In this document: positions 1 through 64,000 of the stretch, in pieces
How positions within the stretch are numbered: the first letter of the stretch is position 1
Layout of the letters: each line of letters starts with the position of its first letter
DNA from: Sulfurimonas sp.
Lineage (GTDB): Bacteria > Campylobacterota > Campylobacteria > Campylobacterales > Sulfurimonadaceae
Assembly (NCBI RefSeq): GCF_026196735.1
Contig: NZ_JAPHUF010000002.1
Location: 1 to 64,000 of the forward strand
Length of the DNA stretch: 64,000 nt
Direction of reading: 5' to 3'
Notes under the pieces: generated by a model
Databases searched by the model: none
Told to the model about the DNA's origin: nothing
What the model saw: only the letters and a program-made list of their open reading frames with translations
Position numbers and translations under genes: made by a program

Positions 1-761
1 ATCAAAAGGGTGGTGTTGGCAAAACGACTACTGCTGTAAACTTAGCTGCTTCACTGGCGGTTGCAGAAAAAAAAGTGCTTTTGATAGACTCTGATCCTCA
101 GGCGAATGCTACTACATCTTTGGGCTTTCATAGAAATGATTATGAATTCAACATGTATCATGTCCTTATCGGTACTAAAAAACTAAAAGATATTATCTTA
201 AAATCTGAGCTTCCGACTCTACATCTTGCTCCATCAAACATTGGTCTTGTTGGAATTGAAAAAGAGTATTATGATGCAGAGAACTCAAAAGGCCGTGAAT
301 TAGTTTTGAAAAAAGCTATTTCTAATGTACTAAAAGAGTATGATTATATTATTATAGATTCGCCGCCGGCACTCGGCCCTATGACAATAAATGCACTTTC
401 AGCTTCAAACTCTGTTATTATTCCTATTCAGTGTGAATTTTTTGCACTTGAAGGGCTTGCACAGCTTTTAAATACTGTAAAGCTTGTAAGAAAATCAATC
501 AATAAAAATTTAAATATAAGGGGATTTTTACCAACTATGTTTTCATCTCAAAATAATCTTTCAAAGCAAGTTTTTGCTGATTTAAAGCAACACTTTAATA
601 CAAAACTTTTTAAAGATAAAGATGGCAAGATAATAGTAGTTCCAAGAAATGTTAAACTTGCGGAATCTCCATCTTTTGGTAAGCCGGCAATTTTATATGA
701 TGTAAAGTCTATCGGTTCAATATCTTATCAAAATTTAGCACAAGCGATAATAGAAGAATGA
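1..761 (+). CDS. parA: ParA/Soj chromosome partitioning ATPase (5' truncated by window start)
   Basis: Frame open from base 3 (QKGGVGKTTTAVNLAASLA...VLLIDSDPQANATTSLG): deviant Walker A and ParA signature; followed by parB. Confidence 0.93.
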   Translation, partial: QKGGVGKTTTAVNLAASLAVAEKKVLLIDSDPQANATTSLGFHRNDYEFNMYHVLIGTKKLKDIILKSELPTLHLAPSNIGLVGIEKEYYDAENSKGRELVLKKAISNVLKEYDYIIIDSPPALGPMTINALSASNSVIIPIQCEFFALEGLAQLLNTVKLVRKSINKNLNIRGFLPTMFSSQNNLSKQVFADLKQHFNTKLFKDKDGKIIVVPRNVKLAESPSFGKPAILYDVKSIGSISYQNLAQAIIEE

Positions 762-1603
762 AATCACAAAAATTAGGCCGTGGATTAGATGCACTTTTAG
801 GTGAGATGGATGAAGCTTATGAAAATGAAGGCTCTTCAAAAGATTACATAATTGAAGTCTCGTTAAGAGATATAAGACCAAATCCGTTTCAGCCAAGAAA
901 ACATTTTGAAGAAAGTTCTCTTTATGAACTTAGCGAATCAATTAAAAATGATGGTTTGCTTCAACCAATCGTTGTTAGTGAAGATATTGACGGTTATATT
1001 CTTATTGCAGGAGAGAGAAGGCTTCGTGCATCCAAGCTTGCAAAACTAAAAACTATTCGTGCTATTGTTTTACATAGTGATGAGCAGAAGATGAGACAGT
1101 TTGCTCTAATTGAAAATATTCAAAGAGATCAACTTAACTCCATAGAACTTGCTCACGCTTACGGTGAGTTGATGAAGCTTCACGAATTGACTCAAGAAGA
1201 GTTGTCTTCTAGAATCAATAAAAGTAGAACACATATCACAAATACTATAAGACTTTTGCAGCTCTCTGCAAAAACACAAAAATCATTAATCGAAAAAAAG
1301 ATTACAGCCGGTCATGCTAAAGTTTTAGTAGGTCTTGATGAAAAGCAGCAGCAAGTGATTGTAAACTCAATAGTTGGACAAAAGTTAAGTGTTAGAGAAG
1401 TTGAAAGTATTATAAAAAGTATGAAGTCTAATAAATCAAATTTTTCTGATAAAAAAGTAGAAGTTGAGTCATATAATTTTTCAGATGTAAAAAATAAATT
1501 AACTTCACTTGGATTTAAAGTAAAAACTTCAAATAAAAGTTTAACTATAGAATTTAATGACGAAGATCAAATAAAAGATTTTTTAAGATATCTACCAAAT
1601 TAA
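758..1603 (+). CDS. parB: ParB/Spo0J partition protein
   Basis: RPNPFQPRKHF...IAGERRLRASKLAKLKTIRAIV ParB/Srx motif; overlaps the parA stop. Confidence 0.93.
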   Translation: MKSQKLGRGLDALLGEMDEAYENEGSSKDYIIEVSLRDIRPNPFQPRKHFEESSLYELSESIKNDGLLQPIVVSEDIDGYILIAGERRLRASKLAKLKTIRAIVLHSDEQKMRQFALIENIQRDQLNSIELAHAYGELMKLHELTQEELSSRINKSRTHITNTIRLLQLSAKTQKSLIEKKITAGHAKVLVGLDEKQQQVIVNSIVGQKLSVREVESIIKSMKSNKSNFSDKKVEVESYNFSDVKNKLTSLGFKVKTSNKSLTIEFNDEDQIKDFLRYLPN

Positions 1604-1700
1604 CATATTAATTATGTAAATTTTCATACTATATTTATATAAATTATAAAATTCTTTAATTTTTTTTCTTACTTTAACAATTCTTTTAATTTTATCGTAG

Positions 1701-1725
1701 TATAATCACGCAACTTTTAGGAGGT
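1701..1725 (+). promoter_or_regulatory. Candidate -10 (TATAAT) and strong SD (aggaggtg) for the ATP synthase operon
   Basis: TATAAT at 1701-1706 preceded by T-rich tract, SD just before ATG at 1729. Confidence 0.45.
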
Positions 1726-1728
1726 GCT

Positions 1729-2151
1729 ATGTTAGATATAAATCCGATACTACTTGTAGCTACATTAATCGTGTTTCTTACACTTATTGCCACTCTTAAC
1801 AGTTGGCTTTATAATCCATTGTTTGCTTATATGAGTAAAAGAGATGAAGATATCAAAAAAGACTTAGAAAAAGTAGGTTCTAATGATGATGAAATCAATT
1901 CTCTTAATGAAAAAGCAGAATCAATAATTACAAATGCTAAACTGGAAGCTTCGGCCCTGAGAGAGAAAGTTATTGCGGATGCTAAAGAGTTAGCAGATAG
2001 TAAGTTAGAAGCAAAGCGTGCTGAATTAGCTAGTCAGTATTTAGAATTTGAGCAATCACTTGCTCAATCTAAAGAACAGTTGAGAGGTGAGTTAAAATCA
2101 CAAGTTCCATTGTTCGCAGAAGCTGTAAAAGCTAAATTTAGTCAAATATAA
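1729..2151 (+). CDS. atpF': F0F1 ATP synthase subunit b'
   Basis: Single N-terminal TM plus coiled coil; first gene of atp operon. Confidence 0.85.
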   Translation: MLDINPILLVATLIVFLTLIATLNSWLYNPLFAYMSKRDEDIKKDLEKVGSNDDEINSLNEKAESIITNAKLEASALREKVIADAKELADSKLEAKRAELASQYLEFEQSLAQSKEQLRGELKSQVPLFAEAVKAKFSQI

Positions 2152-2160
2152 GGATGTAAT

Positions 2161-2679
2161 GTGAGTAGAGTTTTAGTATTTATGCTAATGATGTCAACAA
2201 TAGCATTAGCGTCTAGTGGTAATGCAGAAAATGCAGGTACAGATATAGTTCAAAGAACGGTTAACTTTTTTCTGTTTGCTGGTTTAATTTGGTACTTAGT
2301 GGCAGAACCGGTAAAAAATTATTTTTCGTCTAGAAGCCAAACAATAGCTGATGAGATGCAAAAAGTTCAAGATAAGTTAAAAGAGTCTTTAACTCTAAAA
2401 AAAGATGCTCTAGCTAGAATTTCAGATGCTGAGAAGTTTGCTGAAGATTTAGTCGTGAGTTCTAAAAAAGAGAATAAGATTATTAATGATAACATAATGG
2501 CTCAATGCGATGCAGACTTGGAAATTCTAAGTAAGCAACAAGTTGTACTACTTGATTTTGAACAAAGAAAAATGATTCGTGCTGTTATTGAAGAGACACT
2601 TGATGAAGTGTTAAGCAAAAGTAGTGATAGTTTCGATAAAGAAGCCATGGCTAATGTTATCTTGAAGAAGGTGGCATAA
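2161..2679 (+). CDS. atpF: F0F1 ATP synthase subunit b
   Basis: Signal/TM then long helix; between b' and delta; GTG start. Confidence 0.88.
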   Translation: MSRVLVFMLMMSTIALASSGNAENAGTDIVQRTVNFFLFAGLIWYLVAEPVKNYFSSRSQTIADEMQKVQDKLKESLTLKKDALARISDAEKFAEDLVVSSKKENKIINDNIMAQCDADLEILSKQQVVLLDFEQRKMIRAVIEETLDEVLSKSSDSFDKEAMANVILKKVA

Positions 2680-2680
2680 T

Positions 2681-3214
2681 ATGGAAGAATTAATCGCAAA
2701 AAAATATATCAAAGCTATTAAAAAAAGCTCTGATTTACAAACAATGCAAAATATGACTTTAATATTTTCTACTTTAGCTGGGGCATTTAATAATGATAAA
2801 TTTATTCAAATCATTAATAATCCAGATGTAAGTAAAGATCAAAAATCAGAGATTCTTTTATCAGCGGTTAAGTCTGCTGATTCAAAAGATGTAGAGAACC
2901 TGATTAAATTGCTTGCTGAGCATAATCGTATCAATATTATTCCTGCAATAGCAGAAGTAATGAGAAAAGATGTTGCAGATACTACCAAGAACTATGATGG
3001 AATTGTATATAGTGATAGCGATATCGATACAAAAGTTATGGAAGATCTAAGTAGTGGATTAGGTAAAAGATTTGATTCTAATATATCGTTAGCATTTATA
3101 AAAAATGATTTTAACGGAATTAAAGTGGATGTTCAGGACCTTGGAGTTGAAATAAGCTTCTCTAAGTCAAGAATTAACAGTCAAATAATAGAACATATTA
3201 TAAAAGCAATTTAA
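2681..3214 (+). CDS. atpH: F0F1 ATP synthase subunit delta
   Basis: Position and OSCP-like sequence preceding atpA. Confidence 0.88.
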   Translation: MEELIAKKYIKAIKKSSDLQTMQNMTLIFSTLAGAFNNDKFIQIINNPDVSKDQKSEILLSAVKSADSKDVENLIKLLAEHNRINIIPAIAEVMRKDVADTTKNYDGIVYSDSDIDTKVMEDLSSGLGKRFDSNISLAFIKNDFNGIKVDVQDLGVEISFSKSRINSQIIEHIIKAI

Positions 3215-3235
3215 CTTCAAGAGAGGAGATATATA

Positions 3236-4753
3236 GTGGTAGCAAAAATTCAAGCTGATGAAATCAGCTCAATAATTAAAGAGCGTATCGATAACTTTGA
3301 ACTAAGTGTTGATATTAACGAAACAGGTAAAATTGTTTCTTATGCTGATGGTGTTGCTCAAGTTTACGGACTTAGCAATGTTATGGCCGGTGAAATGGTA
3401 GAATTCGACGAGGGTACTAGAGGTTTAGTAATGAACCTTGAAGAAAGCACGGTAGGTGTTGTTATTCTTGGCGGAGGAAATGCACTTAAAGAAGGTATGT
3501 CTGTTAAAAGACTAGGTAAGCTTCTTAAAGTTCCTGTTGGCGATGCGCTTTTAGGTCGTGTTGTAAATGCACTTGGTGAGCCAATTGACGGAAAAGGTCC
3601 TATTGAAACAACTGAAACTCGTTTCGTTGAAGAAAAAGCACCTGGTATTATGCAGAGAAAATCTGTACATGAGCCGTTAGCAACCGGTATTAAAGCTATT
3701 GATGCACTAGTTCCAATTGGTCGTGGTCAAAGAGAGCTTATTATTGGTGACAGACAAACTGGTAAAACAACTGTTGCACTAGATGCTATTATCAATCAAA
3801 AAGGTAATGGCGTTGTTTGTATCTATGTTGCAGTAGGTCAAAAAGAATCAACTGTTGCTCAAATCGTTCGTCGTTTAGAAGACCATGGTGCAATGGAATA
3901 TACGATTATTGTATCTTCTACAGCTGCTGAAGCTGCAGCACTTCAATTTTTAGCTCCATATACTGGTGTTACAATGGGTGAGTACTTCCGTGATAACGCT
4001 AGACATGGTTTGATTGTATATGATGATTTATCAAAACATGCAGTTGCATATCGTGAAATGTCACTAATTCTTCGTCGTCCTCCGGGCCGTGAAGCATATC
4101 CTGGTGATGTTTTCTATATTCACTCTCGTCTTCTTGAGAGAGCTGCAAAGCTTTCAGATGAAAAAGGTGCTGGATCACTTACTGCACTTCCTATTATTGA
4201 GACTCAAGCTGGTGATGTTGCGGCATATATTCCAACTAATGTTATCTCTATTACTGATGGTCAGATTTTCTTGGAAACTGAACTATTCAACTCGGGTGTT
4301 CGTCCAGCTATTAATGTTGGTCTTTCTGTATCTCGTGTTGGTGGTGCTGCTCAGATTAAAGCTACTAAGCAAGTTGCCGGTACATTAAGACTTGACCTTG
4401 CTCAGTATCGTGAACTTCAAGCATTTGCTCAGTTTGCATCTGATCTTGATGAGATATCTCGTAAACAATTAGAGCGTGGACAAAGAATGGTAGAAGTTTT
4501 AAAACAAGGACCTTTCTCTCCACTATCTGCTGAGAAACAAGTTGCTATCATTCTTGCTGGTAATGAAGGTTTCTTAGATGATTTTGATCCATCAAATGTA
4601 GTTCGTTTTGAAGCTGAGTTATATCCATTTATTGAAGCATCTTATCCTCAAATTTTTGAGAATATCAGAAGTACTTCAAAAGTAGATGATGATACTAAAG
4701 CACTGTTGATAAAAGCACTTGAAGAATTCAAAGCTACTTTCGTAGTAGCATAA
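3236..4753 (+). CDS. atpA: F0F1 ATP synthase subunit alpha
   Basis: [16 protein letters not shown]-loop; [17 protein letters not shown]. Confidence 0.98.
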
Positions 4754-4763
4754 GGAAAACTTA

Positions 4764-7054
<2,291 letters not shown>

Positions 7055-7070
7055 TTCATAAAGGACCCAA

Positions 7071-7463
7071 ATGAGTAATTTAAAACTTGAAATCCTGACT
7101 CCTAATGGCGAAATCTATAATGGTGAAGCTCTTAGCGTAACTCTTCCTGGAGAAGAGGGTGAGTTTGGCGTTCTAGCAGAACACTCTTCATTATCTACAC
7201 TATTAGAAGCTGGTGTTATTGATATTGAAAAAGTAGATAAATCAGTCGAATCAATTTTAATCAATTGGGGTGTTGTCCAAGTTGATGAAGAAAAAGTTGT
7301 TGTACTTGTTGAGGGTGCCGTAGCAATTCGTGGTGAAACAGAGAGTGATGTAGCTAGAGCTCTTGAAAACGCTAAGGAACTTATCGATTCTATTAAAGAT
7401 GATAATCCTGCAATTGCGTCTGCAACTGCAAGAATAGAATTAGCAGCCCAAAATTTAATATAG
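7071..7463 (+). CDS. atpC: F0F1 ATP synthase subunit epsilon
   Basis: LEILTPNGEIYNGEALSVTLPGEEGEFGVLAEHSSL. Confidence 0.95.
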   Translation: MSNLKLEILTPNGEIYNGEALSVTLPGEEGEFGVLAEHSSLSTLLEAGVIDIEKVDKSVESILINWGVVQVDEEKVVVLVEGAVAIRGETESDVARALENAKELIDSIKDDNPAIASATARIELAAQNLI

Positions 7464-7466
7464 ATA

Positions 7467-8033
7467 ATGACTAACGAAATTATTGATTTTTATATTAAAA
7501 GTCACCCGGTAACATTAGGTGTATTAGCTCTTTTAGCAATATACTTTATCGTGCTAAATTGGGTTTTCTTTTATCGTTATTTTTCAGTTAATAGTTGGCT
7601 TCAAATCGAGAGTAGATCTCTTGAGAGCCTTCTAATGGGTTCAACATCTGTAGACACTATGTCATTTTTAAATAATTTTTTAAAATCCAGCTCAAGTAGC
7701 ACTAAAGAAGTTTTAGATTTAGCTATGATGGCTGCTACTAAAGAGGCTACAAAAGGTCTCTCGGTACTCTCTGTTTTTGCTTCTACAACACCATTCATCG
7801 GTCTATTTGGTACAGTTGTCTCTATCTTGGACACTTTTACTCATATAGGGCAAAGCAGTGGCGGAATGAGTATTATAGCAAGCGGTGTTTCAGATGCACT
7901 TGTTGCAACTGCAGCCGGTATATTTGTAGCTATTTTTGCATATACATATCATCAAATTTTAAATAGAAAATCGTTTGAGCTTATTAGTTCTATGCAGATG
8001 CAAAGTGATGCAATATTAGCTAGAAAAGCATAA
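7467..8033 (+). CDS. tolQ: MotA/TolQ/ExbB proton channel family protein
   Basis: TolQ/ExbB TM pattern, TPFIGLFGTVVSIL, followed by TolR. Confidence 0.88.
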   Translation: MTNEIIDFYIKSHPVTLGVLALLAIYFIVLNWVFFYRYFSVNSWLQIESRSLESLLMGSTSVDTMSFLNNFLKSSSSSTKEVLDLAMMAATKEATKGLSVLSVFASTTPFIGLFGTVVSILDTFTHIGQSSGGMSIIASGVSDALVATAAGIFVAIFAYTYHQILNRKSFELISSMQMQSDAILARKA

Positions 8034-8036
8034 GCT

Positions 8037-8429
8037 ATGAGTTATAAATGGGAAGATAAACCTGAATTAAATATTACTCCACTTGTGGATGTGATGTTGG
8101 TTTTATTGGCTATTATGATGGTTGTTGCACCAAATATGATTTATGAAGAAAAAATAAATTTACCCCAAAGTTCTAAAACTACTCAGTTAGTTAAAATACC
8201 ACCTGTTCATATAGTAATAGATAAAGATAAAAATTTAAAAATAAATAAAGACACTTTTTTACTAAACGCTTTTATGGATAATTTTCCACTTTATGCAACA
8301 AAGCTTAATAAAAAAGCGACTGTACTTATCAGTGCAGATAAAAGACTGGACTATGGTGTTGTTATGTCAGTATTGGCTGCTGTTAAACAGGCAGGTTTCT
8401 CTGAGGTATCATTAGCAACGAATGGATAG
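8037..8429 (+). CDS. tolR: TolR/ExbD family protein
   Basis: LNITPLVDVMLVLLAIMMV motif. Confidence 0.9.
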   Translation: MSYKWEDKPELNITPLVDVMLVLLAIMMVVAPNMIYEEKINLPQSSKTTQLVKIPPVHIVIDKDKNLKINKDTFLLNAFMDNFPLYATKLNKKATVLISADKRLDYGVVMSVLAAVKQAGFSEVSLATNG

Positions 8430-9132
8430 AAACAACTCGTATTTCTACATAAGTGGTTTTATATCACTCTCTTTGTTTGCATTTTTTTTATCACTTTTCT
8501 TTTTTATGATTTATTCATCTAAAGAGCCAAAGTTTTTTGCTTTAAAAAAAGACAATTTTATATCTGTATCAGTTGATATAGCAAGTGCTAAGAAAAGTGT
8601 AAAAAAATCTACAGTTCAAAAAACTGTAGCTCCAATAGAAAAAAAAGAAGTAAATATAGATAATCTTTTTGACAATGTCTGGACACAAGGAGTAAATAAA
8701 ACAGAGAAAAAAGTCAAAAAAGTAAACAACAGGAGACTTCTTGAAATACAAAAAAAGATTAGTACTTCAGAAGTTAAAAACAAGGACTCTATAACCGATA
8801 AAATTAAAAATATTGACAAAAGTCAGTTTGATGACAAGGGTTCTAAAGCATCTACGGCAACCGAAGTTAATGAATATTTAGCTAAAATTCAAGCATTAGT
8901 ATATGAACATTTTTATCCGCCACAAAATTCACAAGGCAATAGCGTTGAAGCTGTTATTGAGCTAAGTGCAATTGGTAAGGTAGTTGATTTTAGAATACTA
9001 AGATATTCTACTAACAGTGCATTAAACAGTGAGTGTGATAATATAAAAGATAGGCTCTTAAGAGTTGTTTTTCCAGAACATCCACAAAACAGTTCTGGTA
9101 CATATACAATAACATTAACATCTAAGGAATAA
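8422..9132 (+). CDS. tolA: TolA-like / TonB C-terminal energy-transducing protein
   Basis: N-term TM, Lys-rich linker, TonB-like C-terminus; located between tolR and tolB. Confidence 0.7.
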   Translation: MDRNNSYFYISGFISLSLFAFFLSLFFFMIYSSKEPKFFALKKDNFISVSVDIASAKKSVKKSTVQKTVAPIEKKEVNIDNLFDNVWTQGVNKTEKKVKKVNNRRLLEIQKKISTSEVKNKDSITDKIKNIDKSQFDDKGSKASTATEVNEYLAKIQALVYEHFYPPQNSQGNSVEAVIELSAIGKVVDFRILRYSTNSALNSECDNIKDRLLRVVFPEHPQNSSGTYTITLTSKE

Positions 9133-9134
9133 TT

Positions 9135-10385
9135 TTGAAAATTTTGATTTCATTTTTAATGGCAATAACTGTAGCCTTTGCAAGTGATGCAACTATAGAA
9201 GTAATTAAGAGGGTTGATTCTCTGCCGACTATAGCAGTTGAAGATTCATCTGAGAGTTATGATAATAAATTTAAAATGAAGTTTTTTAAATCACTGATTG
9301 CTGATTTAAATGTATTATCTATTTTTAATGTAGATAGATATCATCGTGAAGTAAAATACGATGCCAATGAAGTGGCATACGAGAACAAAGATATGGATTA
9401 TGTTCTAAGATATAGACTTGTAAAAAGTGATAACGGCTCGCTTAATGTTAACTTGAAAATATTGACAAAAAATGATACCGTATTTGTTAAAAACTATAAG
9501 ATTAATAACCCTAAAATATACATGTTTGTTTCTCATACGATAGCTTATGATATCAATAAATTTATGGGTGAAGATCCAGTTGAGTGGATGAAAAGAAAGG
9601 TAATTTTTTCAAGAATAATTGCTCCTCAAAAAAGTGAACTTGTAATTGCAGACTATACTCTTGAATATCAACATGTAGTTGTAAAAGGCGGTTTCAATAT
9701 TTTTCCAAAATGGGCAAATAAAGAACAAACAGCATTTTATTATTCATCATTAGATGAAAAAAAACCAACATTAAAATATGTAGATATTAAAACTGCAAAG
9801 AGTAAAGTTATAGGTTCTTCTGATGGAATGATGATATGCTCTGATGTTAGTGATGATGGTAGTAAACTACTACTTACTAAAGCTCCCAACGGCCAACCTG
9901 ATATTTATATGTATGATGTTAATACAAAAATAACTTCAAGGTTAACAAAGTATGGCGGTATTGATGTTAGTGGGTCATTTATGGGTAAAGACAGCATAGT
10001 GTTTGTCTCTGATCGTTTAGGTTATCCAAATATTTTTTCTAAAAATATCAACTCTAACAGTGTTGAGCAGATGGTTTATTATGGAAAAAGTAATATATCA
10101 TGTAGTACTTTTGGAGAGTATATAGTATATAAATCAAGAGAAACCTCAAATGCATTTGCTAATAATACATTTAATTTACATTTGATTTCAACTGAAACAG
10201 ATTTTATAAGAAGACTTACCGCTGTTGGAGTAAATGAGTTTCCAAGATTTTCAGTTGATGGAGATGCTATAATATTTATTAAAAATTATAAGGCTCAAAG
10301 TTCGATTGGTATAATTAGATTAAATCACAATAAAAACTATCTTTTTCCATTAAAGTATGGAAAAGTTCAATCATTGGATTGGTAA
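9135..10385 (+). CDS. tolB: Tol-Pal system beta-propeller protein TolB
   Basis: WD40-like repeats (DVSDDGSKLLLTKAPNGQPDIYMYDV); signal peptide. Confidence 0.87.
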   Translation: MKILISFLMAITVAFASDATIEVIKRVDSLPTIAVEDSSESYDNKFKMKFFKSLIADLNVLSIFNVDRYHREVKYDANEVAYENKDMDYVLRYRLVKSDNGSLNVNLKILTKNDTVFVKNYKINNPKIYMFVSHTIAYDINKFMGEDPVEWMKRKVIFSRIIAPQKSELVIADYTLEYQHVVVKGGFNIFPKWANKEQTAFYYSSLDEKKPTLKYVDIKTAKSKVIGSSDGMMICSDVSDDGSKLLLTKAPNGQPDIYMYDVNTKITSRLTKYGGIDVSGSFMGKDSIVFVSDRLGYPNIFSKNINSNSVEQMVYYGKSNISCSTFGEYIVYKSRETSNAFANNTFNLHLISTETDFIRRLTAVGVNEFPRFSVDGDAIIFIKNYKAQSSIGIIRLNHNKNYLFPLKYGKVQSLDW

Positions 10386-10454
10386 TATACAATTATCATA
10401 GTATATTAATATTATTTTGGTACAATCATGGCAAATAAAATTTAAGGTAGAAAT

Positions 10455-11027
10455 ATGAAAAGTATAGTAATCTCAAGTGTTGTAATAGCACTATTAGTTT
10501 TAACTGGATGTTCTAGTAAAGAGCCTGCAGTTGATACAAGTTCTCAGTATGAGAGTGTAGAAAAAGTTGCTCCTGTGCAAAGCGAAACAGTATCATCTGA
10601 TGAATCATCTGTTATGTCTGAAGACGGTAGTAGAGCCTCTGCTAGCGATTATGCAAGTGTTTCTTCTAGTGACTCTATGTCTAGTTTAGAAAATGATCTT
10701 TCAACGATATATTTTGATTTTGACAAATTTAATATTCGTGAAGATATGCAAAACAATATTGCTAATGATGCAAGCATAGTAAACGGTGCAGCAATTAAAT
10801 TTTCAGTTAAGCTAGAAGGTAACTGTGATGAGTGGGGAAGTGACGAATATAACTTTGCACTTGGACTAAAAAGAGCAAACAGTGTTAAAAAATCATTAGT
10901 TGCGCAAGGCGTTAATACTAACCGTATCACAATGGTAAGTTTTGGTGAAAGTAACCCTACATGTACTGAGAAAACTAAAGATTGTTGGGCTAAAAACCGT
11001 AGAGTTGATTTTAAACTTTTACCATAA
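10455..11027 (+). CDS. pal: Peptidoglycan-associated lipoprotein (OmpA-C domain)
   Basis: Lipobox LTGCSS; LEGNCDEWGSDEYNFALGLKRANSVKKSL OmpA-like motif. Confidence 0.93.
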   Translation: MKSIVISSVVIALLVLTGCSSKEPAVDTSSQYESVEKVAPVQSETVSSDESSVMSEDGSRASASDYASVSSSDSMSSLENDLSTIYFDFDKFNIREDMQNNIANDASIVNGAAIKFSVKLEGNCDEWGSDEYNFALGLKRANSVKKSLVAQGVNTNRITMVSFGESNPTCTEKTKDCWAKNRRVDFKLLP

Positions 11028-11030
11028 TAA

Positions 11031-11972
11031 ATGAATCGCAATATAATAATTGCAATTTTTGCAATATGCATGCCTTATTACCTTATCGGTGCCGAACCTT
11101 CTGCGTTCGGTGCCGGTGATTTAAATAATCCTCAGCCATATGGGCTAACTTCAAGCGAACAAACCCTTCTAGAGAATAAAAAGAAACTTCATAAAGTTGT
11201 TGTCAAAAGTAATAATCAAGCAAATGAAGTTGAATCACTAAGACAAAGAATAGATGGACTACAGACGATTATTGAAAGCATAAGTGCATCGTCTCGAGAG
11301 AATAAATTGAAGTTAAAAGAATTAGATAAACAGAATCGTGATGAGCTTGAAAGCAGCAGCGAGTATGAAAAGCGCATTCTCAAATCAATTGAAGAGACTA
11401 ATGAGCTTATAGTAGTTAATAAACTAGATATAGAAAAAGTCAATCTTAGTTTAGTTGAAATGTCAAAATTGATAGATACCATCAATAGTACATATGTGAC
11501 TAAAAATGAATTTAATACACTTGTTAATAATGTAAATAACTTTAAAGATTTAGTTGCAAAAGAATTGAAATCAAATGCAAAACCTAAAAAATCAAAATTA
11601 GACAGTATGAGTAATGGAGATGTGGCAACTAAAGCAAAAAATTATTATGATAAAAAACTTTATACTGAGGCATTAGAGTATTATAAGCATCTTATAAAGA
11701 AAAACTATAAACCTGCTCGTTCTCATTATATGGCTGGAGAGATAAATTACAATAGAAAAAATTATGCTAAAGCTATTGCATATTTTAAAGAAAGTGCAAA
11801 ACTGTACTCTAAAGCATCTTATATGCCTATTTTGTTGTTACATACAGCAATTTCTATGGATAAAACAGGTGATAAAGAGAATGCAAAAACTTTTTACAAT
11901 GCTGTTATCTCAAAGTATCCGGATAGCTCACAGGCAATAGAAGCAAAAAGTAAACTTGATTTAATCAAATAG
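11031..11972 (+). CDS. ybgF: Tol-Pal system protein YbgF/CpoB-like (coiled coil plus TPR)
   Basis: Signal peptide, coiled coil, C-terminal TPRs; after pal. Confidence 0.8.
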   Translation: MNRNIIIAIFAICMPYYLIGAEPSAFGAGDLNNPQPYGLTSSEQTLLENKKKLHKVVVKSNNQANEVESLRQRIDGLQTIIESISASSRENKLKLKELDKQNRDELESSSEYEKRILKSIEETNELIVVNKLDIEKVNLSLVEMSKLIDTINSTYVTKNEFNTLVNNVNNFKDLVAKELKSNAKPKKSKLDSMSNGDVATKAKNYYDKKLYTEALEYYKHLIKKNYKPARSHYMAGEINYNRKNYAKAIAYFKESAKLYSKASYMPILLLHTAISMDKTGDKENAKTFYNAVISKYPDSSQAIEAKSKLDLIK

Positions 11973-12038
11973 TTCAAATAGATTTATCTGTAATTAGTAT
12001 AATTATGATAAAATTCCAAAAAAACAAAAGGCATAAAA

Positions 12039-12554
12039 ATGGCAATAGAAGCAAATCAAATTGTATCAATAGAGTATGAAGTTAGAGACGGGGAGAAGAT
12101 TGTAGATAGCAATATTGGTGGCACGCCGTTAGTATTTATGTTTGGTAAAGGTCAGATTATCCCAGGATTAGAGAAGGGTATAGTTGACATGTCAATTGGT
12201 GAAAAAGGAGAAGTTCTTGTAAAAGCGGAAGATGCATATGGTCAGTACAATGCTGAAGCAAAACAAGAAGTTCCAAAAGACCAATTTGCTGGAATAGATT
12301 TAGAAGTTGGCATGAGTCTTTATGGTCAAGGTGAAGATGGTGGTACTGTTCAAGTTGTAGTAGAAGAGATAGGCGATGAAAATGTTATTATTGATTTTAA
12401 TCACCCTTTAGCTGGTAAAGATTTATCTTTTATCGTATCAATTAACAACATTAGAGAAGCATCTGCTGAAGAAGCTATGACTGGAATTCCTGCTGAAATG
12501 AAACAAGGTGATGAGAGTTGTGGAACGCACGAAGCTTCTGGCTGTGGATGCTAA
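12039..12554 (+). CDS. slyD: FKBP-type peptidyl-prolyl isomerase, SlyD-like
   Basis: VSIEYEVRDGEKIVDSN...GQIIPGLEKGI...His/Cys-rich tail. Confidence 0.9.
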   Translation: MAIEANQIVSIEYEVRDGEKIVDSNIGGTPLVFMFGKGQIIPGLEKGIVDMSIGEKGEVLVKAEDAYGQYNAEAKQEVPKDQFAGIDLEVGMSLYGQGEDGGTVQVVVEEIGDENVIIDFNHPLAGKDLSFIVSINNIREASAEEAMTGIPAEMKQGDESCGTHEASGCGC

Positions 12555-13293
12555 TTATGTAACTGCTTCTGCATCTTCAGCAGAAGCATTCAAAACAGCG
12601 ACTCTTTTAAAAACACTAAGTGTCAACTCTTTAATTACGGGAGAGACAGGTGTTGGAAAAAAAAGTCTAGCTTCTTATATCCTTCCAGATGCACCAATAC
12701 TTGATGCATCGAATCATGATGAATTGTTGAGTACTTTAGAAAGTTCTAAAGAAATAGTTATTACAAATCTAGAAAATTCACCAAATATAAAAAAAGTCTT
12801 GGATATTATCACTTTAAAAAATATTAGAATAATCGCAACTGCGAAAAGTTCATATTATCATGAAAATATTGATGATATATTTAGTGTTAAATTTGATATC
12901 CCGCCACTATCTCAAAGACCGGAAGATATTGATGAGTTAGTACAAAAATTTATTAAAGAAGCTTCTAGAATTTTTACTACAAATCAAGAATTCAATATGA
13001 AAAATTTTAAACCTGACTTATCAAATAACTCAACTTCATTAAGACGACAGGTAATGATAAGTTATTTATTGCAAGATATCGATGATAATGAACTTATGGA
13101 TATTATGCAAAATTACTTAATAGATAAGCTGGGTTCAAACAGTGATTATAAAAACTTTTTATATCTTTATGAAGTTCCTTTAATAAAATCAGGGCTTCAA
13201 AGATTTAAGTCACAGCTTCAGTTAGCTGATAAACTAGGACTAAACAGAAATACTCTTAGAAAGAAGATAGCTGATAATAGTGCATATTTATAA
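12544..13293 (+). CDS. AAA-type protein related to sigma-54 activators with a Fis-type C-terminal HTH (no GAFTGA motif seen)
   Basis: GETGVGKKSLASYI P-loop; PPLSQRPEDIDEL; C-term LADKLGLNRNTLRKKI Fis HTH. Supplied ORF begins at 12508; GTG at 12544 chosen as likely start. Confidence 0.65.
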   Translation: MDANYVTASASSAEAFKTATLLKTLSVNSLITGETGVGKKSLASYILPDAPILDASNHDELLSTLESSKEIVITNLENSPNIKKVLDIITLKNIRIIATAKSSYYHENIDDIFSVKFDIPPLSQRPEDIDELVQKFIKEASRIFTTNQEFNMKNFKPDLSNNSTSLRRQVMISYLLQDIDDNELMDIMQNYLIDKLGSNSDYKNFLYLYEVPLIKSGLQRFKSQLQLADKLGLNRNTLRKKIADNSAYL

Positions 13294-13316
13294 AATTAAA
13301 ATGAATAGGAAATAAA

Positions 13317-14255
13317 ATGAAAAAAATAGCAATGATTTTTGCAGGACAAGGTTCTCAAGCAGTAGGAATGGGAAAAGATTTTTATGAAAATTCTAATATC
13401 GCAAAAGAGATGTTTAAAGAAGCTGGTAAAAGAATAGGTGTTGATTTTAAATCTTTGATATTTGAAGAAAATGAAAAATTAGGACAAACTGCTTATACTC
13501 AACCTGCAATTTTACTGGTCCAAATGATAGCGTACCGTATTTTTAAAGAAAAATGCCCAGATATTAAAGCTGAACTATTTTTAGGTCATTCTCTAGGTGA
13601 ATTTTCTGCCTTATGCGCAAGTGGTGCTATTGATTATATTGATGCTGTTGAGCTTGTACACAGACGAGGTCAACTTATGCAAGATGCATGTTCAGATATT
13701 GAGGCGGGTATGATGGCTATAGTTGGTCTTGATGATGCTTCTGTGGAAAAAATTTGTACTGATGCGGGGAGTGTTGGAAAAAAAGTTTGGCCTGCTAATT
13801 ATAATCAAGATGGTCAATTAGTTGTTGCCGGTATGAAAGCAGATTTAGCATCTTTAGAGCAAACTTTTAAAGACGCCGGTGCAAAAAGAGCGCTTCTTCT
13901 TAATATGTCGGTGGCATCTCACTGTGAACTTCTTTCTCCAGCTCAATTACCGTTAGAGAGTTTAATGGAGAGTATGATAAATGAGAGTTTTGAAGCTCCG
14001 GTTATCTCAAATGTAACTACAGCACCATATAGTTCTAAAGAAGAAGCTGTAGCTCTACTGAAAGATCAGTTAGTCAAACCAGTTAAATATAAACAATCTA
14101 TCCTTGCAATTGCTGGTGATATAGATGTAGCTATTGAGTTTGGAAACGGTGTTACTTTAAAAGGTCTAAATCGTAGAATTGCAAAAGATATGACAACTCT
14201 GAATATTTCAGATATGGATTCACTCGCTAAAGTAGCAGAGGAAATCTGTAACTAG
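13317..14255 (+). CDS. fabD: Malonyl CoA-ACP transacylase
   Basis: IFAGQGSQAVGMGKDFYE; GHSLGEFSALCASGA. Confidence 0.96.
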   Translation: MKKIAMIFAGQGSQAVGMGKDFYENSNIAKEMFKEAGKRIGVDFKSLIFEENEKLGQTAYTQPAILLVQMIAYRIFKEKCPDIKAELFLGHSLGEFSALCASGAIDYIDAVELVHRRGQLMQDACSDIEAGMMAIVGLDDASVEKICTDAGSVGKKVWPANYNQDGQLVVAGMKADLASLEQTFKDAGAKRALLLNMSVASHCELLSPAQLPLESLMESMINESFEAPVISNVTTAPYSSKEEAVALLKDQLVKPVKYKQSILAIAGDIDVAIEFGNGVTLKGLNRRIAKDMTTLNISDMDSLAKVAEEICN

Positions 14256-14256
14256 C

Positions 14257-14973
14257 ATGAGAGTAACATTAGCTCAAACATCTCCAAAATTAAATCGTTC
14301 TAATCTTGATGATATTGTAGCAATTATAAAACAATTTAGTGATGAAAGTGATTTAATAGTTTTTGCTGAACTCTCTTTGAGCGGATATAGCTTGCAGGAT
14401 AAACTTTTTGAAGATGCTTGGGATATAAATGATTTAGATGTTTTAAAGAGTTTGAGTCTACATGTAGATATTGCAGTCGGTGCTGCGATTAAAGATGAAA
14501 ACGATTTTAGAAACGCAGCTCTATATTTTTCAAAAGGTAAACTTCTCTCTTCTCATTATAAGGTTCATCTTCCAAATTATGGAATGTTTGAAGAAGCGAG
14601 ATACTTCAAAGCCGGTGATATTTTTGAAAGTTTTGAGAGTAGTTATGGAAAAATATCTATGCTTGTTTGTGAAGATTTATGGCACAAATCTGTACATGTA
14701 GATTTAATAAATGAAAATCCTGATTATATCTTGGCTTTAGTTGCTTCTCCAGCTCGCGGCTTTACAAATAATGGCTTGGAGATAGAAGATAAGTGGCATG
14801 AGATAATAAAAACAGTGGCTAAAGAATGCAATGCAAAGCTAATATTTGTAAATCGTGTTGGTTTTGAAGATGGTCTTGGTTTTTGGGGTGGAAGCTGCAT
14901 AATTGATGAAAAATCAAATATTATGTATAAACTACCCAAGTATGAAAAGATAATAAAAACATTTAAAATATAG
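14257..14973 (+). CDS. Carbon-nitrogen hydrolase (nitrilase superfamily)
   Basis: FAELSLSGY...HYKVHLPNYGMFEEARYF...LVCEDLWH: Glu-Lys-Cys triad context. Confidence 0.88.
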   Translation: MRVTLAQTSPKLNRSNLDDIVAIIKQFSDESDLIVFAELSLSGYSLQDKLFEDAWDINDLDVLKSLSLHVDIAVGAAIKDENDFRNAALYFSKGKLLSSHYKVHLPNYGMFEEARYFKAGDIFESFESSYGKISMLVCEDLWHKSVHVDLINENPDYILALVASPARGFTNNGLEIEDKWHEIIKTVAKECNAKLIFVNRVGFEDGLGFWGGSCIIDEKSNIMYKLPKYEKIIKTFKI

Positions 14974-14981
14974 GAAAAAAT

Positions 14982-15674
14982 TTGAAAATAGCAATCATGG
15001 GCGCAATGCCTGAGGAAGTAGCTCCAATATTAGAGAAATTAGGTGAGTATAAAACAACAAAATATGCAGATAATGAGTATTATGAAGCGACTTATAAAGG
15101 CGTTGATATAGTTGTAGCTTACTCAAAGATTGGTAAAGTGTTCTCTACGCTTACTGCAACTACAATGATAGAGCATTTTAATTGTGACAGACTACTTTTT
15201 TCTGGTGTAGCTGGTGGTATAAATCCAAGTTTAAAGATTGGCGACTTGATTGTTGCTACTAAATTGTCTCAACACGATTTAGATATTACTGCATTTGGTC
15301 ACCCTATGGGTTTTGTCCCGGGAGGAAGTGTTTTTGTTGAGGCAGACAAAGATTTAATAGCATTATCAAAAGATGTAGCAAAAGAGTTAGGTAAAACAGT
15401 AAAAGAGGGTATTATTGCTACCGGTGATCAATTTGTGCATGATGAAAAGGTTAAACAAACAATTGTAAAACATTTTAATGCTGATGCTTTAGAGATGGAA
15501 GGCGGTTCAGTTGCAGTAGTGTGTAAATCTTTAAATGTACCATTTTTTATTCTTCGTGCTATAAGTGATACTGCAGATACTGATGCTAGTTTTTCATTTG
15601 ATGAATTTATGGAGTCAAGTGCAATTATATCAGCAGAGTTTATTATGAAAATGATAGATAGAGTTGTTGAGTAA
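14982..15674 (+). CDS. mtnN: 5'-methylthioadenosine/S-adenosylhomocysteine nucleosidase family
   Basis: MGAMPEEVAPIL; SGVAGGINPSLKIGDLIVA; DALEMEGGSVA. Confidence 0.95.
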   Translation: MKIAIMGAMPEEVAPILEKLGEYKTTKYADNEYYEATYKGVDIVVAYSKIGKVFSTLTATTMIEHFNCDRLLFSGVAGGINPSLKIGDLIVATKLSQHDLDITAFGHPMGFVPGGSVFVEADKDLIALSKDVAKELGKTVKEGIIATGDQFVHDEKVKQTIVKHFNADALEMEGGSVAVVCKSLNVPFFILRAISDTADTDASFSFDEFMESSAIISAEFIMKMIDRVVE

Positions 15675-15676
15675 AT

Positions 15677-16435
15677 ATGTCTATTAAAATATCAAAAAAA
15701 ATCATGTCAAAGCTTGGCAAAACAAATGCCGAGTTTGAACTCATAGAAGAGGGCGATAAGATACTCGTTGGACTTAGTGGCGGTAAAGACTCACTTACCA
15801 TGATTCATGCCATGAAAGAGCAACAGCGTCGTGCTCCATTTAAATTTGAATTTATTGCAGTAACTATTGGTTACGGAATGGGTGAAAATTTTGATAACTT
15901 AATAAAGCATTGTAAAGAGTATGATATAGAGCATATTGTTTACGATACAAAGATTTATGAACTAGCAGAAGAAAAAATTAGAAAAAACTCATCTTTTTGC
16001 AGTTTTTTCTCTCGTATGAGAAGGGGTACTCTATATGGTATAGCAGAGAAAAATGGATGTAATAAGCTGGCTCTTGGACATCACATGGATGATGCCGCAG
16101 AGAGTTTTTTTATGAATTTTATTTATAACGGGCAGATGCGCTCACTTGCTCCAAAATATAAGGCAGATAATGGTTTGATTGTTATTCGCCCATTGATTCA
16201 AATGAGAGAAAGACAGCTTAGAGCATTCGTTGTCGATAATAATATAGCAGCTATAGGTGATGAAGCTTGCCCAGCAATGCGTTTTGATGTTAAAATGCCG
16301 CATGCTCGTGCAAATACTAAAGTGATGTTGGCAAAGATGGAAAAAGAGTTCCCAAGTCTCTTTACCAGCTTAAATGCCGCATTTAAAAATATATCTATAG
16401 ATAGTTTTTTTGATAAAGAGAAGTTTAATATTTAG
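15677..16435 (+). CDS. ttcA: tRNA 2-thiocytidine biosynthesis protein TtcA family
   Basis: SGGKDSLTMIH PP-loop; LGHHMDDAAES. Confidence 0.9.
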   Translation: MSIKISKKIMSKLGKTNAEFELIEEGDKILVGLSGGKDSLTMIHAMKEQQRRAPFKFEFIAVTIGYGMGENFDNLIKHCKEYDIEHIVYDTKIYELAEEKIRKNSSFCSFFSRMRRGTLYGIAEKNGCNKLALGHHMDDAAESFFMNFIYNGQMRSLAPKYKADNGLIVIRPLIQMRERQLRAFVVDNNIAAIGDEACPAMRFDVKMPHARANTKVMLAKMEKEFPSLFTSLNAAFKNISIDSFFDKEKFNI

Positions 16436-16916
16436 ACTCTATATTCTCTTCATCTTTAGCTATTTGTACTTTATTATCGTGAAGAGTGTCTTCTTTTAAA
16501 GTCTGTAAAAATTCTATAATGTTCTCTTGATAAGAGACTATGTCTCTATCATGAGAGAGTTCTAATAGTGGCTTGAGAGACTCCGTATCAATTTTTTTTG
16601 CATATCTTGGAACAATTTTTAGTTCTTTTTGAATATTTGATACTAATGTATCTATATCTAGTCCATTGTTATCTCTTACTTTTTGAACTAGCTCTTTGGT
16701 TGATGAAACCAATAGATTTGCTCTATCCTCTTCATTTTTATAAATATCCATACCAATATTTTTTACTATTGCATAACTTTCTTCTTTGATGTCTTGATTT
16801 GCAGCTATAACAAGAGCAAAAATCTTGGCACGAAAGTCCAAGGAACCATGATGATGAACAAATAGCTCACGAAATGCACTAAAAAAGTGGTGTTTAATTT
16901 TAAAACTTAACCCCAT
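16425..16916 (-). CDS. Conserved hypothetical protein
   Basis: 163 aa ORF, tail-to-tail with ttcA (11 bp overlap), upstream region adjoins the left att repeat. Confidence 0.7.
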   Translation of the reverse strand: MGLSFKIKHHFFSAFRELFVHHHGSLDFRAKIFALVIAANQDIKEESYAIVKNIGMDIYKNEEDRANLLVSSTKELVQKVRDNNGLDIDTLVSNIQKELKIVPRYAKKIDTESLKPLLELSHDRDIVSYQENIIEFLQTLKEDTLHDNKVQIAKDEENIESKY

Positions 16917-16938
16917 TTAAATCCCTCATAAATTACTA

Positions 16939-16953
16939 ATATGTTATTATACA
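16939..16953 (+). repeat. Putative attL core direct repeat ATATGTTATTATACA
   Basis: Exact match to 25276-25290. Confidence 0.7.
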
Positions 16954-17005
16954 GAAAACAAACTGAATATCCTTAAATAGGGGGATATCGACCTTTTATT
17001 TTTTC

Positions 17006-17030
17006 TAGTGTGCCCAAAGTGTGCCCAAAA
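17006..17030 (+). repeat. Left arm-like repeat TAGTGTGCCCAAAGTGTGCCCAAAA (two 11-bp units)
   Basis: 25-bp exact match to 25158-25182; adjacent to integrase stop. Confidence 0.75.
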
Positions 17031-17045
17031 GTGCCAAAAAAAGCA

Positions 17046-18116
17046 CTAATTATCTATTAAAAAAGTACCTCTTTTTTTCTCTTTATTCTCAACATATCTG
17101 GCATATTTATTGAGAGTCATATCAGGTGTTGAGTGACCTAACATTTTACTAACCCAGAGTATATCTTCTCCATTACTAATCATCATAGATGCAAAAGTAT
17201 GTCTCATCTGATATGGATTACGATATTGAATATCCAATTTATCAAATAATGGTCTCCAATAAGAAGTAGATATATTTGCTCCATCAGAATAGTTTTGACC
17301 TTTTCTACTATTGAACAAATATTCACTTGAATTCAACTTGTATTGTAGATGATTTTTTAAATAAGGTAAGAGTACATCAATAATGTCAACATCTCTGATA
17401 CTAGATTTAGTTTTAGGAGTAGATTCAATTTTTTGTCTTTTAGCTCTTTGAACTTTTATGATTTTTTTTTCAAAGTCTATGTCACTCCATTTAAGAGCGA
17501 CTAATTCACCAGTTCTCATGCCAGTAAAAAAACCTATTGCATAATAAGCTTTGATTTCATCATCTATGTTATCTAATATAGTAAATATCTCATCTTTAGA
17601 AAAAGGCTTGATTTCTACTACTGCAACATTATTTGGTGCTTTAACAAACTTCAATGGATTTCTAATTATTATTTCATCTGCAACTGCATCTTGAAACATA
17701 ACATTAAAGACAGCTCTTATGTAGGCTAAACTTTTTGTAGACAAAGATTTTAATATCTTATTCTGCCAAGTAGCTATTTGAGATGGTTTAATCTTATCAA
17801 GCTTCTTATTGCCAAAGTAGGGCTTTATATGCCTTTTATAAAGATATTTATAATCCTCTTGACTAGAAGCTTTTCTATGAACTTCGTGTATCTCAAAACT
17901 TATTTGCATAAACTCATCTACAGTTGGTACTTTTTCAACATTGTCAGTTTTAAAGAACTCATCCGAGGTTAGTTTAAAAACTATCTCAGGTATTAATTTT
18001 GTTTCGGCTAGTTTGCGGTTAGCTTTAGTATCATCAAGGTTTAAAGACCTTCTATATCTATTTGATTGATGATAAAATGTTATCCACAGCTTGCCTTTGC
18101 GACTGATTAATTTCAT
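17046..18116 (-). CDS. int: Tyrosine recombinase/phage integrase
   Basis: GFFTGMRTGELVALKWSDID ... YQMRHTFASMMISNG ... WVSKMLGHSTPDMTLNKYARY (R..HxxR..H..Y). Supplied ORF to 18179; internal ATG at 18116 chosen. Confidence 0.95.
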   Translation of the reverse strand: MKLISRKGKLWITFYHQSNRYRRSLNLDDTKANRKLAETKLIPEIVFKLTSDEFFKTDNVEKVPTVDEFMQISFEIHEVHRKASSQEDYKYLYKRHIKPYFGNKKLDKIKPSQIATWQNKILKSLSTKSLAYIRAVFNVMFQDAVADEIIIRNPLKFVKAPNNVAVVEIKPFSKDEIFTILDNIDDEIKAYYAIGFFTGMRTGELVALKWSDIDFEKKIIKVQRAKRQKIESTPKTKSSIRDVDIIDVLLPYLKNHLQYKLNSSEYLFNSRKGQNYSDGANISTSYWRPLFDKLDIQYRNPYQMRHTFASMMISNGEDILWVSKMLGHSTPDMTLNKYARYVENKEKKRGTFLIDN

Positions 18117-18414
18117 TTGTTTTATCCTTACAGATAACCCATTCATCAATTGCAACTCTATCAAACAGTATTTTACCACTCTTTTTAAAAAAGTGTATAC
18201 CCTCTATAAAATACTCATCTTTTATTTTATAAATTCTGTCTGATGAATAGCTAAGATACTGAGCTAACTCTTTAACACTTAACCACCTTTTAGTATGTCC
18301 CTCTTCTAGTTGATTATTTAATTTCTCAATTAACTCAAACATCTGAGGGAGTAGCTTTAAACTTTCAAATTCTATGTTCATAATGCTACTCCTAAAAGAC
18401 TCGTTTGAGTCCAC
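18058..18414 (-). CDS. Excisionase/AlpA-like helix-turn-helix protein
   Basis: WLSVKELAQYLSYSSDRIYKIKDE...GIHFFKKSGKILFDRVAIDEWV: HTH_17-like; precedes int. Confidence 0.75.
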   Translation of the reverse strand: MDSNESFRSSIMNIEFESLKLLPQMFELIEKLNNQLEEGHTKRWLSVKELAQYLSYSSDRIYKIKDEYFIEGIHFFKKSGKILFDRVAIDEWVICKDKTNEINQSQRQAVDNILSSIK

Positions 18415-19702
18415 GTCTTACAAGCTCATTATCAATTGCATCATACTTATGCAGTAGTTCATCAAAGAGTTTATCATCAGGCATAACACCAACCATCTCT
18501 TTAGAGAGTCTTCTTTCAAACTCTTTTAGTCCATAATTAGAGTAGTTCTCTAACTCCTCTTCAAATGTCTGTTTCTCTTTTACATAGACATCATGTACTT
18601 TTATAATGTCTTGTCTCAGTTGATAATCTTCTTTTACATCTTGGAGAAGTTCATAGAAGTATAGAAGTGTTGGAGAATTTTTATGAATAAGCAGTCTCAT
18701 AATTTGACGTTTAATAGGTTTACGAGCATCTTCAAGAGAGTAGCTATAAGTTACTTTTTCAATCTTCTTCATTTCAGTAGTTATCTGCATAAACTCTTTA
18801 TTATCGTAGTGAGTTGATATGTATTTCCATATTGGTAATATGTCAGCACGTTTACGATTAGATGAGTTTATCTGTGCATCTGTAAGTCCTGATACATCAA
18901 TTAGTTTTACTAAATCACATCCCATTTCAAATAAGCTCTGTGAACGACTTAATGCATCTTCTATAGTATCTATAGCATACTGCTTTAAAAACTCTCTATG
19001 GAACTCAAATTCTACGTTAAATATAGATTGTTCAACATTTAATCCATTTGCTCCAAAATAGTTATACATAATCTCTCTTTTTATTTCTGATGCAGACTCT
19101 AACTCTTTTATCTTGTTATATATTCTTAGAAGAAATGGCTTCTTACCAACATAGTAGGTTTCTAACTCATAGCCAGTTGAACGCTCTCCAATATTTGCAG
19201 AGTGAGTCTTCTTTTTAGAAAGTATCATCTCTTTGCGTAGATAGTTGAAGTTATGTTGTATGAACATATTTATATCTATTCTAGTTACTGGAAAGTAGTT
19301 AGTACTTAGTAGTGAGCCTTTTAGTAATTGAGTGTTGATATACTCAACTAATGACTTTAAACCTATTGTATATATTCCAATAGCATTTAGTTGAACTCTG
19401 ATGTTATGAATGTTTTGAGATTTTTCTGAATCTTTGAATCCTACTCTAAAGAACTCATGGTTAAACCATAAGAAGCCATCTCTACCCATACCGCTATATT
19501 TAACATCTATGTTATTGATAGTGATAATGATATCGTTATCAACATAAGCATAATTAAGAGCTGTGAACTCTTCTTTTTTAGCTTCTATTTGCTCTATGAT
19601 GTTTTCATAATAGTTATCATAGTTACCACCACTTTGAGCGAAATAATATAAAGCATCTATCCCACTGATATGAGGTACTTTTTTTTCTATTTTATTTTTC
19701 AT
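18392..19702 (-). CDS. Replication initiation protein, Rep_trans / RstA-like rolling-circle family
   Basis: FPVTRIDINMFIQH and ERSTGYELETYYVGKKPFLLRIYNKIKELE resemble the Rep_trans catalytic block (YxG..S..lRIYdK..E). Confidence 0.65.
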   Translation of the reverse strand: MKNKIEKKVPHISGIDALYYFAQSGGNYDNYYENIIEQIEAKKEEFTALNYAYVDNDIIITINNIDVKYSGMGRDGFLWFNHEFFRVGFKDSEKSQNIHNIRVQLNAIGIYTIGLKSLVEYINTQLLKGSLLSTNYFPVTRIDINMFIQHNFNYLRKEMILSKKKTHSANIGERSTGYELETYYVGKKPFLLRIYNKIKELESASEIKREIMYNYFGANGLNVEQSIFNVEFEFHREFLKQYAIDTIEDALSRSQSLFEMGCDLVKLIDVSGLTDAQINSSNRKRADILPIWKYISTHYDNKEFMQITTEMKKIEKVTYSYSLEDARKPIKRQIMRLLIHKNSPTLLYFYELLQDVKEDYQLRQDIIKVHDVYVKEKQTFEEELENYSNYGLKEFERRLSKEMVGVMPDDKLFDELLHKYDAIDNELVRRGLKRVF

Positions 19703-19775
19703 CTTATATTTCCTTTCGAGTACCTAGCACTCTTATTTTGAAGAACATTTATATATATTCTTTATGACTTACGTC

Positions 19776-19919
19776 AGGGGGTGTTACTAAAACCCCCTAG
19801 TAATAATTAATGTGTGTGATTTGTAACGGCTTTCGTCTCTGTCTCTAGAGGCTCAGGCGCTTCTAGCCGACAGATATTTCAGCTCGTTACAACTCATAGA
19901 GTCGTAGAGTCTCTGAGTT
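19776..19919. other. Highly structured intergenic region between the rep and small-protein genes (candidate origin, packaging signal or ncRNA)
   Basis: AGGGGG/CCCCCT hairpin; TTGTAACG(19821-19828)/CGTTACAA(19885-19892) enclosing CTGTC/GACAG and CTAGAGGC/GCTTCTAG stems; AACTCA/TGAGTT hairpin (891-896/914-919). Confidence 0.6.
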
Positions 19920-20170
19920 TATATTCCAAAAAAAGTAATCCCTTGACCAAAGTAAGATACATCTACTGTAACTTCTTTGCCATTCATACCTTGATATTTA
20001 GAGGCTTTGTCATTAGGTATAGTCAAGTCATGTAGAACTGACTTCTTACCACCTTTAAGTTCTTGTACAGTCATTACTTGGATACGTTTTTTATTAACGA
20101 CTTCTCCAGTATCTTTATTCGTGTAAGACGAATCATATTGTCCGATTTGTATTCCAGTTAATTTAAGCAT
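19919..20170 (-). CDS. Small protein, candidate ssDNA-binding protein (gpV/RstB-like position)
   Basis: 83 aa, beta-rich composition, lies directly upstream of the rep gene; weak sequence evidence. Confidence 0.45.
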   Translation of the reverse strand: MLKLTGIQIGQYDSSYTNKDTGEVVNKKRIQVMTVQELKGGKKSVLHDLTIPNDKASKYQGMNGKEVTVDVSYFGQGITFFGI

Positions 20171-20201
20171 TTGTTTATCTCCTCAGATAAGAATTAAGAT
20201 G

Positions 20202-20219
20202 AACTAAAGCGCTTTAGTT
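20202..20219. promoter_or_regulatory. 18-bp perfect palindrome AACTAAAGCGCTTTAGTT (candidate operator)
   Basis: Exact self-complement, 32 bp upstream of the 83-aa gene start. Confidence 0.6.
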
Positions 20220-20297
20220 ATCTTTGTTTATTCGCAATTACAAGGAGATTATAGATTTTTTGAGGTTTTATAGCATGGGGAATATCATAGAAAACTT

Positions 20298-21317
20298 CTA
20301 TGATATTAACTTTAAAATGTTTTCTTGTTCTTGTTTATTTTCAAATACTGGATGTAGTTTTAAATTTGACTCTGTTCTAAACTCATAAATAGCAGTATTA
20401 AAAAAGTGACTTTTTAACTGTACTGGTTTAAGAAAGTATGTATTATCAATACTTGATTTTGGTATACCAATGTAATGTTCCATAATAATATTAAGAGCAG
20501 TTAATACTTTCGCTTGTGAGAGCTTCTTCTTTAAGTTCATAATACCATCGATAAAAGTATATTTTTTATATAGTGAGACTGATAATATTTGAGCACTTTT
20601 AAAAAAGTCATTTTCTTTTAAGGGCAAAGAAGCATTTAAAAAATATCTAATGTTAAAAGCTATGTCAATTTTATATTTAGCTACTAACTCATAATTAATA
20701 GAGTCTTTACCTATAAATTGTAAAGCATTTAAAGAGAAATCAATTTTATATGAATCATCTTGAAATTCACTTATAATTTTTTTAGTCAATAAAGTAGCAG
20801 AGTCATCATTATTTAAGTATAGCGCTTCATCTAATGCTTTTTGTCTAGGAATAATCAACTCAAAGATATTACTGTTTGGATATGTTGCTATTCCTCCAAC
20901 TAGTGCGGAAGATAAAGATAATTTCTTGTGTTTAATTATTGAATACTTATACTCATCTAAAATATTAATAAGTAAATTTAGTTTTGCACATATTGGGATA
21001 TCATCAACTTCTACTAACTTGTCATACTTAGCAAGTGTTCTTAGAGCATCCACAAGTATTGTATTAGATGTCTCAATATTTGATATCTCAAGAGTATTTT
21101 TAAATGCATCTTCTAGCTCATCTTGATTTAAATAATCGTATGTATTAAACCTATAAGTGTTTATCTCAGCTAAAGTATCATAGATAAAACTTACATCTAT
21201 TTCATTATTAAACTCTATTTTAATAGATTCTACTAACTCATCTACAATAGCATCAATTTTCTTTCCTGACTGTAGTTTTTGTGTAACATTTTCCATTACA
21301 AGACTATATGTATCCAT
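20298..21317 (-). CDS. Hypothetical protein (339 aa) of the integrated element
   Basis: Long ORF, helical composition; no recognised motif. Confidence 0.75.
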   Translation of the reverse strand: MDTYSLVMENVTQKLQSGKKIDAIVDELVESIKIEFNNEIDVSFIYDTLAEINTYRFNTYDYLNQDELEDAFKNTLEISNIETSNTILVDALRTLAKYDKLVEVDDIPICAKLNLLINILDEYKYSIIKHKKLSLSSALVGGIATYPNSNIFELIIPRQKALDEALYLNNDDSATLLTKKIISEFQDDSYKIDFSLNALQFIGKDSINYELVAKYKIDIAFNIRYFLNASLPLKENDFFKSAQILSVSLYKKYTFIDGIMNLKKKLSQAKVLTALNIIMEHYIGIPKSSIDNTYFLKPVQLKSHFFNTAIYEFRTESNLKLHPVFENKQEQENILKLIS

Positions 21318-21480
21318 TTTAAACCCTTTTTTTTATATTTTTTTTTGCATTACTAATAAAAATAAAACTCCATTATTAATAATATTTGTAGCGACATAAA
21401 AGAATACTAGCGTAACAAAATAGTATTTGTCAAGACATTAATTAGTTAATAGTGTATAATTTTACAAATAGGAGGAATGT

Positions 21481-21753
21481 ATGGCGACTGTAGGAAGACC
21501 TAAAAAAGAAGATAAAAGAGATATTGAAATACGTTTTAGAGTATCAAAAGAAGAGAATGAACGTATTGAAGAACTTGCTAAAAAAATGAAGATGAATAAA
21601 TCTAGACTAATTAGAAATATTTTACTAGGTGATTTGGGTGAAATGGAGATGCTAAGTAATGTAGGAATTATACCTATTGTTCAAAATGCTATGGCTTTTT
21701 ATGAAAAAAATTTTAAAGGTCAAAACTATTGGGATAAAATTAAAAATGAATAA
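21481..21753 (+). CDS. Ribbon-helix-helix (CopG-like) regulator
   Basis: IEIRFRVSKEENERIEELAKKMKMNKSRLIRNILLG; SD aggagga; divergent from 20298-21317. Confidence 0.75.
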   Translation: MATVGRPKKEDKRDIEIRFRVSKEENERIEELAKKMKMNKSRLIRNILLGDLGEMEMLSNVGIIPIVQNAMAFYEKNFKGQNYWDKIKNE

Positions 21754-21769
21754 ATTAATATTCAAAAAT

Positions 21770-21799
21770 AACTTGTGCATGTGATTACAAGTTTTTTTT
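21770..21799. terminator. Bidirectional rho-independent terminator
   Basis: AACTTGT (21770-21776) / ACAAGTT (21787-21793) followed by T6; A-rich upstream gives a T-run on the minus strand; sits between convergent genes. Confidence 0.75.
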
Positions 21800-21802
21800 G
21801 TT

Positions 21803-23767
21803 TTATATATTTAACAAAGTATCAATCATTTCACTATCATCTATATAATCATCAACTTCTTTAATTAACTGAATAGATTTTTCTTTATCAAATACTGATA
21901 TCATATAACCTAAAAATGCTTCTTCCATAAGTTCAAATAAAAGTTTGTTAGATATATTTTCTTTTATAAAATGATTATCTATTTTATACCATTTCCCTAT
22001 TTCGAAGGACTCCACAAAAGCATCAAATTCATATGCTTTTGGTTGCATTATTTCTTTAGAGATATATTTAGTAATATATTTTTCTGTTGAACTTGGAATT
22101 ACTTGCTTTAAACCAGACTGTGCAACTGTAACTATATACTCTTCGCTGCGAATATTACCATATATATATCTCATACTAGAAGTAGAAAATGGCAATGATT
22201 CTGGAGGGTTTATGTGTAAATTATGTTGCTTCGTTTCTATATCAAATGTTTCAACTTCATTTCTTTGCCATATTGATATACCAACATCATATTTAAATAA
22301 GTGAGTTTTAATAGTATCATCTTGTATATCAAAATAATTTTCATTATGCTCGATATATTTTTTTGCAACTTCATAAACAATAATTTTTTTAAATAAATTT
22401 GGCTTTAACTCTTCCAAATAGTCAAAGGACTTATTAAATGAATTAGCTATTCTACTCTTAAATATCTTATCTGTCATTTCCGTTGCATTATCAGAATATG
22501 CTATAAACTCTGCTGCAAAAAACTCCATAATAGTTCTATGCATAAATTTGTAATCTAGTCCATCTTTGTACATCAATGGTACAGATGATAATAAGTCATT
22601 AAAAAAATTTGAAGGACTAGAAGGGGTAACTTTACTTAATTTAATTGCCTTTTCAATATAATTTATTGCTTCGCTATATGACTTTATATTTTCTTTTTTT
22701 GAACTTAACAAAGTAAAAGAGAATGCTCTCAATAATTTCCTAAATTCTTCAAAATCTAATAAAGACTTTTTTTCGCGAACATATCCTTTTTTTGTAAGGT
22801 CATGACCTTTATACATAGCAATATATACTTCATCATAAAATGTACTAATTTTTGAAGCTATAGAATTATTGAATCCATATGTTCTGTACAATAAAGAAAG
22901 GAGAAGAGGTGTTTCTAAAAATTTTGTAGGAACTGATTCAATTTCTTCTATTAGTCTCACGCCAACATCTGTCTGTCCTATAGCATCATAACGAATAACT
23001 AATGACTTAGCTTGTTCTAAAGTTAGAGGAGAAAATTTAAAAGTATTACTATTTGATATCCCAGGTAATTGGGCTTCAGGTCTTGAAGTTAAGATTATAA
23101 CAGCTTCGCTTTTAATAGATAAATCAGATATTTGTTTAGCCATTTCTGGTTGCTCTTCTAACGAAACTTCATCAAAACCATCCAGAATGATAAGAAATTT
23201 CTCTAGAGATAATAATTTTAAAAAAAGAGCTTCATCAAAAAACTCATTAATACTATCTAGTTCTTTTCTTAATTCCTCCAAAAGATTGAAACTTTCACCT
23301 AATGTTCTTAACTCTATAAAAATAGGTATTAAATTTGTATCTGTAATTGCCTGCACTGTTATAAACTTCATATAAGTTGTTTTACCCATGCCAGCATCAT
23401 CAATAATTATTGATGATGACGTATTAAAGAGTTTATCTGGTGAATATTGCTCACTAGAAGCTCCCCATTGATTTTTATTCTCTAAGAACAATGGCTCAAA
23501 TATATCATTTATTTTGATTTCTATATGAGGAAAAACAATTGTTTTAATTGTAGAAACTTTTTTGAACACTCTTTTATAATATGGAAAAAAGAACTTACCT
23601 AACTTATCTTCATCTAATTGTTTATTTAAGTGACGTTCTTTTAGCCATGTTCTTAATTCATTTAATTTATACTCTAATAAAGAATCAGTTACTGGCTTCA
23701 TCGCTTTTAAACTCTGTCCAATTCCGTAGCCTACTCCCACTGTTGTTGCTGTTATCGGTTCTGTCAT
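21803..23767 (-). CDS. NACHT-domain NTPase (STAND family), candidate antiphage bNACHT-type protein
   Basis: IIIDDAGMGKTTYMKFI Walker A-like; FLIILDGFDEVSLEEQPEM NACHT DGhDE motif; VIILTSRPEAQLPG sensor. Confidence 0.85.
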   Translation of the reverse strand: MTEPITATTVGVGYGIGQSLKAMKPVTDSLLEYKLNELRTWLKERHLNKQLDEDKLGKFFFPYYKRVFKKVSTIKTIVFPHIEIKINDIFEPLFLENKNQWGASSEQYSPDKLFNTSSSIIIDDAGMGKTTYMKFITVQAITDTNLIPIFIELRTLGESFNLLEELRKELDSINEFFDEALFLKLLSLEKFLIILDGFDEVSLEEQPEMAKQISDLSIKSEAVIILTSRPEAQLPGISNSNTFKFSPLTLEQAKSLVIRYDAIGQTDVGVRLIEEIESVPTKFLETPLLLSLLYRTYGFNNSIASKISTFYDEVYIAMYKGHDLTKKGYVREKKSLLDFEEFRKLLRAFSFTLLSSKKENIKSYSEAINYIEKAIKLSKVTPSSPSNFFNDLLSSVPLMYKDGLDYKFMHRTIMEFFAAEFIAYSDNATEMTDKIFKSRIANSFNKSFDYLEELKPNLFKKIIVYEVAKKYIEHNENYFDIQDDTIKTHLFKYDVGISIWQRNEVETFDIETKQHNLHINPPESLPFSTSSMRYIYGNIRSEEYIVTVAQSGLKQVIPSSTEKYITKYISKEIMQPKAYEFDAFVESFEIGKWYKIDNHFIKENISNKLLFELMEEAFLGYMISVFDKEKSIQLIKEVDDYIDDSEMIDTLLNI

Positions 23768-23800
23768 CTTTTATTTCCAATACTAATTTTATACTTTTGA

Positions 23801-23844
23801 TATTATTATATTATTATATTATTATATTATTATATTATTATATT
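23801..23844. repeat. 8-bp tandem repeat (TATTATTA) x5 plus partial
   Basis: Direct reading; lies between the NACHT gene and the 220-aa gene, overlapping the latter's stop codon. Confidence 0.95.
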
Positions 23845-24500
23845 TTACATGTTTTAGCTAAATATTTTCGTTCCCGTCTGTAAAATAATTTTATATCATC
23901 TGATACCTGTTTTTTAGGTAATGGTATTGCTTGTTTAGGAATTTCACTAATTTCAATGAATAAATTTTCCTTAATGTATATTATATCTTTATCACTTTTC
24001 AAATTATTTATAACCTTTTCAACATCTTTTGACAATAAGTTCATACGTTTAGCAATATCTTCAGGCTCTACTTCACCTATTAATGATTTAATATAATCAA
24101 TCTCATATACAATAGATTTTAGTGAACCAATAATTCCCACACGAGCTTCGACTCTTACTATGTTGTTATAACGACTTTTTGATTTAAATAGACTTTCAGA
24201 AATGATAACTTCAGATAATCTTTTAACATCTTTCTCTAAATAATCTACTCCTGCTCTAAAACTTCCATATTGAGCAATTGCTAAATAAAAAGCACCAAAA
24301 ATTGAAGCATACACTTTTAATGAACCGTCTTTTAATGCTATATCAGTTCCTATGTCGTCATATAAAAAAAACTTTCCTCTGGCATGAATAAATTCCTGAA
24401 TGTAACTTTGGAACTCTTCATATTCACTTTCATCAATTGGAACAGGGTCTATATGTATATATGCTTGACACAAGATATTGTCATTTATGTAGTTTGCCAT
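23838..24500 (-). CDS. Hypothetical protein, putative partner of the NACHT NTPase
   Basis: 220 aa ORF in same orientation, 70 bp upstream of the NACHT gene. Confidence 0.7.
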   Translation of the reverse strand: MANYINDNILCQAYIHIDPVPIDESEYEEFQSYIQEFIHARGKFFLYDDIGTDIALKDGSLKVYASIFGAFYLAIAQYGSFRAGVDYLEKDVKRLSEVIISESLFKSKSRYNNIVRVEARVGIIGSLKSIVYEIDYIKSLIGEVEPEDIAKRMNLLSKDVEKVINNLKSDKDIIYIKENLFIEISEIPKQAIPLPKKQVSDDIKLFYRRERKYLAKTCKI

Positions 24501-24652
24501 CTAGTTTCCTTCTTTATAGAATAATTTTATTATTTAATGTTATTTTAAATTAACTTAAGGTTCATACTATTAGGTGTATGGTGTTATTATCTAGATAGGT
24601 ATATGAATAATTGTAACAATTTTAATAGAATACTTTTATATGAACAAATCAA

Positions 24653-24685
24653 TGTGCCTAAACTGTGCCTAAACTGTGCCTAAAA
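24653..24685 (+). repeat. Three tandem 11-bp units TGTGCCTAAA(C/A), internal arm-like array
   Basis: Direct reading; related to TGTGCCCAAA(G/A) units at both element ends. Confidence 0.8.
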
Positions 24686-24760
24686 ATGAATAAATATAAA
24701 GAATTCAAAAGGTTTTGATAGAGCTACAAAGTCCTTGTTTACGGTCTTTTGTAGTTTTTA

Positions 24761-24775
24761 TTATGTTATTTTAGA
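24761..24775 (+). repeat. Degenerate third att-like core TTATGTTATTTTAGA
   Basis: 12/15 match to ATATGTTATTATACA, at comparable offset from an arm-like array. Confidence 0.5.
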
Positions 24776-24802
24776 ATTTTCAGTATACGGAGCCACTATT
24801 TC

Positions 24803-25057
24803 TTACTTACACCATTGTCTTTCACAAGGAATACCATCATTATTTCCATCCATTTTTGTATCAGGACAATTATTCAAAAAAAACTTAGCTTCTTCACATG
24901 AAGTCATTTGAGAGCAATATTGTCTGCCATCACATTCATATACTTTACTTTCAGATGCACTAAGAGTAGTAGTTAAGCTTGGTGTAGTCATTTCTGTATT
25001 AGTATTTACATACCAAATTGCAGTAAGTGCTATAACAATTAACGTAACTATTTTCAT
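24803..25057 (-). CDS. Secreted Excalibur calcium-binding domain protein
   Basis: Signal-anchor N-term; YCSQMTSCEEAKFFLNNCPDTKMDGNNDGIPCERQWC. Confidence 0.85.
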   Translation of the reverse strand: MKIVTLIVIALTAIWYVNTNTEMTTPSLTTTLSASESKVYECDGRQYCSQMTSCEEAKFFLNNCPDTKMDGNNDGIPCERQWCK

Positions 25058-25157
25058 GCTTTCTCCAATAAATATGAGTATGCATTATTATACTCTAACA
25101 ATTTAGATTTGAAGTAATTTTTAAAGTATAAAAAAGAGTAGATTAATAAAGTTGATT

Positions 25158-25182
25158 TAGTGTGCCCAAAGTGTGCCCAAAA
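25158..25182 (+). repeat. Right arm-like repeat, exact copy of 17006-17030
   Basis: 25-bp identity. Confidence 0.75.
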
Positions 25183-25275
25183 ATGACTAAAAAAGCACAA
25201 TATCGAATTTTTGATTAGAGTTGCAAAGTACTGTTTTTATGGGTTTTTGTAGTTTTCTGTACTTTTCTAAGTTCG

Positions 25276-25290
25276 ATATGTTATTATACA
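25276..25290 (+). repeat. Putative attR core direct repeat ATATGTTATTATACA
   Basis: Exact match to 16939-16953. Confidence 0.7.
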
Positions 25291-25341
25291 TCTTTGAATT
25301 TAAATTGAGTGTAAAGAATATTAATAAGTAAGGAAAGATTT

Positions 25342-26052
25342 ATGGGTAGAGCCTTTGAGTATAGAAAAGCATCAAAAATGAAACGATGGGGAGCAATGTC
25401 AAAGCTGTTTCCAAAACTAGGCAAAATTATTACAATGGCAGCAAAAGAGGGTAGTAGCGACCCTGATATGAACGCTAAACTAAGAACAGCGATTTTAAAT
25501 GCTAAAGCTGAAAATATGCCAAAAGACAATATTGAAGCAGCTATTAAAAGAGCATCAGCAAAAGATACGGCAAGCATGTTAGAAGTAAATTTTGAAGGTA
25601 AGCTTCCTCATGGAGTACAGGTATTTGTTGAGTGTATGACCGATAACAACACAAGAACGGTAGCAAATGTAAAAAATATATTAACTAAAAATGGTGGAGA
25701 GATGCTGACAAATGGTTCTTTGGAGTTTATGTTTGACAGAAAAGCACTAATAGAGTTTAATATGAAAGAGGATATGGACTTAGAAGAGTTAGAGTTAGAA
25801 CTCATAGATGACGGACTCGAAGAGATAGAAGAAGAAGATGGCATTGTTCTTGTTACTGCAGACTATACTAGTTTTGGAACACTTACTTCTGCTTTAGAGG
25901 ATATGGGTGTAGAAATAATTAAAGCCAATTTAGAAAGAATGCCAAATGCTCCCATATCTATTACAGATGAACAGCAAGAAGATATAGATAAAGTATTGGA
26001 AAAACTTGAGGATGATGAAGATGTGCAAAAGGTTTTTACAAACTTAGCTTAA
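25342..26052 (+). CDS. yebC: YebC/PmpR family transcriptional/translation regulator
   Basis: [37 protein letters not shown]. Confidence 0.95.
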
Positions 26053-26651
26053 TGAATTTTGTAAATAAATCGTATATACAAACTCATGAAGTGAAGCAAT
26101 CAAAATTTATTGCTCATTTTATGCCATATTCAGAGTATGACTTTACTTTAAAAGAATTGAAACTTTCCCATCCTAAAGCAAGACACTTCGTAGTTGCATA
26201 TAGATATTTAAATGAATTTAACCAAATTGTTGAGCACTCAAGTGATGATGGAGAGCCCAAAGGAACTTCAGGTAAGCCAACCTTGATGGTACTCCAAGGT
26301 GCTGATATTATCAATAGTGCAGTTATTATTGTTAGGTATTTTGGCGGCGTTAAACTTGGTACCGGAGGACTTGTTAGAGCTTACAGTGATGCGACTAACT
26401 TAGTTTTAAGCTCATCCGATCTACTAGAGTACAAAGAAGAGATTTCTCAAAAGATATCTTTTGAATATTCAAATATTAGAATGATAGAATATGAGTGTCT
26501 TACATGTAATATTAAAATTGTAAATAAAGAGTTTGATGAGAAAACAGTTTACGAACTAAAAGCATCCAAAGTAGATATGGAATGCTTTTTAAAAAAGGTT
26601 GAAAGGATATCCTCTATCTACCTTGAACAGCACTTCCCATATCCCACATAG
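26052..26651 (+). CDS. yigZ: YigZ/IMPACT family protein
   Basis: HSSDDGEPKGTSGKPTL...VRYFGGVKLGTGGLVRAYSDA. Confidence 0.93.
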   Translation: MNFVNKSYIQTHEVKQSKFIAHFMPYSEYDFTLKELKLSHPKARHFVVAYRYLNEFNQIVEHSSDDGEPKGTSGKPTLMVLQGADIINSAVIIVRYFGGVKLGTGGLVRAYSDATNLVLSSSDLLEYKEEISQKISFEYSNIRMIEYECLTCNIKIVNKEFDEKTVYELKASKVDMECFLKKVERISSIYLEQHFPYPT

Positions 26652-27858
26652 GTAAGAAAATACCAAGAGCAAGTAAGATAACCATACATGCAATAAGTAG
26701 TAACATTATAGGCTCAATAGCTTCACTAAGACCGTCAATAATAGCATCAAATCTCATCTTAAAGTACTCTGCAACTTTTTTAATCATTGAGTCAAGCGTA
26801 CCACTGTCTTCACCAGCGCTTATCATTTGAATAATCATGTTTTCAAATAGCTCTGTCTCTTCTAAACCTTTATTTAGGGTTCCACCTTTTTCAACTACAA
26901 ATCTTACAGATAGTAATTTTTCTTTTAAAGGAAGATTGTCAATCATAGCGATAGATGTGTCAAGGGCTTCTGCAATAGGTATACCGGCGCGAACCAGCTC
27001 AGAAAAAACAAGTGTAAAACGACTAAGTGTCGCATATAAGATAATATTTTTAATAAGATAAGTTCTATTAAGTATCTCGTGCCAGCCGTATCTAAATTTT
27101 TTATTATTATTTATCATATACTTAAAAATTACAAATGAAATAAATAAAATTGCTAGAACATAAGGACCATAGTTGTTAAAAAGGTGTTCAAGTGTCAATA
27201 ATATTTGAGTTGGCAATGGTAATTCTGCACCTAGTTCTTCAAAAATAGCTTTAAATTGAGGAACAACATATGAGATCAATACCGTAAAAGCAATTGCCAT
27301 TGCAATCATAACATTTCTAGGATATGCCATTGCCTTTTTAAATTTTACAACATTTGCACGGATTTCTTCCAGCATATCAGCAAGAGAATAAAGAGATTCA
27401 TCTAAATTACCTGTTTTTTCACCAAGTTGAACCATAGCGATTGTTAAGTTGCCAAGTTCAAAGCGAAAATTTTCCATAGACTTAGATAGAGAATGCCCTG
27501 AATTAATATCCTCTGCAAGTTTGCTAAAAACTGTTTTTAGATTTTCATCTGTTGTTGCAGTTGATATATTCATTAATGAATCATATATAGAGATACCGGC
27601 ATTTGTCATAACTGCTAATTGCCTAATAGATGCGATTAATGCATCCGGTTTTATTTTTCTTTTTTTAATGTTACTAAATAAGTCTTTTTTGATTCTTTTA
27701 AATTGCGCTTCAAGAGGTTCTTGTGCTTCTTCAACTTTAATCATAATCCCAGAATATTTTAATTTTGCAATCTCGTTAGCTTGCTTTTTATCTTCAGCAT
27801 ATAGACCAATTTGTTCTTTTACACCCTTTGTTAGGATAGTTGCTATAAAATACTTCAT
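26614..27858 (-). CDS. mshG: Type II secretion/MSHA pilus inner membrane protein (GspF/MshG)
   Basis: Two GspF domains: RQLAVMTNAGISIYDSL and LVFSELVRAGIPIAEAL. Confidence 0.88.
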   Translation of the reverse strand: MKYFIATILTKGVKEQIGLYAEDKKQANEIAKLKYSGIMIKVEEAQEPLEAQFKRIKKDLFSNIKKRKIKPDALIASIRQLAVMTNAGISIYDSLMNISTATTDENLKTVFSKLAEDINSGHSLSKSMENFRFELGNLTIAMVQLGEKTGNLDESLYSLADMLEEIRANVVKFKKAMAYPRNVMIAMAIAFTVLISYVVPQFKAIFEELGAELPLPTQILLTLEHLFNNYGPYVLAILFISFVIFKYMINNNKKFRYGWHEILNRTYLIKNIILYATLSRFTLVFSELVRAGIPIAEALDTSIAMIDNLPLKEKLLSVRFVVEKGGTLNKGLEETELFENMIIQMISAGEDSGTLDSMIKKVAEYFKMRFDAIIDGLSEAIEPIMLLLIACMVILLALGIFLPMWDMGSAVQGR

Positions 27859-29591
27859 TATTTTGCCACCTTTAAAATCTCTTCTAGACTAGTTATTCCA
27901 TCAATTGCTTTATGGATACCGTTTTCTAGTATTGCTACAAATCCATCATCTACAGCCTGCTTGTGTATAGCTTCATTGGATGCACCTTTTGCTATTAGAG
28001 ATCTGATTTCATCCGTAATAGTAAGGACTTCACAAATCATTTCTCTACCCATATAGCCAGTATCATTACACTCTTTACAGCCTTTACCAACATAAAACTT
28101 GCTGTGTTCAGGAACAAATTGATGTATCTCCTCTAAAGTTGAAGCCGAAATTTTTTCTTCTGCTTTACAGTATTTGCATATTTTTCTAACAAGTCTTTGT
28201 GCCTGTATAGCAACAATTGCACCACTAATCAAATAATGGGGTATTCCCATGTCCACCATACGAGTTATTGCACTAATTGAATCATTTGTGTGTAGTGTAG
28301 AGATTACTAAGTGACCGGTTAATGCTGCTTTAATAGCGATTTCCAATGTCTCAGCATCACGAATTTCACCGATCATTATCTTATCTGGATCCTGTCTTAA
28401 GATTGAACGCAGTGCATCTGCGAAAGTCAAGCCAACTTTTGGATTAACCTGTACCTGCTGAATAAGATTCATTCTATACTCGACAGGGTCTTCAACTGTA
28501 ATAACTTTATCTTCTACATTTCTTAATTCATTGAGTGCACCATATAGGGTTGTTGTCTTACCACTACCTGTTGGTCCGGTTACAAGAATAATACCATATG
28601 GAGCCTCTAGACCTTTTAGAAGTTTATGATAGCTCACTGTATCCATACCTGCTTCTTCAAGTTTAACTAGTGCTTTTTGTTTGTCAAGTACCCTCATTAC
28701 AATAGATTCACCGTATAAAATAGGTAGTGTTGATATACGAAAATCATACTCTCTATCTCCAACCAATGTAGAAAAACGGCCATCTTGAGGTTTCCTTTTT
28801 TCTGCAATATCAAGATTTGCTAACAACTTTAATCGTGAAGCCAGAGGTGGATAAATATCTTTCTCAAAGATAAACACTTCTGCTAATTTTCCGTCAATGC
28901 GACCACGAACAACACAGTTCTTTTCAGTTGGTTCGATGTGAACATCACTCGCACGACCTTTTATGCATGCTTGCAAGATGACATCTATAAGAAGAAGTAT
29001 AGAGGAGGCTTCTTGCTGCTCTTCTAAAGAGGCTATGGAGTTTAACTCATCTCTTATTTTTTTTACTAAACCCTTTACGCTGTCTTTTAGTTCTACTTTA
29101 AAAAGATATGAAGTAATCTGTTTTTTTGTAGCAACTGCTACTTTTATCGGTTTTCTAGCAAAAAGTCTTTGCACAGACTCTTGAGCTTCAATATCAAGTG
29201 GATCACAAAAAGCAATAGTAATGCTTAATTCATCTTCTGAGACAGGCAATACAGTGTACTTTTTAAGTTGTGTCAATGAAATTTTTTCAGTAAGTCTATA
29301 GTCCATGTCAATAGAGTCTAAGTCTAAAAATAAAAGCTCTTGCTTTTCTGCGAGTTTAACTAAGACATCTTTTTCGTTTATGTAATCATAGTTGTCAATT
29401 ATTGATAAATCATATACGCCATTTTGTATTTTATCAACAATAAATCTAATAAGCCTATCCATTGTCATAAAACCAGACAGCGTTATATCTCTAAGAATTA
29501 AATTGGTATCTAAGCCTTTGGCTATTAGTCTATCAACCTGACCCTTCATAATAGAGCCATTTGCTAGTAAATCTGAGGTTATTCTATCCAT
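27858..29591 (-). CDS. mshE: Type II secretion/MSHA assembly ATPase (GspE/MshE)
   Basis: LVTGPTGSGKTTTLYGAL; EDPVEYRMNLIQQVQVNPKVGLTFADALRSILRQDPDKIMIGEIRD. Confidence 0.95.
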   Translation of the reverse strand: MDRITSDLLANGSIMKGQVDRLIAKGLDTNLILRDITLSGFMTMDRLIRFIVDKIQNGVYDLSIIDNYDYINEKDVLVKLAEKQELLFLDLDSIDMDYRLTEKISLTQLKKYTVLPVSEDELSITIAFCDPLDIEAQESVQRLFARKPIKVAVATKKQITSYLFKVELKDSVKGLVKKIRDELNSIASLEEQQEASSILLLIDVILQACIKGRASDVHIEPTEKNCVVRGRIDGKLAEVFIFEKDIYPPLASRLKLLANLDIAEKRKPQDGRFSTLVGDREYDFRISTLPILYGESIVMRVLDKQKALVKLEEAGMDTVSYHKLLKGLEAPYGIILVTGPTGSGKTTTLYGALNELRNVEDKVITVEDPVEYRMNLIQQVQVNPKVGLTFADALRSILRQDPDKIMIGEIRDAETLEIAIKAALTGHLVISTLHTNDSISAITRMVDMGIPHYLISGAIVAIQAQRLVRKICKYCKAEEKISASTLEEIHQFVPEHSKFYVGKGCKECNDTGYMGREMICEVLTITDEIRSLIAKGASNEAIHKQAVDDGFVAILENGIHKAIDGITSLEEILKVAK

Positions 29592-29600
29592 AATGCCTCC

Positions 29601-30143
29601 TTACCAATATATATGTCGTTTAATCATATCTGAGTTATAGTATTCTTCAATTACAATCTTACTTAACTTATCATCTTTAATAAGATAAAGCTTATATGTT
29701 AACTTGCTATCTTTCTCATCTTCAAAAAGATAAAAAGCTCTTGGTTCGTGTTTATTAAGTTTAGCATATAAATCAAAAACTTTTGATAAGACATAGTCTG
29801 TAGTAGGTAAATCTATGCTTGAGAGGTCATAATTATCAATCAAGGCATGATAAAGAAGCTTTTTTTGCATTAAAATAATAGATAAATATGCAGAGTTTGC
29901 GCGAGCTTCTTTGGAGTATTTAAGTGTAGCTATTGGTATTGATAGACGATCTATGTAGTCAGCTTTTAGACACGCAAATGCGTATAAAGAGATATACTCT
30001 TCATTTTGTCTGTAGCGAGAAAAATTATTGAAGCCAATATTACATACTTCTTCATACTGTTTATTTTGATAAAGATTAAACATATTTTGTTTTATATCAG
30101 CATATAGATTTATTGTAAGAAAAAGAATTAATAATGTTTTCAT
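29601..30143 (-). CDS. Hypothetical protein in MSHA-like locus
   Basis: 180 aa with signal peptide; between mshE and mshN-like genes. Confidence 0.75.
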   Translation of the reverse strand: MKTLLILFLTINLYADIKQNMFNLYQNKQYEEVCNIGFNNFSRYRQNEEYISLYAFACLKADYIDRLSIPIATLKYSKEARANSAYLSIILMQKKLLYHALIDNYDLSSIDLPTTDYVLSKVFDLYAKLNKHEPRAFYLFEDEKDSKLTYKLYLIKDDKLSKIVIEEYYNSDMIKRHIYW

Positions 30144-31012
30144 TTAAATTTTCCTGATTGAATTTCATCAAGCAATATTTTTGCCTCTGATGAATGAGAA
30201 TGATTAATATATTCACTAAGAGTTTTTACAGCCATATCTTTCTTGTTTAGTTTTATTAATGATTTTGCAAAAATAATCCAACTAGCTTCTATATTATTGT
30301 TTATGTCATTTGTAATAAGAGCATAATTATATGCTTTTTCATATTCTCCTAATTGATAATATTTTTTAGCGACAAAAAGGCTCAGTGCCGGGTTGTGATT
30401 TACTTTAAATCTTTTTATTACATGTTGAATTTCGCTATCAGCATCAGAGTCTTTTCTTTTAATATTTATAGTACTTTTTTTCTCAATAGTTAATGCCGGT
30501 TCTTTCTTTTTTTGTATTATAATATCTGGTGTATTAATAACAGTACGCTTTTCTTCAATAATTTTTTTTGGTTTTTTAATCTTTTTTGCTTGTAAGTTAT
30601 CTTCATTATTATAATATACCGGTGTTTCTCCTTGTATTTTTCTTATAAAATCAAGTGATGGAGTAAGTAGAACCTTTTCTTCTACAATTTGTTCTTCTTT
30701 TTCTTTTTCTTCTACTTTAAGCTCATCAATGACCTTAGTTTCTGAAGCAATTTTTTGAAGCGATATTTTTGTTTGGTTAATTTCAGTTTGTTCTTTAATA
30801 ATATTATTTTGTACTGCTAAAGATGAATTCTCAATAATTGTTGTATCTGCTGATTCTTTTTTTTGTAAATTGATGGTAGATATGGAATTATAATTTACTA
30901 GAGTAACTGCTAAAGCTGATACAATAAATAAAATAAGTATTAAAAAGTATGGTAAATATGATTTTAACTTATACTTTCTATGTCTAGCTTCTAAATCACG
31001 AACATTAAGCAT
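30140..31012 (-). CDS. TPR protein, MshN-like by position
   Basis: N-term TM, Glu/Lys-rich linker, C-terminal TPR. Confidence 0.65.
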   Translation of the reverse strand: MLNVRDLEARHRKYKLKSYLPYFLILILFIVSALAVTLVNYNSISTINLQKKESADTTIIENSSLAVQNNIIKEQTEINQTKISLQKIASETKVIDELKVEEKEKEEQIVEEKVLLTPSLDFIRKIQGETPVYYNNEDNLQAKKIKKPKKIIEEKRTVINTPDIIIQKKKEPALTIEKKSTINIKRKDSDADSEIQHVIKRFKVNHNPALSLFVAKKYYQLGEYEKAYNYALITNDINNNIEASWIIFAKSLIKLNKKDMAVKTLSEYINHSHSSEAKILLDEIQSGKFK

Positions 31013-31817
31013 TTATTAGTCCTGTATGAATAGCTGACATTTCAATGTATTTGTTAGATATTTCATTGCTGTTGATTAGATGAGGAGTGTTTTCAATATA
31101 GTGTGAATATATATCAAATAGAGTATAGATAAGTTTATTTGTGTCTCTATAATTTCCATCAGTAAGCTTATGAATTAAGTTAATTGATTTTTTAGTAAAC
31201 ATATTTGCAGTATCAAAACAGTTCGCTTTTAAAAGTTTCTTTTGAATATAAATTTTTAATTCAAGTCTTGAAGCGTTCTCGAGTTTAATACTTTCCCAAA
31301 TCCTAGTTTGAAAGTGCTCTTTCGCAATTAAATCTTCTTTTTCTGTCTTGTGTAAGGCAATAACAAATTTAACTTTTCGTGTATCAGACAGAAGTCTGAT
31401 TTTCTCCATTAAAGCTGCAGAATAAAGTTGTGCTTCATCAAGCATGATCAATGGTATTATGGAATCACCAAGGTCTCTGTTTTGCACTACTTTCATAAAT
31501 TGAGTAAAGTTTAACTCACCGCTGTATTCCATCCCATATAAATCTTGGGCAATTGTTTTAAAAAATTCACTCTCGTCTAAAATCGGAGTGTGGTAAAGAT
31601 ATACTTGTTGTGAAGAAGAAAGACTCTCGTGTAATTTTGATAAAAACATACTTTTACCAGTCCCTGGTTTACCATAAAGAAGTATCATTTTTAATGGTTT
31701 CTTTATAGACTCCTTTAAAGATCTATAAAGAAGAGACACTCTATCGAGTTGAATGTAATCTTTGGTATTTACAGTATCTAAGAAAACATCTCTAGAGTCT
31801 TCATAAATACTACTCAT
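31005..31817 (-). CDS. mshM: ExeA/MshM-like AAA ATPase
   Basis: LLYGKPGTGKSMFLSKLHESL; PLIMLDEAQLYSAALMEKIRLLSD. Confidence 0.85.
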   Translation of the reverse strand: MSSIYEDSRDVFLDTVNTKDYIQLDRVSLLYRSLKESIKKPLKMILLYGKPGTGKSMFLSKLHESLSSSQQVYLYHTPILDESEFFKTIAQDLYGMEYSGELNFTQFMKVVQNRDLGDSIIPLIMLDEAQLYSAALMEKIRLLSDTRKVKFVIALHKTEKEDLIAKEHFQTRIWESIKLENASRLELKIYIQKKLLKANCFDTANMFTKKSINLIHKLTDGNYRDTNKLIYTLFDIYSHYIENTPHLINSNEISNKYIEMSAIHTGLINA

Positions 31818-33336
31818 TACCTTCTTTCTTGAGAGATTTTTTTACAATCAATTCGCTTTCTGGAACCCCTTCATAACCTAAATCTGAGAGTGATAGATTA
31901 GGCTTTTCATTATTAATAATATGAGGTTCTATAATGATTACAAGCTCTGTAACTGTTTTAATATTATCTTCATATTTAAAAAGATAATTAAGAACTGGAA
32001 TGTCACCTAGAATTGGAACTTTGTTAACATCAATTGTTTCTAGTGAAGTGATAAGACCACCTAAAATAATTCGGCTTCCATCTTTTACAGTTACAACTGA
32101 TGATAATTGACGACGGCTTAAGTCCGGTGGCATAGTCCTGTCACCGGCCTCATTAGCAAGAAATGTATTGCTAACAGCCTCTGAAAGAGAAGGGTTTACC
32201 TTAAGTGTGATTGTTTGATTTTCAGAAATCTCTGGAGTGATATCTAAAAGAACACCTGCAAAAACCGATTGAACATCATCACTTGAGCTTTGAGTACTCT
32301 GTGTTCCTACCAATGTTTCTGTGCTTGTTATCTTATAAAAGTATTCAGTACCTGCTGTAATGAGTGCTGGCTGATTGTTTAGGGTTAAAACTTTTGGATT
32401 TGAAATAGAAGTAACATCACCTTGTGTTTTAAGAAATTTAATTACTTCTGTTAAGCTTCCGCCACCTTCAATTGTCACATATGCTTCATTCATTGAAGTA
32501 CCGTCTGCCATTTTTCCTTTACCTGCATTAAATGCTAAGGTAGAGTTTTGAAGAGCATATAGTTGTGACCAATCAATTCCTGTAGTTTTTCCTTTACTCA
32601 TAGTAACAGAGAGAAGTTTCACATCTATTAAAACTTGAAGCTTGACTTTTTCTTGTAAATTATTAAGGTAGTTTTCTAGTCTTTGCATCTGTTTTATTGT
32701 TGCAGTTACAGTTATAATACCGGCGTTTTTATTAACAATAGGAGATTCCGCCACATATACATCTTCAGGTCTGTTTAAAACCCTTTGTAGCTCTAAATCT
32801 AATTCATGCCAAAAAACAACTTCATCGCTAGATTCTATTTTTACACCTGATTGACCAGCTGAACCACCGCCCATTGATTGTTGCTCTTTGCTTTTCTTAG
32901 TAGCAACTTTCTTGCCGCTACCATCCCCTGCACCCTGAGATGAAAGGGTTATGTCTGTGCTGGATTCACTTTTTCTCTGTGACAAAATATAGTCAATATT
33001 AAACATCTTGGTATTAAGGTATGATATTCTTAAAAGATTGTTTTCCAAAGTATATGATAGATTGTTCTCTTTTAACACTATATTGAGAACCTCTTCTATC
33101 GTTAAATTATTAAAATTGGTTTTATTTAACTTTGTATTTAAGAACTTTTTCGCATTAGGATCTGTAACGATTATACTAAACTCACACTCATTACTAAGTT
33201 GGTCTATAAAGTCAATTATTTTTGTGTTTTTTGTAGAACTAATACTAAATAGTTCATAAGAACAGTCAGCCAAAACACTGCTAGATAAAAGAAGCGTTAA
33301 AAGTGTTGTGTATATTGTTGTTTTTATAAGTTTCAT
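31810..33336 (-). CDS. mshL: MshL/PilQ-type secretin
   Basis: Secretin C-terminus: RRQLSSVVTVKDGSRIILGGLITSLETIDVNKVPILGDIPVLNYLFKYE. Confidence 0.92.
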   Translation of the reverse strand: MKLIKTTIYTTLLTLLLSSSVLADCSYELFSISSTKNTKIIDFIDQLSNECEFSIIVTDPNAKKFLNTKLNKTNFNNLTIEEVLNIVLKENNLSYTLENNLLRISYLNTKMFNIDYILSQRKSESSTDITLSSQGAGDGSGKKVATKKSKEQQSMGGGSAGQSGVKIESSDEVVFWHELDLELQRVLNRPEDVYVAESPIVNKNAGIITVTATIKQMQRLENYLNNLQEKVKLQVLIDVKLLSVTMSKGKTTGIDWSQLYALQNSTLAFNAGKGKMADGTSMNEAYVTIEGGGSLTEVIKFLKTQGDVTSISNPKVLTLNNQPALITAGTEYFYKITSTETLVGTQSTQSSSDDVQSVFAGVLLDITPEISENQTITLKVNPSLSEAVSNTFLANEAGDRTMPPDLSRRQLSSVVTVKDGSRIILGGLITSLETIDVNKVPILGDIPVLNYLFKYEDNIKTVTELVIIIEPHIINNEKPNLSLSDLGYEGVPESELIVKKSLKKEGNE

Positions 33337-33344
33337 AATCAGTC

Positions 33345-33809
33345 CTACTTATTCTTGAATTTTAGAGTTTGTTTTTTGCTATTTGTTGATAAAGTCAATT
33401 CTTTATCACCTTTTTTGAGTGTTACAGAAGTTTTACGAATATCAATAACGGTATAACCGTTAACCTTATCATTTTTTTTATACCAAGCATCATTAATCAT
33501 GGCTGATGAATTGATAACTGTACTTAGTAAAAAAGTCGGTTTTTTTACACTCGACAAAGCAACACCGGTTGGCAATGTTTTTTTAGCTGATGCAAAAGAA
33601 GATTTTTTTGAACCTGTACTTTTTGGTTTATTTTTTTGTAAAAAAATGAACGGACTTTTTATACTAGAAATATTAGCACCTTTTCTGGGTGGTTTTATTG
33701 CATTAACTTGTTCATCAACCCAACCCAATTCAGTAGAATAAAGGGTACTGCTCAAAAACACGCTAAGTATTATTATTGATATAGTTTTCATTAGTAAGTA
33801 ATCCCCCAT
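33345..33809 (-). CDS. Hypothetical protein, MshK-like by position
   Basis: Signal peptide, short C-terminal domain. Confidence 0.65.
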   Translation of the reverse strand: MGDYLLMKTISIIILSVFLSSTLYSTELGWVDEQVNAIKPPRKGANISSIKSPFIFLQKNKPKSTGSKKSSFASAKKTLPTGVALSSVKKPTFLLSTVINSSAMINDAWYKKNDKVNGYTVIDIRKTSVTLKKGDKELTLSTNSKKQTLKFKNK

Positions 33810-34426
33810 ACTGAGATTTCAAGATTCGTATTTAAAACATCTTCTGCTTTAATTGTTAAATCATGTATATCTACGACAAGCTCACTTTTTTCCAGTGAGT
33901 TGATAAATTTTAAGGTATTAGTATAGTTACCATGTACATTGAGTGTGATATCTAACATATGCCCAAATGCTTCATTGTTCTCAGCATATTTATTTGTAAA
34001 ATTAATCAACTTAATATTATATTTTTTAGCATTCACTGATATTGAACTAAGGTACTCACCCCAACTCACTTCATCATATATAAGCGATGAAATTGTCTCT
34101 ATTTTACTTTTAATATACTGATTATTTTCTTTGGTGACAATCAACTTGCCTTCTAGTACTTTAATCTCTCTATTTAGCTTTTCAATTTTTGCTTGCGGAT
34201 TTGCTTTTAAGTATGTTTTATCAGCATTTATCTGAGATGTTACTTTTGCGACTTTGTCTTTAGCATTGTTGAATTCATCAAATGATAGGTCATAAAATGG
34301 ATAAGCTAAGGCTGAAAAACCAGCTATTACCATGATATAAATCATGTAAACATCTTTTTGAGTCTTTGATTTAAAGAAAGAATCAATCCTTTGTAAGTAC
34401 TCTTCTACAATTAATTTTAAATTCAT
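33791..34426 (-). CDS. PilO/MshJ-like pilus assembly protein
   Basis: Single TM plus coiled coil and ferredoxin-like C-terminus; position. Confidence 0.65.
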   Translation of the reverse strand: MNLKLIVEEYLQRIDSFFKSKTQKDVYMIYIMVIAGFSALAYPFYDLSFDEFNNAKDKVAKVTSQINADKTYLKANPQAKIEKLNREIKVLEGKLIVTKENNQYIKSKIETISSLIYDEVSWGEYLSSISVNAKKYNIKLINFTNKYAENNEAFGHMLDITLNVHGNYTNTLKFINSLEKSELVVDIHDLTIKAEDVLNTNLEISVWGITY

Positions 34427-35967
34427 AATAAATTTACCTTCAATTCACTGAAATACAATTTTGACTCAGTGTTATATGATATTTCACTTATAGAAAAATG
34501 AAATTTATTTTCATATGTTTTAGTCAAATATTTTATTAAATCAGTGATTTTTTTATCTCTTGAAGAAATAAGGTTTAACTTCATATGCTTTGTTGGATCA
34601 TCAGTGGCACTATCATGATATATAATAGAATCTACTCTTACTTTATATCTGTTTAAATCTTTTGTTAGTTTATGTAACAGACTAGCTTTCATTGGATAAT
34701 TTACTTTTACATCGTGAATCTTAATTAGAGTATTTTTCTTTTCAGTATACTCATTTTCCTCATTAGTCAGTAAAGTTTTCACTTTATTTTTATCTGCTTC
34801 TTTATTTTTTATAGTCGCTTCTCTTGTTGTTTTAAGATTATGGACTTCTTTATATTCTGTATTTAAAATATGATATTGCATATCTTGTGCATATGTAAGA
34901 GTCCAATAAGACACGGGGTACATAAAAGCAAATATTAATGAGGCAACAGCTAGTAAAACAAGGCGGCCGCTCGCTCTTTGGATAAACTTAGGAGGACGAT
35001 GATAAGTTGTGAAGTTACACTCATATCTCTGATCTTCTGGAAGGGTAGTATATACTTGCATAAGAGCATGAAGTTGATCTATGTGCTTTTCACTACTTTC
35101 AAAGCCATAATCAAAATCAAAACTACTACTTTTAATATTTAGTTCGACTTCTGACATCTCATCTAGTTTAGTAACCGTAGGTACTTGTGAATCTATGTAT
35201 ATATGCTCTATTTTTTCAATCTCTAAAGCTCTTTTTACATATGTGAGTATGTCATTAATATTTGAGAAAATCTCTTTGTATAATTTAATAAGATGTTCTT
35301 TATATATGCTATCAGTAGTTCTAAGATTTTGTGTAGATAGAAAATTAATAAAATCGTCATATTCTATTCTTTCGCCAAACAAGTCACAAAATCTCTCATG
35401 CATTTGAATAAAAGAGTAATTTAAAGATTTTGTATAAATAAAATCTTTTTCATTGTAGATGGTAATAAAAGTGTCATTCTCTTGAAAATATATAAAACAG
35501 TGAACACCACTGTCCTCTATAAGTTCTTTTGAATATAACGATTTGAGTAGCAGGGGTGAGGGAATAATATAATCTATATATTTTATACGCTCAGTAGCAG
35601 ACTTAAACACATCATCAATAATAATTGGATCAATAATAAAAACATGAAAATTTCTGTTTTCATCATCTAGATTGTTAAAAGTTTCTATATATTGAATTTG
35701 GTATGTTAAAGCTTGATCAAGCCCAAGTTCATCATAAGCTTTATTATAAATAGCATCGTATAAATCTTCATCAGGTATGTTCTTACTTACTGCGATATGG
35801 CTATTTATAAAACCTTTTGTATTTAGATAAGAGATTACATATTGCTCTTTACTAAATACCGGAGACGCAGTCTCATTTAAAAAACTTGAGACTGCATTTA
35901 TATATGTGTCTTTGTATGGATTAATAGAAAGTACACTGCTGAACGAGTGTTGCTCTTTTTTACTCAT
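34423..35967 (-). CDS. PilM/PilN- or MshI-like pilus assembly protein
   Basis: Cytosolic N-term domain, TM near residue 340, PilN-like C-term; first gene in the locus. Confidence 0.6.
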   Translation of the reverse strand: MSKKEQHSFSSVLSINPYKDTYINAVSSFLNETASPVFSKEQYVISYLNTKGFINSHIAVSKNIPDEDLYDAIYNKAYDELGLDQALTYQIQYIETFNNLDDENRNFHVFIIDPIIIDDVFKSATERIKYIDYIIPSPLLLKSLYSKELIEDSGVHCFIYFQENDTFITIYNEKDFIYTKSLNYSFIQMHERFCDLFGERIEYDDFINFLSTQNLRTTDSIYKEHLIKLYKEIFSNINDILTYVKRALEIEKIEHIYIDSQVPTVTKLDEMSEVELNIKSSSFDFDYGFESSEKHIDQLHALMQVYTTLPEDQRYECNFTTYHRPPKFIQRASGRLVLLAVASLIFAFMYPVSYWTLTYAQDMQYHILNTEYKEVHNLKTTREATIKNKEADKNKVKTLLTNEENEYTEKKNTLIKIHDVKVNYPMKASLLHKLTKDLNRYKVRVDSIIYHDSATDDPTKHMKLNLISSRDKKITDLIKYLTKTYENKFHFSISEISYNTESKLYFSELKVNLL

Positions 35968-35978
35968 TGATAAAAATC

Positions 35979-37280
35979 CTATTTAAAATGAACTTTAGAC
36001 ATAAAACAAAATTCATTATTTTTATAAAACTCAACCCTGTAAACTCTGTTGGACTTATCAACAGAAAACCTTTTGTTTAAGTCTTTAAGTTTAATACTTA
36101 AACCACTTTCATTTTGGTGATTTCTAGATGAATAACCAATTACATTCACACGGTAATCATTTTTTTTGATAATGTTAAAATCGTCATTTACAATAATATC
36201 TGAAGTGTTATTTAAAGAAACTTTGTTTCCGTCTATAATAACTTCAAATTCTTCTGCACATTTTTCCACCATCTCAAAGTATTGAGGCTTGAGAGTGAGT
36301 ATTTTTTTATTGCCGACATATGCAATAAACATACCACGCTTTTGCACAACACTCCCCAGCGGGTTGGAAAATTCGAATACATTACTCTTTAATCTTAGCG
36401 GAATAAAGCTTAAAGATTTTTTGATATTGGTTAGATTTAATGAAAAATTACCATTTATGCTTATATTTCCATAGTTTTTTATTATATTATCGATATTTTT
36501 TTCAGTTAGTTTAAATTCTCTTGTGAAAGAAATATCCATAATATTCATAAATTCTTCTATTGCAAGCAGTTGATAGAATACTTTTTGAGATAAGGATGAC
36601 AAGTTTTTGCTACTCTCAATTGCAAAAGCCGGTTTGTTGTTTGTTACAGCAAAGTAGGTAAGAGAGAGCTGCATCGCTTCATCATCAAATTTTGTTTTAG
36701 TATTTTTAACATTAAAACTATGATGTTTTTTTAAAAGTTTTTTATTCATTCTCTCTTTAACATCAAGAGCAATACTATTTAGATTTCCAAATGGTTGATC
36801 TTGGTTAAGAAGGTTACATTGGTCGATTACGCATGTCTGTCCCCACGCATTTGGATTAAATATTTTACCATGATTCTCTTTTCTATAAAAACCATGACCA
36901 TCATGTAGATTTAAAACTAACGAAACCTTTTTTGTTAGTATTATATTCTTAATCTCTTTTATAGTCTCAGCATCCTTGTCACTTTTTTTAAGAGTGGCGA
37001 ATTTTCTATTCATATCTCCATGAATACCTCTTGAATTTTTTAGAATACTTTTTTGATTTAGATTTGGAACTATCCATAAGTTTTTAGATGTTATGTTATA
37101 GTGAGTTGCAAGAATAGAGGCAGCAAAGTACCCTCCAGGCTCATCGCCATGAATTCCGGCAATAACAAGTAATGTGGTGTTATCATCAGAGTTTTCTTTT
37201 TTTATAAGTTGCACATTAGCAAACGCATAGTTGTATGAAAAAAGAATTAAAAGCAGTACCTTTGCACTAAAGAAGTTCAT
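35979..37280 (-). CDS. M14-like murein carboxypeptidase (Pgp1/Csd4-like)
   Basis: VIAGIHGDEPGGYFAASIL zinc-site motif; signal peptide; adjacent to Pgp2/Csd6-like gene. Confidence 0.8.
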   Translation of the reverse strand: MNFFSAKVLLLILFSYNYAFANVQLIKKENSDDNTTLLVIAGIHGDEPGGYFAASILATHYNITSKNLWIVPNLNQKSILKNSRGIHGDMNRKFATLKKSDKDAETIKEIKNIILTKKVSLVLNLHDGHGFYRKENHGKIFNPNAWGQTCVIDQCNLLNQDQPFGNLNSIALDVKERMNKKLLKKHHSFNVKNTKTKFDDEAMQLSLTYFAVTNNKPAFAIESSKNLSSLSQKVFYQLLAIEEFMNIMDISFTREFKLTEKNIDNIIKNYGNISINGNFSLNLTNIKKSLSFIPLRLKSNVFEFSNPLGSVVQKRGMFIAYVGNKKILTLKPQYFEMVEKCAEEFEVIIDGNKVSLNNTSDIIVNDDFNIIKKNDYRVNVIGYSSRNHQNESGLSIKLKDLNKRFSVDKSNRVYRVEFYKNNEFCFMSKVHFK

Positions 37281-37291
37281 TGTGCTTACTT

Positions 37292-38263
37292 TTATTTTTC
37301 TGTCAAAATATTAATTTTTTTCTTCTCATCAACTTTGACAATTAAAGTTTTATTTCCAATAAACTCAAATGTATTAGACTTATATATCTCTTTAAAAGTT
37401 ATTTCAAATATATCAGAGCTATTTGGATATTTAACTATGTTAATATTTTTAAAAATGATAATCTTTTTTTCAGTTTTTTTGAAAATTCTTGTTTTGTACT
37501 TTGTGAATTTTTCGATATCCATACCGTCATATCTAACAAATTCCGGTGCATAAAAGTTTAAATAAGCATCTATATCATTATAAAGCCAAGCAAATCTCCA
37601 CTTATATAGTTGGGACAATATCGATGCAAGAAGCTCTTTTGAAACATTTTTTTGTACTTCAGAACTATCTATTATAAGAAGAGTTTTTGAAATGTCTATA
37701 TTCCTGTCTAAGCACTCAATATTAGAATTGTTAATTGCTATGCAGCCTCTTGTAAAGTCATCTCTTTCTTGTTCTATTGGAAGTCCATGTATCCATATAC
37801 CAGAACCATTTTTTCCTCTGTATAAGTCATATATATTTGGATACGATGTAACAAAGGCTAAAGGTCCATAGAATGAGTTTAGATTTGTGTCTTTTGATAA
37901 TTTTTGAGTGATTTGATATATACCAATTGGAGTTTTAAAGTCTCCTTCTTTTACTTTGTCTCCCTTTTTTTTACCGGTAAATGCACCGTACTCTTTTTTA
38001 AACTCAAATTTGTTTTTCTCATCAAGCGAGTAGAGGTTTAATGTGGATTTTTCTTTATTACATGTTAGAACATTTAAGTAAGATTCTATATAGCCAAAAG
38101 TTGTATCCTTGTCTTTGATATGGTTAGACCAATACTCTTCTTTTGTTAGCGCTAAATCCATCTCTTTTTCAATTGCATCAATTCCATTAATTCTATAGTT
38201 AGTTAAAATATCACTTGCGAACAGTGATATATTAATGAATAATGTTAAGAGTAATAATTTCAT
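37292..38263 (-). CDS. L,D-transpeptidase-fold murein carboxypeptidase (Pgp2/Csd6-like)
   Basis: YkuD motif SGIWIHGLP...TRGCIAINNSNIE plus C-terminal NTF2-like region. Confidence 0.85.
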   Translation of the reverse strand: MKLLLLTLFINISLFASDILTNYRINGIDAIEKEMDLALTKEEYWSNHIKDKDTTFGYIESYLNVLTCNKEKSTLNLYSLDEKNKFEFKKEYGAFTGKKKGDKVKEGDFKTPIGIYQITQKLSKDTNLNSFYGPLAFVTSYPNIYDLYRGKNGSGIWIHGLPIEQERDDFTRGCIAINNSNIECLDRNIDISKTLLIIDSSEVQKNVSKELLASILSQLYKWRFAWLYNDIDAYLNFYAPEFVRYDGMDIEKFTKYKTRIFKKTEKKIIIFKNINIVKYPNSSDIFEITFKEIYKSNTFEFIGNKTLIVKVDEKKKINILTEK

Positions 38264-39138
38264 GATGAATATCCTATTTTTTCCAAAAATGATTTATCTT
38301 TTGTCCAACCTTTTTTTACAACAACCTGCAAGTCCAAAAAGACTTTCTTTCCACTAAGCATCTCTATTTTTTCTCTAGAATACTTTCCAATTCTTTTTAT
38401 AGAATCACCACCTTTACCGATAATAATTCCTTTTTGTGACTCTTTTTCAATAATAATAGTTGCAAATATTTTATCTATATTTTTATCTTCTTCAATAGCG
38501 TCAATAAGTACATCAGCTTCGTAAGGAACTTCGTCACTAACATTTTCAAAGATTCCTTCTCTAATAAAGCCGGCATATATATCACGAACAAGTTCACTCG
38601 TTAAATCATCCGGATCATACAAAAACGGACTCTCTGGCAAATTTCTAGAGATGACTTTAAGAAGTTCATCATGTCCCATTTTTTTAGGAATGGCAACTGG
38701 GATTAGTGCTTCAAATTGATCAGAATATTGGTTGTATGAAGCAATTTTTTTAAATAATTTGTCTTGTTTTACTTGGTCAATTTTACTAAGAACAATTATG
38801 TGTTTAACTCTGCCGTTATTTAGTTTTAAAAATTTTTCATAATGCTCAGTTGAGTCTGTTACTGGTGCAAGATATACTATTAGGTCACAATCACCCATAG
38901 CTTTTAAAGCTTCATCAAGCATATATTGATTTAGAATCTTCTCTCTTTCATGTAAGCCTGGAGTATCAACAAATATGATCTGAGTATCTTCATACATAAC
39001 AATAGCATTTGATCTCTTTCTGGTTGCATTGGCTTTTTGGCTAACCATAGCAATACTTTCACCCAAAAGTGAATTCATTAGTGTACTTTTTCCTGCATTA
39101 GGACGACCAATTAGAGATACGAATCCAGCTTTTGTCAT
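38260..39138 (-). CDS. era: GTPase Era
   Basis: GRPNAGKSTLMNSLLG; DTPGLHE; C-term KH domain IIGKGGDSIKRIG. Confidence 0.96.
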   Translation of the reverse strand: MTKAGFVSLIGRPNAGKSTLMNSLLGESIAMVSQKANATRKRSNAIVMYEDTQIIFVDTPGLHEREKILNQYMLDEALKAMGDCDLIVYLAPVTDSTEHYEKFLKLNNGRVKHIIVLSKIDQVKQDKLFKKIASYNQYSDQFEALIPVAIPKKMGHDELLKVISRNLPESPFLYDPDDLTSELVRDIYAGFIREGIFENVSDEVPYEADVLIDAIEEDKNIDKIFATIIIEKESQKGIIIGKGGDSIKRIGKYSREKIEMLSGKKVFLDLQVVVKKGWTKDKSFLEKIGYSS

Positions 39139-39146
39139 ATTATTTC

Positions 39147-40475
39147 CTATAAGATATATCTAGATAAATCATCATTTTCGACAACTACATCAAGTTTTTC
39201 GTGTACTAACTCAGAAGTGATTATGAACTCTTCATCTTTGTACTCATCTGCACTAAAACTCACTTCTTCTAGGACTTTCTCGATTACTGTGTGAAGTCTT
39301 CTAGCCCCAATATCTTCTGTTAATTCATTTGTGCGATGAGCTAGCTTTGCAATTGCATGAATAGCCGCGTCTTCAAATACCAACTTTACACCCTCTACAC
39401 TCAAAAGTGCTTCATACTGATTTAGTAAGGAGTTTTTAGTTTGAGTAAGTATCTTATATAGAGTGTCTTCCGTCAAAGATTCAAGTTCAACTCTAAGTGG
39501 AAACCTTCCTTGAAGTTCCGGAATTAAATCACTTGGTTTACTAACATGAAATGCACCAGCAGCTATAAATAAAATATGATCAGTGTTAATTACACCATAT
39601 TTGGTTGTGACACTGCTACCTTCAACTATAGGGAGTAAATCTCTTTGAACACCTTCTTTAGATGGGTCATTTCTGCCTTGAGACTTTTCGCTAACAGCTA
39701 TTTTATCAATCTCGTCAAGAAAAATAATTCCGCCATCTTCAGCACGCTTAAGGGCTTCGGCATTTATGTTTGTTGAGTCAAGAAGTTTCGCACTTGCTTC
39801 AGTTTTTAGGATAGATTTGGCATCTTTGACAGTAACTTCTTGTTTATTATCCTCTTTATTCATTTGAGAGAACACTTTAGAGAATGACTCTTGTACTTTT
39901 GCCATTTCCGGAGGTAAATTTGTATCATTAAACTCTACATGTATCTTTTGGATTTCAAGTTCTATGATTTTGTCATCCATCTCTCCGGCTATAACTCTCT
40001 TTTCCATAGCTTCTAACAGCCTTTGATAATCATCTTGTTTAGACTCACTAGCACCAGAGGGTAGAGGAGGGAGAAGTTTTTCAACTATTTTGTTAATAAC
40101 ATAGTTTTCAATTTTTTCTCTGTTTTTCTCTTCTTTTTCAGCTTTGACTATAGCGATTGATGAAACAACCAAATCTCTAACCATTGATTCAACATCACGC
40201 CCTACAAATCCTACTTCTGTATATTTGCTTGCTTCTACCTTGATGAAAGGTACTTTCATCATTTTCGCTAGTCGTCTTGAAATCTCAGTTTTACCAACAC
40301 CGGTGGAGCCGATCATCAAGATGTTTTTTGGCATTATTTCATCTTGAAGTTCCTCTGAGAGTTGCATTCTTCTGTATCTGGTTCTTAGTGCTAAAGCTAT
40401 AGTTTTTTTAGCATCATTTTGGGATATTACATACTTATCTAAGTACTCAACTATCTCTTTGGGTGTTAAATTCAT
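39147..40475 (-). CDS. hslU: HslVU protease ATPase subunit HslU
   Basis: MNLTPKEIVEYLDKYVISQNDAKK; NILMIGSTGVGKTEISRRLAKMM. Supplied ORF runs to 40514; ATG at 40475 chosen. Confidence 0.96.
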   Translation of the reverse strand: MNLTPKEIVEYLDKYVISQNDAKKTIALALRTRYRRMQLSEELQDEIMPKNILMIGSTGVGKTEISRRLAKMMKVPFIKVEASKYTEVGFVGRDVESMVRDLVVSSIAIVKAEKEEKNREKIENYVINKIVEKLLPPLPSGASESKQDDYQRLLEAMEKRVIAGEMDDKIIELEIQKIHVEFNDTNLPPEMAKVQESFSKVFSQMNKEDNKQEVTVKDAKSILKTEASAKLLDSTNINAEALKRAEDGGIIFLDEIDKIAVSEKSQGRNDPSKEGVQRDLLPIVEGSSVTTKYGVINTDHILFIAAGAFHVSKPSDLIPELQGRFPLRVELESLTEDTLYKILTQTKNSLLNQYEALLSVEGVKLVFEDAAIHAIAKLAHRTNELTEDIGARRLHTVIEKVLEEVSFSADEYKDEEFIITSELVHEKLDVVVENDDLSRYIL

Positions 40476-40476
40476 A

Positions 40477-40560
40477 TTATCTGTCTTCTTGAATCTGAAC
40501 AAGTCCAGCTTCAATTCCTCTCACTAAAGCTACGCCTTTTGGCGAGAAAATATATTTCAT
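40477..40560 (-). other. 27-codon ORF / double-hairpin repeat copy A ([27 protein letters not shown])
   Basis: 87% identical (73/84 nt) to 41105-41188; ATGA overlap with hslV stop, 1 nt before hslU ATG. Confidence 0.7.
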
Positions 40561-41102
40561 TTATTATCTCCGTCTAATACTAGAGTTTTGATGTTGTGAT
40601 TAGTGTATATGCATAAATCAGCAGCTATACTTAAGCTCTCTCGCACCAGTTCCTCTTCATCTAGATTTGCATGCTTTTTAAGTGCGCGAGCAGCAGATAT
40701 GGCATGGTTTCCGCCACTGCCGATAGATGCAATCTCTCCATCTTCAGGCTCTACTACATCACCGTTTCCTGTAAGTATGAAAATATGCTCATTGTTTAAA
40801 ACAATCATCATGGCTTCTAAACGGCGAAGAACTTTGTCTTTTCTCCAAGCTTTAGAAAACTCAATAACCGACTTTAAAATATCGCCTTTTTTATCTTCTA
40901 AAAACTCTTCAAACATGTCAAAAAGGTTAAAAGCATCAGCAGTACTTCCTGCAAAACCAGCTAAGATTTTGCCTTTATGAAGTGTTCGGATTTTTGTAGC
41001 ATTAGCTTTTAAAACCGAATCTCCAAAAGTAACTTGCCCATCTCCACCAATTACAGCTCTATTTTTGCCTTTGTAGGCAAGTATTGTAGTAGCATCAAAC
41101 AT
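40557..41102 (-). CDS. hslV: HslVU protease peptidase subunit HslV
   Basis: [24 protein letters not shown]. Confidence 0.96.
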
Positions 41103-41104
41103 AA

Positions 41105-41188
41105 TTATCTGTCTCCTTGAGTCGGAAGTAATTCCGCTTCAATTCCTCTCACTGAAGCTACGCCTATTGGCGAGAATATATATTTCAT
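41105..41188 (-). other. 27-codon ORF / double-hairpin repeat copy B ([27 protein letters not shown])
   Basis: Starts 3 nt after rplI stop, ends 2 nt before hslV ATG; near-identical to copy A. Confidence 0.7.
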
Positions 41189-41191
41189 ATA

Positions 41192-41638
41192 CTATTCGCC
41201 CTGTACATCTACATGTAGTACAGCATGAAGACCATGTCCTAATTTAAAATCTAAATCATGCTCGCCAATTGTTTTAATAAGCGATTTTTCATTAATATGT
41301 TTTTTATCAATTTCAATATCGTGTTGCTCTTTTAGTGCAGTAGCAATTTCATCTTTTGTAACTGAACCAAAAAGGTGACCGTTTTGACCAAGTTTTTTAG
41401 TGATAATTATCTCAGCTTTATCAAGTTTCACGGCAAGTTCTTTTAAAGATGCTATTTCAGCCGCTAATTCTGCAGCTGCTATTTTTTCATTCTCTTTGTG
41501 TTGTTCTAAAACCTCACTCGTTGCAAGTTTAGCAAACCCTTTTCCTATAAGAAAATTTTTCCCATAACCATCTTTAACTTCTTTTACTTCACCTTTTTTA
41601 CCAAGGCTTTTTACATCTTTAATTAATAATACTTTCAA
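41192..41638 (-). CDS. rplI: 50S ribosomal protein L9
   Basis: MKVLLIKDVKSLGKKGEVKEVKDGYGKNFLI. Confidence 0.97.
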   Translation of the reverse strand: MKVLLIKDVKSLGKKGEVKEVKDGYGKNFLIGKGFAKLATSEVLEQHKENEKIAAAELAAEIASLKELAVKLDKAEIIITKKLGQNGHLFGSVTKDEIATALKEQHDIEIDKKHINEKSLIKTIGEHDLDFKLGHGLHAVLHVDVQGE

Positions 41639-41647
41639 ATTTTATCC

Positions 41648-42385
41648 TTATCTTTGTATTTCGCCATGGTAAGAAACTATGCCATTTGTAAAATTTCCTA
41701 TTTTCGCATAACCTGAATCAGTTAAAATTCTAGCAACATGTGCACTTCTGCTTCCTACATGACAATAAAGGATGATATTTTCATTTTTATCAAGTTTTGC
41801 TTCTTCTAAAGTTGGGAAGAAACTACTAGTCGGTATCAGTACATCTGCACCTTTGATATGACCCATTTGCCACTCCATGTGCTCTCTAACATCAACAAGT
41901 TTAAAATCAACCATGCCAAGCTCTCTGGCTTCTAAAAGTGATACCACTTCATCTGAGTCTAATTCACTTTTATTTACTAGCATTGCAGCTTCTTCTTGAG
42001 TTAAACCACGAGAGTGTGTATGAGCTACTTCTTCCATACCAAGTTCAATTCTTTTGTTTGCCGCAAATTCAGGAGTTACAAAAATTCCGCAATGACAAGA
42101 ACCTGTTTCAGGAATTTCTTTTTCTATTGCAGGTTTACACGGGCAGATTCTATCATCAACACTTTTAGGTTTGTCTCCACTGTCATCAACCATAAAACAA
42201 GGGCAAAATCTTTTGTTGTACATCATCTTGTTTCTAGCAAGACCCATCTGTACACCTTCGTTTACTTCAACTTGAGGGTTGTAAACCCAGCCAAATTGTT
42301 TATTTACTTTATCGGTAAATTTAATAGTTTTTTCCATCTCAGCTTTGAACTCCGGAGAGTTCATGTCTATTTTAATAATGCTCAT
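41648..42385 (-). CDS. Ferredoxin-thioredoxin reductase catalytic domain fused to C-terminal rhodanese
   Basis: NKRFCPCFMV...DRICPCKPA...GSCHCGIFV (FTR Cys motifs); FKLVDVREHMEWQMGHIKGA...ILYCHVGSRSAHVA (rhodanese). Confidence 0.88.
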   Translation of the reverse strand: MSIIKIDMNSPEFKAEMEKTIKFTDKVNKQFGWVYNPQVEVNEGVQMGLARNKMMYNKRFCPCFMVDDSGDKPKSVDDRICPCKPAIEKEIPETGSCHCGIFVTPEFAANKRIELGMEEVAHTHSRGLTQEEAAMLVNKSELDSDEVVSLLEARELGMVDFKLVDVREHMEWQMGHIKGADVLIPTSSFFPTLEEAKLDKNENIILYCHVGSRSAHVARILTDSGYAKIGNFTNGIVSYHGEIQR

Positions 42386-42396
42386 AATATTTCCTT

Positions 42397-43632
42397 TTAT
42401 TTATTTCTTTTTTTACCTGCAATAATTCTTCTTAGAGCATTTAATCTTATAAAACCTTCTGCATCTTTTTGGTTATAAACTTCATCCTCTTCAAATGTTG
42501 AGTGTGCTTCAGAATATAATGACATATCTGATTCTCTTCCAACTACTTCTACATTGCCTTTGTAAAGTTTTAATTTAACATTTCCTTGAACATATTTTTG
42601 TGTTGTATCAATAGCAGCTTGAAGCATTTCTCTCTCAGGAGTGAACCAAAATCCATTATAAATAAGTTCAGAATATTTAGCAATCATGCCATCTTTCATG
42701 TGAGCTTCTTCTCTATCTAATGTGATAGATTCAATTGCTCTATGAGCTTTTAGCATAATAGTTCCACCCGGAGTCTCATAACATCCACGAGCTTTCATAC
42801 CAACAAATCTATTCTCAACAATGTCAATTCTTCCAATACCGTGCTTGTTTCCATACTCATTAAGAGTTCTAAGCAGTGTTGCTGGTGACATCTCTGTACC
42901 GTTTATAGAAATTGGATCACCATTTTTGTATCCAATTGTTATGTATTCTTTTTCATCTGGAGCATTTTCAGGAGAGTTTGACCACAGCCACATTGATTCT
43001 TCTGGTTCATTCATTGGGTCTTCTAAATGAAGCCCTTCATAAGATATATGAAGTAAGTTAGCATCCATTGAGTACGGACTTACTGTTGGATTTCCATCTT
43101 TGTCAATATGTTTAGCATCAATATCAATGCCATGCTCTCTTGCATAAGAGAGTAGTTTTTCTCTTGAGTTTAAATCCCATTCTCTCCAAGGTGCTATAAC
43201 TGTAATATCAGGGTTTAACCCCAAATATCCAAGCTCAAATCTTACTTGATCGTTTCCTTTTCCAGTTGCCCCGTGGCTTACCGCATCTGCACCCATTTTT
43301 TTTGCAATTTCAATTTGTTTTTTTGCTATAAGCGGTCTTGCGATAGAAGTACCTAAAAGATATTCACCCTCATAAATAGCATTTGCTCTAAACATAGGGA
43401 AAACATAATCTTTTACAAACTCTTCTTGCACATCAAGAATAAAAATATTTTCTGGTTTAATACCATTGTCAAGTGCTTTTTGACGAGCGGGTTCTACCTC
43501 TTCGCCTTGACCTAAATCAGCTGTAAATGTAATAACTTCAGCTTGATATTCTTCTTGCAGCCATTTTAAAATAACACTAGTGTCAAGTCCGCCAGAATAT
43601 GCCAAGACTACTTTTTTAACTTCTTTTTTCAT
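42397..43632 (-). CDS. argG: Argininosuccinate synthase
   Basis: [39 protein letters not shown]. Confidence 0.97.
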
Positions 43633-43781
43633 ATAGAAAACCCTTATCAGATAAATAATAATCGCGAGTTTACTATAAAATATATTAAAAAATGGTTAGT
43701 GGAAATTTTATACATTAAACATAAAGTTTAATATATATATGTTTATATAAGATATTTGGAGGATATCTCAAAAGGGTAAAT

Positions 43782-44159
43782 TTACCCTACTGAGTCAAAT
43801 AAGATGCCGGTTACTTCTTGCATTTTTGGAAGAAAATCTGCTGCTTGCTCTGCAGGAAACCTTCTTATCATTTTGCTCGTTTCTGATTCTATTACTGAAA
43901 CAAAAAATACATCCTGTGAGTCAACACCAAATTTTATATTTGTATTCATTGGAGCTAATGCTTTATTTAATTGATCTACTAAATCTTTTACCTGCTCTTT
44001 TGAATTTATTTGTTGAGAACTTGCTACGCTCCCTTTTTGTATCTCTTTTACCACATCCACTTTTTGCACAGGCTGCTGCGCTTGAGCCACTCGTCCTTGA
44101 GCTTCTGATGAGTTCATCTGAGACTGTTGTTGTTTCGCTACATTTGCTATGCCGTCCAT
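43782..44159 (-). CDS. flaG: FlaG family flagellar protein
   Basis: LNKALAPMNTNIKFGVDSQDVFFVSVIESETSKMIRRFPAEQAADFL; ATG 44159 with SD AAGGAGC. Confidence 0.87.
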   Translation of the reverse strand: MDGIANVAKQQQSQMNSSEAQGRVAQAQQPVQKVDVVKEIQKGSVASSQQINSKEQVKDLVDQLNKALAPMNTNIKFGVDSQDVFFVSVIESETSKMIRRFPAEQAADFLPKMQEVTGILFDSVG

Positions 44160-44248
44160 GACTTGCTCCTTATTTAAAATAATGTTATTACACACCATAT
44201 CGTCAAGTAAAAAAATAACTTTAGTAAAATATGTAAAAAAATTCAATT

Positions 44249-45493
44249 TTGTTATTTTTATCTTTTTTTTATGATAATCTTCCATTTATGAATGAGTATA
44301 TTAAATTATTAAAATCTGAAGATGTTTTAAGACGATTGTCTATTATTCAGCTAATCGCATATTTTGGTGCATGGTTTAGCAATGTAGCAATATACACACT
44401 TTTGCTGGATATGAATGTGTCAGCTGAAGTCATAGCTTTTGTCGCAATGCTGCACTTTTTATCCGGAGTAGTTCAAGCTCCTCTTTCAGGTTCCATAATA
44501 GATAGCATGAAACCTAAAAAACTTATGTTGATTTTGATTACATTTGAAATATTTGCAACACTGTTTTTGGTTCTTATAAATGAAGTCTCTGATTTATGGC
44601 TACTTTACATCCTAATATTTATAAAAATGGCGGCTGCGAGCTTTTACTTTACAACAGAGATGTCACTTCTGCCAAAACTACTTGATGGACATAAGCTGCA
44701 AAAAGCAAATGAGATTCACTCTATTATATGGTCATTTTCATACACTTTAGGGATGGCACTTGGCGGATTTGTTGTTTATTGGCTGGGAGTAAAAGTGGCA
44801 TTTGTTTTAGATGCTTTTATGTTTGTTATTGGATTCGTACTCTTATATAACCTAGATGTAAAAGTGGAATTTATTAAGAGCAGTGAAAACTTGCTTGAGA
44901 TGATGCGTGATACTTTTAGATACTTAAAAAGATTTCCGCATGCTTTTCATTTGATGCTTATTCACGCTTTTGTCGGTTTAACAGCGTTTGATGCTTTAGT
45001 AGCTTTAATGGTTGATAAATATTATGCTTCTATCATAGCAACATCTTTGGCACTTGGACTTCTCCATGCTTCAAGAGCCTTAGGTCTGGTTTTTGGCCCT
45101 ATAATCCTTAGTAAGTGGATAAACAATAAAAGATTGACTTATCTATTTGTTTTTCAAGCATTGGCTATCTGGTTATGGGCAGTTTTAATGAAAGATTTCT
45201 ACATGTCAATAGCAGCAAGTGTCGTAGTTGGGCTATTTACAACAACTTTATGGTCATATACTTACACGCTGCTTCAAAAAAATATAGAACAAAAATACTA
45301 TGGCAGAATAGTGGCATACAATGACATGTTGTTTTTAAGTTCGGCGGCATTTACATCATTTATGATTGGTTTTTTAGCCGGAGATGGTTTTTCATTGGAG
45401 TTTATTACCTTTTTAATAGGCCTTGGATTTATCATTGGCGGAGTCTATTTTGCCTGGATTTTAAAGAGTCAAAATATTAAAGATGTTCAATGA
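44249..45493 (+). CDS. MFS transporter
   Basis: About 12 TM segments; MFS-type N-half. Confidence 0.82.
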   Translation: MLFLSFFYDNLPFMNEYIKLLKSEDVLRRLSIIQLIAYFGAWFSNVAIYTLLLDMNVSAEVIAFVAMLHFLSGVVQAPLSGSIIDSMKPKKLMLILITFEIFATLFLVLINEVSDLWLLYILIFIKMAAASFYFTTEMSLLPKLLDGHKLQKANEIHSIIWSFSYTLGMALGGFVVYWLGVKVAFVLDAFMFVIGFVLLYNLDVKVEFIKSSENLLEMMRDTFRYLKRFPHAFHLMLIHAFVGLTAFDALVALMVDKYYASIIATSLALGLLHASRALGLVFGPIILSKWINNKRLTYLFVFQALAIWLWAVLMKDFYMSIAASVVVGLFTTTLWSYTYTLLQKNIEQKYYGRIVAYNDMLFLSSAAFTSFMIGFLAGDGFSLEFITFLIGLGFIIGGVYFAWILKSQNIKDVQ

Positions 45494-45658
45494 TTTCATT
45501 TAAATATTGAAGTATTTTAAAAGTTTAAAATAAGAGTGAAATAAAATAAACCTTTTATCGCATTTTCTTATAAATTAAAATTAATCTTATTTTCACATCT
45601 TTTGTTATGTTTTAAAAAGATATCCTTAATCATATTTGATAGTTGTATCGAGGTTATG

Positions 45659-46522
45659 ATGAAAGAAATTATTTCAATATACAAAAAACAACGCCCTTTT
45701 ATAGAAAATTCCCTTAAAGCTATGATAGATGGCATTGACTTAACTCAATATGACGAGATGAAAGATAAGGCGATATTTTCTCTGCTTCCTGCACTTAAAG
45801 CCACATATAAAATAAATGAAAAATATAAACAGTCTACTCCCGTATATATGTGCGAAGGGGTTAATCAAGACTCTTTAGGATTGGATATGTCTCATTTTCT
45901 TTCTCGTATACAATTTAGTGAAGAAAATATTTACATATCAAATAGTTATGTTAATTCAAGAAGTGCAACACCTTATATTACAGTTGTAATACATGTTAAC
46001 AACGAATATTTAGTCTATGATTTTGAGTTGTTTGCGCTATTAAAAGAGCTTATGCTGATTGAAGGGGATAAATTTTTTAGTAAATTTACACAAGCTTTTT
46101 ACGGTTTCTTTGGATTTTTACTTATTTTGTTTTCTGTGGGCTTGATAGCTTATGCTATTTTTATTATCTATGATGTAATCTCAAATGAGAACAAAGAGAT
46201 ACTTTCGGGCTTTTTTCGTTCAATAATAGCCTTAACACTAGGCCTTGCCATATTTGATTTGGCAAAAACTATTTTAGAGCATGAGGTGTTTTATAAAGAG
46301 CTTAGTCGAAGTTATAATCTAGAAAATAAACTTCTGGCACGATTTTTAATTTCAATTGTTATAGCACTTTCTATCGAAGCATTAATGGTTGTTTTCAAAA
46401 TAGTTCTTAGTGATTACTCTCAAATGCTTCATGCTTTTTATCTTATCGCAGGAATCGGAATTATGATTTTATCTTTAAGTGTTTTTATATTTACTATGCG
46501 TTACCACGGAAACAAAAACTGA
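45659..46522 (+). CDS. Hypothetical multi-TM membrane protein
   Basis: Soluble N-term with four hydrophobic segments; ATG at 45656/45659 preferred over the TTG-type start at 45602. Confidence 0.7.
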   Translation: MKEIISIYKKQRPFIENSLKAMIDGIDLTQYDEMKDKAIFSLLPALKATYKINEKYKQSTPVYMCEGVNQDSLGLDMSHFLSRIQFSEENIYISNSYVNSRSATPYITVVIHVNNEYLVYDFELFALLKELMLIEGDKFFSKFTQAFYGFFGFLLILFSVGLIAYAIFIIYDVISNENKEILSGFFRSIIALTLGLAIFDLAKTILEHEVFYKELSRSYNLENKLLARFLISIVIALSIEALMVVFKIVLSDYSQMLHAFYLIAGIGIMILSLSVFIFTMRYHGNKN

Positions 46523-46579
46523 TCTTATTTTATTTCAAAGGAAATATAAGATAGAATCCGAAATTGCTAAAGGAAATAG

Positions 46580-46852
46580 ATGATTTATAAATCGAGTATT
46601 GGGGATATAGACTTAAGTAAACTAACTAGACTTTATCCGGCTGCGGTTGTTGAAGTAAATGGTGAGACAGCTGAGATGTCTTTAGAGTGGACGGATATGA
46701 ACGCTGATAAAGTAAATGTAATATCATTCGTTTTAGTTTTTGATTTTACATCCCCAAAAGAGGAAGTTAGAGATAAAAAAGAGCTGCATTTTGAAACAAA
46801 AGATGAACTTATAACAACTATGACAGAGGTAGCACAATTTTTCAAAGACTAA
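46580..46852 (+). CDS. Hypothetical protein
   Basis: 90 aa ORF with SD (aaaggaaat) upstream. Confidence 0.65.
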   Translation: MIYKSSIGDIDLSKLTRLYPAAVVEVNGETAEMSLEWTDMNADKVNVISFVLVFDFTSPKEEVRDKKELHFETKDELITTMTEVAQFFKD

Positions 46853-48165
46853 TCTCTAGTGACACAAAAAAAGTATTCTCTATTGCAATACCGGCCGCAC
46901 TAAAACATTTAGTAGATATTCTTCAAGTTCTTATTGACATGTTGATGGTTGGTATGGTCAGCGTATCAGCCTTAGCCGCTGTTGGTATGAGTATGCAGTT
47001 TATGATGATAATAAATGTACTTATGACACTTTATGTTGTCGGTGGAAATGCACTTATATCAAGATTTATAGGTCAAGGCAGAAAAAAAAGGGCATCTGCA
47101 CTTCTTTATTCACTTGGAATATTTGCAGTTGTACTTTCTCTGTTTGTAACCATCGGCGGATATATGGGTAGTGAGGCTATCTACACTTTGATGGGTGCCC
47201 AGCCGGATGTTGTAGAGCAGGGCTCCCTCTATTTTAAAATACTCTCACTCGGGATAGTAGTTGTTTTTATTGATACGCTTCTGTACAATGCACTCTCAGC
47301 TGCGGGGGATACCAAAAGCTCCTTATATATCAAGCTTCTTTCAGCAGCTATAAATGCTTTTTTAAACTATGTTTTCATCTTTGGTCATTACGGCTTTGAA
47401 GCAATGGGAATTGAAGGTGCTGCTTACGCAACGGTAATTGCATACTGTTTTAATGTCGTAGCCTACTTTTTACTGATAAAAAAACCACATGCGAAATTAA
47501 ATATTATCCCTATTGTCCGCATGAAGGACTTGATAAGAGTCTGGCATGTCGGTTGGAGTGCTGCACTTGACCGTGGAGTCTCAAGCATGTCATTTTTAGT
47601 TTTTGTTTCTATAATCGCAGCCTATGGAACTGCAGAACTTGCCGGTTATCAGGTTGGGCTTCGTATAGAAGGCATAGCATTTATGCCGGGATTTGGGTTT
47701 GCTATTGCTGCTATGGCATTGGTTGGACAAAGCTTGGGCGCAAACAATAAAGACAAAGCTTACAATATGGGCGTAATAAGCGGAAGAATTGCTTATGTTT
47801 TTATGGGAAGTGTTGGATTAGTTCTAATCCTGTTTCCAGAGTTTTTAGTCAGTTTTTTTACAAAAGATGCCGCAACTATAGCAGTTGCTTCTTATTATCT
47901 TATACTTGTTGGGTTGGCGCAAATCCCTTTGGCTATTATGTTCGTTTACTCAGGAGCACTAAGAGGCGCAGGAGCAACTAAGACTACACTTAAAGTAAAT
48001 GTATTGTCACTTTGGATTTTTAGAGTCATCCCATCTTATATAGCATATAAAATGGGATATGGCATTATTGTTATATTTGTGATTATGAACATTGAAACTC
48101 TTATAAAAGGGATAATCTATTGGCGTATTTATAAAAATAGAACCTGGTTGGAGACTAAAGTTTAA
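46837..48165 (+). CDS. MATE family efflux transporter (start uncertain)
   Basis: VFSIAIPAALKHLVDILQVLIDMLMVGMVSV; first ATG (46939) would truncate TM1; frame open from 46807. Confidence 0.85.
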   Translation: MFQRLISSDTKKVFSIAIPAALKHLVDILQVLIDMLMVGMVSVSALAAVGMSMQFMMIINVLMTLYVVGGNALISRFIGQGRKKRASALLYSLGIFAVVLSLFVTIGGYMGSEAIYTLMGAQPDVVEQGSLYFKILSLGIVVVFIDTLLYNALSAAGDTKSSLYIKLLSAAINAFLNYVFIFGHYGFEAMGIEGAAYATVIAYCFNVVAYFLLIKKPHAKLNIIPIVRMKDLIRVWHVGWSAALDRGVSSMSFLVFVSIIAAYGTAELAGYQVGLRIEGIAFMPGFGFAIAAMALVGQSLGANNKDKAYNMGVISGRIAYVFMGSVGLVLILFPEFLVSFFTKDAATIAVASYYLILVGLAQIPLAIMFVYSGALRGAGATKTTLKVNVLSLWIFRVIPSYIAYKMGYGIIVIFVIMNIETLIKGIIYWRIYKNRTWLETKV

Positions 48166-48227
48166 GCATAACATATAAATTTATAGTTGAAAATGATATA
48201 ATCAGCAATCAATTAATTAAAAATAAG

Positions 48228-50396
48228 GTGACTATGACTGTATATCAAAGTAAGCGTAACACATTAATTTTAATTATTGTTGTTTTAGCACTCTCGTGGT
48301 TGATGGGGTATTTTTATTTAAAGTATCAGTTGAATAATTCAATTGCTGAGCGCTTTAAAGACATGTCTTCGAGCACACAAATCCTTTTTAATTTAAATTT
48401 AATACACGACAAAAAGATACTTGATATTGAACTCGATAGGATAGTAGTAGCTGATAATCTGCCAAAAGCTATTGCGGATAGTGATTATGAGCAGATAAAA
48501 TCCATAATATCTCCATTGTATATGCAACTAAAAAGCAAAGAAAGAGAAATAAAGATTCTTACCTTTCGTTCTCCAGAGGGAGTAACACTTTTTCGTGCAC
48601 ATAGGCCAGATTTTTTTGGTGATTTAGTCAATGAAGAAAGAAAGCTTATTGTAGATACAAATAAATTTAAACGCTCATTTAGTGGTTTTGAGATTGGTAA
48701 ACTTGAGATGACATATCGTATAACAAAACCAATATTTTATAAAAGTGTCTATGTTGGTAATGTTGAGTTAGGTATTTCGCCATCAAGATTTATAGAAGAT
48801 TTAAACTCAATATTTAAAACAGATACCGGCATTGTAATTGATAAATCACTCTCCGATATTATGCTTGATAAGGAGATGATACTTGTTAATGATAAGTATG
48901 TTCTCATAGACGCCAATGAGAACTTAAAGAAACATTTTCAGCATAAACATGATGAAGAAGCTGAAGCATATAAAATAGATATGAGCATTCCTCTCAATAA
49001 TCATATTTCACAAACACTAGGGTACTTAATTGTAGGTTTTGATGTATCTGGTATTGTAAAAAGTGACAAAAAGTTTATGGGTAATCTATCTTATTTAATT
49101 GCAATTATGGTTATTATCTTTGGGCTTATTTTGCATAAAGGTTTCGGTGCCGTATTAAAATTATTTTCAGAACAAATATATATAGACCAGCTAACTGGCT
49201 TAAAAAATAGAGAGGCATTAAAAGATGCTCTTGCTTCGGATGACAGGAAGGTTCTTTTTTTAAGCAATATAAAAGAGTTTAGCCTGCTTAATGACTTTTA
49301 TGGTGTACATGTCGGTAATGAGATTCTTATTCAAGTAGCAAATGCTTTTGAAAAGTTTGCCTTAGAGAATGAGTTTAGTGCATTTAGGATTTCATCTGAT
49401 GAATATGTACTGCTAAGACAAGATGACAATTTCGATGACAAAGAGTATAATGTTTTGATTAAAAAGCTTCATAGTGATATCAATTCACTAAAGATTTCTA
49501 TTGATGGCATTGATGATTATATTTCCGTTGAAATATACTCAGGTATTGCATATAGTGATGCCAATACCATGGAAGACGCTCAGATGGCGATAAGAAGGGC
49601 TAAAAAGCAATCTTTGCCGTACTTGATGTATTCACAACATGTAGATACAAAAAAGTTTTCACAAAGCGTTATTGAAATGAAAAAAACTATAAAACATGCA
49701 CTTCAGCATCATAATGTTCTTCCATATTTTCAAGCTATTACAAACAGAGATGGGAAAACTGTAAAATATGAAGCTCTAATGCGTATAGTGGAGTTCAACG
49801 ACGGCAAAAAAAGTATTTTAATGCCGGATAGTTTTTTGGATATAGCAATGCAAAGCGCTCTTTATATAGATTTAGAAAAAGAGATGTTGGAAAAAAGTTT
49901 GCATTTTTTCGCCAATAGAGATGAAAAGATATCTGTAAACTTTTTGCCAAATGATTTTTTTAATCCAGCTGTAATGAACACCTTAATTGACGGTATAAAA
50001 AGTTTTGATTCACCTGATAGAATAGTTGTTGAAATTACTGAGCGCGAAGGTGTAGATGATTTTGCTAGATTGATTACGGTAGTTGAACAATTAAGACGCC
50101 TAGGTGTTCAAATCGCGATTGATGATTTTGGCAGTGGATATGCCAACTACTCACATATATTAAAGATAAAACCTGATTATATTAAGATTGATGGTTCACT
50201 TGTAAAAAATATTGTAACAGATGAAGAGTCAAAAATCTTAGTTAGAAGTATTGTAAACTTTGCAAAAGAGTTAAATATTACAACTATCGCAGAGTTTGTT
50301 GAGAATGAAGATATATATAATCTACTCAAAGAGTATGGCGTGGACGAGTTCCAAGGTTACTACTTTGGCCGTCCTGAGGATTTGATAAACGCTTAA
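48228..50396 (+). CDS. Cache-like sensor with degenerate GGDEF and EAL domain (c-di-GMP phosphodiesterase candidate)
   Basis: DQLTGLKNREAL; FRISSDEYVLL in place of GGDEF; KYEALMRI, DDFGSGYANYSHI, EFVENEDIYNLLKEYGVDEFQGYYFG. Confidence 0.88.
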   Translation: MTMTVYQSKRNTLILIIVVLALSWLMGYFYLKYQLNNSIAERFKDMSSSTQILFNLNLIHDKKILDIELDRIVVADNLPKAIADSDYEQIKSIISPLYMQLKSKEREIKILTFRSPEGVTLFRAHRPDFFGDLVNEERKLIVDTNKFKRSFSGFEIGKLEMTYRITKPIFYKSVYVGNVELGISPSRFIEDLNSIFKTDTGIVIDKSLSDIMLDKEMILVNDKYVLIDANENLKKHFQHKHDEEAEAYKIDMSIPLNNHISQTLGYLIVGFDVSGIVKSDKKFMGNLSYLIAIMVIIFGLILHKGFGAVLKLFSEQIYIDQLTGLKNREALKDALASDDRKVLFLSNIKEFSLLNDFYGVHVGNEILIQVANAFEKFALENEFSAFRISSDEYVLLRQDDNFDDKEYNVLIKKLHSDINSLKISIDGIDDYISVEIYSGIAYSDANTMEDAQMAIRRAKKQSLPYLMYSQHVDTKKFSQSVIEMKKTIKHALQHHNVLPYFQAITNRDGKTVKYEALMRIVEFNDGKKSILMPDSFLDIAMQSALYIDLEKEMLEKSLHFFANRDEKISVNFLPNDFFNPAVMNTLIDGIKSFDSPDRIVVEITEREGVDDFARLITVVEQLRRLGVQIAIDDFGSGYANYSHILKIKPDYIKIDGSLVKNIVTDEESKILVRSIVNFAKELNITTIAEFVENEDIYNLLKEYGVDEFQGYYFGRPEDLINA

Positions 50397-51643
50397 CCCT
50401 TAATCCCGTCAGCTCTTGGAGCAACTAGAAACTTGAAAAACACTTTTATATATATCATAAAAGGGAGTGCCCATACGATGGCAGAGTAGAGGTATAGTTC
50501 ATGTGCATACTCTTCATAAAATGGAATTAAACCTCTCATAAGAGTTGCTAAGAGTATAAGGGCAATCATAGTGTGCGTGTATATATTTGATGTAAGATGT
50601 CGTCCCGTATGAATCCAGCCGATAATTATCATTACCATTAGATAGGCAAGACCAAATCCACCGCTTGTTATGAAGTGCCTAAAATGGCTTATACTTCCAA
50701 AGTCAGCCATTAAAATCGCATACCCCATCAAAGCATAACCGGCTCCAATCATAATAAATATAAAAGCAAGGTAGATGACATAAGGTTGATTTAGTATAAA
50801 TTTATCTTTTAAAACATAATCGTTTGTTATTGCCAATACAGCGGCACCGCTTGCAAGTCCAAGCCATCCAAGAGCAGAGTTGTTTGGGTACAAAAACTCT
50901 ACGACAGTAAAAACAATAACGCTAAATGTTGCAAGGTTTGTAAGAGGCGGACGGGAGATGTATACATCATCTATCCCTTTGTCCTCCATCAGTTCGTTTA
51001 CTGCTTCCATATTGACGCGTCTTAGAGCTAAAAGTATCAATACGACATGAGCTCCTAGCCCAATTTTTAGTATATCCATCGGTGGTGTACTTGCGTGTCC
51101 CGCCATTGACGCAAAAAACCACGCTTCAATTATAAGCAGGGCTAAAAGTGCATATCCCAAAGAGGCGTGTCTTTGAAGCTTGTCTAACACGGCTCTTCTA
51201 GCAAACCAGATAAGCCATCCAAGCATAGAGAGGTTTAATAAAGCGGCTAGATAAACACCGGTAATATCTATAAACCAAAAACTTAAACGACCTGCCAACC
51301 ATAAAATTACAACATATTTTAATTTCTTGCCTACAAGCGGGACAAGTCCAGGAAATAGTTCAGGCAGTCCCGTACTTAAAAATGCAAGTACGCCTATACC
51401 CAAGATACCAAAGAGCATTTCATATACATGCCAGACTAAAATATTGTCCATAAAAGGGATATTTATAGTTCCACTCCAGACTAAGCCCCATAAAATCATA
51501 GAGATTATCATGTAAGGAGCTAGAAGTAAAAATACCGGTCTAAATCCATAAGCTAGATATGGTGGAATATCTTTTTCATCAGGATAGTAAAGATAATGGT
51601 TTGTTGCATGTAAAATTTGCGGTTTATTTTCTTCATTTTTCAT
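50393..51643 (-). CDS. nnrS: NnrS family membrane protein
   Basis: YGFRPVFLLLAPYMI...WHVYEMLFGILGIGVLAFLSTGLPE; multi-TM. Confidence 0.85.
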   Translation of the reverse strand: MKNEENKPQILHATNHYLYYPDEKDIPPYLAYGFRPVFLLLAPYMIISMILWGLVWSGTINIPFMDNILVWHVYEMLFGILGIGVLAFLSTGLPELFPGLVPLVGKKLKYVVILWLAGRLSFWFIDITGVYLAALLNLSMLGWLIWFARRAVLDKLQRHASLGYALLALLIIEAWFFASMAGHASTPPMDILKIGLGAHVVLILLALRRVNMEAVNELMEDKGIDDVYISRPPLTNLATFSVIVFTVVEFLYPNNSALGWLGLASGAAVLAITNDYVLKDKFILNQPYVIYLAFIFIMIGAGYALMGYAILMADFGSISHFRHFITSGGFGLAYLMVMIIIGWIHTGRHLTSNIYTHTMIALILLATLMRGLIPFYEEYAHELYLYSAIVWALPFMIYIKVFFKFLVAPRADGIKG

Positions 51644-52380
51644 TATTTTAGTTCCAGTTCAAATGTACTTATTATCTCTTCATCTTGGAGTATTTCGGCA
51701 CTCTTGCCATAAACATATTTATCATCTCTTTGGTTTTGAATAAGCTCAAACTTGAATTTTTTGACAATATGTCCCGGATCTGCTTTTAGCAGAAGCATCT
51801 CATCGCTTAGACGAATCGCCTCCATAAGGTCGTGTGTGATAAAAAGTACGCTTATCTCTTTTTTGCTTATCATGTCTATTAAGACACTTTGCAACTCTTT
51901 TTTAAGTCCTATATCAAGTGCTGAAAATGGCTCATCCAAAAAAAGCAAAGAAGGTTTAATCACAAGTGCTCTTGCAAAACTTACTCGCTGTTTCATCCCG
52001 CCGCTTAAATCTTTTGGAAATTTATCAAAATCTTCTTCTTCAAGCCCAAACTTTAGGGCTATCTCTTGTGATTTTTCAATAGCCGTATCTTTTTTTTCGC
52101 CTTTTGCTAAGAGTCCTAAAGAGATGTTGTCTATAACATTTTTCCATGGCAGAAGTCTCGCCTCTTGAAAAGCAAATGCACTACTAGAAAATGTGTTTGT
52201 AACACTTCCTTCTTGGACATCCAATAGATCGGCGCAGAGGTGCATAAGCGTTGTTTTACCGCCACCGCTTGGACCTACTATAGAGAGAACTTCGCCTTTA
52301 GCTAATGTAAAGTTTATATCTCTTAAAATTTCTGTAAATCCATAATGGTGATTTAGTTTTTTAACTTCTAATCTCTCCAT
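51643..52380 (-). CDS. NitT/TauT-type ABC transporter ATP-binding protein
   Basis: GPSGGGKTTLMHL; LSGGMKQRVSFARAL; LLFLDEPFSALD. Confidence 0.93.
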   Translation of the reverse strand: MERLEVKKLNHHYGFTEILRDINFTLAKGEVLSIVGPSGGGKTTLMHLCADLLDVQEGSVTNTFSSSAFAFQEARLLPWKNVIDNISLGLLAKGEKKDTAIEKSQEIALKFGLEEEDFDKFPKDLSGGMKQRVSFARALVIKPSLLFLDEPFSALDIGLKKELQSVLIDMISKKEISVLFITHDLMEAIRLSDEMLLLKADPGHIVKKFKFELIQNQRDDKYVYGKSAEILQDEEIISTFELELK

Positions 52381-53150
52381 AACTCAACCTCTTTTTTTAT
52401 CGGCTCTAAAATTATGTATTCAATAAACATAAGTGAAGCTATCATAATCACGACAATAGCAAGAGCTGTTGGTGTGTCAAGTTGACTTCTAGCAACCGCA
52501 AGTGAAGCTCCGATGCCGTCACTTGTCGCTAAAAGTTCTGCCATGATGACAATCTTCCAAGCCATTCCCAGACCACTTACCCATGCAGGAAAAACATAGG
52601 AAAAGATATGCGGGAAATAGACATCAAAAAAGCGCATGTACCATGGGAGACTAAAACTCTCCGCCATCTCTTTCAAGTCGCCATCGAGTGTTCTTGTTCC
52701 TTGAAGTGCACCTACAAAAACAATAGGAAAAGAGGCAACGATTACCGTAAATATAACAGTCTCATCACCCATACCAAACCATATCATCGCAAGAACTATC
52801 CAAGCGATAGGAGGCATTCCGACAAGTATAGTTACAATTGGACGACTCATCATGGAAGCTGTTGCAAAAAAGCCGGCTAAAAGACCAAGAGCAGTACCGA
52901 TTATAAGAGAGATGCCAAAGCCAATAGAGGCACGATAAAGAGTAATGTTTATCTCTGCTAATACTCTCTCGTCTTGAAGCATCGCCAATAGTGTTTTAAA
53001 TGTTTCAAGAGGAGAGGGCAGTACCAAATCACCATAAACTTGATTACCTGCATCCCAAAGAGCGATAAATAGGAGAATAGAAGCAACTGCTCCCCAACCG
53101 CTCCAAAGAAAGGTTGGAAAATCTTTTAAAATCTTGAGTGCAAATTTCAT
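52368..53150 (-). CDS. NitT/TauT-type ABC transporter permease
   Basis: Binding-protein-dependent permease signature; six TM. Confidence 0.9.
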   Translation of the reverse strand: MKFALKILKDFPTFLWSGWGAVASILLFIALWDAGNQVYGDLVLPSPLETFKTLLAMLQDERVLAEINITLYRASIGFGISLIIGTALGLLAGFFATASMMSRPIVTILVGMPPIAWIVLAMIWFGMGDETVIFTVIVASFPIVFVGALQGTRTLDGDLKEMAESFSLPWYMRFFDVYFPHIFSYVFPAWVSGLGMAWKIVIMAELLATSDGIGASLAVARSQLDTPTALAIVVIMIASLMFIEYIILEPIKKEVELWRD

Positions 53151-53153
53151 ATT

Positions 53154-54140
53154 TTACAATCCATAATAAAAATCATCATCCGGAAGTTTTTCACCTATAC
53201 TTTTTGGATTTTCTTCTTTTAAAACATTAAAGAAAAATTCTAAATCTTTCTTTGCTTCAACCGCCGTTACATTTTTAAGTCTTACATGTGAAATAGAGTC
53301 ACTTATGGCTTCCTCAGTTAACATGTCAATCGTTTTTGCAACAAGTTTTCCTGCTTCAATAGGGTTTGTTTTATACCACTCTAGAGATTTCGCATACTCT
53401 TCTTGAAACCTTTTTATTAAATGCTCATCTTTTATATGCCCCATAACTGCAATACCGGCTTGAGGAACATCACCGGAGCTGCCAAAAACTTCTCCCCACT
53501 CCTCTTGCAAATCAACACTTCTGTATAACTCAGGAGCAACTATGCTAATAGGAAAAGATTTTGTTTTTCTAAGCGCCATAGAGATTGCCGGTTCAGCTAA
53601 GAGTGAGTGGTCTATTCTTCTCATGATAAGCATCTGCATAGCATCAATCGGGCTTGATACATAGACGAGCTCAAAATCTTTTTGCGGGTCTAATCCCTCT
53701 TTTTTAAGAAGTTGTTTAAAGACAACATCCGGCATATCGGCACGAAATGGAATGGCAATTTTTTTGCCTTTGAAATCTTTTAGTGTCTTTAGCGAATCAT
53801 CACGGCTAATCATACCAAGAATCCCCCACACAGAAACATTAAGAAGCTTTATATCAACACCTTTGTTGTTTAAAATTGCTGCGGTATTTGTAGGGATAGC
53901 TACGAAATCTACATTGCCTCTTATGGTCATAGCACGAAGTTCATCTGGGTTCTTCCAAAGTTTAAACTCTATCTTATCTGCCACATCACTTAGTGCATTT
54001 GTCTCAATCATGTGTAAAATAGGATGTGCAACGGATGCAAAAGGACCTGAAACTACTATCTTGTCTAGTTTTGTGTTAGCGCCAAATACATTTGTGGAAA
54101 GTAAAAATAGTGCTAAAAAGCCGTAAGCTAAATTTTTCAT
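53154..54140 (-). CDS. NitT/TauT-like ABC transporter substrate-binding protein
   Basis: Signal peptide; GNVDFVAIPTNTAAILNNKG; LKDFKGKKIAIPFRADMPDVVFKQLL. Confidence 0.87.
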   Translation of the reverse strand: MKNLAYGFLALFLLSTNVFGANTKLDKIVVSGPFASVAHPILHMIETNALSDVADKIEFKLWKNPDELRAMTIRGNVDFVAIPTNTAAILNNKGVDIKLLNVSVWGILGMISRDDSLKTLKDFKGKKIAIPFRADMPDVVFKQLLKKEGLDPQKDFELVYVSSPIDAMQMLIMRRIDHSLLAEPAISMALRKTKSFPISIVAPELYRSVDLQEEWGEVFGSSGDVPQAGIAVMGHIKDEHLIKRFQEEYAKSLEWYKTNPIEAGKLVAKTIDMLTEEAISDSISHVRLKNVTAVEAKKDLEFFFNVLKEENPKSIGEKLPDDDFYYGL

Positions 54141-54231
54141 AAAAAAACTCCTCTAAAATTTAATTGCTGTAATATATTTTGAATTGTACCTAATTCCAAT
54201 ATCTATCTGCTTGTCACCGCTCAAAAATATA

Positions 54232-54251
54232 TTGATGATATTCATTATCAA
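54232..54251. promoter_or_regulatory. Imperfect Fur-like palindrome TTGATGATATTCATTATCAA
   Basis: Resembles GATAATGATAATCATTATC-type sites; upstream of ABC operon. Confidence 0.4.
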
Positions 54252-54293
54252 TAAGAAAGTTTATTCCAAGTTTGCTTAATTAAATATAAATAG

Positions 54294-54308
54294 TGATAAT
54301 TGTTATCA
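54294..54308. promoter_or_regulatory. Fur-like 7-1-7 site TGATAATTGTTATCA
   Basis: 14/15 match to TGATAATnATTATCA. Confidence 0.5.
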
Positions 54309-54337
54309 AAATAATTAATTCAACAAGATTAAGATAA

Positions 54338-57017
<2,680 letters not shown>

Positions 57018-57026
57018 GAGGGTAAA

Positions 57027-57284
57027 ATGAATGATTTCATAATAGATACAATCGGTATCATAGGGGTATTAATAGTTTTAGCGGCATATTTTATGTTGCA
57101 GAGTGAAAAAATAGATTCAAAAGGTTTTTTATACTCATTTTATAATCTTTTTGGCTCATTGCTTATTTTGTACTCGCTCTTATATAACTGGAATCTTGCT
57201 TCTTTTGTAATAGAGTTTTTTTGGATTGCAATAAGTTTGTACGGGCTTTGGAAGTGGTTTAAAAAGACTGCTCAAAATATATAA
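57027..57284 (+). CDS. Small membrane protein (CBU_0592-like)
   Basis: Three hydrophobic segments; KGFLYSFYNLFGSLLILYSLLYNWNLASFVIEFFWIAISLYGLWKW. Confidence 0.75.
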   Translation: MNDFIIDTIGIIGVLIVLAAYFMLQSEKIDSKGFLYSFYNLFGSLLILYSLLYNWNLASFVIEFFWIAISLYGLWKWFKKTAQNI

Positions 57285-57366
57285 AACTAGAGTTTTAGCT
57301 TCTATTGGATATACTTCATATTAAATAACCTACATTATCTACAGCATTTGGTAAAGGAATAGTTAG

Positions 57367-58197
57367 TTGAGAGATATTAAAGACAGTACCGCAATCGCTA
57401 TCGGTGGCTTTGACGGTATGCATATAGGTCATCAGCATCTTTTTGAAGCACTGGGTGAAAACGGCACAATAGTAGTTATTGAGACGGGTTATGCAAACCT
57501 TACACCAAAAACAGATAGAGAGCACTTTTCACATCATCCTATCATGTATCTTGAGTTGGGTACTATTCGCCATCTTAGCGGGGAAGAGTTTATAGCGTTT
57601 TTAAAAGACAAATTTCCAAAACTTAAGAAGATAGTGGTCGGATATGATTTTCATTTTGGAAAAAATAGAAAATACTCTTATGAAGATTTAAAAACTATGT
57701 TTGACGGTGAAGTAAAAGTTATTGATGAGGTGAGTTTAGATAATGATTCTGTTCATTCTCATAAAATAAGAGCAAAGCTACAAATAGGTGATATCAAAGG
57801 TGCCAACGCATTTTTAGGGCATAACTACACTATCAGAGGCTCACAGGTAACAGGTCAGGGCATCGGCAAAAAAGAGCTGGTTGCTACAATAAACTTAGAG
57901 ACTAAAGGGTATTTGATACCTAAAGAGGGAGTTTATGTCACTCTGACAAGAATCGATGATGAAGAGCATTATCATCCATCAGTATCTTTTATAGGTCATC
58001 GTGTGACAACAGACGGCTCTTTTGCAATAGAAACACATATTTTAGATGGTGAAGTTTTATGCAAAGAACAAGCAAGAATCAGTTTTGTATCTTTTATAAG
58101 AGATAACAAGAAATTTGACTCAATAGATGAGTTAAATAAAGCGATAAAAAAAGATATAGCTATCGCTTCAAAAGAATTAAAGTTTTTAGCATTATGA
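57367..58197 (+). CDS. ribF: Bifunctional riboflavin kinase/FAD synthetase
   Basis: TAIAIGGFDGMHIGHQHLF; C-term RFK domain; TTG start. Confidence 0.88.
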   Translation: MRDIKDSTAIAIGGFDGMHIGHQHLFEALGENGTIVVIETGYANLTPKTDREHFSHHPIMYLELGTIRHLSGEEFIAFLKDKFPKLKKIVVGYDFHFGKNRKYSYEDLKTMFDGEVKVIDEVSLDNDSVHSHKIRAKLQIGDIKGANAFLGHNYTIRGSQVTGQGIGKKELVATINLETKGYLIPKEGVYVTLTRIDDEEHYHPSVSFIGHRVTTDGSFAIETHILDGEVLCKEQARISFVSFIRDNKKFDSIDELNKAIKKDIAIASKELKFLAL

Positions 58198-59237
58198 GAA
58201 AAAGAGAATATTTAGACACTACAAGTGATATAGGTTTCAAGTTTTACCAAACTCCAACAGATTTTATTGTTGATGAGGTTATGGATGGCGAGTTTAAGGG
58301 TAAAGGCAACTATCTGATCCTACATGTAAAAAAAGTTGAGATGACTACATGGGATATGATAGCAGTTTTTGCGGAGTACCTAGCAGTACCGGCACAAAAG
58401 ATAGGTTATGCAGGCTTAAAAGACAAGCACGCAACTACAACGCAGTATATATCTGTTGATGTAAGTTATGAGAAAATGCTTAAAAAGTTTCATCATAAAC
58501 AGATAAAGATTTTAAAAGCTGTTAGACACTCTAACTCTATTAGAATGGGTGATTTGGCGGGAAACAGATTTAGCATAAATCTGCATTTTGTTGATAACAT
58601 TGACTCAGGCAAGATAGAAAAAGTAGCTCGCCGTATTGCAAAAAACGGGCTTCCAAACTACTTTGGTTATCAGAGATTTGGTCGTGACAATGACTCGATA
58701 CAACAAGCCAAAGATATGATAAAAGGCGATATTTTTATAGAAGACGCAAAGATTAAAAACTTTTTGATCTCTATATATCAAAGTACATTCTTTAATGACT
58801 GGCTAAGAGAGCGAGTTTTGCTTAGTCGCGAGAAAAACAGTGGCAAATTTTTACTTTTAGAGGGCGATGTCTACATGTCAAAAGATAAAAAACTCTCTAC
58901 TCCAAAGATCATACCGACTAAAGATTTTGAGAAACATAAACTAGTTCCAACAGGACTTTTATGCGGAAGAGATGTGTTTCGTGCAAGAGACGAAGCAAGA
59001 GAGATTGAAAAAGAGTACGACGATGAGTTTTTGCAAGAAAAGGGTTATCGTAGAGAGGCTTTAGTATATCCACAAGACATAGAATGCAACTATATTAAAA
59101 AGGAAACAAAGTTAAATATATCATTTACTCTACCTAAAGGCTCATATGCAACTGTATTTTTAGAAAGTATTGCAAATAAAAACTATACAGCTAAAGATGT
59201 TAAGCCAAAAATGAGCAAAGATAAAAAAATTACATAA
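58194..59237 (+). CDS. truD: tRNA pseudouridine synthase D
   Basis: IGYAGLKDKHATTTQ; NYFGYQRFG. Confidence 0.95.
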   Translation: MRKREYLDTTSDIGFKFYQTPTDFIVDEVMDGEFKGKGNYLILHVKKVEMTTWDMIAVFAEYLAVPAQKIGYAGLKDKHATTTQYISVDVSYEKMLKKFHHKQIKILKAVRHSNSIRMGDLAGNRFSINLHFVDNIDSGKIEKVARRIAKNGLPNYFGYQRFGRDNDSIQQAKDMIKGDIFIEDAKIKNFLISIYQSTFFNDWLRERVLLSREKNSGKFLLLEGDVYMSKDKKLSTPKIIPTKDFEKHKLVPTGLLCGRDVFRARDEAREIEKEYDDEFLQEKGYRREALVYPQDIECNYIKKETKLNISFTLPKGSYATVFLESIANKNYTAKDVKPKMSKDKKIT

Positions 59238-59313
59238 AAAAAGCTTGGTATTATAAAAGTTTAATCCAACTTTGACTATAATGCCTCAATTATTTAAGAC
59301 AGGGAGTACACCT

Positions 59314-59988
59314 ATGGGTGAATTGTTCACATTTTTCGGCTTAATATCTCACGATAAATCGTTTATCTACACGACACATATGCTTTTATCTGCAGGAATA
59401 GCATTGATACTTGTAAGAATGGCTATGTCAAATCTTCAAATGGTTCCAAGAGGAACTCAAAATATTATGGAAGCGTATATTTCCGGTGTTCTTAAAATGG
59501 GAACAGATGTAATGGGTGAAGAAAAAGCTCGTAAATATGTAGCTCTAGTTGCAACTATCGGTCTTTTTGTCGGTATTGCTAACCTAATAGGTATCGTGCC
59601 AGGTTTTGAGGCTCCAACAGCATTTTTAGAAATGCCTTTAACATTGGCTTTAGTAGTGTTTATTTACTACAACTATGTCGGTATCAAAGAGCAGGGCGTT
59701 ATCAAGTATTTCAAACACTTTATGGGTCCTGTTTGGTGGTTATACTGGTTAATGTTTCCAATCGAGATAGTTTCTCACTTCTCTCGTCTTGTTTCTCTTT
59801 CTTTTCGTTTATTTGGAAATGTAAAAGGTGACGACATGTTCTTAATGGTAATCTTAATGCTTGCTCCATGGGTATTGCCATTGATTCCATTTGCACTACT
59901 TACTTTTATGGCATTCTTACAAGCTTTCATATTCATGATGCTTACTTATGTTTATCTTGGTGGTGCTGTAGCGGTTGATGACCACTAA
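59314..59988 (+). CDS. atpB: F0F1 ATP synthase subunit a
   Basis: [24 protein letters not shown] at 59314 after SD agggag preferred over 59272. Confidence 0.95.
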
Positions 59989-60001
59989 TTAAGTTGCTCC
60001 T

Positions 60002-60262
60002 TTGATGCAAAAAGATAAATTCGACAGAATTATAAGCTTTTTGCTTGGAACATCATGGGCTATTGTCCTTTTTGGTGCTCTAATAACTTTTAATATTCTC
60101 TCCTTCTTGGGATTTTCACTAGCTCTTTTTATTACCGTAATCTTTGTGGTTATCTCGCTGTTTATGATTTTGGCACTTGATGCATTTTCAATAAATAGAA
60201 AAAGGTTTCAAGAGAGTAAAAAACAGACAAAACTTCTAGAAGAAATCCTATCACAAAAATAA
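60002..60262 (+). CDS. Small membrane protein
   Basis: Two TM helices then basic coiled coil; between atpB and gatB. Confidence 0.7.
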   Translation: MMQKDKFDRIISFLLGTSWAIVLFGALITFNILSFLGFSLALFITVIFVVISLFMILALDAFSINRKRFQESKKQTKLLEEILSQK

Positions 60263-60339
60263 CTTTTACTTTATGAGAGTTAAAAGCTTTAATTAGATAA
60301 AATGTAGTCCTAATATTATGAATTTATCTAAGGAAACTT

Positions 60340-61767
60340 ATGTTCGAAACAGTTATCGGTCTAGAAGTACATGTACAATTAAACACAAAATCAAAACTTT
60401 TTTGCTCGTGTCCAACGAGTTTCAATCACAAACAAAATACAAATACATGTCCAACTTGTTTGGCTCTTCCTGGTGCTCTTCCTGTTTTAAATAAAGAGGT
60501 TGTGCACAAGTCTATAATGCTTGGAACGGCAATAGATGCAACTATAAATAAAACATCATTTTTTGATAGAAAGTCTTACTTCTATCCAGATTCTCCTTCA
60601 GCCTATCAGATTACTCAGCTTTACACTCCTATTGTTGAGCATGGCAAACTACAAATAGACTTTGAAAACGCTTCTCATAAAATTATCCGTATCAACCGTG
60701 CTCACATTGAAGCAGATGCGGGTAAAAATATTCATGACGGCGATATTTCAAAAGTAGATTTAAATCGTGCAGGTACACCTTTGCTTGAGATAGTTTCAGA
60801 ACCGGATATGAGAAGTGCCGAGGAGGCGATTTTATATCTTAAAAAACTTCACTCTATTATCCGTTACTTAGATATAGGTGATGCAAATATGCAAGAGGGC
60901 TCATTTCGTGTTGATGTAAATGTTTCTATCCGTCCTAAAGGCGATGAAAAACTCTACACTCGTGTTGAAGTTAAAAATATAAACTCATTTAAGTTTATTC
61001 AAAAAGCAATCGAAATGGAAGTTGCTCGTCAAAGTGAAGCATGGGAAGATGGTGTTTATGAGCAAGAAATTTTCCAAGAAACAAGACTCTTTGATGAAAA
61101 AAATCAAGAGACTCGTTCTATGCGCGGCAAAGAAGAAGCGGCTGATTATCGGTATTTTCCAGAGCCAGACCTACTTAAAGCCGTAGTTACTGATGAGATG
61201 ATGGCTACATACTCACAAATCCCAGAGCTTCCGGATGCTAAGAGAGAAAGATTTATAAAAGAGTATGGGATGAACGAATACAATGCCGGTGTTATCACAG
61301 GCAGCGTAGAGATGGCACACTTCTTTGAGACTATGATGAAAGAGGATGGAGTTACTGCAAAAACGGCAACTTCATTGTTAACTGTTGAGCTTCAAGGTCG
61401 TCTTAAAGGCGATATGAACATAACTAATTCACCGGTTGATGCCGAAAAATTAGGACATTTAGCAAAAAGAATTGATGATAAAACTATTAGCAATAAAGCT
61501 GCTAAAGAAGTACTTGACAAACTTATGCAAGAGAACTTGGATGTTGATGGTGTTATCGATGCACTTGGTTTAAAGCAAGTTAGTGATAGTGGTGCTATTG
61601 AAGCTATATGTGATGAGATAATTGCTGCAAATCCCGATAAAGTAGAGCAATATCAAGGTGGAAAAGATAAACTTTTTGGCTTCTTTGTCGGTCAAGTTAT
61701 GAAAGCTTCAAAAGGCAGTGCCAATCCTCAGGCTGTAAATGAAGTACTAAAAGCAAAACTAGGATAA
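60340..61767 (+). CDS. gatB: Aspartyl/glutamyl-tRNA amidotransferase subunit B
   Basis: [28 protein letters not shown]. Confidence 0.97.
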
Positions 61768-61773
61768 TCAGTT

Positions 61774-63330
61774 TTGCTTAAGCGCTTGATTGTAAACACC
61801 GCATACAGCATAAATACTTCAAAAAAGTATGCAAAAAACAAGCAGTTTTTTTACAATCTACTAGAAAATAGTGATTATAAATATAAAAGAATTTTTGATT
61901 TTTTTATGATAGCACTAATATTTGCAAGTGTAATTATCTTAGTTAGAGAAGTAAAATCACATGTAAACGATGAACTTCTGTTTTTTAACAACTATGTCAT
62001 ATCAATTATTTTTCTTATCGAGTACCTATTGAGACTTTGGGTAAGCAGCAGTGTTACAAAGATTATAATAGAGCAGAGTGAGTATGATGCAATGCTTGGC
62101 AAAGAGTTTGAACTTCTTAAGCCTCTAAAAGAGATACTAAGAGTAAAGTTCAAGTATATCATATCTGTTAAAGCCATTATTGATCTATTGGCAATTGTTC
62201 CATTCTTCCATCAGCTAAGACTTCTTCGTATATTTGTACTTTTTAGAGTATTTAAACTCTTTAGATATGCAAAAAGTATTCAGACTTTCACTTCAGTTAT
62301 CGCTGCTAAAAAGTTTGAGTTTTTAACGCTTGCTATATTTGCTTCTATTGTTATCTTTGTTTCATCGGTTTTAATCTATGTAATGGAAGCAAATAATCCA
62401 ACCTCACCTATTGATACACTTTTTGAAGCAGTTTACTGGTCTATTGTTACAATATCTACTGTCGGGTACGGGGATATAACTCCCGTAACAGAAGCTGGTA
62501 GAGTTGTTGCAATGTTTGTGATAGTTGCAGGTATTGCAGTGTTTTCATTTACGACTTCACTTATAGTTACTGCTTTTACGGAAAAACTTGATGAGATAAA
62601 AGATATAAAACTTATTGATGATGTTGCCAAAATGAAAGAGTTTTATCTTATTTGTGGATATGAAAATGTATCAAAAGAAGTGGCTAAAAAACTTAGTATC
62701 AATAATAAAGTAATTATTTTAGAAAAGAACCTAGCAAAAGTAGAACAAGGAAAAAAAGATGGTTTTTTTGTGCTTAATTACGACCCTGGAAGCATAGAGA
62801 GCTATAAGAAGCTTCGAATAAATATCAAAACGCAAGTTAAGGCTATCTTGTGTCTAAGTTATAGTGATGTTGAAAATGTCTATACTGCTTTGACTGTTCG
62901 TTCTTTCAATAAAGATGTATATATACTCTCAATTTTGAAAAATAAGATGAATAAAAACAAGTTGATTTCTGCAGGTGTAAATGAGCTTTTTTATGAAAAG
63001 GAGCTTGTTGGAATCATAGCTAAAGAGTTTGCAGGACAACCCGTGGCATTTGAAGCCATACATGCTCTTCGCTCTAACTATAATGGCATAGATATGCAAG
63101 AAGTTGTCATTACTCAAAGAGTTCTTAACAATTTTGCTATGGCCGGAGAACTTCAAAATGCAAAATACAAAATAGTGCTTCTGGGAATATACAAAAAAAG
63201 TAAGAAAAGATTCTTTTTTAATCCTTTAGATGGTACTATTTTAGAGGCAGGGGATTATCTTTTGATTATTGGAAATATCCAGTTTATAAAAGAATTTAGA
63301 AATTTCTTACATAAAAAGGGCACTAAATGA
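61774..63330 (+). CDS. Voltage-gated-type K+ channel with TrkA-N/RCK domain
   Basis: Pore filter TISTVGYGDITP; C-term RCK (KEFYLICGYENVSKEVAKKL); TTG start. Confidence 0.92.
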   Translation: MLKRLIVNTAYSINTSKKYAKNKQFFYNLLENSDYKYKRIFDFFMIALIFASVIILVREVKSHVNDELLFFNNYVISIIFLIEYLLRLWVSSSVTKIIIEQSEYDAMLGKEFELLKPLKEILRVKFKYIISVKAIIDLLAIVPFFHQLRLLRIFVLFRVFKLFRYAKSIQTFTSVIAAKKFEFLTLAIFASIVIFVSSVLIYVMEANNPTSPIDTLFEAVYWSIVTISTVGYGDITPVTEAGRVVAMFVIVAGIAVFSFTTSLIVTAFTEKLDEIKDIKLIDDVAKMKEFYLICGYENVSKEVAKKLSINNKVIILEKNLAKVEQGKKDGFFVLNYDPGSIESYKKLRINIKTQVKAILCLSYSDVENVYTALTVRSFNKDVYILSILKNKMNKNKLISAGVNELFYEKELVGIIAKEFAGQPVAFEAIHALRSNYNGIDMQEVVITQRVLNNFAMAGELQNAKYKIVLLGIYKKSKKRFFFNPLDGTILEAGDYLLIIGNIQFIKEFRNFLHKKGTK

Positions 63331-64000
63331 CACAGACAAGCGCCTTGATTTTTGGATATAACGAATATACATCTGAGATAAAAAAGAATATTTCATCGCA
63401 CTATAAAAATATACATGTATTTAAGTTAGATGAAAACATCACACCAATTGATAAAGAAGATGAATCATATGAAGTGTCCATTTTTGATTTAAGTGATAAT
63501 TGGAATCACCTAAGCGATATAGTTGATATTGAAGAGTGTGTAGCTTTTTGCATATTAGAAGATATGGCTGAAAATATATTTTTAACACTATCACTCAGAG
63601 ATACTTTTAAAGACTTGATTATTGTTGCATTGGCAGCTGACAAAGAGAGTGCAGATAAACTGACTTTGGCTGGAGCATCTAGAGTTATTCCAACTACTCA
63701 GACAACTGCAAATGTTATTGTTGACATGTTGGAAAAACCAATTGTTACAGAGGTTTTGCATGATATTTTATATGAGAAAAGCAATCTTAAAATAGCTCAA
63801 ATAAAAGTAGGTGAAAATGACTATTTTGAAGGAAAATATCCATCAGATATAGAGTGGAGCAGGCAACACGGAATTATTGTTTTATCTATTGTTCATGAAG
63901 ATATGAGCACAGAGTTTGTTTACTCATCAAAAGCACAGCACCATGTCATAAAAAAAGGTGATATATTTGTTGTGGTGGGGTATGAGTTAGAGATAAAAGA
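63327..64000 (+). CDS. TrkA-N/TrkA-C (RCK)-like protein, truncated at window end
   Basis: ATG at 63327 overlapping the channel stop (ATGA); translation MTQTSALIFGYNEYTSEIKKN...VIKKGDIFVVVGYELEIK. Confidence 0.75.
   Translation, partial: MTQTSALIFGYNEYTSEIKKNISSHYKNIHVFKLDENITPIDKEDESYEVSIFDLSDNWNHLSDIVDIEECVAFCILEDMAENIFLTLSLRDTFKDLIIVALAADKESADKLTLAGASRVIPTTQTTANVIVDMLEKPIVTEVLHDILYEKSNLKIAQIKVGENDYFEGKYPSDIEWSRQHGIIVLSIVHEDMSTEFVYSSKAQHHVIKKGDIFVVVGYELEIK

Follow-up and report, generated by a model that had tools for sequence, protein, structure and literature searches.

Small dispersed repeats are usually regarded as junk DNA, tolerated in the spaces between genes. Among those described from epsilonproteobacteria are the GTAG repeats, with both GTAG and CGTC repeats recorded from Sulfurovum sp. 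NBC37-1 (Di Nocera et al., PMC3733652); the repeats counted there may include part of the family described below. For Sulfurimonas gotlandica, RepRanger tabulates palindrome counts and nothing further (PMC12306157). A search of the literature on intergenic repeats of Sulfurimonas and the Campylobacterota found nothing specific, and no Rfam family matches either the window (the whole 64-kb stretch of DNA analysed here) or the repeat copies considered below.

The minus strand of the window carries, in order, rplI, a repeat, hslV, a second repeat and hslU (Table 1). The two repeats, which an initial annotation had singled out as units on either side of hslV, form a direct repeat of 92 nt each (40476-40567 and 41104-41195, minus strand) with 86% identity. 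As that annotation had it, each contains CGCC-NNNN-GGCG, the loop reading AAAA in the hslU copy and AATA in the hslV copy, and 10 of the 27 codons of the short frame running through them differ, seven nonsynonymously; the dN/dS check proposed for this frame gives a Nei-Gojobori pN/pS of 0.80 for the window pair. The frame of the hslU copy begins with an ATG that overlaps the hslV TGA (ATGA) and stops with a TAA one base before the hslU ATG. The hslU frame itself is open into the element as far as an in-frame TTG at 40514 (window 40475-40514), so that the start of hslU may be wrongly assigned, within the repeat, by automatic annotation. Single-sequence folding of the two window copies is only modestly better than that of shuffled sequences (z of -1.8 and -2.0), and the strength of the structural case lies in the family rather than in these two copies.

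Table 1. Features of the rplI-hslV-hslU region, in window coordinates
Feature	Position	Strand	Remark
rplI (ribosomal protein bL9), upstream of the hslV copy	41192..41638	-	Identity read from sequence
hslV copy of the repeat element, between rplI and hslV	41105..41190	-	About 90 bp net insertion relative to empty sites
27-codon upstream frame, hslV copy, from 3 nt past the stop of rplI to 2 nt short of the hslV ATG	41105..41188	-	
P2 (first hairpin), hslV copy: CTCGCC-AATA-GGCG-T-AG	41158..41174	-	Covariation across the family
Near-invariant linker, hslV copy: CTTCAGTGAGAGGAA	41143..41157	-	
P3 (second hairpin), hslV copy: TTGA..CGGAA-TTAC-TTCCG..TCAA	41117..41142	-	Pairing kept, sequence varies among copies
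GGAGA, likely Shine-Dalgarno sequence of hslV, supplied by the element	41112..41116	-	Based on position of tail GGAGA across the family
hslV, flanked by the two copies	40557..41102	-	
hslU copy of the repeat element, between hslV and hslU	40477..40560	-	
P2 (first hairpin), hslU copy: CTCGCC-AAAA-GGCG-T-AG	40530..40546	-	Covariation across the family
P3 (second hairpin), hslU copy: TTGAAxCTGGAC-TT-GTTCAGxTTCAA	40489..40514	-	
GAAGA, hslU ribosome-binding region in element tail	40484..40488	-	
hslU, downstream of the second copy	39147..40475	-	Likely start ATG 40475

The window pair belongs to a family of elements of approximately 70-90 bp that occurs in sulfur-oxidising Campylobacterota and is represented in Sulfurimonas, Sulfurovum and Sulfurospirillum. 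A covariance model of 44 positions (R1), applied with a genome cut-off of E < 0.005, gives 22 copies for this Sulfurimonas-like genome; a blastn search of the genome likewise recovers copies beyond the window pair. The 20 further copies, together with the many elsewhere, refute a local tandem duplication confined to the hsl operon and unconnected with any larger family, an explanation that we regard as virtually untenable even though, within the genome, each window copy is most similar to the other. Going by names read from the sequences, the genes downstream of the genome copies include ftsY, a radical-SAM gene, hslV, hslU, the gene for a NiFe hydrogenase large subunit, purH, lpxC, miaB, mnmG, flgB, ubiD, purM, aat, cdsA, rpmJ, thrB, clpB and queH, among others; these are diverse housekeeping genes, and no functional theme is seen downstream of the 22 copies.

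The distribution of the family is patchy. Thirty relatives carry 0 to 11 copies per genome, and in a sample of the phylum hits occur in 50 of 397 genomes and 15 of 68 genera, at 0-22 copies per genome, several of these genomes having head-to-tail arrays with a period of 48-82 bp. In G018, four copies are 88-94% identical and the 200 bp on each side of them are unrelated. Among the matches listed in an exact 16-mer scan of all prokaryotes, the multi-copy organisms are Campylobacterota only. The 16-mer matches outside the phylum are isolated and, with the exception of one chance hit close to a tRNA-Sec gene (L226), absent from the structure-filtered matches listed. Viral carriage was rejected, the eight viral hits to the 16-mers lacking the structure, and a 12-nt pattern, GAAGCNNNGGNN, proved too loose to be meaningful.

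The structured core is visible when copies are compared. Sites for the first hairpin, P2, were picked by the 3' linker alone, the hairpin playing no part in their selection, and pairs were counted on an alignment with a loop gap. The arms found at these sites include CGCC/GGCG, TGCC/GGCA, CACC/GGTG, CATC/GATG, TGCT/AGCA, TGAT/ATCA, CAAA/TTTG, CACT/AGTG, CGGC/GCCG and CGAC/GTCG, with a variant CTGAGCC/GGCGAAG, and the pair exchanges are CG/TA, GC/AT and CG/TA/AT/GC. Over 110 aligned rows, 97.7% of P2 cells are paired, compared with 90.5% (maximum 92.3%) when the 3' letters are shuffled; the maintenance of CGCC-NNNN-GGCG by compensated changes is well supported. P2 is followed by a near-invariant linker, CTTYAGTGA, and then by one of two layouts, GAGGAATT-P3-AAGGAGA in type I and CTGAATA-P3-TATGAGAT in type II. 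The sequence of P3 varies from copy to copy, with the arms pairing at 10.3 of 12 positions in type I (7.6 when arms are swapped between copies) and at 10.8 of 12 in type II (8.5 when swapped).

These compensated changes across the family bear out the proposal that the units are a dispersed repeat in which RNA (or single-strand DNA) structure is kept. The hairpins that had been drawn as GCTTYA...TGAAGC fare less well: GCTTTA/TGAAGC and GCTTCA/TGAAGC are both present, and form part of the minimum-energy fold of both window sequences, but they are not the second hairpin of the family, and because TGAAG occurs in only 10 of 158 copies this pairing competes with the family structure and does not constitute covariation evidence. 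The compensation claimed within GCTTYA, U-G in one copy and C-G in the other, dissolves on wider comparison, the same T/C difference also varying in copies that have no pairing partner. Two further helices were considered and rejected. A third, upstream hairpin (P0), which by eye had seemed widespread, is not a general feature, a chimera test giving p=0.69 for type I and only partial agreement for type II (p=0.003), and a closing helix TCTC:GAGA (P1) is unsupported, its columns hardly varying beyond what P2 needs. Some copies have additions of their own: in L036, L085, L061 and L033 an additional hairpin, TTCTGTGC...GCACAGAA or a different one, is inserted in the linker after CTTT, and a GTGCCC..GGGTAT module in the P3 loop is common to L022 and L076.

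The family is placed almost exclusively in sense at gene starts. Of 136 placed copies, a count that covers copies related by descent and not independent events, 129 are sense and directly before the start of an ORF, usually with 55-70 nt between the core and the start codon. Most of the remaining copies are either sense to short ORFs as well (L119, L157, L166, L178) or spurious motif matches. L081 is plainly antisense, and the copy in L136 is antisense to dnaG, yet sense to a farther ORF. For 59 of 79 type I copies, 4-9 nt separate the tail GGAGA from the start codon. An RPE-like nature had been suggested, but no interruption of a protein gene by a copy was seen, and the overlapping ORF calls that were inspected are leader frames or lie in non-coding RNA. 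In an uncultured Sulfurovum (RB_MAG_00015, L185:1260-1670) a copy lies in sense within helix P12 of a class A RNase P RNA; the ribozyme nevertheless reaches 261 bits across the full model. This location speaks for a mobile, self-contained RNA fold over a gene-specific regulator.

It is against this background that a cis-regulatory role has to be weighed, in which a riboswitch, protein-binding leader or thermosensor would hide or expose the GGAGA ribosome-binding site of a set of genes. The near-exclusive sense placement at 4-9 nt before start codons is in its favour, as are the invariant, unpaired linker, the recurrence of the element at hslV, lpxC and purH in several species, and a substitution on the linker side that goes together with one in the ribosome-binding tail, where in type I copies GAGA[G/T]GAA and AAG[G/A]AGA vary jointly as G..G or U..A (67, 3, 0 and 9; p=1e-9, partly confounded by lineage). 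A regulator of this kind is nevertheless unlikely, given downstream genes without a functional theme, orthologous sites that are empty in most relatives, the existence of tandem arrays, the copy inside RNase P RNA and the lack of any Rfam family.

The empty sites are best seen around hslV. The rplI-hslV junction without the element reads GAATAATG in most relatives, the genes overlapping as TAATG, and among 30 congeners it is mostly GGCGAATAATGTTTGAT, with the stop overlapping or adjoining the start. The element occupies the junction here and in a minority of the other genomes, with a net gain of approximately 90 bp. The hslV-hslU junction is occupied only in this genome and in G153, among those seen. 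On an hslV tree, itself weakly supported, the element-bearing genomes are scattered, with at least three changes by well-supported branches and most simply six, and some of these may be precise losses rather than gains. G018 was scored as empty on this tree owing to a partial hslV duplication: the element there (L056/L264) precedes a second hslV-like 5' end approximately 300 nt upstream of the full hslV, which is either a partial duplication or an assembly artefact. The hslV junction is occupied repeatedly in several lineages, more than blind insertion would give, and this leaves room for a selected regulatory role.

Target duplication is clear in two cases, L136 (14 bp) and L070 (15 bp), and is not consistent over copies, while the flanks of type I copies share words of at least 8 nt in 24% of cases against 10% by chance. 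In Sulfurovum D100SM.bin.10 (L136:4300-4530) the element adjoins the dnaG start and a 14-bp direct repeat, GCATTATCTATCAT, stands on both sides, resembling a target duplication. No terminal inverted repeats are present at the aligned ends, where the match is a 4-nt TCTC/GAGA only.

The comparison with REP sequences made in the initial annotation raises the question of a Y1 (RAYT) transposase acting on a REP- or BIME-type palindrome in single-stranded DNA. Such a mechanism would suit repeats that are short and hairpin-forming and that have GTAG next to the first hairpin in roughly one-third of copies, and it would also suit the single Y1_Tnp gene of this genome. However, GTAG is found in only 42 of 135 copies (GAAG in 54 and AAAG in 30), and copy number does not follow PF01797, Y1_Tnp being missing from genomes with 9, 6, 11 and 3 copies and present in some that are copy-free. 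No copy lies near Y1_Tnp at the loci checked, the arrays are head-to-tail only, with inverted pairs absent, and the copies are sense at gene starts and not downstream of genes, all of which makes transposition by Y1 very improbable. Reverse transcriptase was also rejected as a mobiliser, showing no correlation with copy number. On either side of the only Y1_Tnp gene of the genome, L021:1340-2270 (G000:C20) has similar AGGGGTTGAATCTYCACTTTT stretches, which are unrelated to the repeat.

A short reading frame passes through the element, read as GGC GWA GCT TYA GTG in both window copies. Before the element, 38 ATGs are preceded by a Shine-Dalgarno sequence, 28 of them in the open frame, which runs towards the next gene, and 10 in the other two frames. 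The stop of the open frame adjoins the downstream start more often where there is an upstream ATG (12 of 23 against 12 of 53, p=0.016), and in a second comparison of stops beside the downstream start, with and without an upstream ATG, the figures are 12 of 13 and 10 of 21 (p=0.011); these p-values are optimistic because related copies are not independent. Within the family pN/pS is 0.70-0.78. Judging from these sequences, it appears to be the frame, more than the peptide, that matters, and the natural inference is that translation may be re-coupled across the insert.

The frame could alternatively be a conserved micropeptide gene, with the 27-codon product functional and the hairpins a by-product. 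Such a gene would be consistent with the in-frame bias of upstream ATGs and with the recurring peptide MK(Y/F)xFSPxGVAxVRGI...GDK, but it sits poorly with pN/pS at the level just given, with an in-frame ATG in only 47 of 143 copies and stops in many, and with wholesale replacement of the second half of the peptide while pairing is retained; we consider it highly unlikely. The initial annotation had put structure above peptide, and in this the compensated changes and the weakly constrained 27-codon peptide agree with it, although the frame is not irrelevant, as upstream ATGs favour the one that runs through. Its interpretation as a whole is partly supported.

Collectively, these observations place the window pair in a dispersed, RNA-structured family that is located at translation starts and brings its own ribosome-binding site; it is probable that the family is mobile and that its short frame re-couples translation. 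Each copy would be transcribed in sense as two hairpins with the near-invariant linker between them and a ribosome-binding site at the end. The element would spread as mobile DNA, and its copies would persist by inserting at a start region and giving the downstream gene a new ribosome-binding site. Where insertion split overlapping, translationally coupled genes, the short open frame would allow ribosomes to pass through the hairpins and start anew on the gene that follows; at hslV/hslU the path would lead from the hslV TGA, with its overlapping ATG, to the TAA and then the hslU ATG. It is possible, though we put this forward only tentatively, that the self-spreading element targets start regions in sense, carrying a portable leader of hairpins, short frame and ribosome-binding site repeatedly before the same genes in separate lineages, and that it is moved by an unrecognised mechanism, perhaps acting on transcribed or RNA-paired DNA.

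The confinement to start regions, the sense orientation, the compensated structured core and the inbuilt ribosome-binding site mean that the element can rewire the translation of operon genes, and as a portable leader it may change translation of the hslVU protease pair among the genes affected. Since congeneric species range from no copies to more than 20 and provide clean empty sites, both the consequences of acquiring the leader for translational coupling and the way in which the element spreads are directly testable.

REP and BIME sequences are likewise short, dispersed, transcribed intergenic hairpin repeats with a patchy occurrence among related genomes (PMC3733652). They are, however, found downstream of coding regions, whereas the present family precedes start codons, is 70-90 bp long with two hairpins and an invariant linker, does not conserve GTAG, is arrayed head-to-tail and has no link to Y1 transposase. 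ERIC, Correia/NEMIS and other MITE-like elements are also dispersed, non-autonomous and located in transcribed intergenic regions, can affect operon mRNAs, and include copies with internal inserts (PMC10969869); the present family differs in having neither terminal inverted repeats nor a consistent target duplication, in being near-exclusively sense and in bringing its own ribosome-binding site. The BOX, RUP and SPRITE elements of pneumococcus are similarly modular and hairpin-forming, and can make short reading frames and lengthen 5' untranslated regions, but they are over-represented between convergent genes (PMC3049150), whereas the family described here is essentially confined to gene starts, in sense. 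Rickettsia palindromic elements (RPE) share with it one open frame and tolerance within a host RNA, here RNase P RNA, but are inserted in frame inside protein genes (PMC10969869), which the present family is not seen to do. It is best read as a new family, kin in kind to the REP, ERIC, BOX and RPE repeats and fitting the definition of none of them.
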